Source: Flavobacteriales bacterium
GTDB taxonomy: Bacteria > Bacteroidota > Bacteroidia > UBA10329
Direction of reading: 5' to 3'
Length of the DNA: 46,305 nt
NCBI GenBank assembly: GCA_016124845.1
Contig: WGMW01000013.1
Span: 110,064-156,368, forward strand
In this document: in pieces, positions 1 to 46,305 of the stretch
How positions within the stretch are numbered: position 1 is the stretch's first letter
How the letters are laid out: every line of letters starts with the position of its first letter
Translations under genes and position numbers: made by a program
The notes under the pieces: model-generated
What the model saw: only the letters and a program-made list of their open reading frames with translations
What the model was told of the DNA's origin: nothing
Database searches by the model: none

Positions 1-457
1 CGCCTGCCAATTTGCTGATACCGTAGACCGTGGTCGGCTCCATAATGGTCGATTGGGGCGTGTGCAACTTGGGCGTGGTCGGGCCAAAGACCGCAATGGA
101 ACTTGGCCAATACACTTTATCGATGAACCCTTCTTTGGCCAGCTCCAACACATAGAAAAGACCGTACATGTTCAGATTCCACGCCTGCATGATCTTCTGC
201 TCAGCCGTGGCCGAAAGCAACGCGGCAAGCAAGTAAACTTCCCCAATGTTGTATTGAACCACCAACTGGCGCAGTCGGTCGCGGTCCATTACGTCCAAAA
301 GCTCGAACGGGCCGCTTTCCTTCACCTCGTCAGAGGCCGTTTTCAGGTCGGAGGCAAGCACCTGATCATTGCCATAGCGGGCGCGCAGTTCCATTACCAG
401 CTCGGTGCCTATCTGCCCCGAGGCTCCTATCACCAATATCCCTGTCTTCCCTGCCAT
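1..457 (-). CDS. L-threonine 3-dehydrogenase (SDR/epimerase type), 5' part
   Basis: The frame starts at an ATG at 457 on the minus strand and runs off the left edge, leaving 152 N-terminal residues. It opens with a Rossmann dinucleotide motif (GASGQIG, about residues 10-16). Further on are WPSSIAVFG with the catalytic Ser region and YGISK (YxxxK) near the cut edge, as in NAD-dependent epimerase/dehydratase proteins. The stretch STIMEPTTVYGISK resembles the short-chain threonine dehydrogenases known from Flavobacterium and animals. These oxidise L-threonine to 2-amino-3-ketobutyrate, which Kbl cleaves to glycine and acetyl-CoA. Another NAD-dependent sugar epimerase is the main alternative. The C-terminal domain lies outside the window. 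Confidence 0.82.
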   Translation of the reverse strand, partial: MAGKTGILVIGASGQIGTELVMELRARYGNDQVLASDLKTASDEVKESGPFELLDVMDRDRLRQLVVQYNIGEVYLLAALLSATAEQKIMQAWNLNMYGLFYVLELAKEGFIDKVYWPSSIAVFGPTTPKLHTPQSTIMEPTTVYGISKLAG

Positions 458-545
458 CTACTTAAGAATGTACACGGGCAAATGTATCATTTTTGCTGCC
501 CTCAAACCGAACAGTTCAGGTTTCAATTAGGTTCGGGCAGGTGCC

Positions 546-553
546 TATATTTG
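546..553 (+). promoter_or_regulatory. -7 box (TATATTTG) for the RidA-family gene
   Basis: This matches the Bacteroidota consensus TAnnTTTG exactly. It ends 17 nt before the ATG at 571, so the predicted leader is about 12 nt. No clear -33 element was seen. Confidence 0.5.
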
Positions 554-570
554 ACCCAAATTCTAAGAAG

Positions 571-987
571 ATGAGCGCTCCCAAATTCGATTCCAACCGT
601 GCCCCAGAACCTGTTGGACTGTACCCGCACGCCAGGCAGGTGGGTAACCTGCTTTTCCTTTCGGGAGTTGGACCGCGCGAACGCGGAACCAAGAAGATTC
701 CGGGAGTGGAATTGGATGATGACGGGAACATCCTCTCATACGACATTGAGAAGCAATGCCACTCGGTGTTCAATAATGTGAGGATGATTTTGGAAGATTC
801 GGGTTCAAGTTGGGATAGGATCGTGGATGTGACCGTTTTCCTCACCAACATGAAGGACGATTTCAAAACCTACAACCGCGTGTATGCCGAGTATTTCAAG
901 GACAACCTTCCGTGCCGTACCACGGTAGAGATCAATTGCCTGCCCACACCCATTGCCATCGAGCTGAAGGTCATTGCCACCATGTAG
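571..987 (+). CDS. RidA/YjgF-family deaminase, 2-aminomuconate deaminase-like
   Basis: This 138-residue protein belongs to the RidA (YjgF/YER057c/UK114) family, cytosolic trimeric enzymes that hydrolyse enamine/imine intermediates. Family features are LLFLSGVGPR near the N-terminus, DSGSSWDRIVDVTVFLTNM in the middle, and the C-terminal CRTTVEINCLPTPIAIELK, where the Arg binds the substrate carboxylate. The sequence around NCLPTPIAIE is closer to 2-aminomuconate deaminases of tryptophan/kynurenine breakdown than to housekeeping RidA; this assignment is an inference. An upstream in-frame ATG at 493 exists, but the -7 box at 546-553 and the family length favour 571. The TAG stop forms the edge of a palindromic repeat. 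Confidence 0.85.
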   Translation: MSAPKFDSNRAPEPVGLYPHARQVGNLLFLSGVGPRERGTKKIPGVELDDDGNILSYDIEKQCHSVFNNVRMILEDSGSSWDRIVDVTVFLTNMKDDFKTYNRVYAEYFKDNLPCRTTVEINCLPTPIAIELKVIATM

Positions 988-1007
988 AGACGCGATGAAT
1001 CGCGTCT
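988..1007. repeat. Perfect palindrome, possible terminator
   Basis: Nine bases (AGACGCGAT) are followed by GA and their exact reverse complement, directly after the RidA-family stop codon. The sequence resembles the GTAGAGACGCGAT-type interspersed palindrome common in some bacterial genomes. It could act as a terminator hairpin, but the following bases are only weakly T-rich. Confidence 0.5.
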
Positions 1008-1059
1008 TCATAATTGGCCGTTTAAATGCACGTCATTTGCCGGGAAAGCATGACCGAAG

Positions 1060-1124
1060 CAACTCCCCTCCGTGTAAGAGCCTGTCCCGAGCTTGTCGTA
1101 GGAAGGGGTCGTGGGGGATCCGAC
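1060..1124. repeat. Interspersed GC-rich repeat, disrupted copy
   Basis: The outer parts (ACTCCCCTCC at about 1062-1071 and GGAAGGGGTCG with GGGGGA at about 1101-1118) match the 37-bp repeat that occurs intact at 2407-2443 and 30938-30974. Between them is a roughly 28-nt segment containing CCTGTCCCGAGCTTGTCG, which itself resembles another common dispersed bacterial repeat. One repeat therefore appears nested in another. Confidence 0.5.
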
Positions 1125-1173
1125 CACGCCAAGACTCAAGCATGTCGGGCACTGCGCCACAATACCTGATGCC

Positions 1174-1217
1174 GCCCTTCCCCCTTCAAAAGGGGATGCC
1201 CGCATGGCGGGGGATTT
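1174..1217. repeat. Second GC-rich palindromic repeat family
   Basis: CCCCCTTCAAAAGGGG is followed by GCCCGCATGGCGGGGG, two short hairpins in tandem ending in GATTTA. It resembles palindromic intergenic repeats often seen in Bacteroidota, but it is not the same family as the copies at 2407 and 30938. Confidence 0.45.
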
Positions 1218-1352
1218 ATGGAGTACATTAACCTTAGAATGAACAACCCGCTCCGCTACCCGCATAAATAGACCGAGGGAGGTCAAATCGCCAAAGCGAG
1301 ACGGCTCAACACATCGCCAAAGTTCGCCAACACGCCCCGGCAACAAGATAAC

Positions 1353-1668
1353 TCAACGCGGAAGGTCAGTGAGTTCCACTGACAGGTATCGCAGATCAAC
1401 GCGGCATGTCCACAAGATCATCCGGCAGGCAAATAACCCGACCCGGAAGCACAATGATTCAATGCGAAAGGCCAACAACCCGACCTGACAATTCGGATAA
1501 TACGACCTGGTAGGTCAACAGTACAATGCGGAAGGCGGACAAGACAACCCGGAGGGTCAATAACTCAACCCGGCACCTCAATAAGTTAACGCGGAAGGTC
1601 GATAAGACGATGCGGAAGGTCAATAAGTTGACGGGGAAACCCATCAGAGCAACCCGGAAAACCCGCGC
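1353..1668. repeat. Degenerate 21-22 bp tandem repeat (about 15 copies)
   Basis: Units approximate CAACGCGGAAGGTCAATAAGA. The 5' copies are more diverged and 19-22 bp long. The last seven or so (from about 1523) are regular 21-mers such as CAACCCGGAGGGTCAATAACT. Because 21 is a multiple of three, one minus-strand frame stays open and reads as heptads (FRVNLLR, CRVELLT, LRVVLSA, FRIVLLT). The array fills most of the 769-bp gap between the RidA-family gene and ileS. Apart from this array and the upstream palindromes, only the ileS promoter was recognised in the gap. Confidence 0.8.
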
Positions 1669-1728
1669 CCCAAATCTTAAACAATTGTAATGCAACCGCA
1701 TCGGAGTTCGCCAACAGGGAGGCTTTTG

Positions 1729-1736
1729 TATCTTCG
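1729..1736 (+). promoter_or_regulatory. -7 box (TATCTTCG) for ileS
   Basis: This is a one-mismatch version of TAnnTTTG, 20 nt before the ileS ATG, just downstream of the decayed tandem repeat. Confidence 0.4.
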
Positions 1737-1756
1737 CGCTCCTTTCAGAAAAAACG

Positions 1757-4700
1757 ATGGCCAAGAAGTACACAGAATACAAGCAATTGAACCTGCCGGA
1801 GTTGGCGGACGAGGTGCTTGCGTTCTGGGAGCAGAACGACATTTTCAGGAAGAGTATTGAGACGCGCGAAGGCAACGAGCCGTTCGTGTTTTATGAGGGG
1901 CCGCCATCGGCTAACGGTATGCCGGGCATTCATCACGTCATGGCGCGCACCATCAAGGATATTTTCTGCCGCTACCGCACCCTCAAGGGCTACCAGGTGA
2001 AGCGCAAAGCAGGTTGGGACACACACGGATTGCCCGTGGAGCTCGGAGTGGAGAAGGAGTTGGGCATCACCAAAGAAGATATTGGTAAGACCATTACCAT
2101 TGCCGAATACAACGAGGCGTGCCGCAAGGCAGTCATGAAATACACGGACGTTTGGAACGACCTGACCCGCAAGATCGGGTACTGGGTGGATATGGACGAC
2201 CCGTATGTGACCTACGACAACAAGTACATTGAGAGCGTTTGGTGGTTGCTGAAGAACCTGTACGACAAGGGTTTGCTGTACAAGGGCTACACCATTCAGC
2301 CGTATTCGCCCAAGGCGGGAACAGGGTTGAGTTCACACGAATTGAACCAACCCGGAACCTACCGCGATGTGAAGGACACCACGGTGGTGGCGCAGTTCCG
2401 CGCCCTAAGCTCCCCTCCTGGAAAGGAGGGGTCGGGGGAGGTCGACCTTGTCTCGCAGCTACAGAAGTTCGGTGAGGTCTTCATCCTCGCTTGGACCACC
2501 ACACCTTGGACGCTTCCATCGAACGCGGCACTGGCCGTTGGCGAGAACATCGACTATGTGGCGGTAAAGACCTTCAACCAGTACACGTTCAAACCAATGG
2601 TCGTGCTGCTGGCAAAAGACCTGCTCGGCAAATGGTTCAAGGCTGAAAATGCCGAGTTGGCATTGGAGGATTATCAGGAAGGTGACAAGAAGATTCCTTA
2701 TCAGGTTGTAGCAGAATTCAAGGGCTCGGAGTTGGTTGGAACCCCTTACGAGCAGCTGCTTCCTTATGCACAACCAGATGGCGAAGGTTTCCGAGTGATT
2801 GCAGGAGATTTCGTTTCAACTGAAGACGGTACTGGAATCGTGCATATCGCGCCCACATTTGGTGCGGATGATGCCCGTGTAGCGAAAGCCGCAGGCGTTG
2901 GCGCCATGCTGGTGGACGATGGTCAAGGGAACATGGTTCCGTTGGTGGATCTGCAAGGCCGTTTCCGTCCAGAAGTGACGGATTTTGCGGGCGAATATGT
3001 GAAAGCCGAGTATTACACGGATGAGGAGATTGAGGCGGAGACCAAGAAACAAGGCCGTGATAATTACTTGTCGGTTGATGAGCGTATTGCCATCAAACTG
3101 AAAGAGGAGAACAAGGCTTTCCGTGTGGAGAAATATGTTCACAGCTACCCCCATTGCTGGAGAACGGACAAGCCCGTGCTGTACTATCCGTTGGATTCGT
3201 GGTTTGTGCGTACAACAGAAGCGAAAGACCGCTTGATCGCGCTAAACAAGACCATTAACTGGAAGCCAGAAAGCACAGGAACTGGCCGTTTCGGAAACTG
3301 GCTGGAAAACCTTCAGGACTGGAATCTTTCGAGAAGTCGTTTCTGGGGAATTCCGTTACCAATTTGGTCAACAGAAGACAAAGCAGAGCGCAAATGCATT
3401 GGTTCGGTGGAAGAACTGAAATCCGAATGCGAGAAAGCGGTTGCTGCTGGCGTGATGGAATCAAACCCATTGGCTGATTTTGCGGTCGGCAACATGGACG
3501 AAGCAAATTACAGGACGTTTGACCTGCATCGTCCGTACATGGATGATATTGTGCTCGTTTCCGAATCGGGAAAACCGATGAACCGTGAAATGGATCTCAT
3601 CGATGTGTGGTTCGATTCAGGGGCCATGCCTTACGCACAGCTTCATTATCCATTCGAGAACAAGGAGTTGATCGATGGCAAGAGCTACTATCCAGCCGAT
3701 TTCATTGCCGAAGGGGTAGACCAAACGCGTGGTTGGTTCTTCACGCTGCACGCCATCGGAACCATGTGTTTCGATTCAGTGGCCTACAAGAATGTGGTTT
3801 CCAATGGCCTCGTACTCGATAAAAATGGACAGAAGATGTCCAAGCGGTTGGGAAATGCAGTTGATCCATTTGAGACATTGAAGCAATATGGCCCGGATGC
3901 TACGCGCTGGTACATGATTACCAACGCAGAGCCTTGGGACAACCTGAAGTTCGATATTGAGGGAATTGCAGAGGTGCAACGCAAGTTCTTCGGAACGCTT
4001 TACAACACGTACGGTTTCTACGCCCTTTACGCGAATATCGATGGTTATGATTTCAGCGAAGCGGAAGTCCCCGTTTCAGAACGGCCAGAGATCGATCGCT
4101 GGATCATGTCCAAGCTCAACTCGCTGATTGCGGAAGTGGATGAGCATTACATGGCATTCGAGCCGAAGAAGGCCGGTCGTGCCATTCAGGAATTCGTGAA
4201 CGAAAACTTGAGTAACTGGTACGTTCGTCTTTGCCGCAGAAGATTCTGGAAAGGCGAACCATCCAAAGACAAATCATCGGCCTACCAAACGCTTTACACC
4301 TGTTTGGACGTCATCGCGAAGTTGATGAGTCCGATTGCACCATTCTACGCGGAGCGTTTGTTCTCGGATTTGAACGCGGTAACAGGAAGGGACGGTTCGG
4401 AATCTGTTCACTTGTCTGAAATGCCCGTTGCGGATAAAGCGGCAATTGACATCGATCTTGAGGAGCGAATGGAGATCGCGCAGAAGGTGACCTCTTTGAT
4501 CCTTAGCATCCGTAAGAAAGAAAAGCACCGTGTACGTCAGCCACTTGCCAAAGCAATGATTCCTGTGTTGAACGAGAAGTTTGCGCGGCAGATCAAAGCG
4601 GTGGAAGACCTCATTCTTTCCGAAGTGAATGTGAAGGAGCTCGAATACCTCACCGAAACGGCTGGTGTCATCGAGAAGACCATCAAACCGAACTTCAAAA

Positions 4701-5206
4701 CACTTGGACCGAAGTATGGCAAGCAGATGAAGCAGATTGCGGCAGAGGTTGGCAAAATGAGCCAAGAGGACATTGCGAGTTTGGAGTCATTAGGGACTTT
4801 CAATATTACGGTTGATGGAAGCGCGATTGATCTGACGTTGGAAGACGTGGAGATCATCTCCAAGGATATTCCAGGTTGGGCTGTAGCTTCTGAAGGAGGA
4901 ATCACAGTTGCATTGGATTTGACCATCACGCCAGCTTTGGAGCAGGAAGGCTTGGCAAGGGAGCTTGTGAATCGTATTCAGAACCTGCGTAAGGACAAAG
5001 GTTTGGAAGTCACAGACCGCATCAATCTCACCATTTTGGACGCACAACCATTGAAGGACGCGGTAACAAGCAATCTTAAATATATTTGCGCGGAAACGCT
5101 GGCGGAGAACTTAGAGCTTGTCTCTGAGGTCACTTCGCCTGAAGCAGTTACGGTTGATCTGGTCGGAGACCTTTCAACCCGAATTAATATCACTACATTG
5201 AATTAA
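1757..5206 (+). CDS. ileS: Isoleucyl-tRNA synthetase (type 2, GIHH signature)
   Basis: This 1149-residue cytosolic class I synthetase charges tRNA-Ile. The Rossmann core starts with YEGPPSANGMPGIHH (about residues 46-60). The signature tetrapeptide is GIHH (57-60, nt 1925-1936), where the family normally has HxGH. The CP1 editing domain begins around AWTTTPWTLPSN (about 243-254), and the second signature QKMSKRLGN lies near residue 691-699. The length, the PVELGVEKELG segment and the KMSKR form fit type 2 (eukaryote-like) IleRS. Residues about 217-231 (SSPPGKEGSGEVD) are encoded by an interspersed 37-bp repeat inserted in frame just before the editing domain. The ATG follows an AAAAAACG leader, and traR/dksA follows after 11 nt, suggesting cotranscription. 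Confidence 0.98.
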   Translation: MAKKYTEYKQLNLPELADEVLAFWEQNDIFRKSIETREGNEPFVFYEGPPSANGMPGIHHVMARTIKDIFCRYRTLKGYQVKRKAGWDTHGLPVELGVEKELGITKEDIGKTITIAEYNEACRKAVMKYTDVWNDLTRKIGYWVDMDDPYVTYDNKYIESVWWLLKNLYDKGLLYKGYTIQPYSPKAGTGLSSHELNQPGTYRDVKDTTVVAQFRALSSPPGKEGSGEVDLVSQLQKFGEVFILAWTTTPWTLPSNAALAVGENIDYVAVKTFNQYTFKPMVVLLAKDLLGKWFKAENAELALEDYQEGDKKIPYQVVAEFKGSELVGTPYEQLLPYAQPDGEGFRVIAGDFVSTEDGTGIVHIAPTFGADDARVAKAAGVGAMLVDDGQGNMVPLVDLQGRFRPEVTDFAGEYVKAEYYTDEEIEAETKKQGRDNYLSVDERIAIKLKEENKAFRVEKYVHSYPHCWRTDKPVLYYPLDSWFVRTTEAKDRLIALNKTINWKPESTGTGRFGNWLENLQDWNLSRSRFWGIPLPIWSTEDKAERKCIGSVEELKSECEKAVAAGVMESNPLADFAVGNMDEANYRTFDLHRPYMDDIVLVSESGKPMNREMDLIDVWFDSGAMPYAQLHYPFENKELIDGKSYYPADFIAEGVDQTRGWFFTLHAIGTMCFDSVAYKNVVSNGLVLDKNGQKMSKRLGNAVDPFETLKQYGPDATRWYMITNAEPWDNLKFDIEGIAEVQRKFFGTLYNTYGFYALYANIDGYDFSEAEVPVSERPEIDRWIMSKLNSLIAEVDEHYMAFEPKKAGRAIQEFVNENLSNWYVRLCRRRFWKGEPSKDKSSAYQTLYTCLDVIAKLMSPIAPFYAERLFSDLNAVTGRDGSESVHLSEMPVADKAAIDIDLEERMEIAQKVTSLILSIRKKEKHRVRQPLAKAMIPVLNEKFARQIKAVEDLILSEVNVKELEYLTETAGVIEKTIKPNFKTLGPKYGKQMKQIAAEVGKMSQEDIASLESLGTFNITVDGSAIDLTLEDVEIISKDIPGWAVASEGGITVALDLTITPALEQEGLARELVNRIQNLRKDKGLEVTDRINLTILDAQPLKDAVTSNLKYICAETLAENLELVSEVTSPEAVTVDLVGDLSTRINITTLN
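2407..2443 (+). repeat. 37-bp interspersed repeat inside ileS
   Basis: The element begins AAGCTCCCCTCCTG, with a central AAAGGAGGGG able to pair back to CCCCTCCT, and ends GGGGGAGGTC. It matches the copy at 30938-30974 at 34 of 37 positions by direct comparison. It is read in frame as part of IleRS. Confidence 0.85.
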
Positions 5207-5217
5207 AATCAGAACAG

Positions 5218-5595
5218 ATGGCAGAGAAGACCAGATATTCGAAAGAGGAATTGGAAGAATTCAGAGGAATCATCAATGAAAAGCTGGAGAAAGCGAAGGA
5301 AGACCTTCAACTCCTGGTGGACCAACTTTCTCACAAGGATGATCACGGAACGGATGACACTTCACCAACATTTAAGCTTTTGGATGAAGGTTCGGAAGTG
5401 CTTTCACGAGAAGAGATCAACCAATTGGCTGCGCGTCAGCAGAAATTCATCCAGAGTTTGGAGAACGCCCTCATCCGAATCTCAAACGGAACCTATGGCA
5501 TTTGCCGAGCTACCGGGAAGTTGATCTCGAAGGAGAGACTTCGAATCGTACCGCATGCTACTCTTAGCATCGAAGCAAAGAACGCGCAGGGATAA
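5218..5595 (+). CDS. TraR/DksA-family protein with reduced zinc finger
   Basis: The protein has 125 residues. An N-terminal helical region rich in Lys and Glu (about 8-45) likely forms the coiled-coil hairpin that DksA-type proteins insert into the RNA polymerase secondary channel. Next comes LENALIRISNGTYGICRATGKLI (about 80-102), matching the family motif YGxCxxCGxxI. Only the first cysteine is kept (CRATG), and the second Cys pair is replaced in HATLSIEAK, so zinc binding is unlikely. This reduced form is familiar in Bacteroidota TraR/DksA homologues. It follows ileS by 11 nt and precedes lspA, a conserved arrangement. A ppGpp-linked transcription role is inferred from the family. Confidence 0.88.
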   Translation: MAEKTRYSKEELEEFRGIINEKLEKAKEDLQLLVDQLSHKDDHGTDDTSPTFKLLDEGSEVLSREEINQLAARQQKFIQSLENALIRISNGTYGICRATGKLISKERLRIVPHATLSIEAKNAQG

Positions 5596-5617
5596 TCCGC
5601 GTATTGAACCAACACTT

Positions 5618-5645
5618 GAGAGGCCGCAGGGGCCTCTTTTGTTTT
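5618..5645 (+). terminator. Rho-independent terminator before lspA
   Basis: GAGGCC (5620-5625) pairs with GGCCTC (5631-5636), extended by an A-T and a G-U pair, with a 5-nt loop and a TTTTGTTTT tail. It lies 22 nt after the traR/dksA-like stop and ends 5 nt before the lspA start codon. Confidence 0.75.
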
Positions 5646-5650
5646 ATAAG

Positions 5651-6238
5651 GTGAAAAAGGCATTAGCGATCATATTTGGAGTGTTGGCACTCGACCAGAT
5701 CTCAAAGATCTGGATAAAGACCACGATGACGCTTGGGCAAGAGCATCATATTGCTGACTGGTTCATCATTCATTTTACTGAGAATGTCGGTATGGCATTC
5801 GGTATGGAGTTCGGTGGGGATTATGGCAAACTGGCGCTTAGCATTTTCCGCATTGTTGCTGTTTTTGGCATTGGCTATTACTTGTTCAAGGTTGTAAAGG
5901 AAGACACGCCAAACGTGGTCATAGTTTCCCTTTCATTGGTCTTAGCAGGAGCAGTTGGAAACATCATTGACAGTACTATCTACGGTCTCATTTTTTCAGA
6001 TAGTTATGGTCACGTGGCCACGCTTTTTCCGCCAGAAGGCGGCTATGCCGGGTTTCTCCACGGTAGGGTTGTAGACATGTTCTATTTCCCATTGTTTGAA
6101 GGAACCTTTCCTCAATGGCTTCCCAAGGTTGGTGGAGACCATTTTTTGTTTTTCAATGCCATTTTCAATGTGGCAGATGCCGCCATAACGGTGGGAATGG
6201 TCATGATAATTCTGTTTCAGAAGAAGTTTCTGAACTGA
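5651..6238 (+). CDS. lspA: Lipoprotein signal peptidase (signal peptidase II)
   Basis: This inner-membrane aspartic protease removes the signal peptide of prolipoproteins after lipidation of the lipobox Cys; several such lipoproteins are encoded nearby. The 195-residue protein has four hydrophobic segments. The first is ALAIIFGVLALDQISK, the family motif with DQ and K. The motif NVGMAFGM follows, then the catalytic aspartates in GAVGNIIDS and in GRVVDMFYFP. GTG at 5651 is chosen as start because it lies just before the first membrane segment; an ATG at 5555 would extend the protein back through the terminator hairpin and into the upstream gene. The loop before VVDMF is longer than in E. coli LspA. 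Confidence 0.95.
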   Translation: MKKALAIIFGVLALDQISKIWIKTTMTLGQEHHIADWFIIHFTENVGMAFGMEFGGDYGKLALSIFRIVAVFGIGYYLFKVVKEDTPNVVIVSLSLVLAGAVGNIIDSTIYGLIFSDSYGHVATLFPPEGGYAGFLHGRVVDMFYFPLFEGTFPQWLPKVGGDHFLFFNAIFNVADAAITVGMVMIILFQKKFLN

Positions 6239-6260
6239 GGGAAGAGCCCAAAGGATCTTC

Positions 6261-6338
6261 TTAAGCCGCTTCTTCTAATATCAGGTAGTAGATGTACGAC
6301 ATCAAAACTCCTGCAAACAACACTCCGGTAAGAATCAT
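6261..6338 (-). CDS. Possible 25-residue single-span membrane peptide
   Basis: ATG at 6338 to TAA at 6261 gives MILTGVLFAGVLMSYIYYLI followed by LEEAA, essentially one transmembrane helix with an acidic tail. The frame can be extended upstream by about ten codons without an ATG. It lies between lspA and another small membrane protein gene on the same strand. There is no homology evidence, so it may be chance. Confidence 0.25.
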   Translation of the reverse strand: MILTGVLFAGVLMSYIYYLILEEAA

Positions 6339-6434
6339 ATCGTAAGAATGATATGACAATGATAGCGGTCAGACAGATGCTTTCACAATGTACTTCCCGT
6401 AAGTTCTGAACATTGATTGTTTATTTCGCTAAAC

Positions 6435-6635
6435 TCAATTGGTGCTAAATCGATAAAGAATCTTGATGACCACCAACACCATAGTGAAGAGAACCACACC
6501 GAGAAGGAATTTCCATGATCCTTTGAAAATGGTTGGATTTTTTTTAAGGTCATCGCGGTATGCAAAGCCAACCCCTACAACGAAAGTCAGGACAAATATC
6601 CCGGCAAAAATCCAGTGGTTAGAAGTGATGTCCAT
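6435..6635 (-). CDS. Small two-span membrane protein, unknown function
   Basis: The product has 66 residues from the ATG at 6635; another ATG three codons upstream (6644) is also possible. There are two hydrophobic helices, HWIFAGIFVLTFVVGVGFAY (about 7-26) and FLLGVVLFTMVLVVIKILY (about 44-62). They are separated by a short charged loop (RDDLKKNPTIFKGSWK) that should face the cytoplasm. I do not recognise a named family, although similar short two-helix proteins occur in Bacteroidota. A strong terminator separates it from the gene upstream on the same strand, so it should have its own promoter. Confidence 0.6.
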   Translation of the reverse strand: MDITSNHWIFAGIFVLTFVVGVGFAYRDDLKKNPTIFKGSWKFLLGVVLFTMVLVVIKILYRFSTN

Positions 6636-6647
6636 TTGATGCAAAAG

Positions 6648-6681
6648 AAAGACCCTTGCTCAAACTGAGCAAGGGTCTTTT
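6648..6681 (-). terminator. Strong, probably bidirectional terminator
   Basis: A perfect 15-bp inverted repeat (AAAGACCCTTGCTCA and its complement) with a 3-nt loop. It lies 22 nt beyond the stop of the T9SS cargo gene at 6703, with T-runs on both strands. Confidence 0.85.
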
Positions 6682-6702
6682 GAAAAAACGTTAGTGCGAT
6701 AA

Positions 6703-8505
6703 TTAGAGAATCACCTTTTTGGAAATTGGCTTATCATTAATGATGGCCCGCATCACATAAGCTCCAGTAGCCAAGTAGCTAAGGTCAAATGCGTTTTTAC
6801 CTTCGACTAAACTGGACGTTTGATACACAATTTCACCGATTGCGTTAAACACCTCCAACGAAGCTTTTCCCTTCAGTTCTGGAAGGAAGAGATAAGCATT
6901 GTGGTCACTTGCATACATTAAGATGTCATCACCAGTATACATTGGCTCTTCATCACCAAGTCGGAAGTGAAGTAAGAATCTTTCGGGATCATCAGACTCG
7001 TCTGCAAAGAAATCATATACTGGATTGATGGTCAATTCTTGAATCTTATTCAGTTTGAGGTCTTCCAGATAGACATGCGCCTCTACCGTGAACTGGTCAA
7101 GATATTTGGCAGTAAACTTGAATTGACCAGAAATTCCTGGAATAAGATCCATCGGTATTGTCATTGGGTGACCTTCCATAGGAAGGGAGTTAATGGAATA
7201 ATCAACACCTCTGAAACGAGTTTTAAGTGTCGGTTGCGCTCCAGGTGCCTTCAATTTGTTTGCATCAAGCATCGAATCGAATCCGTTTGTCTCTCCTTGA
7301 TCACCAAATCGAACGCGTGTTTTGTCAGCAAATTCGCCTGCCTCCACAACAATGTCAAACAGGTTTTCAATTTCTTCCTTGTAGAAAGTAGGGTCGCCCA
7401 ATCTTCGGTAGGTTTGAGGGAGAGCAAAACTTGCAGGTCCTCCAGACGAACGTACAAAAAAGCCTTGCTGTGAGCCAATAAGAGCTGCTGGGTTGGTGGC
7501 ACTCGGTAACACGGGTTGATACGTACCTGTGTAGGACCCACTTGTTACCCACAGTTGCGCTTGCGCATCGAAGCCAGCAGGTGAGGCGTACCATTGCATT
7601 GGAGATGGAAACGGATTACTCACCATGTGCCAGCCATCTCCAGTAGCGTTTGTGTTGGCGAGACCTGAGTATGCAACAGTTGTAATCTCACTAGTGTTGC
7701 CCACCGAACCACCAATTTCAATAGTCTGACCAGATGGGACGATTGCCGCATACCCGCGGCCGTTTGTCATCGAACCAGAACTGCGCACAAACCAGCCAGA
7801 CTGAATACAGCCAGACACCAGCCAAGGGCCATTTTCATGCCATTCAAGCAAAGCTCCATAAGGAGACGATGCATCTACCGCGTACGCGTTACAGTCGGGC
7901 TGCGGAATTACTTGTCCACCGTCAGGACCGTATAGCCCTAGTTCCGACAGTTCAGAGACACTGGCCGTATTAACCGCACTTCCTATGTAATGAAACCCAG
8001 CGTTTCCTGAAATATAACGCTGTACTCGAAGATTTCCAGAAAGCGTACCGTCATAGCTGGGGTCAGAGAAATCGTCAACCAAACCTGTTTCTGTCGGAGT
8101 TGACGCAATCACTAAGTTGCCATTAGCGTTCATGGTTCCCTCTGCCAGCCTCAACTGTCCGTGAACGTTGGTTGTGCCACCAGTAACAGTTGCAATACCC
8201 CCAGTTTTATTGACCTCTAACACACCGTAAAACCGAGACACACCCGTAATTGACTGGTTTCCTGAGCCATCAAGAACTACCATACCGTCAATATGATCTG
8301 TTCCTGAGTTGTTGAAGTCGTTGGTTACATGAATCTCACCTTGGTTGTAAATAACCCCCCCAGTTTCACTACTCATAGAGTTTTCGACATAGAGTACCGC
8401 ACCATTTTGCACATAGAGACTTGTGCTGCTTTTAAGCCCCTGAGCAGAAAGGTTACTGCTAAGAACAAATAGACAGGACAAAAAGATGAACGTAAAATTT
8501 TTCAT
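6703..8505 (-). CDS. Secreted protein with T9SS type A sorting domain
   Basis: This 600-residue secreted protein begins MKNFTFIFLSCLFVLSSNLS-AQG, a clear signal peptide; the ATG at 8505 is preferred over one 12 codons upstream. The N-terminal part (about 25-130) is rich in short beta repeats (VQNGAVLYVENSM, IYNQGEIHVTNDF) and looks like a beta-helix. The middle has Gly/Ser/Pro-rich segments often seen in Bacteroidota surface proteins. The last 80 residues (YLFLPELKGKASLEVFNAIGE to KPISKKVIL) fit a type A C-terminal domain exported and anchored by the type IX system. The ligand is unknown. A strong terminator follows. Confidence 0.85.
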   Translation of the reverse strand: MKNFTFIFLSCLFVLSSNLSAQGLKSSTSLYVQNGAVLYVENSMSSETGGVIYNQGEIHVTNDFNNSGTDHIDGMVVLDGSGNQSITGVSRFYGVLEVNKTGGIATVTGGTTNVHGQLRLAEGTMNANGNLVIASTPTETGLVDDFSDPSYDGTLSGNLRVQRYISGNAGFHYIGSAVNTASVSELSELGLYGPDGGQVIPQPDCNAYAVDASSPYGALLEWHENGPWLVSGCIQSGWFVRSSGSMTNGRGYAAIVPSGQTIEIGGSVGNTSEITTVAYSGLANTNATGDGWHMVSNPFPSPMQWYASPAGFDAQAQLWVTSGSYTGTYQPVLPSATNPAALIGSQQGFFVRSSGGPASFALPQTYRRLGDPTFYKEEIENLFDIVVEAGEFADKTRVRFGDQGETNGFDSMLDANKLKAPGAQPTLKTRFRGVDYSINSLPMEGHPMTIPMDLIPGISGQFKFTAKYLDQFTVEAHVYLEDLKLNKIQELTINPVYDFFADESDDPERFLLHFRLGDEEPMYTGDDILMYASDHNAYLFLPELKGKASLEVFNAIGEIVYQTSSLVEGKNAFDLSYLATGAYVMRAIINDKPISKKVIL

Positions 8506-8596
8506 TCTCGCGATTTTATTCAAATCCATAAAATATGACATGCTAAGTTAGTAACTTCTTGAAAAGAGACATTAGCCTAACTTTTTGAGACAATGA

Positions 8597-10228
8597 CTAT
8601 TTCTTGTCAATTGAATATTCCAATCGATGGAAATCCACTGGGGTACGATGTCCAAGTGGACAGTTTTCCTTATAAGATTTTCCGTCACTTGAGATGATAA
8701 AATGCGTTTTTGACTCAAGTTCCAAAGGGGTGTGGTAGATGATCGATTCACCCATGTTATCGTCTTCACATCCGCCATATCCAACGGGAGTTGGGTCTAA
8801 CATCAGGTCGTTGATGCGATTTTTGAGCTCCGTTGAACAGTCGGAGTCTTGATCAATGATGTAGCCCATGACCTTGTCTACGCCATCTGCCTCCCAACCC
8901 CCCACATATATTCTAAACGCGCGGTCTTCGGGAACATGGACAGTGAACGATTTATTAATTTTCCAATTGCGCTTGATGGTTCGCCCCAAGCCCGCACGCA
9001 GAATGTCATTTGTGTGGGAGGCGAATTCATTCAGAAAGACATATTGGCCTCCGACATCTGCAAACATTCTGAGTTCAGCGGGTGTCAGAAAGAATATCTC
9101 AGACAATCTTCGGATCTTCAGTTTTTCAACGGTGACTTTATAGGAATGAATGATGTAATCTTTCGGAATGCCGTTACCCTCGTCCCAATACAGAAACAGC
9201 GTTTTTCCCAGTACCGTTCTGTCTGAAATTCCAGCGGATTTCCAAGGAATGGAAACCGTTGCCACGTCACCTTTGGGGTCATCAGATACGGTAACTTTTA
9301 CATCATTGAAATACGTATTCCCTTTTTGGTCGATGAATGAGTATTTGAGAGTTGATTGGGGCGAAGGCCGCGGTAGCGTGTGACGTACGTTGAACACATA
9401 GTCTTTGGAACTCATTTTCACGGGGCGCGCCCAGCTTCCTGTATCTTGATTGTTGTAAAACGCACTTCCATCGCCATTGGCGTAAATGTCAATTCGCGTG
9501 GCGAAAACGCTGTCGCCTTTCTCTGACCGAATCTTATCTGGTAAATTCCTTCGAGTGGCCAGCAGCCGCATGGGATGAATCTCGGTTTTTGCAGGCGGAT
9601 GACCTCTGTCCCAAACCCAAAGACCCTCTGCATGGACCCAATCGCCAGCGGTGGGCCAATTCCAAATGATATCGTAGCGTTCATGACCAGCGGTTGAGAA
9701 ACCTGCCGTTCCACCTTTCCGACAGACTGGCGCATACTTGTTACCGTGGTTTCCTGCGGCAAGCCCGCTTTCCCATTCGCAATGAACCCAGTCGCGCACT
9801 ACCGTATCGCGTATTTCTTGCCCAAGGCTGTCCTTTCTGATATGGATGTATCGCGAAAGCAAATTGCGCGAACCTTCATCAGGGAATACATTGAAACACA
9901 GGTCGTGCGTGTAATGATAGAGCGGCAGATCCTCAAAACTCACGTGCGGCACTCCGAAGGCATAACCTTCGTGCCCTTCAATGGGCATAACCTGACCTTC
10001 AAGCACAACCACCGTATCGTGATTTACTACTGGTCGCCAAGAAGGAAGAATCAGGCTGATATCGACAACATGCTTGAAGCCGTAAACCTTCATCGTATCC
10101 AAGCAAGGATAGATGCCAATATCTGCTTCGTTGGACCAACGAAGATTTTTGGGGTAAGTGAATGGTGCCTGCGCGACAACGGAATTGATTCCGAAAAGGA
10201 GAACGGTCAGCGTGGCAACGAGCCTCAT
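8597..10228 (-). CDS. Secreted protein of unknown family, with EIHP-type motif
   Basis: This 543-residue protein has a signal peptide (MRLVATLTVLLFGINSVVAQ). Its start abuts the asd stop codon with no gap, so the two are probably cotranscribed. Notable conserved-looking segments are HYTHDLCFNVFPDEG (about residue 105-120), DWVHCEWESG (about 147-156), and EGLWVWDRGHPPAKTEIHP (about 200-218). The clustered His, Asp, Glu and Trp suggest a metal or sugar site. An acidic, Cys-containing section with GYGGCEDDN lies near the C-terminus. No T9SS sorting domain is evident. I cannot name the family; a secreted hydrolase or binding protein is possible. Confidence 0.8.
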   Translation of the reverse strand: MRLVATLTVLLFGINSVVAQAPFTYPKNLRWSNEADIGIYPCLDTMKVYGFKHVVDISLILPSWRPVVNHDTVVVLEGQVMPIEGHEGYAFGVPHVSFEDLPLYHYTHDLCFNVFPDEGSRNLLSRYIHIRKDSLGQEIRDTVVRDWVHCEWESGLAAGNHGNKYAPVCRKGGTAGFSTAGHERYDIIWNWPTAGDWVHAEGLWVWDRGHPPAKTEIHPMRLLATRRNLPDKIRSEKGDSVFATRIDIYANGDGSAFYNNQDTGSWARPVKMSSKDYVFNVRHTLPRPSPQSTLKYSFIDQKGNTYFNDVKVTVSDDPKGDVATVSIPWKSAGISDRTVLGKTLFLYWDEGNGIPKDYIIHSYKVTVEKLKIRRLSEIFFLTPAELRMFADVGGQYVFLNEFASHTNDILRAGLGRTIKRNWKINKSFTVHVPEDRAFRIYVGGWEADGVDKVMGYIIDQDSDCSTELKNRINDLMLDPTPVGYGGCEDDNMGESIIYHTPLELESKTHFIISSDGKSYKENCPLGHRTPVDFHRLEYSIDKK

Positions 10229-11221
10229 TTACACGGTAACTTTTTCGGTCAGTTTTTCCAGAATTTGAACCGCATTGGTGGCGGCACCTTTACGAAGATT
10301 ATCGGCCACGATCCAAAGATTGAACGCATTCTCCTCGCTTTCATCCTTGCGGATTCTACCGACAAATACGTCATCTTTTTGGTGTGCACTCAGCGGCATT
10401 GGATACGAGTTATTGGTGGGGTCGTCTTGCAGGATGATTCCTTCAGAAGTGGAAAGAATGTCCTTTATCTGTTCTACGGTTGTGGGTTTTTCGAGGGTGA
10501 CATTCACCGACTCGGAATGACCGCCCACGACAGGAACGCGAACAGCTGTTGCGGTTACTTTCAGGTCAGGGATTCCAAGGATCTTTCGACTTTCATTCAC
10601 CAGCTTCATTTCCTCTTTGGTGTAGCCGTTTTCGAGAAACACATCGCAATGCGGAATGCAGTTGCGATGGATCGGGTACTTGTAAGCAGGATTTGTGGCC
10701 AGTTGCCCGTCCTCTTCTTCTTCCAACTGCTGCATGGCGGCCTTGCCTGTTCCAGTAACCGATTGATAGGTGCTGATGACCAAACGCTTCAGACCGAACG
10801 CTTTGTGCAACGGTGCGAGTGCCACAACTAATTGAATAGTGGAGCAGTTCGGGTTGGCAATGATCTTGGAGCCGCTCTCGGTCGCCTCCATATTCACTTC
10901 TGGCACAACCAAGGGAATATTCGGTTCCATGCGCCAAGCGGAAGAATTGTCGATGACCACGGTTCCGACCTCCGCAAATTTCGGTGCCCATTTCAGCGAA
11001 GTGCTTCCTCCAGCGGAGAACAATGCAAAGTCGGGGCGGAGCGAAATGGCCTGAAGCATTCCCACCACCTTCACGTCTTTGCCTTTGAAGGAAACCGTTT
11101 TCCCAACGGAATTCTCTGATGCAACAGGAATCAACTCGGTCACATTCACCTTGCGTTCTTCCAGAACGGTAAGCATTTCTCGGCCAACAAGACCTGTGGC
11201 ACCAACAACGGCTATTCTCAT
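10229..11221 (-). CDS. asd: Aspartate-semialdehyde dehydrogenase
   Basis: This 330-residue cytosolic enzyme reduces aspartyl-4-phosphate to aspartate semialdehyde with NADPH, the branch point to lysine/diaminopimelate, threonine and methionine. The N-terminal Rossmann motif is VVGATGLVGREML. The catalytic Cys is in NPNCSTIQ (about 127-134), the binding region is STYQSVTGTGKAAM, and the catalytic His lies in GGHSESVNV. The length fits the bacterial family. It has its own -7 box (TACTTTTG at 11264-11257), overlapping the divergent promoter region of the next gene, and it leads directly into the unknown secreted protein gene. Confidence 0.97.
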   Translation of the reverse strand: MRIAVVGATGLVGREMLTVLEERKVNVTELIPVASENSVGKTVSFKGKDVKVVGMLQAISLRPDFALFSAGGSTSLKWAPKFAEVGTVVIDNSSAWRMEPNIPLVVPEVNMEATESGSKIIANPNCSTIQLVVALAPLHKAFGLKRLVISTYQSVTGTGKAAMQQLEEEEDGQLATNPAYKYPIHRNCIPHCDVFLENGYTKEEMKLVNESRKILGIPDLKVTATAVRVPVVGGHSESVNVTLEKPTTVEQIKDILSTSEGIILQDDPTNNSYPMPLSAHQKDDVFVGRIRKDESEENAFNLWIVADNLRKGAATNAVQILEKLTEKVTV

Positions 11222-11256
11222 AATTCGCTAACGAAACGTTAAGATCGGTCGGGTGG

Positions 11257-11264
11257 CAAAAGTA
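11257..11264 (-). promoter_or_regulatory. -7 box (TACTTTTG) for asd
   Basis: This is an exact TAnnTTTG match on the minus strand. A weaker plus-strand box, TATATTTA at 11266-11273, faces the other way towards the gene at 11304, so the two promoters are almost superimposed. Confidence 0.5.
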
Positions 11265-11303
11265 CTATATTTACCCTCCTTGCCTGAAGGTAGAATCCGA
11301 CTC

Positions 11304-13913
11304 ATGCGAACTTATTTGCGTCACATTTTCATCGGTCTGTTTGCCCTGATTCCCGCGGTCGGTTTCGGCCAGTTTGTGGATGATTTTTCGGATGGTGATT
11401 TTACCGCCAATCCTACTTGGAGCGGAGATGCGGCCAACTTTGAGGTGGATGGTAATCAGAAGTTGCATTTGAACGCGCCTCCGCAGTCAGACACGTCTTA
11501 CCTGTCGGTGGCGTGTCAAGCGATTGATGATGCCACGTGGGAGTTTTTGGTGGAGATGGCTTTCAATCCTTCATCAAGCAACTTGGCGCGGGTCTATCTG
11601 GTCTCAAACAATGCCAACCTTCAAGGAAGTTTGAATGGCTATTACGTGCGTTTGGGTGGCGAAACGGAAGACCGCATCAGCCTTTATCGTCAGACGGGGA
11701 CATCTTCTACGCAGTTGATCACTTCTGTTGATGGATTATTGAATACCGACCCTTCGGGAGCGCGCGTTCGCGTTACGCGGAGTTCCAATTCTGATTGGGA
11801 ACTGCTGGCTGATACCTCTGGCGGAACGTCATTCGTTTCGTTGGGAACGGTGAACGACACCACCTATTTCCAAAGCCTGTATTCCGGGGTTTGGTGCAAG
11901 TACACGAGTACGCGTTCTGACAAGTTCCATTTCGATGATTTCAACGTGACGGGCAACCCGTTTGTGGACAGCGAAGCCCCAACGGTTGTTTCGGTTTCGG
12001 TGCTTTCAAACACGCAGGTCGATGTGCTTTTCAGCGAAGCCGTGAGTCAAACCACAGCTGAGAATACGGCCAACTATTCGGCTGATAACGGCCTGGGAAG
12101 TCCGATTACAGCTTCGCTCGATGGTAGTAATTCAGCGTTGGTGCATTTGACATTCGCCACGCAATTCACCAACGGAACGACTTACCAGTTGAGCATTTCC
12201 AATGTTCAGGACCTTTCGGGAAACACGATGGTGACAGCATCAGAACCGTTCATCTATGTCATTCCATCACCAGCTTCGTATCGCGATGTGGTCATCAATG
12301 AGTTTATGTGCGACCCAAGTCCCGTGCAAGGTTTGGCCGAGGCCGAGTTTGTGGAACTCTACAACACCAGCAGCTATTACATCGACATTACGGGTTGGAA
12401 ACTGGGAGATGCTTCCTCTTTCGGAACGGTCGGGTCGCACATTATCGCCCCTGGCGAGTATGCCATTCTCATCGCCAGCGGCAGTGCCTCCATGTTCGCG
12501 TTCTATCAGAATGTGGTGGTCGTCACTTCTTTTCCGTCCTTGAACAATTCGGGAGATGACCTGATTCTTGAAGACACCAGCGAGACCGTTATCGATCGGC
12601 TGAGCTATGATTTGAGCTGGTATCACGACCCGAACAAAGAAGATGGAGGTTTCACGATCGAGCAGATCAATCCGTTTGCCGCGTGTGTCAATCCGAGCAA
12701 TTGGCATGCTTCGGAAAACCCGTTGGGCGGAACGCCAGGAAATCAGAATTCCGTGTTTGATGATACGCCCGACACGGAAGGTCCGTTGCTGGTTGGCGTT
12801 GAGATTCTTGATCCTCAGACCGTGCAGGTAAATATGAACGAGGCGTTGGGTACAGGCAACATTTCAGCTTCCAACATCTTGGTGGAACCAACGCTGACTG
12901 TAGCAGCCGTATCGGCCATCAGCCCAGCGAACACGTCTCTGAATGTGACGTTCGGAACTCCGATCGATACAGGCGTGGTTTACACGCTCACCGTAACGGG
13001 AATTGCTGACTGTGAGGGAAATCTGCAAGGAGCCGATTCGGTGACAACATTCGTATTACCGTTTGATGCCGATTCGGGTGATTTCGTCATCAACGAAGTG
13101 TTGTTCAATCCTTTCACGGGCGGTTCTGATTATGTGGAATTGGTGAACATTTCGGACAGGCCGCTGAACCTCAAAGGTTGGCTTTTGGCGCATTATGATG
13201 CGCAGGATGGAGTGAGCAGCTTCAAACCAATTACAAACCAGAATTACGCGGTGGAACCAGGTGGATATGTGCTTATTACCCAAGATACGACCGATGTGAT
13301 GATGAATTACATTCAGCACGGCATCGGTAATTTCATTCAGGCAGACATGCCTTCTTATAATAATGATTCGGGAACGGTCTATCTGCTGAATCTGGACTCC
13401 GTCATTACCGAGTATTTCTCCTATACTGCGAGCATGCATTTCCCGCTTTTGAGTAGCGTAGATGGCGTGTCATTGGAGCGGTTGGATGTGCATCGTGATG
13501 TACATGATGTAGGCAACTGGCACTCGGCAGCGGAAACGGTCGGTTTCGGAACGCCTGGGCTGCAGAACTCGCAGTATTTCCCAACGGGCGATGCTGTGGG
13601 TGAAGTGAGTCTTGACCCAGAGATATTCTCGCCAGATGACGACAGTTATAATGACGTGTTGAACATTTACTACCGTTTCAACGGATCAGGCTATGTGGGT
13701 ACGATCCGTATTTACGATTCCAACGGGAGACCTGTTCGGCAGTTGATCTCCAATGAGCTGTTGGGAACATCAGGAACGTTCACTTGGGACGGCACGACCG
13801 ATAATGGTGAAAAAGCGCGCATCGGCATGTACGTGATCCTGTTCGAGGCGTTCAGCGAAAGCGGGGATAAGAGCGTACACAAGCTCTCCACTGCGCTTGG
13901 TGCGCGGTTGTAG
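11304..13913 (+). CDS. Surface protein with Ig-like and lamin-tail domains
   Basis: This 869-residue secreted protein starts MRTYLRHIFIGLFALIPAVGFGQ (signal peptide); the ATG at 11304 is preferred to one 17 codons upstream. The region of about 25-220 resembles a laminin-G/concanavalin-like fold. Next comes a bacterial Ig-like domain (APTVVSVSVLSNTQVDVLFS), a lamin-tail domain (VVINEFMCDPS with AEFVELYNTS and ITGWKLGD), a second Ig-like domain, and a second lamin-tail domain (FVINEVLFNPF with DYVELVNIS and LKGWLLAHY). The C-terminal 95 residues (EIFSPDDDSYNDVLNIYY with IRIYDSNGRPVRQL) match the gliding-motility/FlgD-like cap common in T9SS cargo. Cell-surface adhesion or extracellular DNA/protein binding is inferred only. 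Confidence 0.85.
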   Translation: MRTYLRHIFIGLFALIPAVGFGQFVDDFSDGDFTANPTWSGDAANFEVDGNQKLHLNAPPQSDTSYLSVACQAIDDATWEFLVEMAFNPSSSNLARVYLVSNNANLQGSLNGYYVRLGGETEDRISLYRQTGTSSTQLITSVDGLLNTDPSGARVRVTRSSNSDWELLADTSGGTSFVSLGTVNDTTYFQSLYSGVWCKYTSTRSDKFHFDDFNVTGNPFVDSEAPTVVSVSVLSNTQVDVLFSEAVSQTTAENTANYSADNGLGSPITASLDGSNSALVHLTFATQFTNGTTYQLSISNVQDLSGNTMVTASEPFIYVIPSPASYRDVVINEFMCDPSPVQGLAEAEFVELYNTSSYYIDITGWKLGDASSFGTVGSHIIAPGEYAILIASGSASMFAFYQNVVVVTSFPSLNNSGDDLILEDTSETVIDRLSYDLSWYHDPNKEDGGFTIEQINPFAACVNPSNWHASENPLGGTPGNQNSVFDDTPDTEGPLLVGVEILDPQTVQVNMNEALGTGNISASNILVEPTLTVAAVSAISPANTSLNVTFGTPIDTGVVYTLTVTGIADCEGNLQGADSVTTFVLPFDADSGDFVINEVLFNPFTGGSDYVELVNISDRPLNLKGWLLAHYDAQDGVSSFKPITNQNYAVEPGGYVLITQDTTDVMMNYIQHGIGNFIQADMPSYNNDSGTVYLLNLDSVITEYFSYTASMHFPLLSSVDGVSLERLDVHRDVHDVGNWHSAAETVGFGTPGLQNSQYFPTGDAVGEVSLDPEIFSPDDDSYNDVLNIYYRFNGSGYVGTIRIYDSNGRPVRQLISNELLGTSGTFTWDGTTDNGEKARIGMYVILFEAFSESGDKSVHKLSTALGARL

Positions 13914-13948
13914 GCTTTTCTTTCACGTATCTTCATGGCTCATCATCC

Positions 13949-15229
13949 ATGGAAAAGAAACAATTGCCCATACGGAATGTCATAGCGCTTCTGCTTTTGG
14001 TGGTTATCGGTTTTTTATCGGTGAGAATCTGGCATTTGGAGCGTGAAAAGCGCGAGGTGAACAATGACCTTGTGCATCTTTCAGAGATCCGATATGGACT
14101 TTTTAATGTGGATGAATGGAAGCGCATTATCGTGAACATCATCTCTAAGAACATTGAGGAGTTTGACCTGAATGAACAGGACCGCGAGGCGATGCGAAAG
14201 AAAGTGACGAAGTTTTTGCATTCGCTGATCGATGAGTTCGAGCAACGCTATCACGATCAGGAGCTGCATCGCACAGGTGGGTTTCTGGAACAGGCCAAAG
14301 GTGTGATGCGAAGCGCGGTTGTTTCTGGCACCAAGCTGTTCGACCATCTCCGTGAGGACATTCCTGTGTTTACCGAGGAGATTTTGGATTTTGTGGGAGA
14401 TCCTGAGAATGCGGAAATGTTGAAAGAATACCTGACTGAGAAGTTGGATGAGTATGCCTCAGAGACATTTGCCGAGACGGATTATTCGGAACATGACCGC
14501 ATTGTGGCCAAGTACGTGGCGGAGAACAGGGCGGATGCCATAACCAGAATGAAGGAACGCTTGGCTGCGATAGATAAGGCCAAACAGCCGTATCTGATGG
14601 TCTGGTATCCGCTGGTGGTCGTTTCATTGCTTTTGGTGTTGATCTTTCCGCTGGTCGGGTTGGTTGAACACTTGAGTGTGGTGGGCATCAGCCTGACATT
14701 GCTGTTGCTTGGCCTTACGTTGCCGATGCTGGAGATCGATGCGCGTATCGCCTCCTTGGATTTTCACCTGCTGGGCGAACAGGTGGCCTTTACGGATCAG
14801 GTGGTGTACCACAAATGCAAGAGCATTTTGGAAGTGGTGCATCTGATGCTGGGGCAGAAGGACCTACAGGTGGTCGTGGTTGGTCTGTTGGTACTCCTGT
14901 TCAGCGTAGTGTTTCCAATATTGAAGCTGCTGAGCTGTGTGGCTTACCTGATGTTTCCGCAGATCCGACAGAACCGCGTATTACAATTCTTTGTCTATCG
15001 AACAGGAAAGTGGTCGATGGCGGATGTGTTGGTGGTGGCCATCTTTATGTCATATATCGGCTTTTCGGGCATTCTGAACGAACAGTTGGGTCAATTGCAG
15101 CATATTGCTGTGTCCATCAACCTGCTTACCACCAACAACTCAACCCTGCTTTTCGGCTTCTATGCCTTTGTGAGCTTTGTGCTGATGGGGCTGCTGTTGG
15201 CGTTTCGGTTGCAGCGGTTGGAGGACTAA
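13949..15229 (+). CDS. PqiA-domain inner-membrane protein
   Basis: This 426-residue protein has one N-terminal membrane helix (about 8-25). A helical hydrophilic region of roughly 180 residues follows, with many charged residues (WKRIIVNIISKNIEEF, IDEFEQRYHDQE). Four or five membrane spans follow from about residue 212 to the end. The C-terminal part carries the paraquat-inducible protein A hallmark GKWSMADVLVVAIFMSYI (about 350-367) and PILKLLSCVAYL. PqiA proteins partner with MCE-domain proteins in lipid transport across the envelope, but no MCE gene is present here. A weak -7 box (TATCTTCA) sits at 13928-13935. The stop overlaps that of the convergent PhoH gene. Confidence 0.8.
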   Translation: MEKKQLPIRNVIALLLLVVIGFLSVRIWHLEREKREVNNDLVHLSEIRYGLFNVDEWKRIIVNIISKNIEEFDLNEQDREAMRKKVTKFLHSLIDEFEQRYHDQELHRTGGFLEQAKGVMRSAVVSGTKLFDHLREDIPVFTEEILDFVGDPENAEMLKEYLTEKLDEYASETFAETDYSEHDRIVAKYVAENRADAITRMKERLAAIDKAKQPYLMVWYPLVVVSLLLVLIFPLVGLVEHLSVVGISLTLLLLGLTLPMLEIDARIASLDFHLLGEQVAFTDQVVYHKCKSILEVVHLMLGQKDLQVVVVGLLVLLFSVVFPILKLLSCVAYLMFPQIRQNRVLQFFVYRTGKWSMADVLVVAIFMSYIGFSGILNEQLGQLQHIAVSINLLTTNNSTLLFGFYAFVSFVLMGLLLAFRLQRLED

Positions 15230-16560
15230 AGCAACTCGTTTGCCAGATTCGCCAGCTCAGAACGTTCGCCTTTTTGGAGTGTGACATGCGCATACAGCGG
15301 ATTTCCCTTCACTTTCTCTATCAGGTATGAAAGGCCGTTACTCTGCGTGTCGAGGTAAGGCGTATCGATCTGGAAGATGTCGCCTGTGAACACGATCTTG
15401 GTGTTCTCGCCCGCACGGGTAATGATGGTTTTCACTTCGTGAGGCGTGAGGTTCTGCGCCTCATCAATAATGAAGAAGATGTTGGAAAGGCTGCGCCCAC
15501 GGATGTAGGCCAGAGGTGTGATGACCAGTTTTTCCTGCTCCACCATCTGCTGTATCTGCTTGGCCTCCTTGCCCTTTTCTGGGAACTGACTCTGAATGAA
15601 CTTCAGGTTGTCCCAAAGCGGTTCCATGTACGGATTGATCTTGCTCTTGATGTCGCCTGGCAGGTAACCGATGTCCTTATTACTGAGCGGAACGATCGGT
15701 CGTGCCAGATAGATCTGGCGGAAATCACGTTTCTGCTCCATCGCGCCAGCCAAGGCAAGAAGTGTTTTTCCCGTTCCTGCCACACCTTGCAGCGTGATCA
15801 GTTTCACATTCGGGTCGAGAATGGCATGGAGCGCAAAGACCTGTTCCGCATTTAGCGGACGGATGCCATACGCCATGGTCTTCTCAATGCGGTGAAGCAA
15901 GCCTGTTTCGGGGTTGTTGTGCACCAAGGCCGATTTCTTCCCGTTCTTGAGAACGTAGTAATGATTGTTCGGGGCATTCTTCAACCCAACGGCTTCACGC
16001 TCGCACGTTCCTGTTTCGTACAGTTCGTTGATGATGCCGCTTTCAATTCCCTCAACCGTGCTTTCTCCCTTATAAATGGAGCTTACATCCTTGATCTTGC
16101 CCGTTTCGTAATCCTCGGCATTCACGTTCAGCGACTTGGCCTTCAACCGCAGGTTGATGTCCTTGCTTACCAGGATCACCTTCCGATCGGGAAATTCATC
16201 TTTCACGGCCAACGCAGCATTCAGGATCTTGTGATCGGCCTTGTTGTCACCGAAAACCTTAGTGGCGTCCACATCGCTGTTGCCGTTCATGATCACTTTG
16301 AACGAACCCTTCTTGTTGCCCTTGATCGGAATCCATTGCTGCAAGGTCTTGTTGCCCGCCATCGCGTCCAGTTCGCGGATAAATTCGCGGGCTGCAAAGT
16401 TCTTGCTGTCGTTCCCTTTCTTGAAGTTGTCGAGTTCTTCCAATACCGTTATCGGTATGGCCACATCGTGCTCGTCAAACTGGGTTATTGCATTATGATC
16501 GTAGATGATTACCGAAGTGTCCAGAACGAACACTTTCCTCTCCTCTTTCTTCTTTGCCAT
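15226..16560 (-). CDS. PhoH-family ATPase with N-terminal PIN domain
   Basis: The protein has 444 residues. Residues about 10-150 form a PIN-type nuclease domain (VFVLDTSVIIYD, ITVLEELDNFKKG, KADHKILNAALA, with acidic residues for metal binding). The C-terminal half is a PhoH ATPase with Walker A GVAGTGKTLLALAGA (about 264-278) and Walker B IFFIIDEAQNLTPHEVKT. PIN-PhoH proteins are proposed RNA helicase/nucleases; despite the name, phosphate regulation is not implied in this phylum. The start follows a -7-like box (TACATTTC, 16588-16581). It converges on the PqiA-domain gene with a 4-bp shared stop region (CTAA). Confidence 0.93.
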   Translation of the reverse strand: MAKKKEERKVFVLDTSVIIYDHNAITQFDEHDVAIPITVLEELDNFKKGNDSKNFAAREFIRELDAMAGNKTLQQWIPIKGNKKGSFKVIMNGNSDVDATKVFGDNKADHKILNAALAVKDEFPDRKVILVSKDINLRLKAKSLNVNAEDYETGKIKDVSSIYKGESTVEGIESGIINELYETGTCEREAVGLKNAPNNHYYVLKNGKKSALVHNNPETGLLHRIEKTMAYGIRPLNAEQVFALHAILDPNVKLITLQGVAGTGKTLLALAGAMEQKRDFRQIYLARPIVPLSNKDIGYLPGDIKSKINPYMEPLWDNLKFIQSQFPEKGKEAKQIQQMVEQEKLVITPLAYIRGRSLSNIFFIIDEAQNLTPHEVKTIITRAGENTKIVFTGDIFQIDTPYLDTQSNGLSYLIEKVKGNPLYAHVTLQKGERSELANLANELL

Positions 16561-16630
16561 TCAGAAACTATTCTTAATCCGAAATGTAGCGTTTTGGATT
16601 TCTGAAGATGGAGCGTAACTTTATTAAGAA

Positions 16631-16645
16631 GTTGAATTTTTCAAC
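16631..16645. promoter_or_regulatory. Short inverted repeat upstream of the PAS gene
   Basis: GTTGAA-TTT-TTCAAC is a perfect 6-bp dyad centred about 30 bp upstream of the predicted -7 box, near the -33 region. It is a candidate operator only. Confidence 0.3.
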
Positions 16646-16668
16646 ACGGAATTGTGAAGTAGTCCACA

Positions 16669-16676
16669 TAAACTTG
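16669..16676 (+). promoter_or_regulatory. -7-like box (TAAACTTG) 4 nt before the PAS gene start
   Basis: This is one mismatch from TAnnTTTG. It ends 4 nt before the ATG at 16681, so the transcript would begin at or next to the start codon. Confidence 0.35.
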
Positions 16677-16680
16677 GCAA

Positions 16681-17082
16681 ATGATAAACGACATCAAAAA
16701 GCTCGAAGCTCTGTTTTTCCAATGTCGTTCTCTTGCGGATGCCGAAATCATGATAAGCGAGTGCGGGGTTGAAAACGCCATGGTTTCCACGCACGATGAA
16801 TCAGGCATTTATACCGATGTTTCAAAGACCTGCAAGACGTTCATCGGGTATACACGGAGAGAATTGATCGGCAATTCCAGTTACGATTATTTTCATCCTG
16901 ATGATTTCCAGACCATTCTCAAATCGCATGCTAAGGTCACCATACGCCCAGAGATCGATCACGTGGATTATCGGATCAGGATGCCAGATGGAAAATATCG
17001 GGAAGTTTCCACTTTAAGCAGGCTTGTGGTCGATCCTGCGGGGCCTCAGTTTATCCTTGCTTTGACGTTTGAAAGACAATAA
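16681..17082 (+). CDS. Stand-alone PAS-domain protein
   Basis: This 133-residue protein consists almost entirely of one PAS fold. MVSTHDESGIYTDVSKTCKT and FIGYTRRELIGNSSYDYFHP (about 40-78) are the core motif, with DYRIRMPDGKYREVST (PAC-like) after it. An N-terminal helix of about 30 residues precedes it. There is no output domain, so it probably works as a soluble sensor or partner-binding module. No ligand-specific residues could be identified. It is monocistronic, flanked by a possible operator dyad upstream and a hairpin/U-rich unit downstream. Confidence 0.8.
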   Translation: MINDIKKLEALFFQCRSLADAEIMISECGVENAMVSTHDESGIYTDVSKTCKTFIGYTRRELIGNSSYDYFHPDDFQTILKSHAKVTIRPEIDHVDYRIRMPDGKYREVSTLSRLVVDPAGPQFILALTFERQ

Positions 17083-17138
17083 TTGAGCGTTAGTCGAAAA
17101 AAAGTTGCGATAAGTCGTGATTATTTAAAATGATGTTC

Positions 17139-17146
17139 TAACTTTG
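17139..17146 (+). promoter_or_regulatory. Orphan -7 box (TAACTTTG)
   Basis: This is an exact TAnnTTTG match in the intergenic region with no ATG shortly downstream. It precedes the hairpin at 17172-17220 by about 25 nt and could start a short non-coding transcript. Confidence 0.4.
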
Positions 17147-17149
17147 AAG

Positions 17150-17220
17150 GACAGTTCCAATTCCTGGTTTCACCCCCATCGTAGAACGCTTCGGCCGACT
17201 CGGTGGGGGTATTTGTTTGT
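17150..17220 (+). ncRNA. Candidate small RNA ending in a stem-loop terminator
   Basis: Downstream of the box at 17139-17146 the predicted transcript is about 70 nt. It ends with a 10-bp stem (ACCCCCATCG 17172-17181 with CGGTGGGGGT 17201-17210, one U-G pair), a 19-nt loop containing TCGGCCGA, and the tail ATTTGTTTGT. The loop is long for a simple terminator. Alternatively this is just the terminator of the PAS gene about 90 nt upstream. Confidence 0.35.
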
Positions 17221-17245
17221 CTGAACTCACGGCAACCTTATTTGT

Positions 17246-17253
17246 TACCTTTG
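17246..17253 (+). promoter_or_regulatory. -7 box (TACCTTTG) for the aldehyde dehydrogenase operon
   Basis: This is an exact consensus match followed by CC, 22 nt before the ATG at 17276. Confidence 0.55.
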
Positions 17254-17275
17254 CCAAAACCCATAATTTTAAGCA

Positions 17276-18832
17276 ATGTCTGAGGCGGTTACGGAAATGG
17301 AAAATAAGATCACGGATGTGTTGAAAGCGTTGAATATCAGCGAATTGAACTTCGCGGCATCCACAGGGTTGAATGACTTTACGGGTGGAGATGCCATTGG
17401 TTCCTACTCTCCGGTAGATGGCGCGTTGATCGCTTCCGTGGGTTCATGCTCGCAAGCGGATTACGAAAAGGTCATTGCGCAGGCGCAGAACGCTTTCATT
17501 GAATGGCGTACTTGGCCTGCTCCGAAACGCGGTGAGATCGTGCGTCAGGTAGGCGATGCGTTGCGCGAAAAGAAGGAGCCGCTCGGCAAACTTGTTTCCT
17601 ACGAAATGGGAAAAAGCCTTCAGGAAGGTTTGGGCGAGGTTCAGGAAATGATCGACATCTGCGATTTCGCGGTCGGTCTTTCGCGACAGCTTTATGGCCT
17701 GACGATGCATTCGGAACGCCCATTGCATCGAATGTACGAGCAGTATCATCCGCTGGGAATCGTGGGAATCATCTCCGCATTCAATTTCCCCGTAGCGGTT
17801 TGGAGTTGGAATGCCATGTTGGCGTGGGTGTGTGGTGATGTCTGCGTTTGGAAACCCTCCGAAAAATCTCCGCTTTCTGCCATCGCTTGCCAGAACATCA
17901 TCAAAGAGGTTTTTGAAAGGAACGGTGTTCCCGAAGGCGTGAGTTGCATTGTACAGGGAGATTACACGGTAGGAGAAATGATGACCACCGATACGCGTGT
18001 TCCATTGGTTTCTGCCACAGGTTCCATACGCATGGGAAAGAAAGTGGCCGCCACGGTAGCGTCAAGGTTGGGAAAAACCCTGCTTGAGTTGGGCGGCAAC
18101 AACGCCATCATCATCACCGAAAATGCCGATCTGGACGTGTCCATCATCGGAGCGCTTTTCGGTGCGGTGGGCACGTGTGGTCAGCGTTGCACCAGCACGC
18201 GCAGACTCATCATTCACGAAAGTGTGTATGATGAAGTGAAGAACAGCTTGGTGAAGGCTTACGGACAACTGCGTATTGGCAATCCGCTGGATCAGAAGAA
18301 CCATGTGGGACCGCTTATCGATAGACAAGCGGTAGAAACCTACCTGAAAGCGCTGGAGCAATTGAAGGCTGAAGGAGGAAACATGGTTGTGGAAGGTGGT
18401 GTGCTGGAAGGCGAAGGTTATGAAAGTGGCTGCTACGTGAAGCCTGCCATTGCCGAAGCGGAAAATCACTATCAGATCGTGCAGCAGGAAACGTTTGCTC
18501 CGATTCTGTATCTGCTCAAATACAAAGACATGGAAGAAGCAATTGCCATTCAGAACGGAGTGGTTCAAGGACTTTCTTCTGCCATCATGACAACAAATCT
18601 GCGTCAAGCAGAGTTGTTCCTGAGTTATGCGGGTTCCGACTGCGGAATTGCCAACGTCAACATTGGAACTTCGGGTGCGGAGATCGGTGGTGCCTTTGGA
18701 GGAGAAAAAGAGACGGGTGGAGGTCGTGAGTCGGGTTCGGATGCTTGGAAAGTGTATATGAGACGTCAGACCAACACCATCAATTATAGCACGGAACTGC
18801 CGCTGGCGCAGGGAATCAAATTCGATCTTTAA
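17276..18832 (+). CDS. amaB: ALDH7-type aldehyde dehydrogenase (aminoadipate-semialdehyde)
   Basis: This 518-residue cytosolic NAD-dependent dehydrogenase has the cofactor-binding segment FNFPVAVWSWNAMLAW and KPSEKSPLSA, the general-base Glu in LLELGGNNAIII, and the catalytic Cys in GTCGQRCTSTRRL. The sequence around these motifs and the HPLGIVGIISAFNFPVAVW block match the antiquitin (ALDH7) group. These oxidise alpha-aminoadipic semialdehyde to aminoadipate in lysine catabolism; betaine-aldehyde activity is also known in the group. It heads an apparent operon, with the next gene starting 9 nt downstream. The precise substrate is inferred. Confidence 0.9.
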   Translation: MSEAVTEMENKITDVLKALNISELNFAASTGLNDFTGGDAIGSYSPVDGALIASVGSCSQADYEKVIAQAQNAFIEWRTWPAPKRGEIVRQVGDALREKKEPLGKLVSYEMGKSLQEGLGEVQEMIDICDFAVGLSRQLYGLTMHSERPLHRMYEQYHPLGIVGIISAFNFPVAVWSWNAMLAWVCGDVCVWKPSEKSPLSAIACQNIIKEVFERNGVPEGVSCIVQGDYTVGEMMTTDTRVPLVSATGSIRMGKKVAATVASRLGKTLLELGGNNAIIITENADLDVSIIGALFGAVGTCGQRCTSTRRLIIHESVYDEVKNSLVKAYGQLRIGNPLDQKNHVGPLIDRQAVETYLKALEQLKAEGGNMVVEGGVLEGEGYESGCYVKPAIAEAENHYQIVQQETFAPILYLLKYKDMEEAIAIQNGVVQGLSSAIMTTNLRQAELFLSYAGSDCGIANVNIGTSGAEIGGAFGGEKETGGGRESGSDAWKVYMRRQTNTINYSTELPLAQGIKFDL

Positions 18833-18841
18833 TCCACTTCG

Positions 18842-19399
18842 TTGAATCGGCCTTTTGTCATAGCGATCGTTCTACTGATGTGTTCCTGTTCCAAGGATCC
18901 AGTAGAACAGTATTATGAGAATGAGCGATTCTATTATGACCTTCCGTTGTTTATCAACAAGCAGATCGATAACCTCAAGAAAAAGGGGCAATGGGTGCGT
19001 AAGCACGTGACCAAGGATGGTCATAGCCACATTATTGAGCGTGGCGATATTGATTGGAATGAGGAGCTGGATGCGTTTCTGGAATCGGACATCAACCGCC
19101 CAGCTTGGCGCGGGGAGTTCAAAACCGACACGATCATTTTGGAGCGTGCCTACGTGATCACGTACAAGACCGAGAACGATCAGATTCCTGTAAAGAATGT
19201 GGTGGTGACCATCGACAAGGATTCGAAGCAATGTCTTTCGGTTACGGTCGATAGGCGCACGAAAAATTTTCTCTACAGTTCAGATCAGAGCCTGTATTAC
19301 ACCACGGGAGAAGGGTACATGATGAAGGGAAAACTTTCGGTCAACTACCTTTTCGATTCTGAATATTCCATTGAAAGTGAGTTTATTGAAGAAAGCTGA
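18842..19399 (+). CDS. Lipoprotein of unknown function
   Basis: This 185-residue protein appears to begin at a TTG codon, giving MNRPFVIAIVLLMCSCSKDP. It is a lipoprotein signal with the lipobox Cys at about residue 14. The rest is mostly charged and beta-rich (GQWVRKHVTKDGHSHII, DRRTKNFLYSSDQSLYYTTG). It is predicted to be attached to the inner or outer membrane facing the periplasm. No named domain is recognised. It lies 9 nt after amaB and overlaps the next lipoprotein gene, so the three are likely cotranscribed. The repeated secondary-structure pattern resembles small Bacteroidota envelope proteins, without a firm match. Confidence 0.7.
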   Translation: MNRPFVIAIVLLMCSCSKDPVEQYYENERFYYDLPLFINKQIDNLKKKGQWVRKHVTKDGHSHIIERGDIDWNEELDAFLESDINRPAWRGEFKTDTIILERAYVITYKTENDQIPVKNVVVTIDKDSKQCLSVTVDRRTKNFLYSSDQSLYYTTGEGYMMKGKLSVNYLFDSEYSIESEFIEES

Positions 19400-20612
19400 T
19401 CGGACCTTATGGGTTGGTCTGCTGTCGTTGTTACTTTTCGGATGCTCCGAAAGACCAGCGCCTGCGGATCTGGCTGGCGATTGGCATTTTTCGCTCGACA
19501 TCGGTGATGAAACGCTACCATTTTCAGCGCTGATCATTGATGAGAATGGTCGGTTGCAGTTTTATGCTATCAATGGCGAGGAACGCATAAGAGCGGATGA
19601 GTTTGAGGTAAAGAACGACAGCATATTCATCCGTCTGCCCATTTTCAACACCGCACTTAAAGGAAAGCTGGTGGATGGTGAGATTCACGGAAATTTCTTC
19701 GATTATTCCCGCAAGGGCAATTATCGGCTACCGTTTGTGGCCAGAAAGGATGTGATGTACCGCTTCCCTGTAGATGCAGAAACTGATGTGAATGTGACAG
19801 GAAAATGGCGCGTGGAGTTCAGCCCTGGAAGTGACAACCAATATTTGGCCATCGGTCAGTTTGAGCAGCGGGGAAACCGTGCTTACGGAACATTTCTGAC
19901 CACAACAGGCGATTACCGTTACTTGGAAGGAAACGTTGTACGCGATAGCCTTCTGCTTTCATGTTTCGATGGCTCGCACGTGTTCCTGTTCAAGGCCAAG
20001 GTCAGCAGAGATAGGATCGAGGGCGATTTCTGGTCAGGCAACCATTGGCAGGAAAACTGGGCAGGAGAACGCGATGACGATTTCGAACTTCCAGACCCCA
20101 CCACGCTGACGTATCTCAAACCTGGTTATTCCAAGCTCAGCTTTGCTTTTCCGAATGTCGATGGGAAAATGGTGAGTTTGGATGATGAGCGATATGAGGA
20201 CAAAGTGGTTATTGTGCAATTGATGGGCAGCTGGTGTCCGAACTGCATGGACGAAACGGCCTATCTCGTTTCACTCTACGACAAATTCCATGGGCAGGGT
20301 CTCGAGGTCATTTCATGTGCCTTTGAAAGAAGCGACAATGAAGAGACCAACATCCGTTCGGTAAAGCGTTTGCAGGAACACTTTCATGTTCCGTATGAGA
20401 TGCTTTTGGCAGGAAAGGCCAGTAAAAAAGAGGCCGCGCAGAAACTTCCAATGCTCAATCATGTGCTGTCATTCCCTACCAGCATATTTATTGACAGGAA
20501 TGGAGAGGTCAGAAGAATACACACGGGTTTCGCAGGCCCAGGAACAGGCGAGTATTACCATGAGTTTGTGGAGGAGACCGACAGGTTCGTTACACAATTG
20601 CTGATCGAGTAA
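19371..20612 (+). CDS. TlpA/ResA-like thioredoxin-fold lipoprotein
   Basis: The protein has up to 413 residues. Its lipoprotein signal is LWVGLLSLLLFGC, with the lipid-attachment Cys about 25 residues from the first start. Residues about 30-245 look like beta-rich, lipocalin-like modules (LAGDWHFSLDIGDE, VTGKWRVEFSPGSD). The C-terminal region (about 255-413) is a thioredoxin fold with the redox motif GSWCPNCMDE and FPTSIFIDRNGEVRRIHTG, as in TlpA/AhpC-type disulfide reductases. It probably acts in periplasmic thiol redox. No ATG start is available: TTG 19371, GTG 19377 and TTG 19386 are all possible, all overlapping the preceding gene; the last gives the most typical signal peptide. Confidence 0.85.
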   Translation: MKVSLLKKADRTLWVGLLSLLLFGCSERPAPADLAGDWHFSLDIGDETLPFSALIIDENGRLQFYAINGEERIRADEFEVKNDSIFIRLPIFNTALKGKLVDGEIHGNFFDYSRKGNYRLPFVARKDVMYRFPVDAETDVNVTGKWRVEFSPGSDNQYLAIGQFEQRGNRAYGTFLTTTGDYRYLEGNVVRDSLLLSCFDGSHVFLFKAKVSRDRIEGDFWSGNHWQENWAGERDDDFELPDPTTLTYLKPGYSKLSFAFPNVDGKMVSLDDERYEDKVVIVQLMGSWCPNCMDETAYLVSLYDKFHGQGLEVISCAFERSDNEETNIRSVKRLQEHFHVPYEMLLAGKASKKEAAQKLPMLNHVLSFPTSIFIDRNGEVRRIHTGFAGPGTGEYYHEFVEETDRFVTQLLIE

Positions 20613-20613
20613 T

Positions 20614-23600
20614 TCAGATACGCACGCCAATGACGCAGATGTCATCCACCTGTTCGTGTGAACCCATCCATTTGGCCAGATAGGCTTCCAAGTGCTGTTT
20701 CTGTTCTTCCATCGGAAGAGGGCTTAGTTCCAGTATCTTCTGTCGCATTACGGTGGTCTTCATCTTCTTTCCATCCGTGCCACCGAACTGATCCGCATAA
20801 CCGTCTGAATAAATGTAAATGCAGTCTCCTTTCTGTAGTTCAACCTCATGATTATGGAACGGTTGAACATCAGTGTCAAGGCTTCCAATGGCAATACGGT
20901 CGCCCTTTATCAGCTGTTGTTCCCCGTTTCGGATGATGAGCAATGGGTTGAACGCGCTGGCAAACTCCAGTTTCATTGTCTTTGAATTCAGCTTACACAA
21001 GGCGATGTCCATTCCGTCCCTCACGTAATCGTCATGTTCAGATTTTCGTAGCGAGTCATTCACACTTGTGCTCAAGTGTTTCAGAATGTCTGCGGGTTTA
21101 GACAACTTCTGCTCGCCCACGGCCTGATTCAGACCATTGTAACCCACAATGCTCATCAGCGCACCAGGCACACCATGACCAGTGCAATCAACAGCGGAGA
21201 AGAACACGTCATCACCCCGTTCTGCCAACCAGTAAAAATCGCCACTCACAATATCCTTTGGTCTGTAAAGAACGAACGAATCGGGCAGCAGCTTATGCCA
21301 TTGCTCATTCGATGGTAGCGTGGCCGACTGGATGGTGCTGGCGTAGTTGATGCTGTCGATCATCTGCTCGTTCTTCTTTTGGATCACATCCTTTTGAGCC
21401 TCAATTTCCTCTTTTTGCCGTGTGATCATTGAGTTGGCCGACCGGATCGTATAGTAGGAGTAAGCAATAAAGCCGATTCCCATGATGCAAATAAAATAGA
21501 ACCAGTAGCTTTGATAGAACGGTGGCCTTATAGTAAAATGGAATACTATCGGTTCGTTTTCTGAAAGGTCATCTCCAAACCCTGCGCGCACCTTGAATGT
21601 ATATCTCCCAGGATCGAGGTTGGTGTAAGACACTTCGTTGATGTTGGTTATCCGAGACCAATCTGTATCTTTTCCTTCAAGCATGAAACTGTAGTTGATG
21701 GAGGCAGGGGAGGTGAGACTGACACCAGAGAATTCAAACGTAAGGTCGTTCTTGTCGTACGGAAGCTCGAGCGATATTGGAACACCCTCGTTTGTCACAG
21801 AGTCGGCAAAAAGCAGCCAATCTACCGATCGACCGAAAAGCCGAATTCCCGTAAGCCGTGTCAACGGTTTAAAGTACTCGCCCTTGTCTTCTTCCGGGCT
21901 GTACTCAACAAGGCCGTAGGTTGTTCCTATCCACAATCGGCCGTCTTCCTCCAACCAGAACGAATTCGTTCGGCATTCCAATCCCATAAATCCCTGATCC
22001 TTTCCGTATCGGATGACATCTTGAAGGGAATCACCATCGAAAATGAGACGGGACAGCCCCTTTGCCTGACCCACCCATAAGCTATGGTCTTTTCCGAACG
22101 CAAGCGAATAGACCGCATCCCCGATAAGACCGTCCTTCACTCCGTAGGAACTACATTTGGTTCCTTCATACTTGTAAACGCCATCGTTGGTCCCGAACCA
22201 CAGGGTTCCGTCTTTACCGAGCAGTACACTCCTGCACCTGCCATCAAAAAAACCATCCTTTTGGGTTAGCTGTATGAAGGAATGACCATCAAATCGTAAC
22301 AGACCATCTTCGTATGCAAACCAAATGTCATTTTCTTTCCGAACGGCATCAAACACATAGTGGTCGAATTCAGATGCGTTCTCGGGTCGTATCAACTGGT
22401 CATCATTCAACTTGGCAACACCACGTTTGGTGCCCAGCCAAATGGTTTCCCCATCCACGAAAACATCTCGGATGTCATTCAGGTCATGATCATCAGAAAC
22501 CACCTTGGTGAAGCGACCATCCTTATAGATGGTAAGGCCAAAGTTTGTGGCAATGTAGATGGTGCCAGAGTCGTCTGCAGCGATATCGGTGACAACCTCG
22601 GAGCTCAGTCCGCCAGATTCTTTAACCGTATCTCGGGCATCACCATCCCAAATTGCCAAACCGGCCTGTGTTCCCAACCAAAAACGTCCGTCCATATCAC
22701 GCATCACGGCATTGACCGTTTTCTGTGGAAGCCCATCTTCCTCTCCGAACAATCGGAAACGTTCGCTGCTAAGTTTGGAGACTCCGATGGACTTTGAACC
22801 GAACCACATGTTCCCTTCGCGGTCTTGTAGAATTTTCCAGATGTTGTCATCCACCAACCCGTTCTGAATGGTAAGGTGACTGGTCCATTTTCCACTTCTG
22901 TATTTCAATACCCCTGTCGATGTTCCGACCCAGATGTTCCCGGCCCGATCGCGCTGATACCCGTAAACAATGGTGTTGTCATCCACGTCTGAAGGCAGGT
23001 CAATCATGCTGACCTTTTTGTTTTCGAGCTTGAACAGTCCTCTGTAACCAAATATCCAAGCATCATATTTACCCAAAGGCATTACATCATACACGTAATT
23101 GTGATTGAGGCCATTGGACGCACTTATATTGACCATGGACTCTCCGTTCCATTTGAACAGGCCGTTCTGTACCGTACAGAACCAAATGGAGCCGTCCGTC
23201 CCTTCGCGGATGTTCAGCACCGTTGAATTCGAAAGAATTGAATCTTCTTTGAAAAGAATGATGGAATCGCCCACGAGTTGGGCTACGCCTTTCCCTGTTC
23301 CCAGCCAGATGTTCTCATTCCGATCGACCAAGATGCTAACAACACCTTTATGTGGAAGTCCTTGCTGCACGTTCAATATGTCTATGCGGTTGCCTACAAG
23401 TAGATCGAGTCCGTTGTTTGTACCCACTAATATCCGACCATCATTGTCTTGATTGATGGCAAAAACGACATTGTCAGAAAGTCCGTCCTCAGTGGTCAAA
23501 TAACTGAAAGAGGTTCCATTATACCTGTTGATGCCCCCTTGGTTCGTACCCATCCAAAGCTCACCCGTGCTTGTTTGGAAAAGGCACAGAATCTGAGACT

Positions 23601-23733
23601 GCGAAAGACCCTCTTCCACCGTGAAGTTTTGAAAATCATACATCTGAGCACAGGCATGCCAACCCTGAAAAACGAGGGCAATAAGCAATGGAACAACTTG
23701 CTTTGACAGTAATTTTAGGCTTCCCACGGTCAT
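20614..23733 (-). CDS. Sensor phosphatase: two-component propeller repeats, Y_Y_Y and SpoIIE domains
   Basis: The protein has 1039 residues. A signal peptide (about 1-30) is followed by roughly 13 propeller repeats with the WxGT signature (GELWMGTNQGG, ENIWLGTGKG, GRFWLGTQAG, GTLWFGTNDG, GRLWIGTTYG). A Y_Y_Y-type Ig domain lies around 650-740 (LEGKDTDWS, YTFKVRAG). A transmembrane helix (about 743-765) and a short coiled coil come next. The C-terminal 230 residues form a SpoIIE/PP2C phosphatase: VSGDFYWLAE, AVDCTGHGVPGAL, IYSDGYADQFGG and VDDICVIG carry the metal-binding aspartates. It should sense a periplasmic ligand and dephosphorylate a cytoplasmic partner such as an anti-sigma antagonist; the partner is unknown. 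There is no histidine kinase module. Confidence 0.9.
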   Translation of the reverse strand: MTVGSLKLLSKQVVPLLIALVFQGWHACAQMYDFQNFTVEEGLSQSQILCLFQTSTGELWMGTNQGGINRYNGTSFSYLTTEDGLSDNVVFAINQDNDGRILVGTNNGLDLLVGNRIDILNVQQGLPHKGVVSILVDRNENIWLGTGKGVAQLVGDSIILFKEDSILSNSTVLNIREGTDGSIWFCTVQNGLFKWNGESMVNISASNGLNHNYVYDVMPLGKYDAWIFGYRGLFKLENKKVSMIDLPSDVDDNTIVYGYQRDRAGNIWVGTSTGVLKYRSGKWTSHLTIQNGLVDDNIWKILQDREGNMWFGSKSIGVSKLSSERFRLFGEEDGLPQKTVNAVMRDMDGRFWLGTQAGLAIWDGDARDTVKESGGLSSEVVTDIAADDSGTIYIATNFGLTIYKDGRFTKVVSDDHDLNDIRDVFVDGETIWLGTKRGVAKLNDDQLIRPENASEFDHYVFDAVRKENDIWFAYEDGLLRFDGHSFIQLTQKDGFFDGRCRSVLLGKDGTLWFGTNDGVYKYEGTKCSSYGVKDGLIGDAVYSLAFGKDHSLWVGQAKGLSRLIFDGDSLQDVIRYGKDQGFMGLECRTNSFWLEEDGRLWIGTTYGLVEYSPEEDKGEYFKPLTRLTGIRLFGRSVDWLLFADSVTNEGVPISLELPYDKNDLTFEFSGVSLTSPASINYSFMLEGKDTDWSRITNINEVSYTNLDPGRYTFKVRAGFGDDLSENEPIVFHFTIRPPFYQSYWFYFICIMGIGFIAYSYYTIRSANSMITRQKEEIEAQKDVIQKKNEQMIDSINYASTIQSATLPSNEQWHKLLPDSFVLYRPKDIVSGDFYWLAERGDDVFFSAVDCTGHGVPGALMSIVGYNGLNQAVGEQKLSKPADILKHLSTSVNDSLRKSEHDDYVRDGMDIALCKLNSKTMKLEFASAFNPLLIIRNGEQQLIKGDRIAIGSLDTDVQPFHNHEVELQKGDCIYIYSDGYADQFGGTDGKKMKTTVMRQKILELSPLPMEEQKQHLEAYLAKWMGSHEQVDDICVIGVRI

Positions 23734-23739
23734 TTAACG

Positions 23740-23904
23740 ATGGCTTTTCATACTGCAAGTTCCATTCATCAGTTACAATATTCTGTTGCCTGGCACCAGG
23801 ATGTGCAGTTTGTCGAAATTTTCCAGTTTGAAAGACAACTTTATCGGATTGACCGCGTAGTGAAGAACATTAGACGGCAAGGAAACCATTCCATGTCATA
23901 CTGA
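23740..23904 (+). CDS. Possible 54-residue protein in a divergent gap
   Basis: An ATG at 23740 begins a 55-codon frame ending in TGA at 23904, filling most of the 190-bp space between two divergent genes. The product starts MAFHTASSIHQLQYSVAWHQ and includes a charged, possibly amphipathic segment (FERQLYRIDRVVKNIRRQG). There is no signal peptide and no recognised family. The start is 7 nt from the start of the divergent sensor gene, so the sensor promoter would lie inside it. The region may be only regulatory DNA. Confidence 0.3.
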   Translation: MAFHTASSIHQLQYSVAWHQDVQFVEIFQFERQLYRIDRVVKNIRRQGNHSMSY

Positions 23905-23923
23905 CCTCCAGAGCCGAATAATT

Positions 23924-25717
23924 ATGACGTTAAAAACCTTTACGCTTTTAAGCACTTTTTTATTTTTTTTCCAACTGAACGGATGGGCCGAGAATCTGCC
24001 TCTTCTGTGTTCGGGTGTTCTGAACGTTACTGGATCGCAGCAGGAAGAGAATGATACCGTATTTGTCTGTGTTGGCCAGTCATTGGACCTTGAAGATGCA
24101 TCGGTGCTTGATGGAGTGCTTTCCGGTCGAGATTGGAATTTCGGAGATGGTAATACAGAACTTAACGCGCTGCTATCCAACCAGACATCGCATGCGTATT
24201 CGGAAGAGGGCGTGTTTTCGCTCGAACTGACCGTAACATCAACGCTGTGCGGTTCGCTGACCGTTACGAAGACGGTGGTGGTACTCGGCAATCCTCAGTA
24301 TGAAGTGGTCATTGATAGCATCGGTTGCCATGGCGGGTGTGACGGTGGCCTTACTTTTCAAATTCTATCAGACAATTCATCGTTTTACTCGGTTGTGTGG
24401 GATGTGGTCGGGAGCCCTGACACAATGGCCTCCAACCTTTGTGCGGGCGATTACAATGCTGCGGTAACCGATGGATTCGGGTGTACCAGTCTTTTGAGCG
24501 GACCGATAACTATTCCAGACCCAGAACTTTTAACGGCTGTGATTACACTTGCTGACACGATAGACCTTTGCCCTGATGACGGGATAACGGACATAGGGCT
24601 GACATTGCTTGGTGGAGTGGGAGGCTACATTGCCGACTGGGGAACCTCTTCAGACATCAATGTGGTAAATGCATCGATGATGGAGTTCAACCCGACCATG
24701 AACAGTCTCGACCGAATGTATAACGTTACGGTTCTGGATGCGCATGGCTGCGCGGCCGAAGATTCCATCTATATCCGTTCCACACCGAGCTTTTTGCAGG
24801 GAAATGTCACCGTGGGAAGCAATCCATGTATGAACTGCGAAGTGTTCCAATATCATCATGGTCAGAGTCCGGGTGTTTGGACTGTGATCAGCTCAACAAC
24901 AACGGATGCATTTGGCAACTACGATTTCGGGCTGATAGAAAACCTGCTTCCATTCATCATCATGGCCAAGCCGGGCGTCAATTACACGGGTGTTGCATCA
25001 GGCTTTTATCCCGAAGGTCATAAATGGAGCTTGGCAACGGTGTTTGATAATGTGTGCGGAATGAATCTCACAAAGGATGTCCCTCTCTTGGATCCGATGA
25101 ACTTCAATGGCACCAATACGCTTCAAGGCACATTGTGGCACAACTCAACAGGAAAGACCCAGACCGAGGATCCGATTCCGCTGATCGATGTGGTGGTGGA
25201 AAAGACACCTCCAGGACAGGCATCTGGCCGTCAGACAACAGCCAATGACGGAACTTATACATTTGGTTTTGTACCCAACAGCGATACAACCTACACGTTA
25301 TACGTCAATGTTCCTGGAGTACCTGTGACATCTACCTATGAGATTTTGGCAAATTCGGGTAATGAGACCTTCTGCCAACTCGACTTCTGTCTGAATGAGG
25401 ATTCTACGGAGTTTGTGATCTGCAACGGCAATGAGGATCCGTGCCTGACCACCGTTATCGACAACTCGGTCAGTGGCTCATTCCGCATGTATCCGAACCC
25501 GAACAATGGCATGTTTACCATTGAAACGGGCAAGTTTGCCAAGTCCGATGCACAGGTTCGCATCGTAGACCTATCTGGTCGTGTTGTTTTCCAAAAGCGA
25601 TATGCCCAAACTCCTTATACCATCAACATGGTGAACGTGGCCGAGGGCTATTATATGGTTCAGATGATGAATGATCGGGAAACCGATGCATCTCCGATAA
25701 ACGTTATCAGATATTGA
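23924..25717 (+). CDS. Secreted PKD-domain protein with T9SS sorting domain
   Basis: This 597-residue protein has a signal peptide (MTLKTFTLLSTFLFFFQLNGWA). A PKD-like domain is at about 60-135 (RDWNFGDGNTE, SHAYSEEGVFSLELTV). Repeated cysteines mark short motifs typical of Bacteroidota surface proteins (IDSIGCHGGCDGG, LCAGDYNAAVTDGFGC). A carboxypeptidase-regulatory-like beta-sandwich lies around 410-470 (TANDGTYTFGFVPNSDTTY). The C-terminal 75 residues (SFRMYPNPNNGMFTIETG ... VRIVDLSGRVVF) are a T9SS type A sorting domain (YPNPNNG hallmark). Role probably adhesive or structural; no catalytic residues seen. Confidence 0.87.
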   Translation: MTLKTFTLLSTFLFFFQLNGWAENLPLLCSGVLNVTGSQQEENDTVFVCVGQSLDLEDASVLDGVLSGRDWNFGDGNTELNALLSNQTSHAYSEEGVFSLELTVTSTLCGSLTVTKTVVVLGNPQYEVVIDSIGCHGGCDGGLTFQILSDNSSFYSVVWDVVGSPDTMASNLCAGDYNAAVTDGFGCTSLLSGPITIPDPELLTAVITLADTIDLCPDDGITDIGLTLLGGVGGYIADWGTSSDINVVNASMMEFNPTMNSLDRMYNVTVLDAHGCAAEDSIYIRSTPSFLQGNVTVGSNPCMNCEVFQYHHGQSPGVWTVISSTTTDAFGNYDFGLIENLLPFIIMAKPGVNYTGVASGFYPEGHKWSLATVFDNVCGMNLTKDVPLLDPMNFNGTNTLQGTLWHNSTGKTQTEDPIPLIDVVVEKTPPGQASGRQTTANDGTYTFGFVPNSDTTYTLYVNVPGVPVTSTYEILANSGNETFCQLDFCLNEDSTEFVICNGNEDPCLTTVIDNSVSGSFRMYPNPNNGMFTIETGKFAKSDAQVRIVDLSGRVVFQKRYAQTPYTINMVNVAEGYYMVQMMNDRETDASPINVIRY

Positions 25718-25761
25718 AATTCAGGTACGGTCTGAGTCAATGAGTCATGCCATGCGGTTCT

Positions 25762-25769
25762 TACATTTG
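25762..25769 (+). promoter_or_regulatory. -7 box (TACATTTG) 5 nt before the acyltransferase ATG
   Basis: This exact consensus match ends 5 nt before the ATG at 25775, which predicts a leaderless or nearly leaderless mRNA. Confidence 0.5.
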
Positions 25770-25774
25770 GCCGC

Positions 25775-26353
25775 ATGGGAACGCTCATTTCAAAACTCAT
25801 CTTTTTCTTCAGCGGTTGGACCATGGACAAGGACATTCCTGCCGATGTGCAGCGCTGCGTGATCATTGCCGCACCACACACCAGCAATTGGGATCTGGTG
25901 CATGCCCGCGCTGCGTTCTACCTCATGGGAATTCCGCTTCGGTTCACCATCAAAAAGGAGTGGCTGCGGCCTCCGTTCGGTTGGCTTGTAAAAGCCATGG
26001 GCGGATTGGGAATTGATAGAAGTCCGAAGAAGGCGGGAGAACCCAGAAAAAGCATGACCGAGGCCATGATCGATCTCTTCAAAGAACATCAGACATTGGC
26101 CATGATGGTCACTCCCGAAGGAACGCGATCGCTACGCACGGAGTGGAAAACGGGATTCTATCACGTAGCGGTTGGAGCAGGTGTTCCCATTGCGTTGGGT
26201 TATTTGGATTACAAGCGCAAACATGCAGGTGTCGGACCGATCATTCACCCTTCGGGAGATATGGATGCGGATCTGCGCAACATCATGGCATTTTACAAGG
26301 ACATCGCGCCAAAGCATCCCAAGAAATTTGCCATCGATCAGCGGTACGCTTGA
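25775..26353 (+). CDS. 1-acylglycerol-3-phosphate acyltransferase-like protein
   Basis: This 192-residue PlsC-like acyltransferase carries the catalytic motif HTSNWD (HxxxxD, about residues 35-40) and the acceptor-binding TPEGTRS (about 112-118). The IDRSPKKAG block lies between them. It likely acylates lysophosphatidate or a related lipid at the inner membrane. The protein is short and lacks a long N-terminal membrane segment. It shares its end with the convergent MFS gene: TGA here and TGA on the other strand together make the palindrome TGATCA (26351-26356). A second, unrelated acyltransferase is at 33570. Confidence 0.88.
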   Translation: MGTLISKLIFFFSGWTMDKDIPADVQRCVIIAAPHTSNWDLVHARAAFYLMGIPLRFTIKKEWLRPPFGWLVKAMGGLGIDRSPKKAGEPRKSMTEAMIDLFKEHQTLAMMVTPEGTRSLRTEWKTGFYHVAVGAGVPIALGYLDYKRKHAGVGPIIHPSGDMDADLRNIMAFYKDIAPKHPKKFAIDQRYA

Positions 26354-27529
26354 TCAGGAAACCGCTTTGAGGCGTGTGGCAACAAGAATGGCCACCAACG
26401 AAGCCGCAATGGCCAAATAACCTACCAGTTCGTAGTTGTCGTACGTGCCCGAAGCGTTTTTCATCACAATACTTCCCGCAAGGAAACTCGCTGTTCCCGC
26501 GCCTATTTGCTGAATGGCCGTGTTGGCACTCATAAAACCGCCTCGTCTGCCCGATTTCACGGAAGAAGTGATCATCGTCATCGCTGGGATAATTCTTCCC
26601 GAAATAAGAATGAACATGATGCTTGTGATGACCAGAACCGCAGGCAATGCCATAGCGGTAAGATGTGTGATCACCCAAATAGGGATGAGTGAAAGCAACG
26701 TTACCACCACAAAGAATTTCAGTTGCCCGAAACGGTCGGCATACCTGCCGAATATCGGAGATGAGAAGAAGGTGCACGTTCCACCGGCCAAGTAAATGAA
26801 CATGAGCTGGCTTTCAGAAAAGCCGACATTCGACACCATGTAAGGCGCAATGAACGTGATGACGCTGAACTGACCCAGCATCAGCAATACAATGAACAGA
26901 TGCGCAAATAGCTGATTTCCATCCGAGAACATGTCTTTTAGGATCTTCAACGGTTTCTCCGTTCCATTCGCAAGATGTTGGTTCACGTTCGGAACCATCA
27001 GCACATTGAGGATGAGAATGGGCAGCCCGATAATGGCGAGGAACATGAAAGGCGTTTGCCAACCGAACCGTGTGGCAAGAAACAGCCCGAACGGAACACC
27101 GAATACTGAAGCAGCAGAAAATGCCGCCATGATGATTCCCATGGTTTCCGAACGCTTTTCAATGGGTGTCAGGTCGCCAACAATGGAAAGCACATTGGCA
27201 CCCAACAGACCACCGAAGGCACCTGTCACGCAACGTGCCAACAGCAGCATTTCGTACGAGTTGGAAAGTGCGCAGGCAGACGTTCCGATAAGGAAACCCG
27301 TGTAAAGAAAAACCAGCGAACGTTTGCGGTCAAAACGGTCCATGAAGAACGAACCGAGCAATCCCACAATACCCGCACTGAACGTGTAGGCCGAAACAAG
27401 AATGCCGAATTCCTTCGGGGAAATATCCCAAATGCGCTCCAACTGCGGCCCAAGTGGCATCATGATCATGAAATCCATGATGTGCGTGAACTTGATGAAG
27501 GCAAGCAGGTAGGAAAGTCGTTTGGTCAT
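26354..27529 (-). CDS. MFS transporter
   Basis: This 391-residue integral membrane protein has about 12 hydrophobic spans. Family features are MDRFDRKRSLV after span 2, the LARCVTGAFGGLLG segment of span 4, and a second half beginning about residue 205 with GRYADRFGQLKFF. It resembles the drug/sugar-efflux DHA1 type (AraJ-like), but the substrate cannot be predicted. The ATG at 27529 is preferred to the frame opening at 27565, because the product then begins MTKRLSYLLAFIKF. It converges back-to-back with the acyltransferase; an OmpA-lipoprotein gene and its terminator lie upstream on the same strand. Confidence 0.87.
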   Translation of the reverse strand: MTKRLSYLLAFIKFTHIMDFMIMMPLGPQLERIWDISPKEFGILVSAYTFSAGIVGLLGSFFMDRFDRKRSLVFLYTGFLIGTSACALSNSYEMLLLARCVTGAFGGLLGANVLSIVGDLTPIEKRSETMGIIMAAFSAASVFGVPFGLFLATRFGWQTPFMFLAIIGLPILILNVLMVPNVNQHLANGTEKPLKILKDMFSDGNQLFAHLFIVLLMLGQFSVITFIAPYMVSNVGFSESQLMFIYLAGGTCTFFSSPIFGRYADRFGQLKFFVVVTLLSLIPIWVITHLTAMALPAVLVITSIMFILISGRIIPAMTMITSSVKSGRRGGFMSANTAIQQIGAGTASFLAGSIVMKNASGTYDNYELVGYLAIAASLVAILVATRLKAVS

Positions 27530-27612
27530 CGAATGGTAAAAGCGGCCGCAAAGGTCTGCATTCAATCGAAACCAGAAGGTTGGGTTTTTGTTGAAGGTGG
27601 CACAAATAAAAA

Positions 27613-27633
27613 AGCGGGGCTTTCGACCCCGCT
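27613..27633 (-). terminator. Terminator of the OmpA-family gene
   Basis: A 7-bp stem (AGCGGGG / CCCCGCT) with a 7-nt loop. On the minus strand it is followed by TTTTTTATTTG, and it lies about 25 nt after the stop at 27659. Confidence 0.8.
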
Positions 27634-27658
27634 CTTCGTTTCAATATGCTTTAAAAGG

Positions 27659-28510
27659 TTACTCCGCATTCTGCAGACCTTCCTCGATCATTCCGTAGAA
27701 CTGATCGAGTTTCGGAAGGATGATGATGCGTGTTCTGCGGTTGGCAGCGCGGCCTTCAGGCGTGTCGTTCTCGCTTACAGGAACATACTCCGAACGGCCA
27801 GCGGCTGTCATACGGGCCGGATCGATCTTGAAATCCTCCTGAAGCACACGTACAATGGAGGTGGCGCGCTTGGTGCTCAGATCCCAGTTGTCGAGCAGTT
27901 CGCCCTTGCGGTACGAAACGTTGTCGGTGTGTCCTTCGATCATCACCTCAAAATCAGGTTTCGCTTCCAGGATCTTGGCCACTTTACCGATCACATCCAT
28001 CGCCTTGCTGTTCAGGTTGTAGCTGCCACTTTTGAATAGGAATTTGTCGGAGATGGAAACGAAAACAGCCCCTTTATCCACTTGAATTTGAATGTCCTCA
28101 TCATCCAAGTTGCCAATGGCACCTTTGATGCTCGTTACCAAGGCAAATGTCACGGAATCCTTTCGGTCGATGGCATCCTGAAGACGCTTGATCTGCAGGT
28201 CGCGCTCGTTGATCTTTTCCAGCGATCGTTCCATGTTCTCCGCCTCTTTCTTCGAGAGCGTGGCCATTTCGCCCATGTTGCTTACCAAACGGTCGTTCTG
28301 ATTGCGAAGTCTGGCAAGCTCGATGCTGTCGCGCTCCACCTGTTTTTTCAACGAAACGACTTCGCGCAATGCGCGGCTCAGGTCGTTCGAATTCTTCTCA
28401 TACATGCTCTTCAACCCCGTGTACTCCTCGCTCAGCTTCGTGTGCTTTTTCATGGATACACAGCTACTGAGCAGTAAAGTGGAAAGTGCAATAAATGCTA
28501 TCTGTTTCAT
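27659..28510 (-). CDS. OmpA-family peptidoglycan-binding lipoprotein
   Basis: This 283-residue protein has a lipoprotein signal peptide MKQIAFIALSTLLLSSC with the lipid Cys at 17. Residues about 25-120 form a charged coiled coil (LSRALREVVSLKKQVERD, MERSLEKINERDLQIKRL). A C-terminal OmpA domain (about 155-275) has FEVMIEGHTDNVSYRKGE and NRRTRIIILP; its conserved Asp and Arg should bind the diaminopimelate of peptidoglycan. The protein would tether the outer membrane to the wall. A -7-like TAATTTCG lies about 30 nt upstream, and the gene is monocistronic with a strong terminator after it. Confidence 0.93.
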   Translation of the reverse strand: MKQIAFIALSTLLLSSCVSMKKHTKLSEEYTGLKSMYEKNSNDLSRALREVVSLKKQVERDSIELARLRNQNDRLVSNMGEMATLSKKEAENMERSLEKINERDLQIKRLQDAIDRKDSVTFALVTSIKGAIGNLDDEDIQIQVDKGAVFVSISDKFLFKSGSYNLNSKAMDVIGKVAKILEAKPDFEVMIEGHTDNVSYRKGELLDNWDLSTKRATSIVRVLQEDFKIDPARMTAAGRSEYVPVSENDTPEGRAANRRTRIIILPKLDQFYGMIEEGLQNAE

Positions 28511-28610
28511 TGTTTTTGTTCGTGTTTGATGGTGCGAAATTATAACGCAGCAATGGCAGCATTATTAAAAACGCATGAAGATTTTAACGGAAAGATGTGT
28601 ACAAGACACT

Positions 28611-30425
28611 TTAGGCCGTAACGCTTTCGCGCCAAGATTGTTTCTCCTTGATCGACTCTTCAATGTCCTCCAATCTTCCCTTCGGGATGGCCGCGATCAG
28701 CTTCTTGGTGTACTCCGTCTGCGGGTTGGAATAGATCTGATCGGCATCGCCCATTTCTTCCACCACGCCTTTGTTCATTACCACCATTCGGTCGCTCATG
28801 AATTTCACCACCGAAAGGTCGTGCGAGATGAAGATGTACGTAAAATCGAAGTCGCGTTTTAACTCGTTCAGCAAGTTCAGAACCTGCGCCTGTACGGAAA
28901 CATCCAAGGCCGAAACCGATTCATCGCAAATGATGAACTGAGGTCGCAACGCCAGCGCACGCGCAATACAGATACGCTGCCGCTGACCGCCAGAGAATTC
29001 ATGCGGATAACGGTAGAAATGCTCGGGAAGAAGGTTCACGCGTTCCAACAATTCCATCACCTTCTCTTTTCGTTCCTTGTCGTTGGCGTAAAGTTTATGC
29101 ACGATCATGGGTTCCATGATGGCATCTCCAACGGTAATGCGCGGATTCAAGGAAGAATACGGATCCTGAAAAATGATCTGAATGTCTTTGCGGATGTCAC
29201 GCAGTTCGTCCGTGGTCATGGAATGCAAAGGCTTTCCTTTGAAGATCACTTCGCCATCGGTCGGGTCAACCAACCGAAGAACCGTTCTGCCCAGCGTGGT
29301 TTTTCCGCAACCCGATTCGCCCACCAATCCAAGCGTTTCGCCTGGGAACACATCGAACGTTACATCGTCCACGGCTTTCACTTCTTCGGTCACTTTTCCG
29401 AAGAAATTCTTCTTGAGCGGGAAGTACGTTTTAAGGTTCTTGATGCGAAGCACAGGCTCTTTGGCATACATGTCCTCATGCGTTTTCTTGCGCTCATCAT
29501 CGGTCTGTATTTCCTTCTGCGTGGCCTCGGTCACGCTTTGCTCGATCTCTTCAATGTGGCCCGCGTCATCCACTTTCATAAAGTCCGAAACGATCGGAAG
29601 ACGCTTTAAGCGCACGTCCAATGGTGGGCGACAGGCCAAAAGCCCTTTCGTGTACGGATGCTGGGGATTGCTGAAAATCTCCAGCACAGGCCCTTGCTCC
29701 ACGATCTTGCCCTTGTACATCACCACCACTTTGTCGGCCAGCTCAGCGATCACGCCAAGGTCGTGCGTAATGAACATGATTCCCATGTCGTGCTGACGCT
29801 GAAGTTTCAGCATCAGGTCGAGAATGGTCTGCTGCACCGTCACATCCAAAGCCGTGGTTGGCTCATCCGCAATCAGAATACTCGGATTGCAGCTCATCGC
29901 CATCGCAATCATTACGCGCTGCTTCTGTCCACCCGAAATTTGGTGCGGATACTGGTCGAAAATGGCCTCCGGCCGAGGAAGTTGCACTTCCTTGAAAAGC
30001 GCGATGGTCTTTTCCTTCGCTTCTTTTTTGCTCAGTTTCTGATGGAGCAGAATGGCTTCCATCACCTGATCACCGCAGGTGAAAACAGGATTCAACGAGG
30101 TCATCGGTTCCTGAAAGATCATCGCGATGTCGTTTCCACGGATGGACCGCATTTCCTTCTCGCTCACTTTGGTAAGATCGATCGGTGCGCCTTCGTTCTT
30201 GTGAAACAGAATCTCACCGCTGGCAATTCGCCCAGGCGGATTGGGGATGAGCCGCATCACCGACAAAGACGTTACCGACTTTCCCGAACCCGATTCGCCC
30301 ACAATTCCAATGGTTTCTCCGCGGTTGACGGTGAAGCTCACATCGTTCACGGCTTTCAAAACATTTCCCTCGGTGCTGAACTCAGTAACGAGGTTCTTTA
30401 TCTCCAGTAATTTTCTCTCAGACAT
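28611..30425 (-). CDS. Fused double ABC ATPase, oligopeptide/dipeptide type
   Basis: This 604-residue protein has two ATP-binding cassettes in tandem. The first has Walker A GESGSGKSVT (about 38-47), Q-loop IFQEPMTSLNPVF and signature ISGGQKQR. The second, from about residue 330, has GESGCGKTTLGR, IFQDPYSSLNPRI and FSGGQRQR. The YTKGLLACRPPLDVRLKRLP segment after cassette 1 is the C-terminal extension of OppD/DppD-type subunits, and cassette 2 resembles OppF, so one chain replaces a heterodimer. It should power peptide or nickel import with permeases encoded elsewhere. It starts 2 nt after the stop of the preceding lipoprotein gene, in an apparent three-gene operon with an exonuclease. Confidence 0.95.
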   Translation of the reverse strand: MSERKLLEIKNLVTEFSTEGNVLKAVNDVSFTVNRGETIGIVGESGSGKSVTSLSVMRLIPNPPGRIASGEILFHKNEGAPIDLTKVSEKEMRSIRGNDIAMIFQEPMTSLNPVFTCGDQVMEAILLHQKLSKKEAKEKTIALFKEVQLPRPEAIFDQYPHQISGGQKQRVMIAMAMSCNPSILIADEPTTALDVTVQQTILDLMLKLQRQHDMGIMFITHDLGVIAELADKVVVMYKGKIVEQGPVLEIFSNPQHPYTKGLLACRPPLDVRLKRLPIVSDFMKVDDAGHIEEIEQSVTEATQKEIQTDDERKKTHEDMYAKEPVLRIKNLKTYFPLKKNFFGKVTEEVKAVDDVTFDVFPGETLGLVGESGCGKTTLGRTVLRLVDPTDGEVIFKGKPLHSMTTDELRDIRKDIQIIFQDPYSSLNPRITVGDAIMEPMIVHKLYANDKERKEKVMELLERVNLLPEHFYRYPHEFSGGQRQRICIARALALRPQFIICDESVSALDVSVQAQVLNLLNELKRDFDFTYIFISHDLSVVKFMSDRMVVMNKGVVEEMGDADQIYSNPQTEYTKKLIAAIPKGRLEDIEESIKEKQSWRESVTA

Positions 30426-30427
30426 GC

Positions 30428-31009
30428 TCAGTCAAAATTATAGATTGTGAGGGAGAGTTTGGGCTGGCCGAATTCGATGCTTTCATCGGCCAAGGCGTAC
30501 TCCACTTCCGTTCCAGATTGGCGTTGTTTCCAAACGAGGAAACCGCCATCGATCTCCACTTCCCCAAACTGTTTGTTGTAGCGCTCCACCAGGTTCTTCT
30601 CAAAGCTGTTCAGCGTGGCCGTGTCGGCAAAGAAAATATCTGCCTGAATAGCATAAAGTTCCTGCTGATCGAACTCGTAGCGTACCATCAGGTCCGAATC
30701 ATCGACCTTGAACTCGCAGGTCAACACGCCTTCATCGCTTGGAACGGCATTATCGCGCTGCGCATTTTTCAGCACGTTCTCGTATTTATCACCAATGGAA
30801 TTGCCGCGGAACTGCGCTTTCTCCGGTCCGATGATCGGTGTGAGCTCATCGGTTTTTGAACCGCACGAGAACATCAATAAAAAAAGCAGGAGCAAGAGAA
30901 TGAAAGGGCTTCTTCCATTGACCGTCCATTTCTTGCGAAGCTCCCCTCCTGAAAAGGAGGGGCTGGGGGAGGTCAACACAGAATCAAGAAAATCAAATGT
31001 CCTTTTCAT
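30428..31009 (-). CDS. Lipoprotein of unknown function with repeat-encoded leader
   Basis: The ATG at 31009 overlaps the stop of the exonuclease gene as ATGA, giving 193 residues. The hydrophobic signal (FILLLLLFLLMFSC, lipid Cys near residue 48) starts about 34 residues in, an unusually long n-region. Part of that leader (LTSPSPSFSGGELRK) is encoded by a 37-bp interspersed repeat, the same element found in ileS. No ATG lies between the repeat and the signal in this frame. The mature part is a soluble beta/alpha protein (FRGNSIGDKYENVLKN, VRYEFDQQELYAIQADIFF) of unknown family. It is followed after 2 nt by the ABC ATPase gene. Confidence 0.75.
   Translation of the reverse strand: MKRTFDFLDSVLTSPSPSFSGGELRKKWTVNGRSPFILLLLLFLLMFSCGSKTDELTPIIGPEKAQFRGNSIGDKYENVLKNAQRDNAVPSDEGVLTCEFKVDDSDLMVRYEFDQQELYAIQADIFFADTATLNSFEKNLVERYNKQFGEVEIDGGFLVWKQRQSGTEVEYALADESIEFGQPKLSLTIYNFD
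30938..30974 (-). repeat. 37-bp interspersed repeat inside a lipoprotein gene
   Basis: Read on the plus strand it is AAGCTCCCCTCCTG, A, AAAGGAGGGG, CT, GGGGGAGGTC. It differs from the ileS copy at three positions. Here the element is antisense to the coding direction, unlike in ileS. Confidence 0.85.
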
Positions 31010-31725
31010 GCTTCTACGATCTGGTCTTCGTTCAGGATCTCTTCTCCTCTGAAACGCAGCAGCAACTGCGCCACCGCCAAGGTATCACGTTTGCAGTAAC
31101 GCTCAATGCGGTCGAGGTCGTTTTCCTCGTAATAAACGCGGGCTACGTCTTTTCCTTCAATGTCGGTTTTGGGAGTTGGAATGCCAAGTACGTGCGTCAG
31201 CAGCTTCAGCGAAGTATAGCTTTTCCAATCTCCGAACTTCCAAAGTTCCATGGTGTCGATGTGTTGTACTTCCCACGGTTTGCGGCCAACGGTGTTCAGG
31301 ATTTTCGGAATCGGAATACGATTGATGACCATGCGTCTTGCGATGTACGGAAAGTCGAATTCTTTGCCGTTGTGCGCGCAAAGCAGATTGTCTGCGCGGT
31401 TGAAATGGCTGTTCAGCATGTCTGCGAATTCCCTCAGAAGCAATTTCTCATCATCGCCATAAAATGAATGCAGTCGGAACTCCCGCTTTCCGCCTTCGCG
31501 CAGATGGAACATGCCTACTGAAATGCAGATGATCTTTCCGAACTCGGCATAGATTCCAGCACGCTCGTAGAGTTCTTCACCTGTTTGTTCGTCCTTGGAA
31601 AGTTTGGCCGCCTTGTCGTTCCAAAGTGCAGCGGTTTCCTCATCCAATTGGCCGTAATCCGCCAGTTGCGGGACAGTTTCAATGTCCAGAAACAGGATTT
31701 TGGAAAGGTCGAGGTCGAGTAGCAT
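31006..31725 (-). CDS. Predicted 3'-5' exonuclease (PolB-type DEDD)
   Basis: This 239-residue protein carries the three exonuclease motifs: Exo I FLDIETVPQ (about 12-20, the D and E of DxE), Exo II LLCAHNGKEFDFPYIARRM (about 113-131), and Exo III ERYCKRDTLAVAQL near the C-terminus. The aspartates and glutamate would hold two metal ions. The family (DNA_pol_B_exo2, PF10108-like) is seen in many Bacteroidota as a stand-alone nuclease; its in vivo substrate is unclear. It begins the operon exonuclease - lipoprotein - ABC ATPase, overlapping the next gene by ATGA. A hairpin-like dyad separates it from the gene upstream. Confidence 0.88.
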   Translation of the reverse strand: MLLDLDLSKILFLDIETVPQLADYGQLDEETAALWNDKAAKLSKDEQTGEELYERAGIYAEFGKIICISVGMFHLREGGKREFRLHSFYGDDEKLLLREFADMLNSHFNRADNLLCAHNGKEFDFPYIARRMVINRIPIPKILNTVGRKPWEVQHIDTMELWKFGDWKSYTSLKLLTHVLGIPTPKTDIEGKDVARVYYEENDLDRIERYCKRDTLAVAQLLLRFRGEEILNEDQIVEA

Positions 31726-31756
31726 TTCGGTTTCGTAGAACGGTTATTGATTACTG

Positions 31757-31791
31757 GTTATTGGGTCGGAGTTGGTGGACTGACCAATAAC
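31757..31791 (-). terminator. AT-rich inverted repeat between two minus-strand genes
   Basis: GTTATTGGGTC and GACCAATAAC pair with one bulged G over a 14-nt loop. It lies about 20 nt beyond the stop of the 31813 gene and could be its terminator. The surrounding sequence repeats ATAAC units, so low-complexity origin is possible. Confidence 0.4.
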
Positions 31792-31812
31792 AAATAACTG
31801 AATAACCATTAA

Positions 31813-32217
31813 CTATTTAATAAGAATTCCTGGTCGGTCAATCAAAGGTATCTGAATCAGGTTCTCGTTCACAATGCTATCGGGTACAAAAATGTATTTG
31901 CGGTCGTAGATCGTCTTATCGATGTAGAACGAAAGCATGTACTCGTTATTCAATCCGAACACATCGGGCATGATCTTTTCCACTTTCGTGAAGGAGTTGG
32001 CGGCTAACGTTTCGAAAAAATGGCGCAGCGTGGATGTTTTTACATGCTCCTCGTTCAGAATCCCGTAGCCTTTTGATGCTACGATGATGTTCTTCAGTTC
32101 CACGTTCTTGTGGTTGATCAGGTACACGCCCCATTCGGGATCGGCACCATCGGTTTCGCGCACCACGGCCATCGAAACATCTTCCACTTTCGGTATTTCA
32201 ACCCTTCCGACTTTCAT
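31813..32217 (-). CDS. Conserved Bacteroidota protein of unknown function
   Basis: This 134-residue cytosolic protein begins MKVGRVEIPKVEDVSMAVVR. It includes YLINHKNVELKNIIVASKGYG and LRHFFETLAANSF, and it ends IQIPLIDRPGILIK. Similar short proteins are widespread in Flavobacteria and have sometimes been given misleading names in databases; I know of no established function. The predicted fold is mixed beta/alpha with no catalytic motif visible. A TTG three codons upstream could serve as a start, but the ATG at 32217 lies 6 nt after an exact -7 box, pointing to a leaderless mRNA. Confidence 0.75.
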   Translation of the reverse strand: MKVGRVEIPKVEDVSMAVVRETDGADPEWGVYLINHKNVELKNIIVASKGYGILNEEHVKTSTLRHFFETLAANSFTKVEKIMPDVFGLNNEYMLSFYIDKTIYDRKYIFVPDSIVNENLIQIPLIDRPGILIK

Positions 32218-32223
32218 TGCCTG

Positions 32224-32231
32224 CAAACGTA
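32224..32231 (-). promoter_or_regulatory. -7 box (TACGTTTG) 6 nt before the ATG at 32217
   Basis: An exact TAnnTTTG match on the minus strand. The spacing to ATG suggests transcription starts at or next to the start codon. Confidence 0.5.
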
Positions 32232-32301
32232 TGAACTTGAGCCTAATTGTAAGCTTCGCTACAACATCTCAATTCAAGCGTAGTTATCTTGGTGGTTCGA
32301 A

Positions 32302-32904
32302 ATGATGAAACGGTCAATTTTCATTTCCATGTTTTCCATTCTCGCGGTTGCCAGTTTCGCGCAGCACCCGATTCTGAATTCGTTCGATGCGTTCAGGCAA
32401 CCGAACGGCATTGAATTGCGATGGGTGATAAAAGGCGGAGAGCAATGCAATGGAACACAGATCTTTAGGGCGGGTGATGATCTTGTGTTTGAGCAGATCG
32501 ACCACATTCCGGGCATCTGCGGCAGCACTATTTCAAACGAAGCGTATGCGTTCTTCGATTCGGTACCTGTTCCGAATGCTTACAACCATTACAAGCTGCA
32601 GTTGGGCGACCAAGGCTTTACCGATACGGTAACGGTGTTCTTTGAGGATTTCGGAAATGATGATTTCCTCCTGCTTTCCGACCACCAGAATGGAACGCAC
32701 CGCATCCTTTTCAGCAACGATAACCACAACACGGCCGTTCTTCGTGTGTTCGATTATTCGGGGAGCGAACTGCACACACAGACCACTACTGGAAACGATT
32801 TCATCCTTCAACCATCGGGTTGGAGAAGCGGCATTTACCTGTTCCGAATTTCGGGCGTCTCACAAACAGATATTCACGGAAAGATCTATTTTGGCGGGTC
32901 ATGA
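32302..32904 (+). CDS. Small secreted protein with possible T9SS-type C-terminus
   Basis: This 200-residue protein has a signal peptide (MMKRSIFISMFSILAVASFAQ). The mature region begins with a beta-rich segment that includes two cysteines (GGEQCNGTQIF, IPGICGSTIS), which may pair. The C-terminal 75 residues (LRVFDYSGSELHTQTTTGND, WRSGIYLFRISG) resemble the compact T9SS sorting domain, though the usual YPNP start is missing. The ATG of the next gene overlaps this stop as ATGA, so the two are coupled. Function is unknown; surface attachment is inferred. Confidence 0.72.
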   Translation: MMKRSIFISMFSILAVASFAQHPILNSFDAFRQPNGIELRWVIKGGEQCNGTQIFRAGDDLVFEQIDHIPGICGSTISNEAYAFFDSVPVPNAYNHYKLQLGDQGFTDTVTVFFEDFGNDDFLLLSDHQNGTHRILFSNDNHNTAVLRVFDYSGSELHTQTTTGNDFILQPSGWRSGIYLFRISGVSQTDIHGKIYFGGS

Positions 32905-33539
32905 GAGCGTACGCGGTTTTCCTTTTTGTCCTGCTTATTTCGGGCTGCACCAAGAAGTCTGATGTGTACATGTTCGATTGCACGATCTACGATCAGAAGG
33001 TCGATGCGGCCGTTGAGGGCGCTTCCATCGTGATGAAAGTGCAAAAGGTGAGCGGAGGAGGTTTCAACCCGACCTATGAGACCGTAGGCTCCGCAACGAC
33101 CGATGCCAGCGGACGGTTTTACTTGGAAGTGCCGAAGGATGTCTATTACTCATTCCGTGTTGTGGTGACGCACCCGAATCACTTCAGCCAGAACTTCGAC
33201 ATCAACCCGAACAATGTTCCGTTCAGCACCGCGTATTCTGCAACATTCGATGTAGAACCGAAGGCGTGGGTTTCCACGCACTTGCTCAACCAGAATTTAT
33301 CGCAAACGGCCACTTTTGCCGTGGATGCGAATACGGACGAATGCACCGAATGCTGTCCTTCTTCCAACACCATTTTGCAGGGAGCTTCGGTTGATACCAC
33401 GTTCATTTGTGAGGTGTATGGCGAGCAGCAGATCTCGGTAAATGGCACGTATGTGGACGAGAACGGTGGCGTGCATCAGATTGCGGAAACAGCATTTGTG
33501 CAAGCATTTGATACCACAACCGTAACTATCACTTATTAG
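32901..33539 (+). CDS. Lipoprotein with carboxypeptidase-regulatory-like domain
   Basis: This 212-residue lipoprotein has the signal MRAYAVFLFVLLISGC with the lipid Cys at 16. Its start overlaps the previous stop (ATGA); an upstream frame opening at 32820 is less likely. Residues about 30-110 (VDAAVEGASIVMKVQK, TTDASGRFYLEVPKDVYY) match the beta-sandwich typical of CarboxypepD_reg domains. These occur in surface proteins and TonB receptors. The later part has a cysteine cluster (DECTECCPSS) and YVDENGGVHQIAETAF. A role in the outer envelope together with the coupled upstream protein is inferred. Confidence 0.75.
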   Translation: MRAYAVFLFVLLISGCTKKSDVYMFDCTIYDQKVDAAVEGASIVMKVQKVSGGGFNPTYETVGSATTDASGRFYLEVPKDVYYSFRVVVTHPNHFSQNFDINPNNVPFSTAYSATFDVEPKAWVSTHLLNQNLSQTATFAVDANTDECTECCPSSNTILQGASVDTTFICEVYGEQQISVNGTYVDENGGVHQIAETAFVQAFDTTTVTITY

Positions 33540-33557
33540 AAGACTTTTTCTGGGTCG

Positions 33558-33565
33558 TATCTTTG
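33558..33565 (+). promoter_or_regulatory. -7 box (TATCTTTG) 4 nt before an acyltransferase ATG
   Basis: This exact consensus match starts 19 nt after the previous stop and ends 4 nt before the ATG at 33570. It predicts a leaderless transcript. Confidence 0.55.
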
Positions 33566-33569
33566 CGGC

Positions 33570-34424
33570 ATGAGCGATACAACCCTAACCCAACTTGGAG
33601 ATTACACTCCCGATTTCACACCACCTTCGGTAGAATTTGTAGAGAAAATGACGGCACTTGGCCGCGCATATTTCGAGCCGCAGTTCTTTGGAATGGAGAA
33701 CGTGGATAAGAACAAGCCTGCGCTTTATGTGACCAACCACTCCGTTCTCGGTGCGTTGGATGGCACACTTTGGGCAGCTGAGCTGTATATCAAGAAAGGG
33801 ATTTTCTGCCGCTCATTGGTAGACAACCTCCATTACATGATGCCCGTTTGGCGCGATCTTGCTCCCAAGCTCGGTTTTGTGCGCGGCACGCGCGAAAACT
33901 GCACAGAGATGATGCAGCATGGCGAGCACATTATGGTATATCCGGGCGGAGGCCGCGAAACCTGCAAGCGGAAAGGAGAGAAGTACAAGCTGACCTGGAA
34001 AAAGCGCACAGGATTTGCGCGTATGGCCATTGAAAACGGCTACGACATCGTTACCGTGGCGCAGGTAGGGCAGGAAGATGCGTTTGACATTATGATGGAC
34101 GGGGACGAGATCATGGACACCAAGTTCGGGGATTGGCTGCGCGAAAAAGGCATTGCCGAGAAATACCTAAAGGATGGCGAAACGGTTTTCCCGTTGGCAC
34201 GCGGCATCGGTCCAACGTTCATTCCACGCCCAGAAAAGCAGTACTACGCATTCGGTAGTCGCATTTCAACAAAAGAGTACGAGGGTAAAGTGACCGATGA
34301 TATTCTGTGGGAAGTGCGCGAACGGGCAGAATTGCAGCTGGAGTTGGACATCACCAAAATGCGCATCAAAAAACTGGAGGACGGAGACGGACATTGGTTC
34401 CGCGCGCTGCTTAATAGTCTTTAG
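33570..34424 (+). CDS. Lysophospholipid/diacylglycerol-type acyltransferase
   Basis: This 284-residue protein has the acyltransferase motif NHSVLGALD (catalytic His and Asp, about 56-64) and the acceptor motif YPGGGRETCKRKGEKY (about 128-143). The HYPGG-like GGGRE form is typical of the DGAT2/TMEM68-like group rather than PlsC. It probably esterifies a hydroxyl in membrane or storage lipid synthesis; the substrate is not predictable. There is no clear membrane span, so it may be peripheral. It is transcribed alone from a box directly before its start and converges on the toxin-antitoxin genes. Confidence 0.82.
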   Translation: MSDTTLTQLGDYTPDFTPPSVEFVEKMTALGRAYFEPQFFGMENVDKNKPALYVTNHSVLGALDGTLWAAELYIKKGIFCRSLVDNLHYMMPVWRDLAPKLGFVRGTRENCTEMMQHGEHIMVYPGGGRETCKRKGEKYKLTWKKRTGFARMAIENGYDIVTVAQVGQEDAFDIMMDGDEIMDTKFGDWLREKGIAEKYLKDGETVFPLARGIGPTFIPRPEKQYYAFGSRISTKEYEGKVTDDILWEVRERAELQLELDITKMRIKKLEDGDGHWFRALLNSL

Positions 34425-34442
34425 GCGGATAATCGAGAAGGT

Positions 34443-34760
34443 TCAATCCGAGTCTGTTGAGATCCTGAATCGAAGATTTTCTGGGTCTTGACGCGTGTCA
34501 TAAATTCGGAGGATGTGCAGTTGTTCCTCTTTGAAACGATAGTAAATACTGTTGTGTTTTGTGAGTACGCACCGTATTACTTGCCTGTCAGCTTCAACAA
34601 GAGGAAACAACTTGGGAGAATCAGATAATCGCAGAATTGTTTCATCCAGCAGGTCTAAGAATCGGTTCACAACCGTTAACGACCAATTCTTTTCGAGATA
34701 CTCGAGAATGTCTGAAAGATCGTTCTCTGCTTCAGGAGACCACAGAACACGTCTATTCAC
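34443..34760 (-). CDS. RelE/ParE-family toxin
   Basis: This 105-residue protein begins MNRRVLWSPEAENDLSDILE with the ParE/RelE helix start, followed by LEKNWSLTVVNRFLDLLDE. The beta-sheet end ILRIYDTRQDPENLR carries the conserved Arg and Asp-Arg residues of this superfamily. It would act as an mRNA interferase or gyrase inhibitor; ParE and RelE cannot be told apart here. It overlaps its antitoxin gene by 8 bp, typical of such modules. Confidence 0.9.
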   Translation of the reverse strand: MNRRVLWSPEAENDLSDILEYLEKNWSLTVVNRFLDLLDETILRLSDSPKLFPLVEADRQVIRCVLTKHNSIYYRFKEEQLHILRIYDTRQDPENLRFRISTDSD

Positions 34761-35001
34761 CAGAATATCGTTTTCTGTATTTGGCCATCACATCCTCATG
34801 TACCATACTTTTCCCGCTATCAATTGACCTTAGGGCATCTGTAATTCCTTTTTGTTGAGCTTCGGAAAGTGTGTTCCAGTGTGATGTGTCTGAATGACCA
34901 TTCAGCACATTTATCAACTCTCCATAGAGCTTATCCAGTTCGGAATCATTCAGTTGGTCAATCCGTCTCAACAGGTCAATTTTCAAATCTGAGGCATTCA
35001 T
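34753..35001 (-). CDS. Antitoxin partner of the RelE/ParE toxin
   Basis: This 82-residue protein has an N-terminal helical part (LKIDLLRRIDQLNDSELDKL). The C-terminal pattern WNTLSEAQQKGITDALRSID, with HEDVMAKYRKR after it, is typical of short Bacteroidota antitoxins that wrap the toxin. It should bind DNA and repress the operon together with the toxin. A -7-like box (TACCTTTA) ends 4 nt before its ATG, with a small dyad next to it. It lies only 20 nt after the upstream gene, so its promoter overlaps that gene's 3' end. Confidence 0.87.
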   Translation of the reverse strand: MNASDLKIDLLRRIDQLNDSELDKLYGELINVLNGHSDTSHWNTLSEAQQKGITDALRSIDSGKSMVHEDVMAKYRKRYSGE

Positions 35002-35005
35002 ACTT

Positions 35006-35032
35006 TAAAGGTAACAATCCGTTATGGTTGTT
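35006..35032 (-). promoter_or_regulatory. Toxin-antitoxin promoter and possible operator
   Basis: The -7-like box TACCTTTA is at 35013-35006. Just upstream, AACAATCC (35013-35020) and GGTTGTT (35026-35032) form a dyad with a single bulge, in the place expected for antitoxin binding. Confidence 0.4.
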
Positions 35033-35969
35033 TTATCGGAAAAATCTGAAAGTTCAGTTTCGGTGTGGGTTTGTGACCCACCGCAATGATCGCGGGTTTT
35101 CCATTGTAAGAGGTCAGTCCAGCACCATTTCTGAAGGTGACATCTCCGCTGCATTGCACCGAATACGAAGCCACTTTGGTAAGAAGATGATACGGGTCGG
35201 AATCGGAATCCAGTTTAAAGACGTCTGCACGGTCAACTCCGCTTTTGGTGCGGCAAAGTCCTGTAATGTACAGGCCCGTTGCGTCTTCGGTAAGCTGTAG
35301 ATTCTGGTAGCTGCCAAAGTCTTTGTCTGTCCATTCCTTACGGATGGCTTCGCGATTGTCCCAACTTGTCCAAAGCGTAAAGCCGAATCCTTCGGCATAC
35401 GGATCCAAACCGTTTGAGACATAGAGATCGATGGTCATGCAATCCCAACTGCCTACCGCCAGCAGAAAGTGGTCTTTCCGTTTCAGCAACGCTACCGCAC
35501 CTGCCGTGCTGCGTTTGGGTTCTCCTTTCCGCTTTAGCGAGTAAACAGGCGGGTTGGATATTTTCTCGAAGGAAGAGACATCGATCAGCTGGATGATGGA
35601 CTCGCGTTTCTTGCTGGGGTCTTCCACGCCTACAGCAAGCCAGTTGCCATCAATTTGAAAACCACCCGCGTGGTTGAACGGTTTTTGGGCCAGTCGTCTG
35701 AGCCCGATAAAGCGAAAACCGTCTCCCAGTTTTTGCAGAACCGCCAGATACCCAAATTGGCTTGAACTTCCAGAAACGACCACCATGCCGTTTCGATATT
35801 GTATTCCTTGCAAATGACCTCCGCTCAGGTTTTCCTGCTCAGGAATTGAAACTTCGAATGTTTCGGATTCCACGGCCAAGGTTTCTTTGCCATCCGGTAG
35901 CGGTTGCGCCAAAATGGGTCGGAAAATGGTCGTCCCGAAAACAAACCCCAAGAAATACAGCCGTTTCAT
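35022..35969 (-). CDS. Secreted protein, likely beta-propeller, unknown function
   Basis: This 315-residue protein has a signal peptide (MKRLYFLGFVFGTTIFRPILA). The mature protein has repeated strand-rich units (NGMVVVSGSSSQFGYLAVLQ, DGNWLAVGVEDPSKKRES, FLLAVGSWDCMTIDLYVS, TGLYITGLCRTKSGVD), as in beta-propeller proteins. A lone Cys lies in SVQCSGDV near the C-terminus. There is no lipobox or T9SS domain. It is divergent from the TonB-dependent receptor gene by a short intergenic region, but a shared function is only suggested by position. Confidence 0.75.
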   Translation of the reverse strand: MKRLYFLGFVFGTTIFRPILAQPLPDGKETLAVESETFEVSIPEQENLSGGHLQGIQYRNGMVVVSGSSSQFGYLAVLQKLGDGFRFIGLRRLAQKPFNHAGGFQIDGNWLAVGVEDPSKKRESIIQLIDVSSFEKISNPPVYSLKRKGEPKRSTAGAVALLKRKDHFLLAVGSWDCMTIDLYVSNGLDPYAEGFGFTLWTSWDNREAIRKEWTDKDFGSYQNLQLTEDATGLYITGLCRTKSGVDRADVFKLDSDSDPYHLLTKVASYSVQCSGDVTFRNGAGLTSYNGKPAIIAVGHKPTPKLNFQIFPIKQP

Positions 35970-36032
35970 TCAATTTGTTTGTGGTTCAAAGATGGCACTC
36001 TTTCTTATTTTTATCCGCTTCACAAGAAGCGT

Positions 36033-38453
36033 ATGACCAAAACTCTATTCAACCTCACACTTCTTCTCCTTCTATATTTTACCGCCAACGCTCAAGATGT
36101 CACCCTTTCGGGAGTGCTGACAGATGCTGAGTCTGGCGATGCGTTGGTCGGGGTCAGCGTGGTAACATCTGAAGGGAAGGGCGTTACAACCGACCTTGAT
36201 GGAAAGTACAGCCTCAAACTTCCCAAGGGAATTCATAAGGTTACATATTCATTCATCGGCTATGAGCCGAAAGTGAAGGAGATCGATCTCAGTTCGGGTG
36301 CGCCCGTGACCAAGAATGTGAAACTGGAACTCAAATCGGAGCAGTTGGACATCGTGGTGGTGTCTGCCAGTCAGTATAAGAAAAGCATTGCTGAAGAGAC
36401 CGTTTCGATGGAAGTGGTAAGTGCAGAACTGGTGCAGAATACGAACGCGACCGACCTTGGGCAGGCCATTAATAAAACGCCTGGCGTCACTATCCAGGAC
36501 AGTCAGGTGAGTATCCGTGGCGGAAGCAGTTGGTCGTATGGTGTAGGAACGCGGACGGCCGTTTTGCAGGACGGTATCTCATTGATGAGCGCGGATCTGG
36601 GCGAACCGCAGATGCGGCAGGTACCGATGCAGAATGTGGAACAGATCGAGGTGATCAAAGGAGCCTCAAGTGTGGTTTACGGAAGCTCTGCCCTTAACGG
36701 AGTGGTGAATGTGATCACGGCCTGGCCAAAGAGCGAAAAACCGAAGACCAAGGTCACGGTTTACAATAGCATCTACGATAATCCGCCAGACCTGTACAGC
36801 AATGAGACATACACCAAAAAGGTAGATTCGGCCGGGGTGATGGTGGATACGATCATCCATTACCCGAAAGACACCTTGAAGTGGTGGGATGGCGGCAATG
36901 TGAGAGGTGCGGCAGGCATGAATTTCAACCATGAACGGAAGATCAAGAACGTGGATTTCGTGTTGGGTGGAGTTTTTCTGCACGACCGCAGTTATCTGAG
37001 CTACGCGGATCAGCTTCGTGGCGGACTCAATTTCAAGACAAGAATCCACAACAAGCGTGTACCCGGATTGAACTACGGCATCAACGGGAACTTCGTGTTT
37101 GAGCATTCTGGTCGATTCTTCTTGTCTGCTAATCCGAACGAGGGCGCTCTGAGGTCCGCAATTCCAAGCTATGACCGCTATTTCAGGGCCAATATCGACC
37201 CCCATTTTCATTACCAGAATGAGAAAGGGTTCAAGCACGCCATCATTGCGCGTTACATGTACATCATGCGCATTTCAAAGAATCCGGCAACAACACCACA
37301 CGCCATTTCCAACCAGTTGATGGTGAAGTACCAGTTTCAGAAACTGTGGAAGAAATGGTCCATTACATCGGGGTTGCCGTTCACGATGGGGCTTTCTTCC
37401 AGCAACCTCTATCCGGGCCTTCGGGTTTCGTACTCAGGAGCTGTTTACGCCCAAGGCGAATTCAAAACCGAGCGTTTGAGTGCCGTAGCAGGGGTGCGGT
37501 ACGAGATAATCGGGGTTGGTGATTACACGGAAACGGGATCTCCGGTTTTCCGTACGGGACTCAATTATCGGTTCGGTGCCGGAACCTTCGTTCGTGCATC
37601 ATGGGGTCAGTCATACCGTATACCGACCATTGCCGAACGCTACGTGAGTGACGACCTGAACCCGCAGGTCAGGGTCATTCCAAACCCGACATTGGTTGCG
37701 GAAAAGGGGATGAGTGCGGAATTGGGAGTAAAACAGTTATTGGCCGTCAGCAAGTGGAAGGCTTACATTGATTTTGCATACTTCTATCAGCAGTACAAGA
37801 ATCTGGTACAATACGGGTTTGTCAGTCAAGGAACGCGGCCCGATCTTTTTGTGGGTCTTCCTTCAAGTTATCTCATTGGGCTTTACCCGCAGAATGTGAG
37901 TAACGCATTGGTTACCGGGTACGAGGTAGGGTTTGCCAGCCGAGGTTCTATCGGGCCTATTGGCGTTACGGCCCTGATAGGATACACGTACAATTATCCG
38001 GTCAATCTTGATTCTGCCAAAAACTACAGCGCGGGAGATTATCTGGGTGAGTTTTTCAAGAACATGGGTCATCGGCTACAGCCAGACGAAGCTGCAACTC
38101 AAAGATTGTTGAAGCTGCGTCCGAGACATTTGGTGAAGGGAGACATTCAGCTCGATTACAAGAAATTCTCCACCGGTGTGACCATCATTTATGGCAGCTA
38201 TCCGGAGAACATTCCGCTGACAGAGACAACGGCAGTTGACTTTATTTCAGGCGAATTCGGGGCGATGGCCCGTTACAACAAGGCTCACGAAAAGGGCGAT
38301 TTTGTAGCGAACGTTCGTGCATCTTACCAGCTTTTTGAAAAGCTGAAAGTGGCGTTCATCATCAACAACGTTGGCAATCACATCTATTCATTCCGGCCGA
38401 GCAAACCGGAGCCGCTTCGGAATTTCGTGCTACAGCTGACCGCTACTTTTTAG
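36033..38453 (+). CDS. TonB-dependent outer-membrane receptor
   Basis: This 806-residue protein has a signal peptide (MTKTLFNLTLLLLLYFTANA). A CarboxypepD_reg-like domain spans about 22-110 (LSGVLTDAESGDALVGVSV). The plug lies at about 125-235 (ITTAW-type end VEQIEVIKGASSVVYGSSAL, NGVVNVIT). A long beta barrel ends in FVLQLTATF with the terminal Phe typical for outer-membrane insertion. The ATG at 36033 is chosen because it lies just before the signal peptide; an upstream frame opening at 35904 overlaps the divergent gene. Substrate unknown. It converges with the phosphatase pair, sharing 11 bp at their ends, so a link to phosphorus uptake is possible but unproven. Confidence 0.93.
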   Translation: MTKTLFNLTLLLLLYFTANAQDVTLSGVLTDAESGDALVGVSVVTSEGKGVTTDLDGKYSLKLPKGIHKVTYSFIGYEPKVKEIDLSSGAPVTKNVKLELKSEQLDIVVVSASQYKKSIAEETVSMEVVSAELVQNTNATDLGQAINKTPGVTIQDSQVSIRGGSSWSYGVGTRTAVLQDGISLMSADLGEPQMRQVPMQNVEQIEVIKGASSVVYGSSALNGVVNVITAWPKSEKPKTKVTVYNSIYDNPPDLYSNETYTKKVDSAGVMVDTIIHYPKDTLKWWDGGNVRGAAGMNFNHERKIKNVDFVLGGVFLHDRSYLSYADQLRGGLNFKTRIHNKRVPGLNYGINGNFVFEHSGRFFLSANPNEGALRSAIPSYDRYFRANIDPHFHYQNEKGFKHAIIARYMYIMRISKNPATTPHAISNQLMVKYQFQKLWKKWSITSGLPFTMGLSSSNLYPGLRVSYSGAVYAQGEFKTERLSAVAGVRYEIIGVGDYTETGSPVFRTGLNYRFGAGTFVRASWGQSYRIPTIAERYVSDDLNPQVRVIPNPTLVAEKGMSAELGVKQLLAVSKWKAYIDFAYFYQQYKNLVQYGFVSQGTRPDLFVGLPSSYLIGLYPQNVSNALVTGYEVGFASRGSIGPIGVTALIGYTYNYPVNLDSAKNYSAGDYLGEFFKNMGHRLQPDEAATQRLLKLRPRHLVKGDIQLDYKKFSTGVTIIYGSYPENIPLTETTAVDFISGEFGAMARYNKAHEKGDFVANVRASYQLFEKLKVAFIINNVGNHIYSFRPSKPEPLRNFVLQLTATF

Positions 38454-39939
38454 ATGAGTGCGGCACGCGGAAGCTGCTGATTACTTCATTGTCCTCGTCA
38501 ATGATGCTCAGTTCCACGTACTCATCATTCACAATGCGAACTTTGCCGAAGGCATTCTTCAGGTTCTTGTTGCCAAGGCCGTTTCCGCCTTGGTTCCAGA
38601 TGTTCTTCATGCGGTACTGGAAAGTGAATGTGCCGATGAGTTTCAGGTAGTAGGCCAGCTCGGTGCTTGTAACGCTCATGCCGCTGGCGTTCAATTCTGG
38701 TAATCCCGCGTTCTTGCCATCGTCCATCACGTTATGATGCGTGTCGCCGCTGATCACGATCACGTCCTTGATGTCATTGTCTTCCAGAAACTGCATGAAA
38801 TCGTACCGCTCTTCGGGAAAGCCTGCCCAGTACTGACTGAAGCCCCACGCCATGTGAAAGCCATAGAAACCTTTCATGCTCATGTTCTGAATTTTCACTC
38901 CCGCACGGATCAATTTCTCGCACGCCCCGTTCAGCGGGACACCGCTTACAATGAACTTCCAATCCGCATTTGATGCTTTGATCTGCTGCTTCAGCCAATC
39001 CATCTGCTTCTTGCCAAAAAGTGCGTAGCCTTCGGGTGGATTCCAGCGCCATTTCTTTTTCTTCTCGTCAAACACAAATCCATCCTTGTTCGGTCGGTCC
39101 TTGGCGCTGTTGCGGTCGATGACAAAAAACTCTGCATTCCCGAATTTGAAGGAATGGAAGATGCCCTCGCTGGTATCGGGCAGCGGATAATGCGGAAACA
39201 GCTCATCGTACCCTTTGATGGTGTTTCTGCGCCAGAATGCTGGGAATTCTGGTGCCACCATTTCATTGATCACGCGGCCGTGTTCCTTGTGTGCGTGCCA
39301 GTCGTTCTTGCAGTAACGGCCACCGCTTCCGCCCACGTAGTCATTATCATCATATACGTAGTCGATGGGAACGGTGCGGAGCATGTATTTCATCTCCTTC
39401 TCATCGTAGCGCCTGCGGTAGCTGTAGGTCATGCCGTCCCACGTGGAGGAATAATCAGGTGCTATCTGATAATCGGGATAAGTGTAATCGCCTGTGTGCA
39501 TGAGGAAATATGGGTCGTGCAGCGGGATCACGTCAAACACCTTCATGTTCTCGGTTTCCTGGCAAGAGCCTGTGACAAACGTGTATTCTCCTTTCTTTCC
39601 TTCGGTTGGGAATGTGCGGAACCAGCCGTTGATCGTATCCAGTTCCTGCCCCACGAAAATGCGGTAGAAGTATTTCGTGTTGGGACTGAGGCGGTCCAAG
39701 GTCAGAATCACCGAACTGTCCTTTTCCACTTCCGGGCGACCCAAATAGACCTGCACGGGCTGGTAACTTGTATCGTGCGCCACATGCAGCGTTATGATGG
39801 CATCAGGAACCGTGGTTCGCAGGTACATGCGTGCCGAACTATCGGTCAGAGCACCAATTACAGGTCCGTGCGTGATGTACTGGGCATGGGCCGCGAATGA
39901 AAAAGCAAGAAGTATGAGAACGGAAATGATCCGATTCAT
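38443..39939 (-). CDS. phoD: PhoD-like alkaline phosphatase / phosphodiesterase
   Basis: This 498-residue exported phosphoesterase has a signal peptide (MNRIISVLILLAFSFAAHA). Residues about 20-125 form a fibronectin-like N-terminal domain (ARMYLRTTVPDAIITL). The metallophosphatase core has GSCQE (about 134-138, metal site), MHTGDYTYPDY, VYDDNDYVGG, and ISGDTHHNVM. PhoD enzymes use Fe/Ca to cleave phosphomonoesters and diesters; the motif set fits. The gene starts 4 nt after the phoX stop and its end overlaps the convergent receptor gene. It is a Sec-type export candidate, unlike its Tat-type neighbour. Confidence 0.88.
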   Translation of the reverse strand: MNRIISVLILLAFSFAAHAQYITHGPVIGALTDSSARMYLRTTVPDAIITLHVAHDTSYQPVQVYLGRPEVEKDSSVILTLDRLSPNTKYFYRIFVGQELDTINGWFRTFPTEGKKGEYTFVTGSCQETENMKVFDVIPLHDPYFLMHTGDYTYPDYQIAPDYSSTWDGMTYSYRRRYDEKEMKYMLRTVPIDYVYDDNDYVGGSGGRYCKNDWHAHKEHGRVINEMVAPEFPAFWRRNTIKGYDELFPHYPLPDTSEGIFHSFKFGNAEFFVIDRNSAKDRPNKDGFVFDEKKKKWRWNPPEGYALFGKKQMDWLKQQIKASNADWKFIVSGVPLNGACEKLIRAGVKIQNMSMKGFYGFHMAWGFSQYWAGFPEERYDFMQFLEDNDIKDVIVISGDTHHNVMDDGKNAGLPELNASGMSVTSTELAYYLKLIGTFTFQYRMKNIWNQGGNGLGNKNLKNAFGKVRIVNDEYVELSIIDEDNEVISSFRVPHSSKK

Positions 39940-39943
39940 GCCG

Positions 39944-41320
39944 TTAGGCCTCGCCTTTCCAAGGCCCCGTTATGGCAAAGGTGAGACCTTCATGTTGCAA
40001 GTTCACAAACATGGTTTTCCCTGATGGCGAGAAACAGATTCCTGTGAACTCACCCACAGGTTTTACCGAATGTGCGAATGTAAATATCTCGCCTTTGGGA
40101 CTGACCCCACGCAGGTAGGCATCAGTGTCATCCTCGCAGAGCATTACATCGCCCCAAGGCGCAATGGTCAGGTTGTCGCAGTACTTCATAATGTCCACAT
40201 CGTTCGGCTCGATAAACAGTTCCAAACTGCCGCCATCGGCCTCCGGGGTCAGTTTAAAGACCTGTCCTTTCATCAGGTCGCCACCGTTGGTGCAGGCAAA
40301 GTAGATCTCTCCGTTGTCGTACCACATGCCTTCGCCACGGGCGAAAAGTGCGGCACCCGCTTCGTGGCCACGTATGCGGAGGTCATCTTCGGGAGCTTCC
40401 ACATTATCAAGATCGATCCATTCCACCGCCATTGGGATGTTGGTAAGAATGTCCGGACCGTTCGATTCTGGCCAGTTGCGGGTGTCGAGTTTTGCTTCGC
40501 CTTTCACCGCCAGTGCCTGTAATTTTCCTCCAGAATGAAGGTCATCTTTCGTGTTGGGTATAAAGCGGTAAAGAAGGCCGTCCGAGCGGTCTTCGGTCAT
40601 GTAAAGCATTCCGGCCTTCGGGTCATATGCCACAGCCTCATGGTTGAATCTTCCTGCTTCTTTGATGGGTTTCGGTGCAACGCGCATCGGTTCGGTGGAT
40701 GCTGGAACCTCGAAAATGTATCCATGTTCCTTTTCCACGTTATCGTCAAAGTCTCCGATCTTGGTCACATCCTCTTCGCAACTGATCCAGCTGCCCCAGG
40801 GCATTACGCCTCCCGCGCAGTTGCGGAATGTTCCTGCCAAGCTCAGGAATTCCTTCTCCACCTCTTGCGTGTCTTCATTGAAAACAATGGTGGTTGTTCC
40901 TCCCAATCCTGGGAATTCGCCTTTGGCGTAATCGTAAAAGTCTTCTTTCGGGATGGCATTCAGGTTCGCATTCTCTGGGCCGAATGCTCCCAGTTCCTTG
41001 TCGGTGGCCACCATCTCATGGTTCTGCACAATGATCACCTTTCCGTCTTCGGAAGTGAACGTTCCCATGCCGTCCTGTTTACCGGGAACGACCAATCCGT
41101 CTACCATCGGCTGACCCTGTCTTGAAATGATCTTGTATTTGAAGCCTTCCGGGAGGTCGAGTACACCGTTCGGATCTGCCACAAGCGGACCATAGCCGCT
41201 CACAGCCTCTGCCGCTGCTTCGCCCGTTGTGGCCCGATTACCGCAGGCATACAATTTCAGGCCTACAAAGCCAATTCCGATAAAACCCGTAGTGCGGATG
41301 AAATCTCTTCTACTTCTCAT
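39944..41320 (-). CDS. phoX: PhoX-family alkaline phosphatase, Tat-exported
   Basis: This 458-residue protein belongs to the PhoX (DUF839) family. It starts MRSRRDFIRTTGFIGIGFVG, a twin-arginine signal with SRRDFIR, and the next segment ends YACGN, so it may be a Tat lipoprotein. Conserved sites are IVQNHEM, the iron-ligand type Cys in FRNCAGGVMPWGSWISCEED (about 150-170), RFNHEAVAYDP, and a late GICFSPSGKTMFVN. The enzyme releases phosphate from organic esters outside the cell, using iron and calcium. It begins a probable operon with phoD. A -7-like TAACTTGC sits about 25 nt before the ATG. Confidence 0.9.
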   Translation of the reverse strand: MRSRRDFIRTTGFIGIGFVGLKLYACGNRATTGEAAAEAVSGYGPLVADPNGVLDLPEGFKYKIISRQGQPMVDGLVVPGKQDGMGTFTSEDGKVIIVQNHEMVATDKELGAFGPENANLNAIPKEDFYDYAKGEFPGLGGTTTIVFNEDTQEVEKEFLSLAGTFRNCAGGVMPWGSWISCEEDVTKIGDFDDNVEKEHGYIFEVPASTEPMRVAPKPIKEAGRFNHEAVAYDPKAGMLYMTEDRSDGLLYRFIPNTKDDLHSGGKLQALAVKGEAKLDTRNWPESNGPDILTNIPMAVEWIDLDNVEAPEDDLRIRGHEAGAALFARGEGMWYDNGEIYFACTNGGDLMKGQVFKLTPEADGGSLELFIEPNDVDIMKYCDNLTIAPWGDVMLCEDDTDAYLRGVSPKGEIFTFAHSVKPVGEFTGICFSPSGKTMFVNLQHEGLTFAITGPWKGEA

Positions 41321-41404
41321 AATGCTCTCTTAGGACACGCAAGTTACAATCGTGTCAATTAATCGCGCATCGCGCTGAAGGTTCTTAACGGAAAGTTTGC
41401 ATTC

Positions 41405-41429
41405 GGTCGATAAAACCACGTTTTCGACC
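41405..41429. promoter_or_regulatory. Inverted repeat between phoX and a SRPBCC gene
   Basis: GGTCG...AAAAC and GTTTT...CGACC form a two-part dyad with a 2-nt bulge in the left arm. It lies in the intergenic region between divergent starts and could be an operator or a hairpin. No partner is known. Confidence 0.3.
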
Positions 41430-41478
41430 AGCGACACGACCTTTTGCAACGTGTTCGCGTAAACTTCAATAAAGGTCG

Positions 41479-41925
41479 ATGATGGAGATACGGGGAGCAA
41501 TAGAGATTTCAAAACCACTTGATGAGGTATGGGATCTGTTGGCCAACAGGTTCTGCGAAGTACATCTGTGGCGAAGTGACGTGGAGCGTTCGCACATGGT
41601 CGGCAAGACCAAACTGCTGAACTTGACCTACGCAGGCCGAGTCTTGGAAACGGGCTCCGGAAGGGTGGAGGAGATATTGAGTGCGTATGATGCGATGCAG
41701 CGCATGCTCTCGTACCGAACCAACGAAGGATTGCCTTTCTACCTGCGCAAAGTATCAACCTTATGGTCGGTATCGCGCACCACGGAAGGAGATACGCATA
41801 TCACCGTTATTCAGAATCTTAAAGGAGTGTTTCCTTTCAGGTTTTTGCTTTGGTTGAAGCAAAGCACCTTTCGGGAGAAACTGAAAAGACAGCTGGAGGA
41901 CCTGAAGCGATACTTGGAACGTTAG
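41479..41925 (+). CDS. SRPBCC-superfamily small-molecule binding protein
   Basis: This 148-residue protein is typical of the START/Bet v1-like SRPBCC fold. IRGAIEISKPLDEVWDLLAN leads the first strand and helix, followed by a curved beta sheet (VGKTKLLNLTYAGRVLETGSG) and a long C-terminal helix (FREKLKRQLEDLKRYLER). It lacks a signal peptide. It may bind a hydrophobic ligand or act as a cyclase-like protein; which is unknown. The gene starts with ATGATG, so either codon is possible. It converges with the DUF1275 gene, sharing 4 bp at their stops. Confidence 0.8.
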   Translation: MMEIRGAIEISKPLDEVWDLLANRFCEVHLWRSDVERSHMVGKTKLLNLTYAGRVLETGSGRVEEILSAYDAMQRMLSYRTNEGLPFYLRKVSTLWSVSRTTEGDTHITVIQNLKGVFPFRFLLWLKQSTFREKLKRQLEDLKRYLER

Positions 41926-42665
41926 GCTGCATGCTTGCGCCTTCCCAATTTCCGTTTTTGTAGGATGAACTGATAGCGGAGGTCGTCATAGAACAGGCTG
42001 GCAATGAGGATGAACGCGGCCAGCAGCAGCGTGTTCGTTTGCCAGCCCAAACGCGAATAGAAAAAACCACCTACCAGCCCCCCGATAAAGAAGAATGCAA
42101 TGATATAGATGCGCAACTTGATAGTGGTTTTCAGATGAAGACGATTCGGGTGCGAGCTTGGGAAGAACAGTTGCGAAAGTTCGATGCCGAGGTCGGTAAA
42201 GAGTCCCGTAAGGTGCGTGGTCCGAACAATGGCATTGGATATTTTGGTGACATACGCGTTTTGAAGTCCCATGGCAAAAAGCAGCAGACAGGCAATAAGG
42301 TCGGGATGCAACAGTCCTTTCCAGTACCCAAGCAGCGCCACGCTTGTCAGAAGAATGGACTCAATGACAGTAGGCAGTGCAAACACGTTCAGCTTCTGGT
42401 TTTCCCTGAAAGTCTCTATCAGCAAACCGGCCACGAACGACCCGAGCAGAAACGCAAAGATGTAGAGGAAATAGACCGTGCCTTTCCAAAACTGGAAGTT
42501 GGAAAGGTCGTTGATGAACAGCGCAAAATGTCCCGTAACGTTGGTGGTCAGCTGCCCGATGGCGAGGAAGCCCGTCACGTTCACAGTTCCTGCCACAAAC
42601 GAAAGCACAATGGCAATCTGGAGGTTGTGTTTTTGGGTTCTGCTTTTACCTTGATGGCGGAACAT
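41922..42665 (-). CDS. DUF1275 (YoaK-like) membrane protein
   Basis: This 247-residue membrane protein has about six spans (IAIVLSFVAGTVNVTGFLAI, FLYIFAFLLGSFVAGLLIE and others). The family hallmarks are GTVNVTGFLAIG with NVTGHF, and LFAMGLQNAYVTK with RTTHLTGLFTDLG. YoaK-like proteins have unclear function; a transporter role is suspected. An exact -7 box (TAGCTTTG) lies at 42689-42682. A basic C-terminus (RKLGRRKHAA) suggests that end is cytoplasmic. The stop overlaps the convergent SRPBCC gene. Confidence 0.87.
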   Translation of the reverse strand: MFRHQGKSRTQKHNLQIAIVLSFVAGTVNVTGFLAIGQLTTNVTGHFALFINDLSNFQFWKGTVYFLYIFAFLLGSFVAGLLIETFRENQKLNVFALPTVIESILLTSVALLGYWKGLLHPDLIACLLLFAMGLQNAYVTKISNAIVRTTHLTGLFTDLGIELSQLFFPSSHPNRLHLKTTIKLRIYIIAFFFIGGLVGGFFYSRLGWQTNTLLLAAFILIASLFYDDLRYQFILQKRKLGRRKHAA

Positions 42666-42681
42666 GGTTGCTTCGGTTGGC

Positions 42682-42689
42682 CAAAGCTA
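42682..42689 (-). promoter_or_regulatory. -7 box (TAGCTTTG) for the DUF1275 gene
   Basis: This exact TAnnTTTG match on the minus strand ends 16 nt before the ATG at 42665. Confidence 0.5.
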
Positions 42690-42865
42690 CTGTTTCCATC
42701 CAGCACATGTTATGACATTCGATCTGACCGATCGACCATTTTCAACAGGAACCATCAACCGAAGGTTCTTTTTCTGAATTACGTTGGGAGGTAATGGCGC
42801 TGACGCTGGCATTGCAAAACAAATACACATCTACGAAGCCAAATAGTGCAAGGGGTCTGATGTAA

Positions 42866-43483
42866 TTACTTGGCGTAGAAGTATGAGGTCTGGTTCTCCT
42901 TATCATCGTACGTTACCATATCTCTGTATCTATTGGAACACATGTAAGCCAATAGGCCGAAATCACCAGAACAGCACGCGGTGTGCGTCAGCAGAATCGC
43001 AAGGACCGAGAACTGCCATAGGCCCGAGACCAGAAAATAAGCGATGAGGAGTGAAACTGTGATCACCACGAACGGGGCCAGCGCAACAACCCGGAACGAT
43101 CGAAAATCGGCAACAAACCGATCGGCAATGGCCATGAAGTAGAATTTACGAAGGTTGGCGTCATAGCTTGTGTGTTCAGCACCAACGTATCGGTAGGCCA
43201 GAACATGAATGTACTCGTGCAACGGGATCAGCCCAAAGGCCATTGCAACACCATAGGAGGTCCATGTAAGCGCATCCGAAATGAGAACCGTTCCGCTCAT
43301 CCATGCAAGGAACAGTTGTAGGCCAATGACCGCGATAATGAGCAGGTTGAGAAGCACATATGCTCGGCTATAGCGGTTTTTCAGTTTCAGACCTTTTTGA
43401 ACGAACGGCACTATTTCTTGATGGTTGAGCCTGTCAACCAACCTATAACCCTGCGCTTCCAGTTCTTCCGGTGTCAGTTTCAT
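42866..43483 (-). CDS. DUF3267-like membrane protein with HExxH motif
   Basis: This 205-residue protein begins MKLTPEELEAQGYRLVDRLN; ATG 43483 is preferred to a TTG frame opening at 43561. It has about five membrane spans. Near span 2 is IPLHEYIHVLAYRYVG, giving HEYIH, the zinc-metallopeptidase motif of the DUF3267 family. A cysteine pair (ACCSGD) lies in the last third. It may be an intramembrane or membrane-associated zinc protease, but no substrate is known. A -7-like TAACTTTT is about 18 nt before the start. Confidence 0.8.
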   Translation of the reverse strand: MKLTPEELEAQGYRLVDRLNHQEIVPFVQKGLKLKNRYSRAYVLLNLLIIAVIGLQLFLAWMSGTVLISDALTWTSYGVAMAFGLIPLHEYIHVLAYRYVGAEHTSYDANLRKFYFMAIADRFVADFRSFRVVALAPFVVITVSLLIAYFLVSGLWQFSVLAILLTHTACCSGDFGLLAYMCSNRYRDMVTYDDKENQTSYFYAK

Positions 43484-43631
43484 AGCAATTACCTTAGACG
43501 AAAAGTTACAACAACAGTCACGGTCGGATGTTCGAAGAGCTGATGTCGGAAATTGATCCAAAATTTTCTTTGATCACCGGTGGCTCTGTTTCGGTCTTCA
43601 CCAATTTTCCCTACCGACCATGGCCATCCGA

Positions 43632-44696
43632 TCATGTACTTTCCTTGCGTATGATCTTTGCAAACCGACCGTTTATGATCTCTGCCAAATTCCACAGAAT
43701 AAGATCAGGGTCTGTTGTGCTGTAAAATGTCACAATTATCGCATCCAGATCCGCATTGTACGTTGCGAAACTCTGGTAGCCTGGTACCCAGCCAGCGTGT
43801 TCATACTTATAGATGGATGAATAGATCTTCTGTTCCTTCTCTGTAAGCAAGTTGCCATTGTTCAAAGCCCGCAGAAAGATGCCAACGTCTTCGGCCGTGG
43901 CTATCATTCCAATGTCATCCGTTTTCAGGTCGGCATCATGTCCTTTATGAAAACCACTCATTACATCTTCAATGTCTACATCATTGATCGAGGTAAAAGT
44001 GTTGTTCAGTTTGAGTGGCGTTAAAACACGCTCTTGGATGAATTGAAAATTCGCGTAGCCGAGCGAGCGGTCCATGATCCTGTTCAGCAGCAGATAGTTC
44101 GTGTTGCAATATTCATAGTCCTTGTCAGGTTCGAAATTGGCAGGTTGGTCAAGAATCAATTGGAGGTTCTCTTCTGCGGTTTCTTTCGGGTGCGCCCAAT
44201 AGTTCCGAGTATCGGTATAATTTGGTATTCCGCTCCGATGCTGCACCAGCATTTTCAGCGTGATCTTCTCTGCATTTTCAATTCTGCCTGCCAGTTCAGG
44301 TAAATAATCAGCAAGTGTCTTGTTCAGATCGAGGCGACCATCGCCTACCAATTTGGCAATGGCCACGGCATCATACAGTTTGCCAATGCTTCCGATCTTG
44401 AAATAAGCGTCCTTCTTGGCAGGTATTTTATTCATCCGGTCGTGCCAACCTGCTGTATAAAATGCTGGTGGCTCCCCGTTCTTATCCACATAAACAACAA
44501 TTCCCTCGAACCCGTATGCAACGGCCTCATCTGCTTGTTCTTGAAGTGTTTCGGGAAGTGGTAATAGCCATGCTTTTACTATGACCCATGGGACAAAGAA
44601 CAATGAGATGGCCGTTCCCAGAAGAAGCACGATCTGAATGATTCGTTTTGGCTTGCCGTCCTTCCGAAGACCGTTAGTTTTTGTCAAGTGGCTCAT
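43632..44696 (-). CDS. Serine hydrolase, class C beta-lactamase/DD-peptidase fold
   Basis: This 354-residue protein has a membrane anchor or uncleaved signal near the N-terminus (IIQIVLLLGTAISLFFVPWVIV, about 20-41). Catalytic motifs are SIGK (SxxK) in FKIGSIGKLYDAVAI, YCN (YxN) in YEYCNTNYLLLNRIM, and HAGWVPGYQS in place of KTG. This is the beta-lactamase/DD-carboxypeptidase/esterase superfamily; true lactamase activity cannot be predicted. ATG 44696 is used; a longer frame opening at 44783 overlaps the DUF1398 gene. It shares a near-identical promoter segment with the upstream DUF1398 gene. Confidence 0.85.
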   Translation of the reverse strand: MSHLTKTNGLRKDGKPKRIIQIVLLLGTAISLFFVPWVIVKAWLLPLPETLQEQADEAVAYGFEGIVVYVDKNGEPPAFYTAGWHDRMNKIPAKKDAYFKIGSIGKLYDAVAIAKLVGDGRLDLNKTLADYLPELAGRIENAEKITLKMLVQHRSGIPNYTDTRNYWAHPKETAEENLQLILDQPANFEPDKDYEYCNTNYLLLNRIMDRSLGYANFQFIQERVLTPLKLNNTFTSINDVDIEDVMSGFHKGHDADLKTDDIGMIATAEDVGIFLRALNNGNLLTEKEQKIYSSIYKYEHAGWVPGYQSFATYNADLDAIIVTFYSTTDPDLILWNLAEIINGRFAKIIRKEST

Positions 44697-44706
44697 AGCG
44701 GTTTCC

Positions 44707-44727
44707 GTTAAAGATAATGCGTTGGGT
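44707..44727 (-). promoter_or_regulatory. Promoter of the serine hydrolase gene (duplicated segment)
   Basis: This 21-bp segment, ACCCAACGCATTATCTTTAAC on the minus strand (split at the box: TATCTTTA at 44716-44709), differs from 45208-45228 at one base. The box ends 12 nt before the ATG at 44696. Confidence 0.45.
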
Positions 44728-44779
44728 TGCTTTTGAGGTTGCTGAAACCGACCTGCCCACCATAAAGAAGCATGGGGTT

Positions 44780-45169
44780 TCATTGCGGAATCTCTTCCAC
44801 CAGAACTTCATTTCCACGCTTGTCAAAGTAGGTGCAGGTCATTCGGTCCATGGAGATTTTCCATTTTTCAATACCCGTGGTTGCACACATTTTAATGAAG
44901 GTCAGAAAATCCGTTCTCCCAAGTTGGTGTGCCTTCAACTCCGCTTTGAACACGTCAGCCTTTACCGTGTCTGAAATGACCATCGGATCATATTTGGCAG
45001 GGGTTGTTACGGTATGCGAGTCACCTCCGTGACAGTCAATGTGACCATCCGCCACGTAGGTTTCATAATGAGTAACGCCCAATGCCTTGATCTCTTTGAT
45101 ATAGGCAGGGAAATCTGCTCCCGACCTTACTTTGCTGTGAGCCAATTTGACTTGTTGTTCGGTAAACAT
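44780..45169 (-). CDS. DUF1398-family protein (YbcV-like)
   Basis: This 129-residue cytosolic protein matches the DUF1398 family: an N-terminal helix (FTEQQVKLAHSKVRSGADF), GVTHYETYVADGHIDCHGG in the middle, and the C-terminal FIKMCATTGIEKWKISMD with MTCTYFDKRGNEV. Such proteins occur sporadically, including in phage and horizontally gained regions, and have no known activity. It lies on the same strand as the serine hydrolase gene, 83 nt upstream of that start, with a closely similar promoter. Confidence 0.87.
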   Translation of the reverse strand: MFTEQQVKLAHSKVRSGADFPAYIKEIKALGVTHYETYVADGHIDCHGGDSHTVTTPAKYDPMVISDTVKADVFKAELKAHQLGRTDFLTFIKMCATTGIEKWKISMDRMTCTYFDKRGNEVLVEEIPQ

Positions 45170-45207
45170 TTTCGGATAGTTAAGCGGTTCTAATATGCAA
45201 CGGTTTG

Positions 45208-45228
45208 GTTAAAGATAAAGCGTTGGGT
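45208..45228 (-). promoter_or_regulatory. Promoter of the DUF1398 gene (duplicated segment)
   Basis: This segment matches 44707-44727 at 20 of 21 positions, with TATCTTTA at 45217-45210. It lies about 40 nt before the ATG at 45169. Confidence 0.45.
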
Positions 45229-45289
45229 GACCACGTTCTTTTCGCTATGCGCCAAGCGGAATTGAAAACCCCTTTGTAAGAGTTGAATA

Positions 45290-46018
45290 TCACCGATTCC
45301 GCACGTAAATGACCTTGAACTTGCCGCCCGCCTGCACACGGGCATCAATTTCGAACTGCTTGCTGAGGGAACCGAAAAGCGGTGTGAGCTTGTCGAAACC
45401 GAAGTTGCGGCTATCAAAGTTGGGTTGCTTCTTCAGGATGAGTTTGCCCACATCGCCCATAAATGCCCAGCCGTCCTCATCGGCCGCATCGGCCACCGAG
45501 TTCTTGAGCAGGCGCATTACGTTCGGAGTGATCTTATCCACCTGTCGTTTTTCCCTTTTTCCCTTTTCTCCTTTTTCCTCTTCCGAGTCGAGTATCTCCA
45601 AGTAGATGAACTTGTCGCAGGCCACAATAAAAGGGTTAGGGGTCTTCTTTTCGCCAATGCCGTACACCTGCATGCCTGCCTCGCGCAGGCGGGTGGCCAG
45701 TTTGGTAAAATCGCTGTCGGACGATACGAGGCAGAACCCGTCCACTTTGTCGGAGTAGAGAATGTCCATGGCATCAATGATCATGGCGCTGTCGGTAGCG
45801 TTCTTACCCGAAGTGTAGCTGTACTGCTGTATGGGCGTAATGGCCGTTTCCAGCAGCACCTCCTTCCATTTGCTCACGCGCGGGTTTGTCCAATCGCCAT
45901 AGATGCGTTTGATGGTGGGCGTTCCGTATTTGGTGATCTCCTCCATCATTTCCTTGATGTATTTGCTTGGTATGTTGTCGCCATCGATAAGGACGGCCAG
46001 TTTCGTGTCTTTTGTCAT
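45290..46018 (-). CDS. NYN-domain RNase-like protein with LOTUS (OST-HTH) domain
   Basis: This 242-residue protein has a PIN-like NYN domain (about 1-140): VLIDGDNIPSKYIKE, ATDSAMIIDAMDILYS, and LVSSDSDFTKLATRLREAG carry the acidic metal-binding residues. A charged linker (EEEKGEKGKREKRQ) leads to a C-terminal OST-HTH/LOTUS domain (VMRLLKNSVADAADEDGWAF, DVGKLILKKQPNFDSRNFG). NYN proteins of this LabA-like group are predicted RNases, and LOTUS domains bind RNA. The ATG at 46018 is preferred to one nine codons upstream; it follows a weak -7 box (TACCTTAC) by 4 nt. Confidence 0.9.
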   Translation of the reverse strand: MTKDTKLAVLIDGDNIPSKYIKEMMEEITKYGTPTIKRIYGDWTNPRVSKWKEVLLETAITPIQQYSYTSGKNATDSAMIIDAMDILYSDKVDGFCLVSSDSDFTKLATRLREAGMQVYGIGEKKTPNPFIVACDKFIYLEILDSEEEKGEKGKREKRQVDKITPNVMRLLKNSVADAADEDGWAFMGDVGKLILKKQPNFDSRNFGFDKLTPLFGSLSKQFEIDARVQAGGKFKVIYVRNR

Positions 46019-46022
46019 GGCC

Positions 46023-46030
46023 GTAAGGTA
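46023..46030 (-). promoter_or_regulatory. Weak -7 box (TACCTTAC) 4 nt before the NYN gene ATG
   Basis: This has two differences from TAnnTTTG, but the position relative to the ATG matches the other near-leaderless candidates in the window. Confidence 0.3.
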
Positions 46031-46082
46031 GGATTTAAGGGGCAACTAAAAGACCGAAAGGAAAGAGATCGTGCGGAGTGAC

Positions 46083-46247
46083 CCAACGGTGCGCCTAAAA
46101 GTATTGCGTTTTGAAACTACTGAGTTTTCGAGATACGGGAACGGTGCAGAACGAAACTGAGACTGACTGACGTACCGTCCCACGCAATACTTTTAGGCAT
46201 TGTGCCCGTTGCACAACCCAAATATACCTGTTGAAAACTCAGTTTTC
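46083..46247. repeat. Structured non-coding region with interleaved inverted repeats
   Basis: GCCTAAAAGTATTGCGT (46093-46109) is perfectly complementary to 46182-46198. The pairing resumes beyond a bulge (CAACGG 46084-46089 with CCGTTG 46206-46211), and an inner GGGAACGGT / ACCGTCCC adds a third stem. Separately, CTGAGTTTTC (46120-46129) matches GAAAACTCAG (46233-46242), crossing the first stem. GAAAACT-C-AGTTTTC (46233-46247) is itself a perfect palindrome. No ORF of note lies here. The rest of the right end, to 46305, shows nothing else. Confidence 0.65.
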
Positions 46248-46305
46248 CATGATCTTGACTTTTTGCGCGGTCGGTCCGACCTTCGGTAGATGCAAGGCAA
46301 GAAGA

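Follow-up and report, generated by a model that had tools for sequence, protein, structure and literature searches.

The integrases of described integrons are defined by an additional domain (PMC9668308; PMC2426708), and surveys recognise them by this IntI-specific domain; for Bacteroidetes, the IntegronFinder 2.0 survey of RefSeq complete genomes names In0 noted earlier and one complete integron, in Salinibacter (PMC9024848). Bacteroidota are named among integron carriers in other works (PMC8618304), and one attC of Polaribacter phage P12002L is described as recombining with attI1 by means of IntI1 (PMC9892861). Here we describe a locus in a Flavobacteriales bacterium whose window, by which we mean the whole analysed stretch of 46,305 nucleotides (contig WGMW01000013.1, C13 below), carries at its right end a long inverted repeat that is very probably the last attC-type site of a gene-cassette array, its R'' arm interrupted by an insertion sequence (IS). 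The best reading of this and related arrays is an integron-type system with a non-IntI integrase. It also seems reasonably likely that such systems form a second integron lineage across Bacteroidia, in which cassettes would be captured by XerA-like integrases without the domain regarded as necessary for IntI, with a cassette grammar of their own (GTTR-N6-AATT ... AACT-N6-YAAC) and attI at the integrase 3' end. All of the evidence comes from assemblies, and recombination is deduced from sequence; the integron-type reading draws its odds from the cassette ends and the junctions. Among the open-access literature matches listed, no title or opening of an abstract describes such a system.

The core of the feature is a perfect 17-bp inverted repeat (46093-46109 / 46182-46198), which a first-pass annotation had picked out and which lies well above chance: with up to three mismatches the 17-mer occurs twice in the window, once per arm, against 0.06 expected per shuffled window, and for either strand of 46070-46260 the RNA fold is better than that of any of 200 shuffles (z -4.16 and -3.05). 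The search for further copies that the same annotation had proposed was productive, as BLAST of 46060-46260 found many in the same genome, also on other contigs, and their alignment separates two blocks, one at 46083-46203, which exists in two related types (type 1, GCCTAAAAGTATTGCG..., and type 2, CGCTAAAGATAATGCG...), and a second from 46204 on. The first block is an attC-like site of type 1 on the minus strand, recognised both by its BLAST copies and by a match to covariance model R1 (C13:156149-156266, minus, E 8.6e-27). In gene-strand order such a site runs CCAAC, spacer, L'', variable centre, L', spacer, GTTGG, a layout that we interpret as attC R and L boxes. All parts of the window site lie on the minus strand. 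The outer extension of the repeat, also noted in the first pass, is genuine, since CCAAC at 46083-46087, which reads GTTGG on the minus strand, represents the conserved R' box, placed by the site alignment and by junctions in the congener G004, while the matching R'' box breaks off near 46203. The L' (46093-46109) and L'' (46182-46198) stem arms, given by the inverted repeat and the pairing analysis, enclose the variable central part (46110-46181, from the alignment of copies), and ACAAT at 46199-46203 comprises, by junction comparison, leftover spacer and R'' bases at the insertion point. Owing to the insertion sequence the site is without its outermost R'' bases; since the IS copies are preceded by (T)GT or GT, the 46203/46204 boundary could shift by 1-3 bases. 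Crossover at the window site would fall after the G of the R' box, at 46087.

The gene that lies downstream, beyond R', on the minus strand at 45290-46018, encodes an NYN + OST-HTH/LOTUS protein. It was found in the congeners G002, G003, G004 and G005, in all four of which DNA similarity begins at the start codon, and was not found in G001, G006, G007 and G008 at E<=1e-20; the first bases after the window R' (GTTGGGTCACTC) do not fit the cassette-start rule given below. We take this gene for chromosomal DNA bordering the array on its 3' side, not for a cassette, and the window site for the last of its array; on the upstream side the insertion sequence cuts the array. The window ends with the contig (C13:156368), so nothing past 46305 is readable.

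The covariance model, built from 12 sites, finds 29 places at E<=0.1 on 15 contigs of the same genome (150 of 1350 candidates scored). At E<=0.001 it finds sites in five of the nine genomes of the genus, with 25 in the own genome (G000), 23 in G004, five in G002, four in G008 and two in G003, and none in G001, G005, G006 and G007. A third site type and short sites are also present, as are mixed sites with one type-1 and one type-2 arm (C15i, C8j). The R/L pairs are formed in 86.6% of cells, against 26-40% when slid; cells changed on both sides number nine, against 3.8 in shuffles and 1-3 in slid controls (0 of 500 shuffles reach nine), and the covariation score is 0.125 against 0.061, with none of 500 shuffles as high. 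Support from covariation is nevertheless moderate because neither the number of covarying pairs nor that of pair types exceeds shuffles (118/500 and 140/500) and because some sites mix arm types; one L-box pair is broken in 7 of the 12 rows, all of which are related. Folded as DNA, two of three sites have the better fold on the bottom strand, which is complementary to the genes (z -4.14 vs -2.20 and -4.45 vs -2.35); for site C20j neither strand does better than shuffles. Sites with about 70 extra, hairpin-like centre bases, as in variable terminal structures, lie at L010:755-969 and L019:3332-3547. A contig labelled as a Chryseobacterium gleum MAG (L038, CAMCFW010000365.1) carries the same site type, and there may be a binning or taxonomy problem here. 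A tandem direct repeat of 217 bp, 76% identical, is located at L012:21-465.

The sites in arrays, those of G004 among them, separate single ORFs that run one way. The 36 cassettes delimited by them reduce to 34 unique ones (the contigs L040 and L091 are both 31,242 bp long), and in these the longest ORF is forward in 32 and reverse in one, with no ORF of 60 aa in the remaining one; median ORF coverage is 0.92, with 26.5 nt before and 16.5 nt after the ORF. The first 12 bases of a cassette agree with the reverse complement of its own last 12 in 7.06 of 9 letters, compared with 4.10 for the ends of other cassettes, a match never equalled in 10,000 permutations (0/10,000; 36 cassettes), and only three of the 36 have a weak own-end match (<=5 of 9 positions). 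Start and end are complementary over about 10 bases, about six of them cassette-specific, the usual form being GTTG-N6-AAT at the start (GTTR-N6-AAT overall) and GTTG-N6-AGT at the reverse-complemented end. The published integron core GTTRRRY fits one of the 36 starts. We regard cassette-specific complementary ends as the mark of units that would be excised as circles. An A versus G difference at position 11 of the otherwise complementary ends is frequent across genera.

A candidate integrase is provided by the congener G004, where contig C45 carries a 426-aa tyrosine recombinase at its end. The final 139 bases of C45 are also the exact start of the array contig C16, beginning at GTTGTGG, and this overlap places the integrase directly upstream of the array. 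In contig C9 of G004 these 139 bp come after a type-3 attC, and a single cassette start is preceded in one place by the integrase 3' end (attI) and in another by a further attC, the switch lying exactly at GTTG. With the CCCCTA|GTTG junctions, an attI next to an integrase is seen in relatives and not in the own genome. We take the doubled junction to mean that site-specific recombination has taken place, whether it still goes on in the sampled population or lies in the past and has left two copies; the junction could represent two copies of one cassette rather than a population rearrangement. The same genome has on C33 a further integrase 3' end (94%), where the sequence passes into a different cassette behind CCCCTAGTTG (C33:38680-38848, L128); this is possibly a remnant of a second platform. 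The G004 integrase scores best with the XerA profile NF040815, at 209.2 bits and below the curated cut-off of 220, and obtains 209.1 bits with the IntI profile TIGR02249, whose cut-off is 265. The best PDB matches for its catalytic half are 4a8e and 5hxy, and in the comparison with IntI4 (2a3v) its residues 301-329 face chain residues 179-250, 43 fewer, a gap that presumably lies at the IntI-specific region; the protein is not an integrase with the IntI-specific additional domain.

Homologues of this integrase (E<=1e-42) are present in 147 of 295 sampled Bacteroidia genomes, a number that counts homologues and not integrons because the family also adjoins IS91 transposases in plasmids. Twenty integrase loci were chosen by hand with a view to downstream length. 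Of these, 15 have 3 kb or more downstream, and there exact cassette-end pairs following the integrases amount to 29, compared with 3.9 in shuffles. At least two such pairs, some of which may be chance, occur at six of the 15 loci (L110, L112, L113, L114, L120 and L122), and none or one at the other nine. In L112, L114, L120 and L122 (genomes G054, G083, G091 and G060) the first pair lies 61-114 nt past the integrase match. Sites at integrase loci outside the genus mostly have GTTA cores, and 14 of 39 integrases have an attI-like motif within 120 nt after the stop, where 3.85 are expected from shuffles and two are seen on the reverse strand. Chains of the end pattern, a less strict test than exact pairs, exceed the shuffle maximum in G071 (11 vs 7), G083 (13 vs 4) and the C23 array of G004 (11 vs 3), and barely so in G017 (6 vs 5). 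At the remaining 15 of the 19 loci, among which are G054 (7 vs 7) and the C16 array of G004 (5 vs 6), they do not; since the end pattern reads identically on both strands, the opposite strand is worthless as a control for chains. Cassettes of this kind extend to viral sequence. The IMG/VR contig IMGVR_UViG_3300005613_000097 (L041) contains at ~2422-2934 a single cassette with paired ends GTTGGCAACC/GGTTGCCAAC and this attC, its 149-aa ORF lying beside genes for a Sak-like annealing protein and exonuclease VIII; two further site patterns had no exact match in IMG/VR. In Polaribacter phage P12002L (L168), a cassette-like minus-strand unit at 14622-15197, around P12002L_0024, obeys GTTG-N6-AAT / ACT-N6-CAAC.

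The strongest competing explanation is that the arrays are ordinary integron remnants (CALIN), the work of a classical IntI that the genome has lost or the assembly does not include, and that the XerA-like integrase is a bystander. The own genome fits this description in that it has arrays and no integrase homologue at E<=1e-42, and there are precedents in the literature, as CALIN have been published, the attC of the Polaribacter phage was recombined by IntI1 (PMC9892861), and a review puts Bacteroidota among the phyla with integrons (PMC8618304). We nevertheless consider it unlikely, since the 99 genomes, own included, yielded no TIGR02249 match over the cut-off (stretches were scored, the whole G004 protein separately), contig overlap puts a non-IntI integrase 5' of the G004 array, and exact pairs begin so close behind the integrases of G054, G083, G091 and G060. 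Recombinases of the own genome were considered as the integrase and rejected, that on C49 scoring as XerD, that on C16 of this genome as XerC-like and the pair on C59 as XerC/XerD-like, with no site-model match on C59. The C59 pair adjoin one another and are followed by a further gene, which we take to be IS1595-like (L031:12064-14799).

Much less probable is an origin as dispersed non-coding DNA (MITE, REP/BIME or terminator) that was inserted after genes and is no recombination site. A multicopy dispersed hairpin of ~120 bp is what such a repeat would look like, but the genes on either side run in the same direction, the ends are complementary and cassette-specific, different site families obey the same end rule, and the alternative junctions lie exactly at GTTG.

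The second block, 46204-46305 on the plus strand, is the left end of an IS that runs off the contig, and an identical block of 101-136 bp is found at seven contig ends. Six of the seven abut the outer arm of a recognisable site, always at the same place; the remaining one (C64), in the opposite orientation, follows cassette-end-like sequence and R'', with no further site assembled. A related IS end occupies the same place in G008 (L040), and on C20 a different sequence is joined at the same site position. A possible transposase start lies at 46290, and a longer copy shows the ORF start MQGKKKYSEKLFTSFQ. IS1182 family transposases consist of DUF772 and DDE, and the ORF start MQGKK... suggests an IS1182-like element. 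The transposase search with PF05598 gave no match in the assembled own genome, where ~100-140 bp per IS end are assembled. An rRNA operon edge behind the shared contig ends was rejected, as the assembly has no SSU rRNA match and the ends carry the transposase-like start. The first pass had also described a second 10-bp inverted repeat crossing the first, with a palindromic right half, and had proposed a pseudoknotted RNA or a small mobile element with nested termini. The crossing repeat is present as letters, in fact over 11 bp (46119-46129 with 46233-46243), and its right half is palindromic as stated (GAAAACTCAGTTTTC, 46233-46247), but it joins two different elements, the left arm being in the central part of the site and the right arm in the IS. 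Four of the six IS/site junctions (C19, C42, C43 and C49) are in type-2 sites without ACTGAGTTTTC, and the crossing repeat, absent from them, is therefore probably due to chance; crossing arms as a conserved structure were rejected, the stretch occurring in type-1 sites only. The mobile-element proposal pointed in the right direction, the actual arrangement being a cassette recombination site that holds an insertion sequence, and the covariation that had been suggested as a check gives some support to a simple R/L hairpin. A structured or pseudoknotted RNA would explain folding better than shuffles and is scarcely credible, given zero Rfam matches in the window at gathering scores, a crossing arm missing at those four junctions and a span over two mobile elements.

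In the integron-type system that we favor, the integrase would act on the folded bottom strand, cutting it between G and TT, cassettes would leave and enter as circles, and insertion would occur at an attI overlapping or shortly after the integrase stop codon. In the own genome, arrays persist without a detected integrase of the G004 kind, and the IS has broken the window site. If this is true, a large bacterial class holds a gene-capture system whose integrase escapes current integron definitions, searches that demand the IntI-specific domain would miss it, and its cassettes also occur in phage genomes. It makes testable the question of whether the IntI-specific domain is truly needed for a folded attC or whether a Xer-type enzyme suffices with an extended R box.

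The resemblance to integrons lies in the tandem arrays of mostly one-ORF cassettes in one direction, in attC-like sites with R and L boxes that pair in most cells (pair-count covariation being no higher than in shuffles), in an attI-like site beside a tyrosine integrase with crossover probably at G|TT, and in the more stable bottom strand of two of the three sites tested. Unlike in integrons, the integrase is ~43 residues short at the IntI-specific region and, in G004, is extended by ~120 aa at its N-terminus, it is oriented like the cassettes, the longer R box spans 10-13 bp and often includes one A/G difference, the core is GTTG or GTTA + N6 and not GTTRRRY, and there are several small arrays at many loci. 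The own-genome arrays resemble CALIN in having no detected integrase of the G004 kind, whereas the congener G004 has an adjacent integrase and the sites form families of their own. XerA (NF040815; PDB 4a8e, 5hxy) is closest to the enzyme by profile score and by matches to the catalytic half, but the score is under the cut-off of 220, and the N-terminal extension and the linkage to cassette arrays are differences from XerA. IS1111-attC insertion sequences and group IIC-attC introns insert at a fixed place in attC, and the window IS is like them in its fixed place in attC sites, while, in contrast to IS1111-attC, its MQGKK... start suggests an IS1182-like element.
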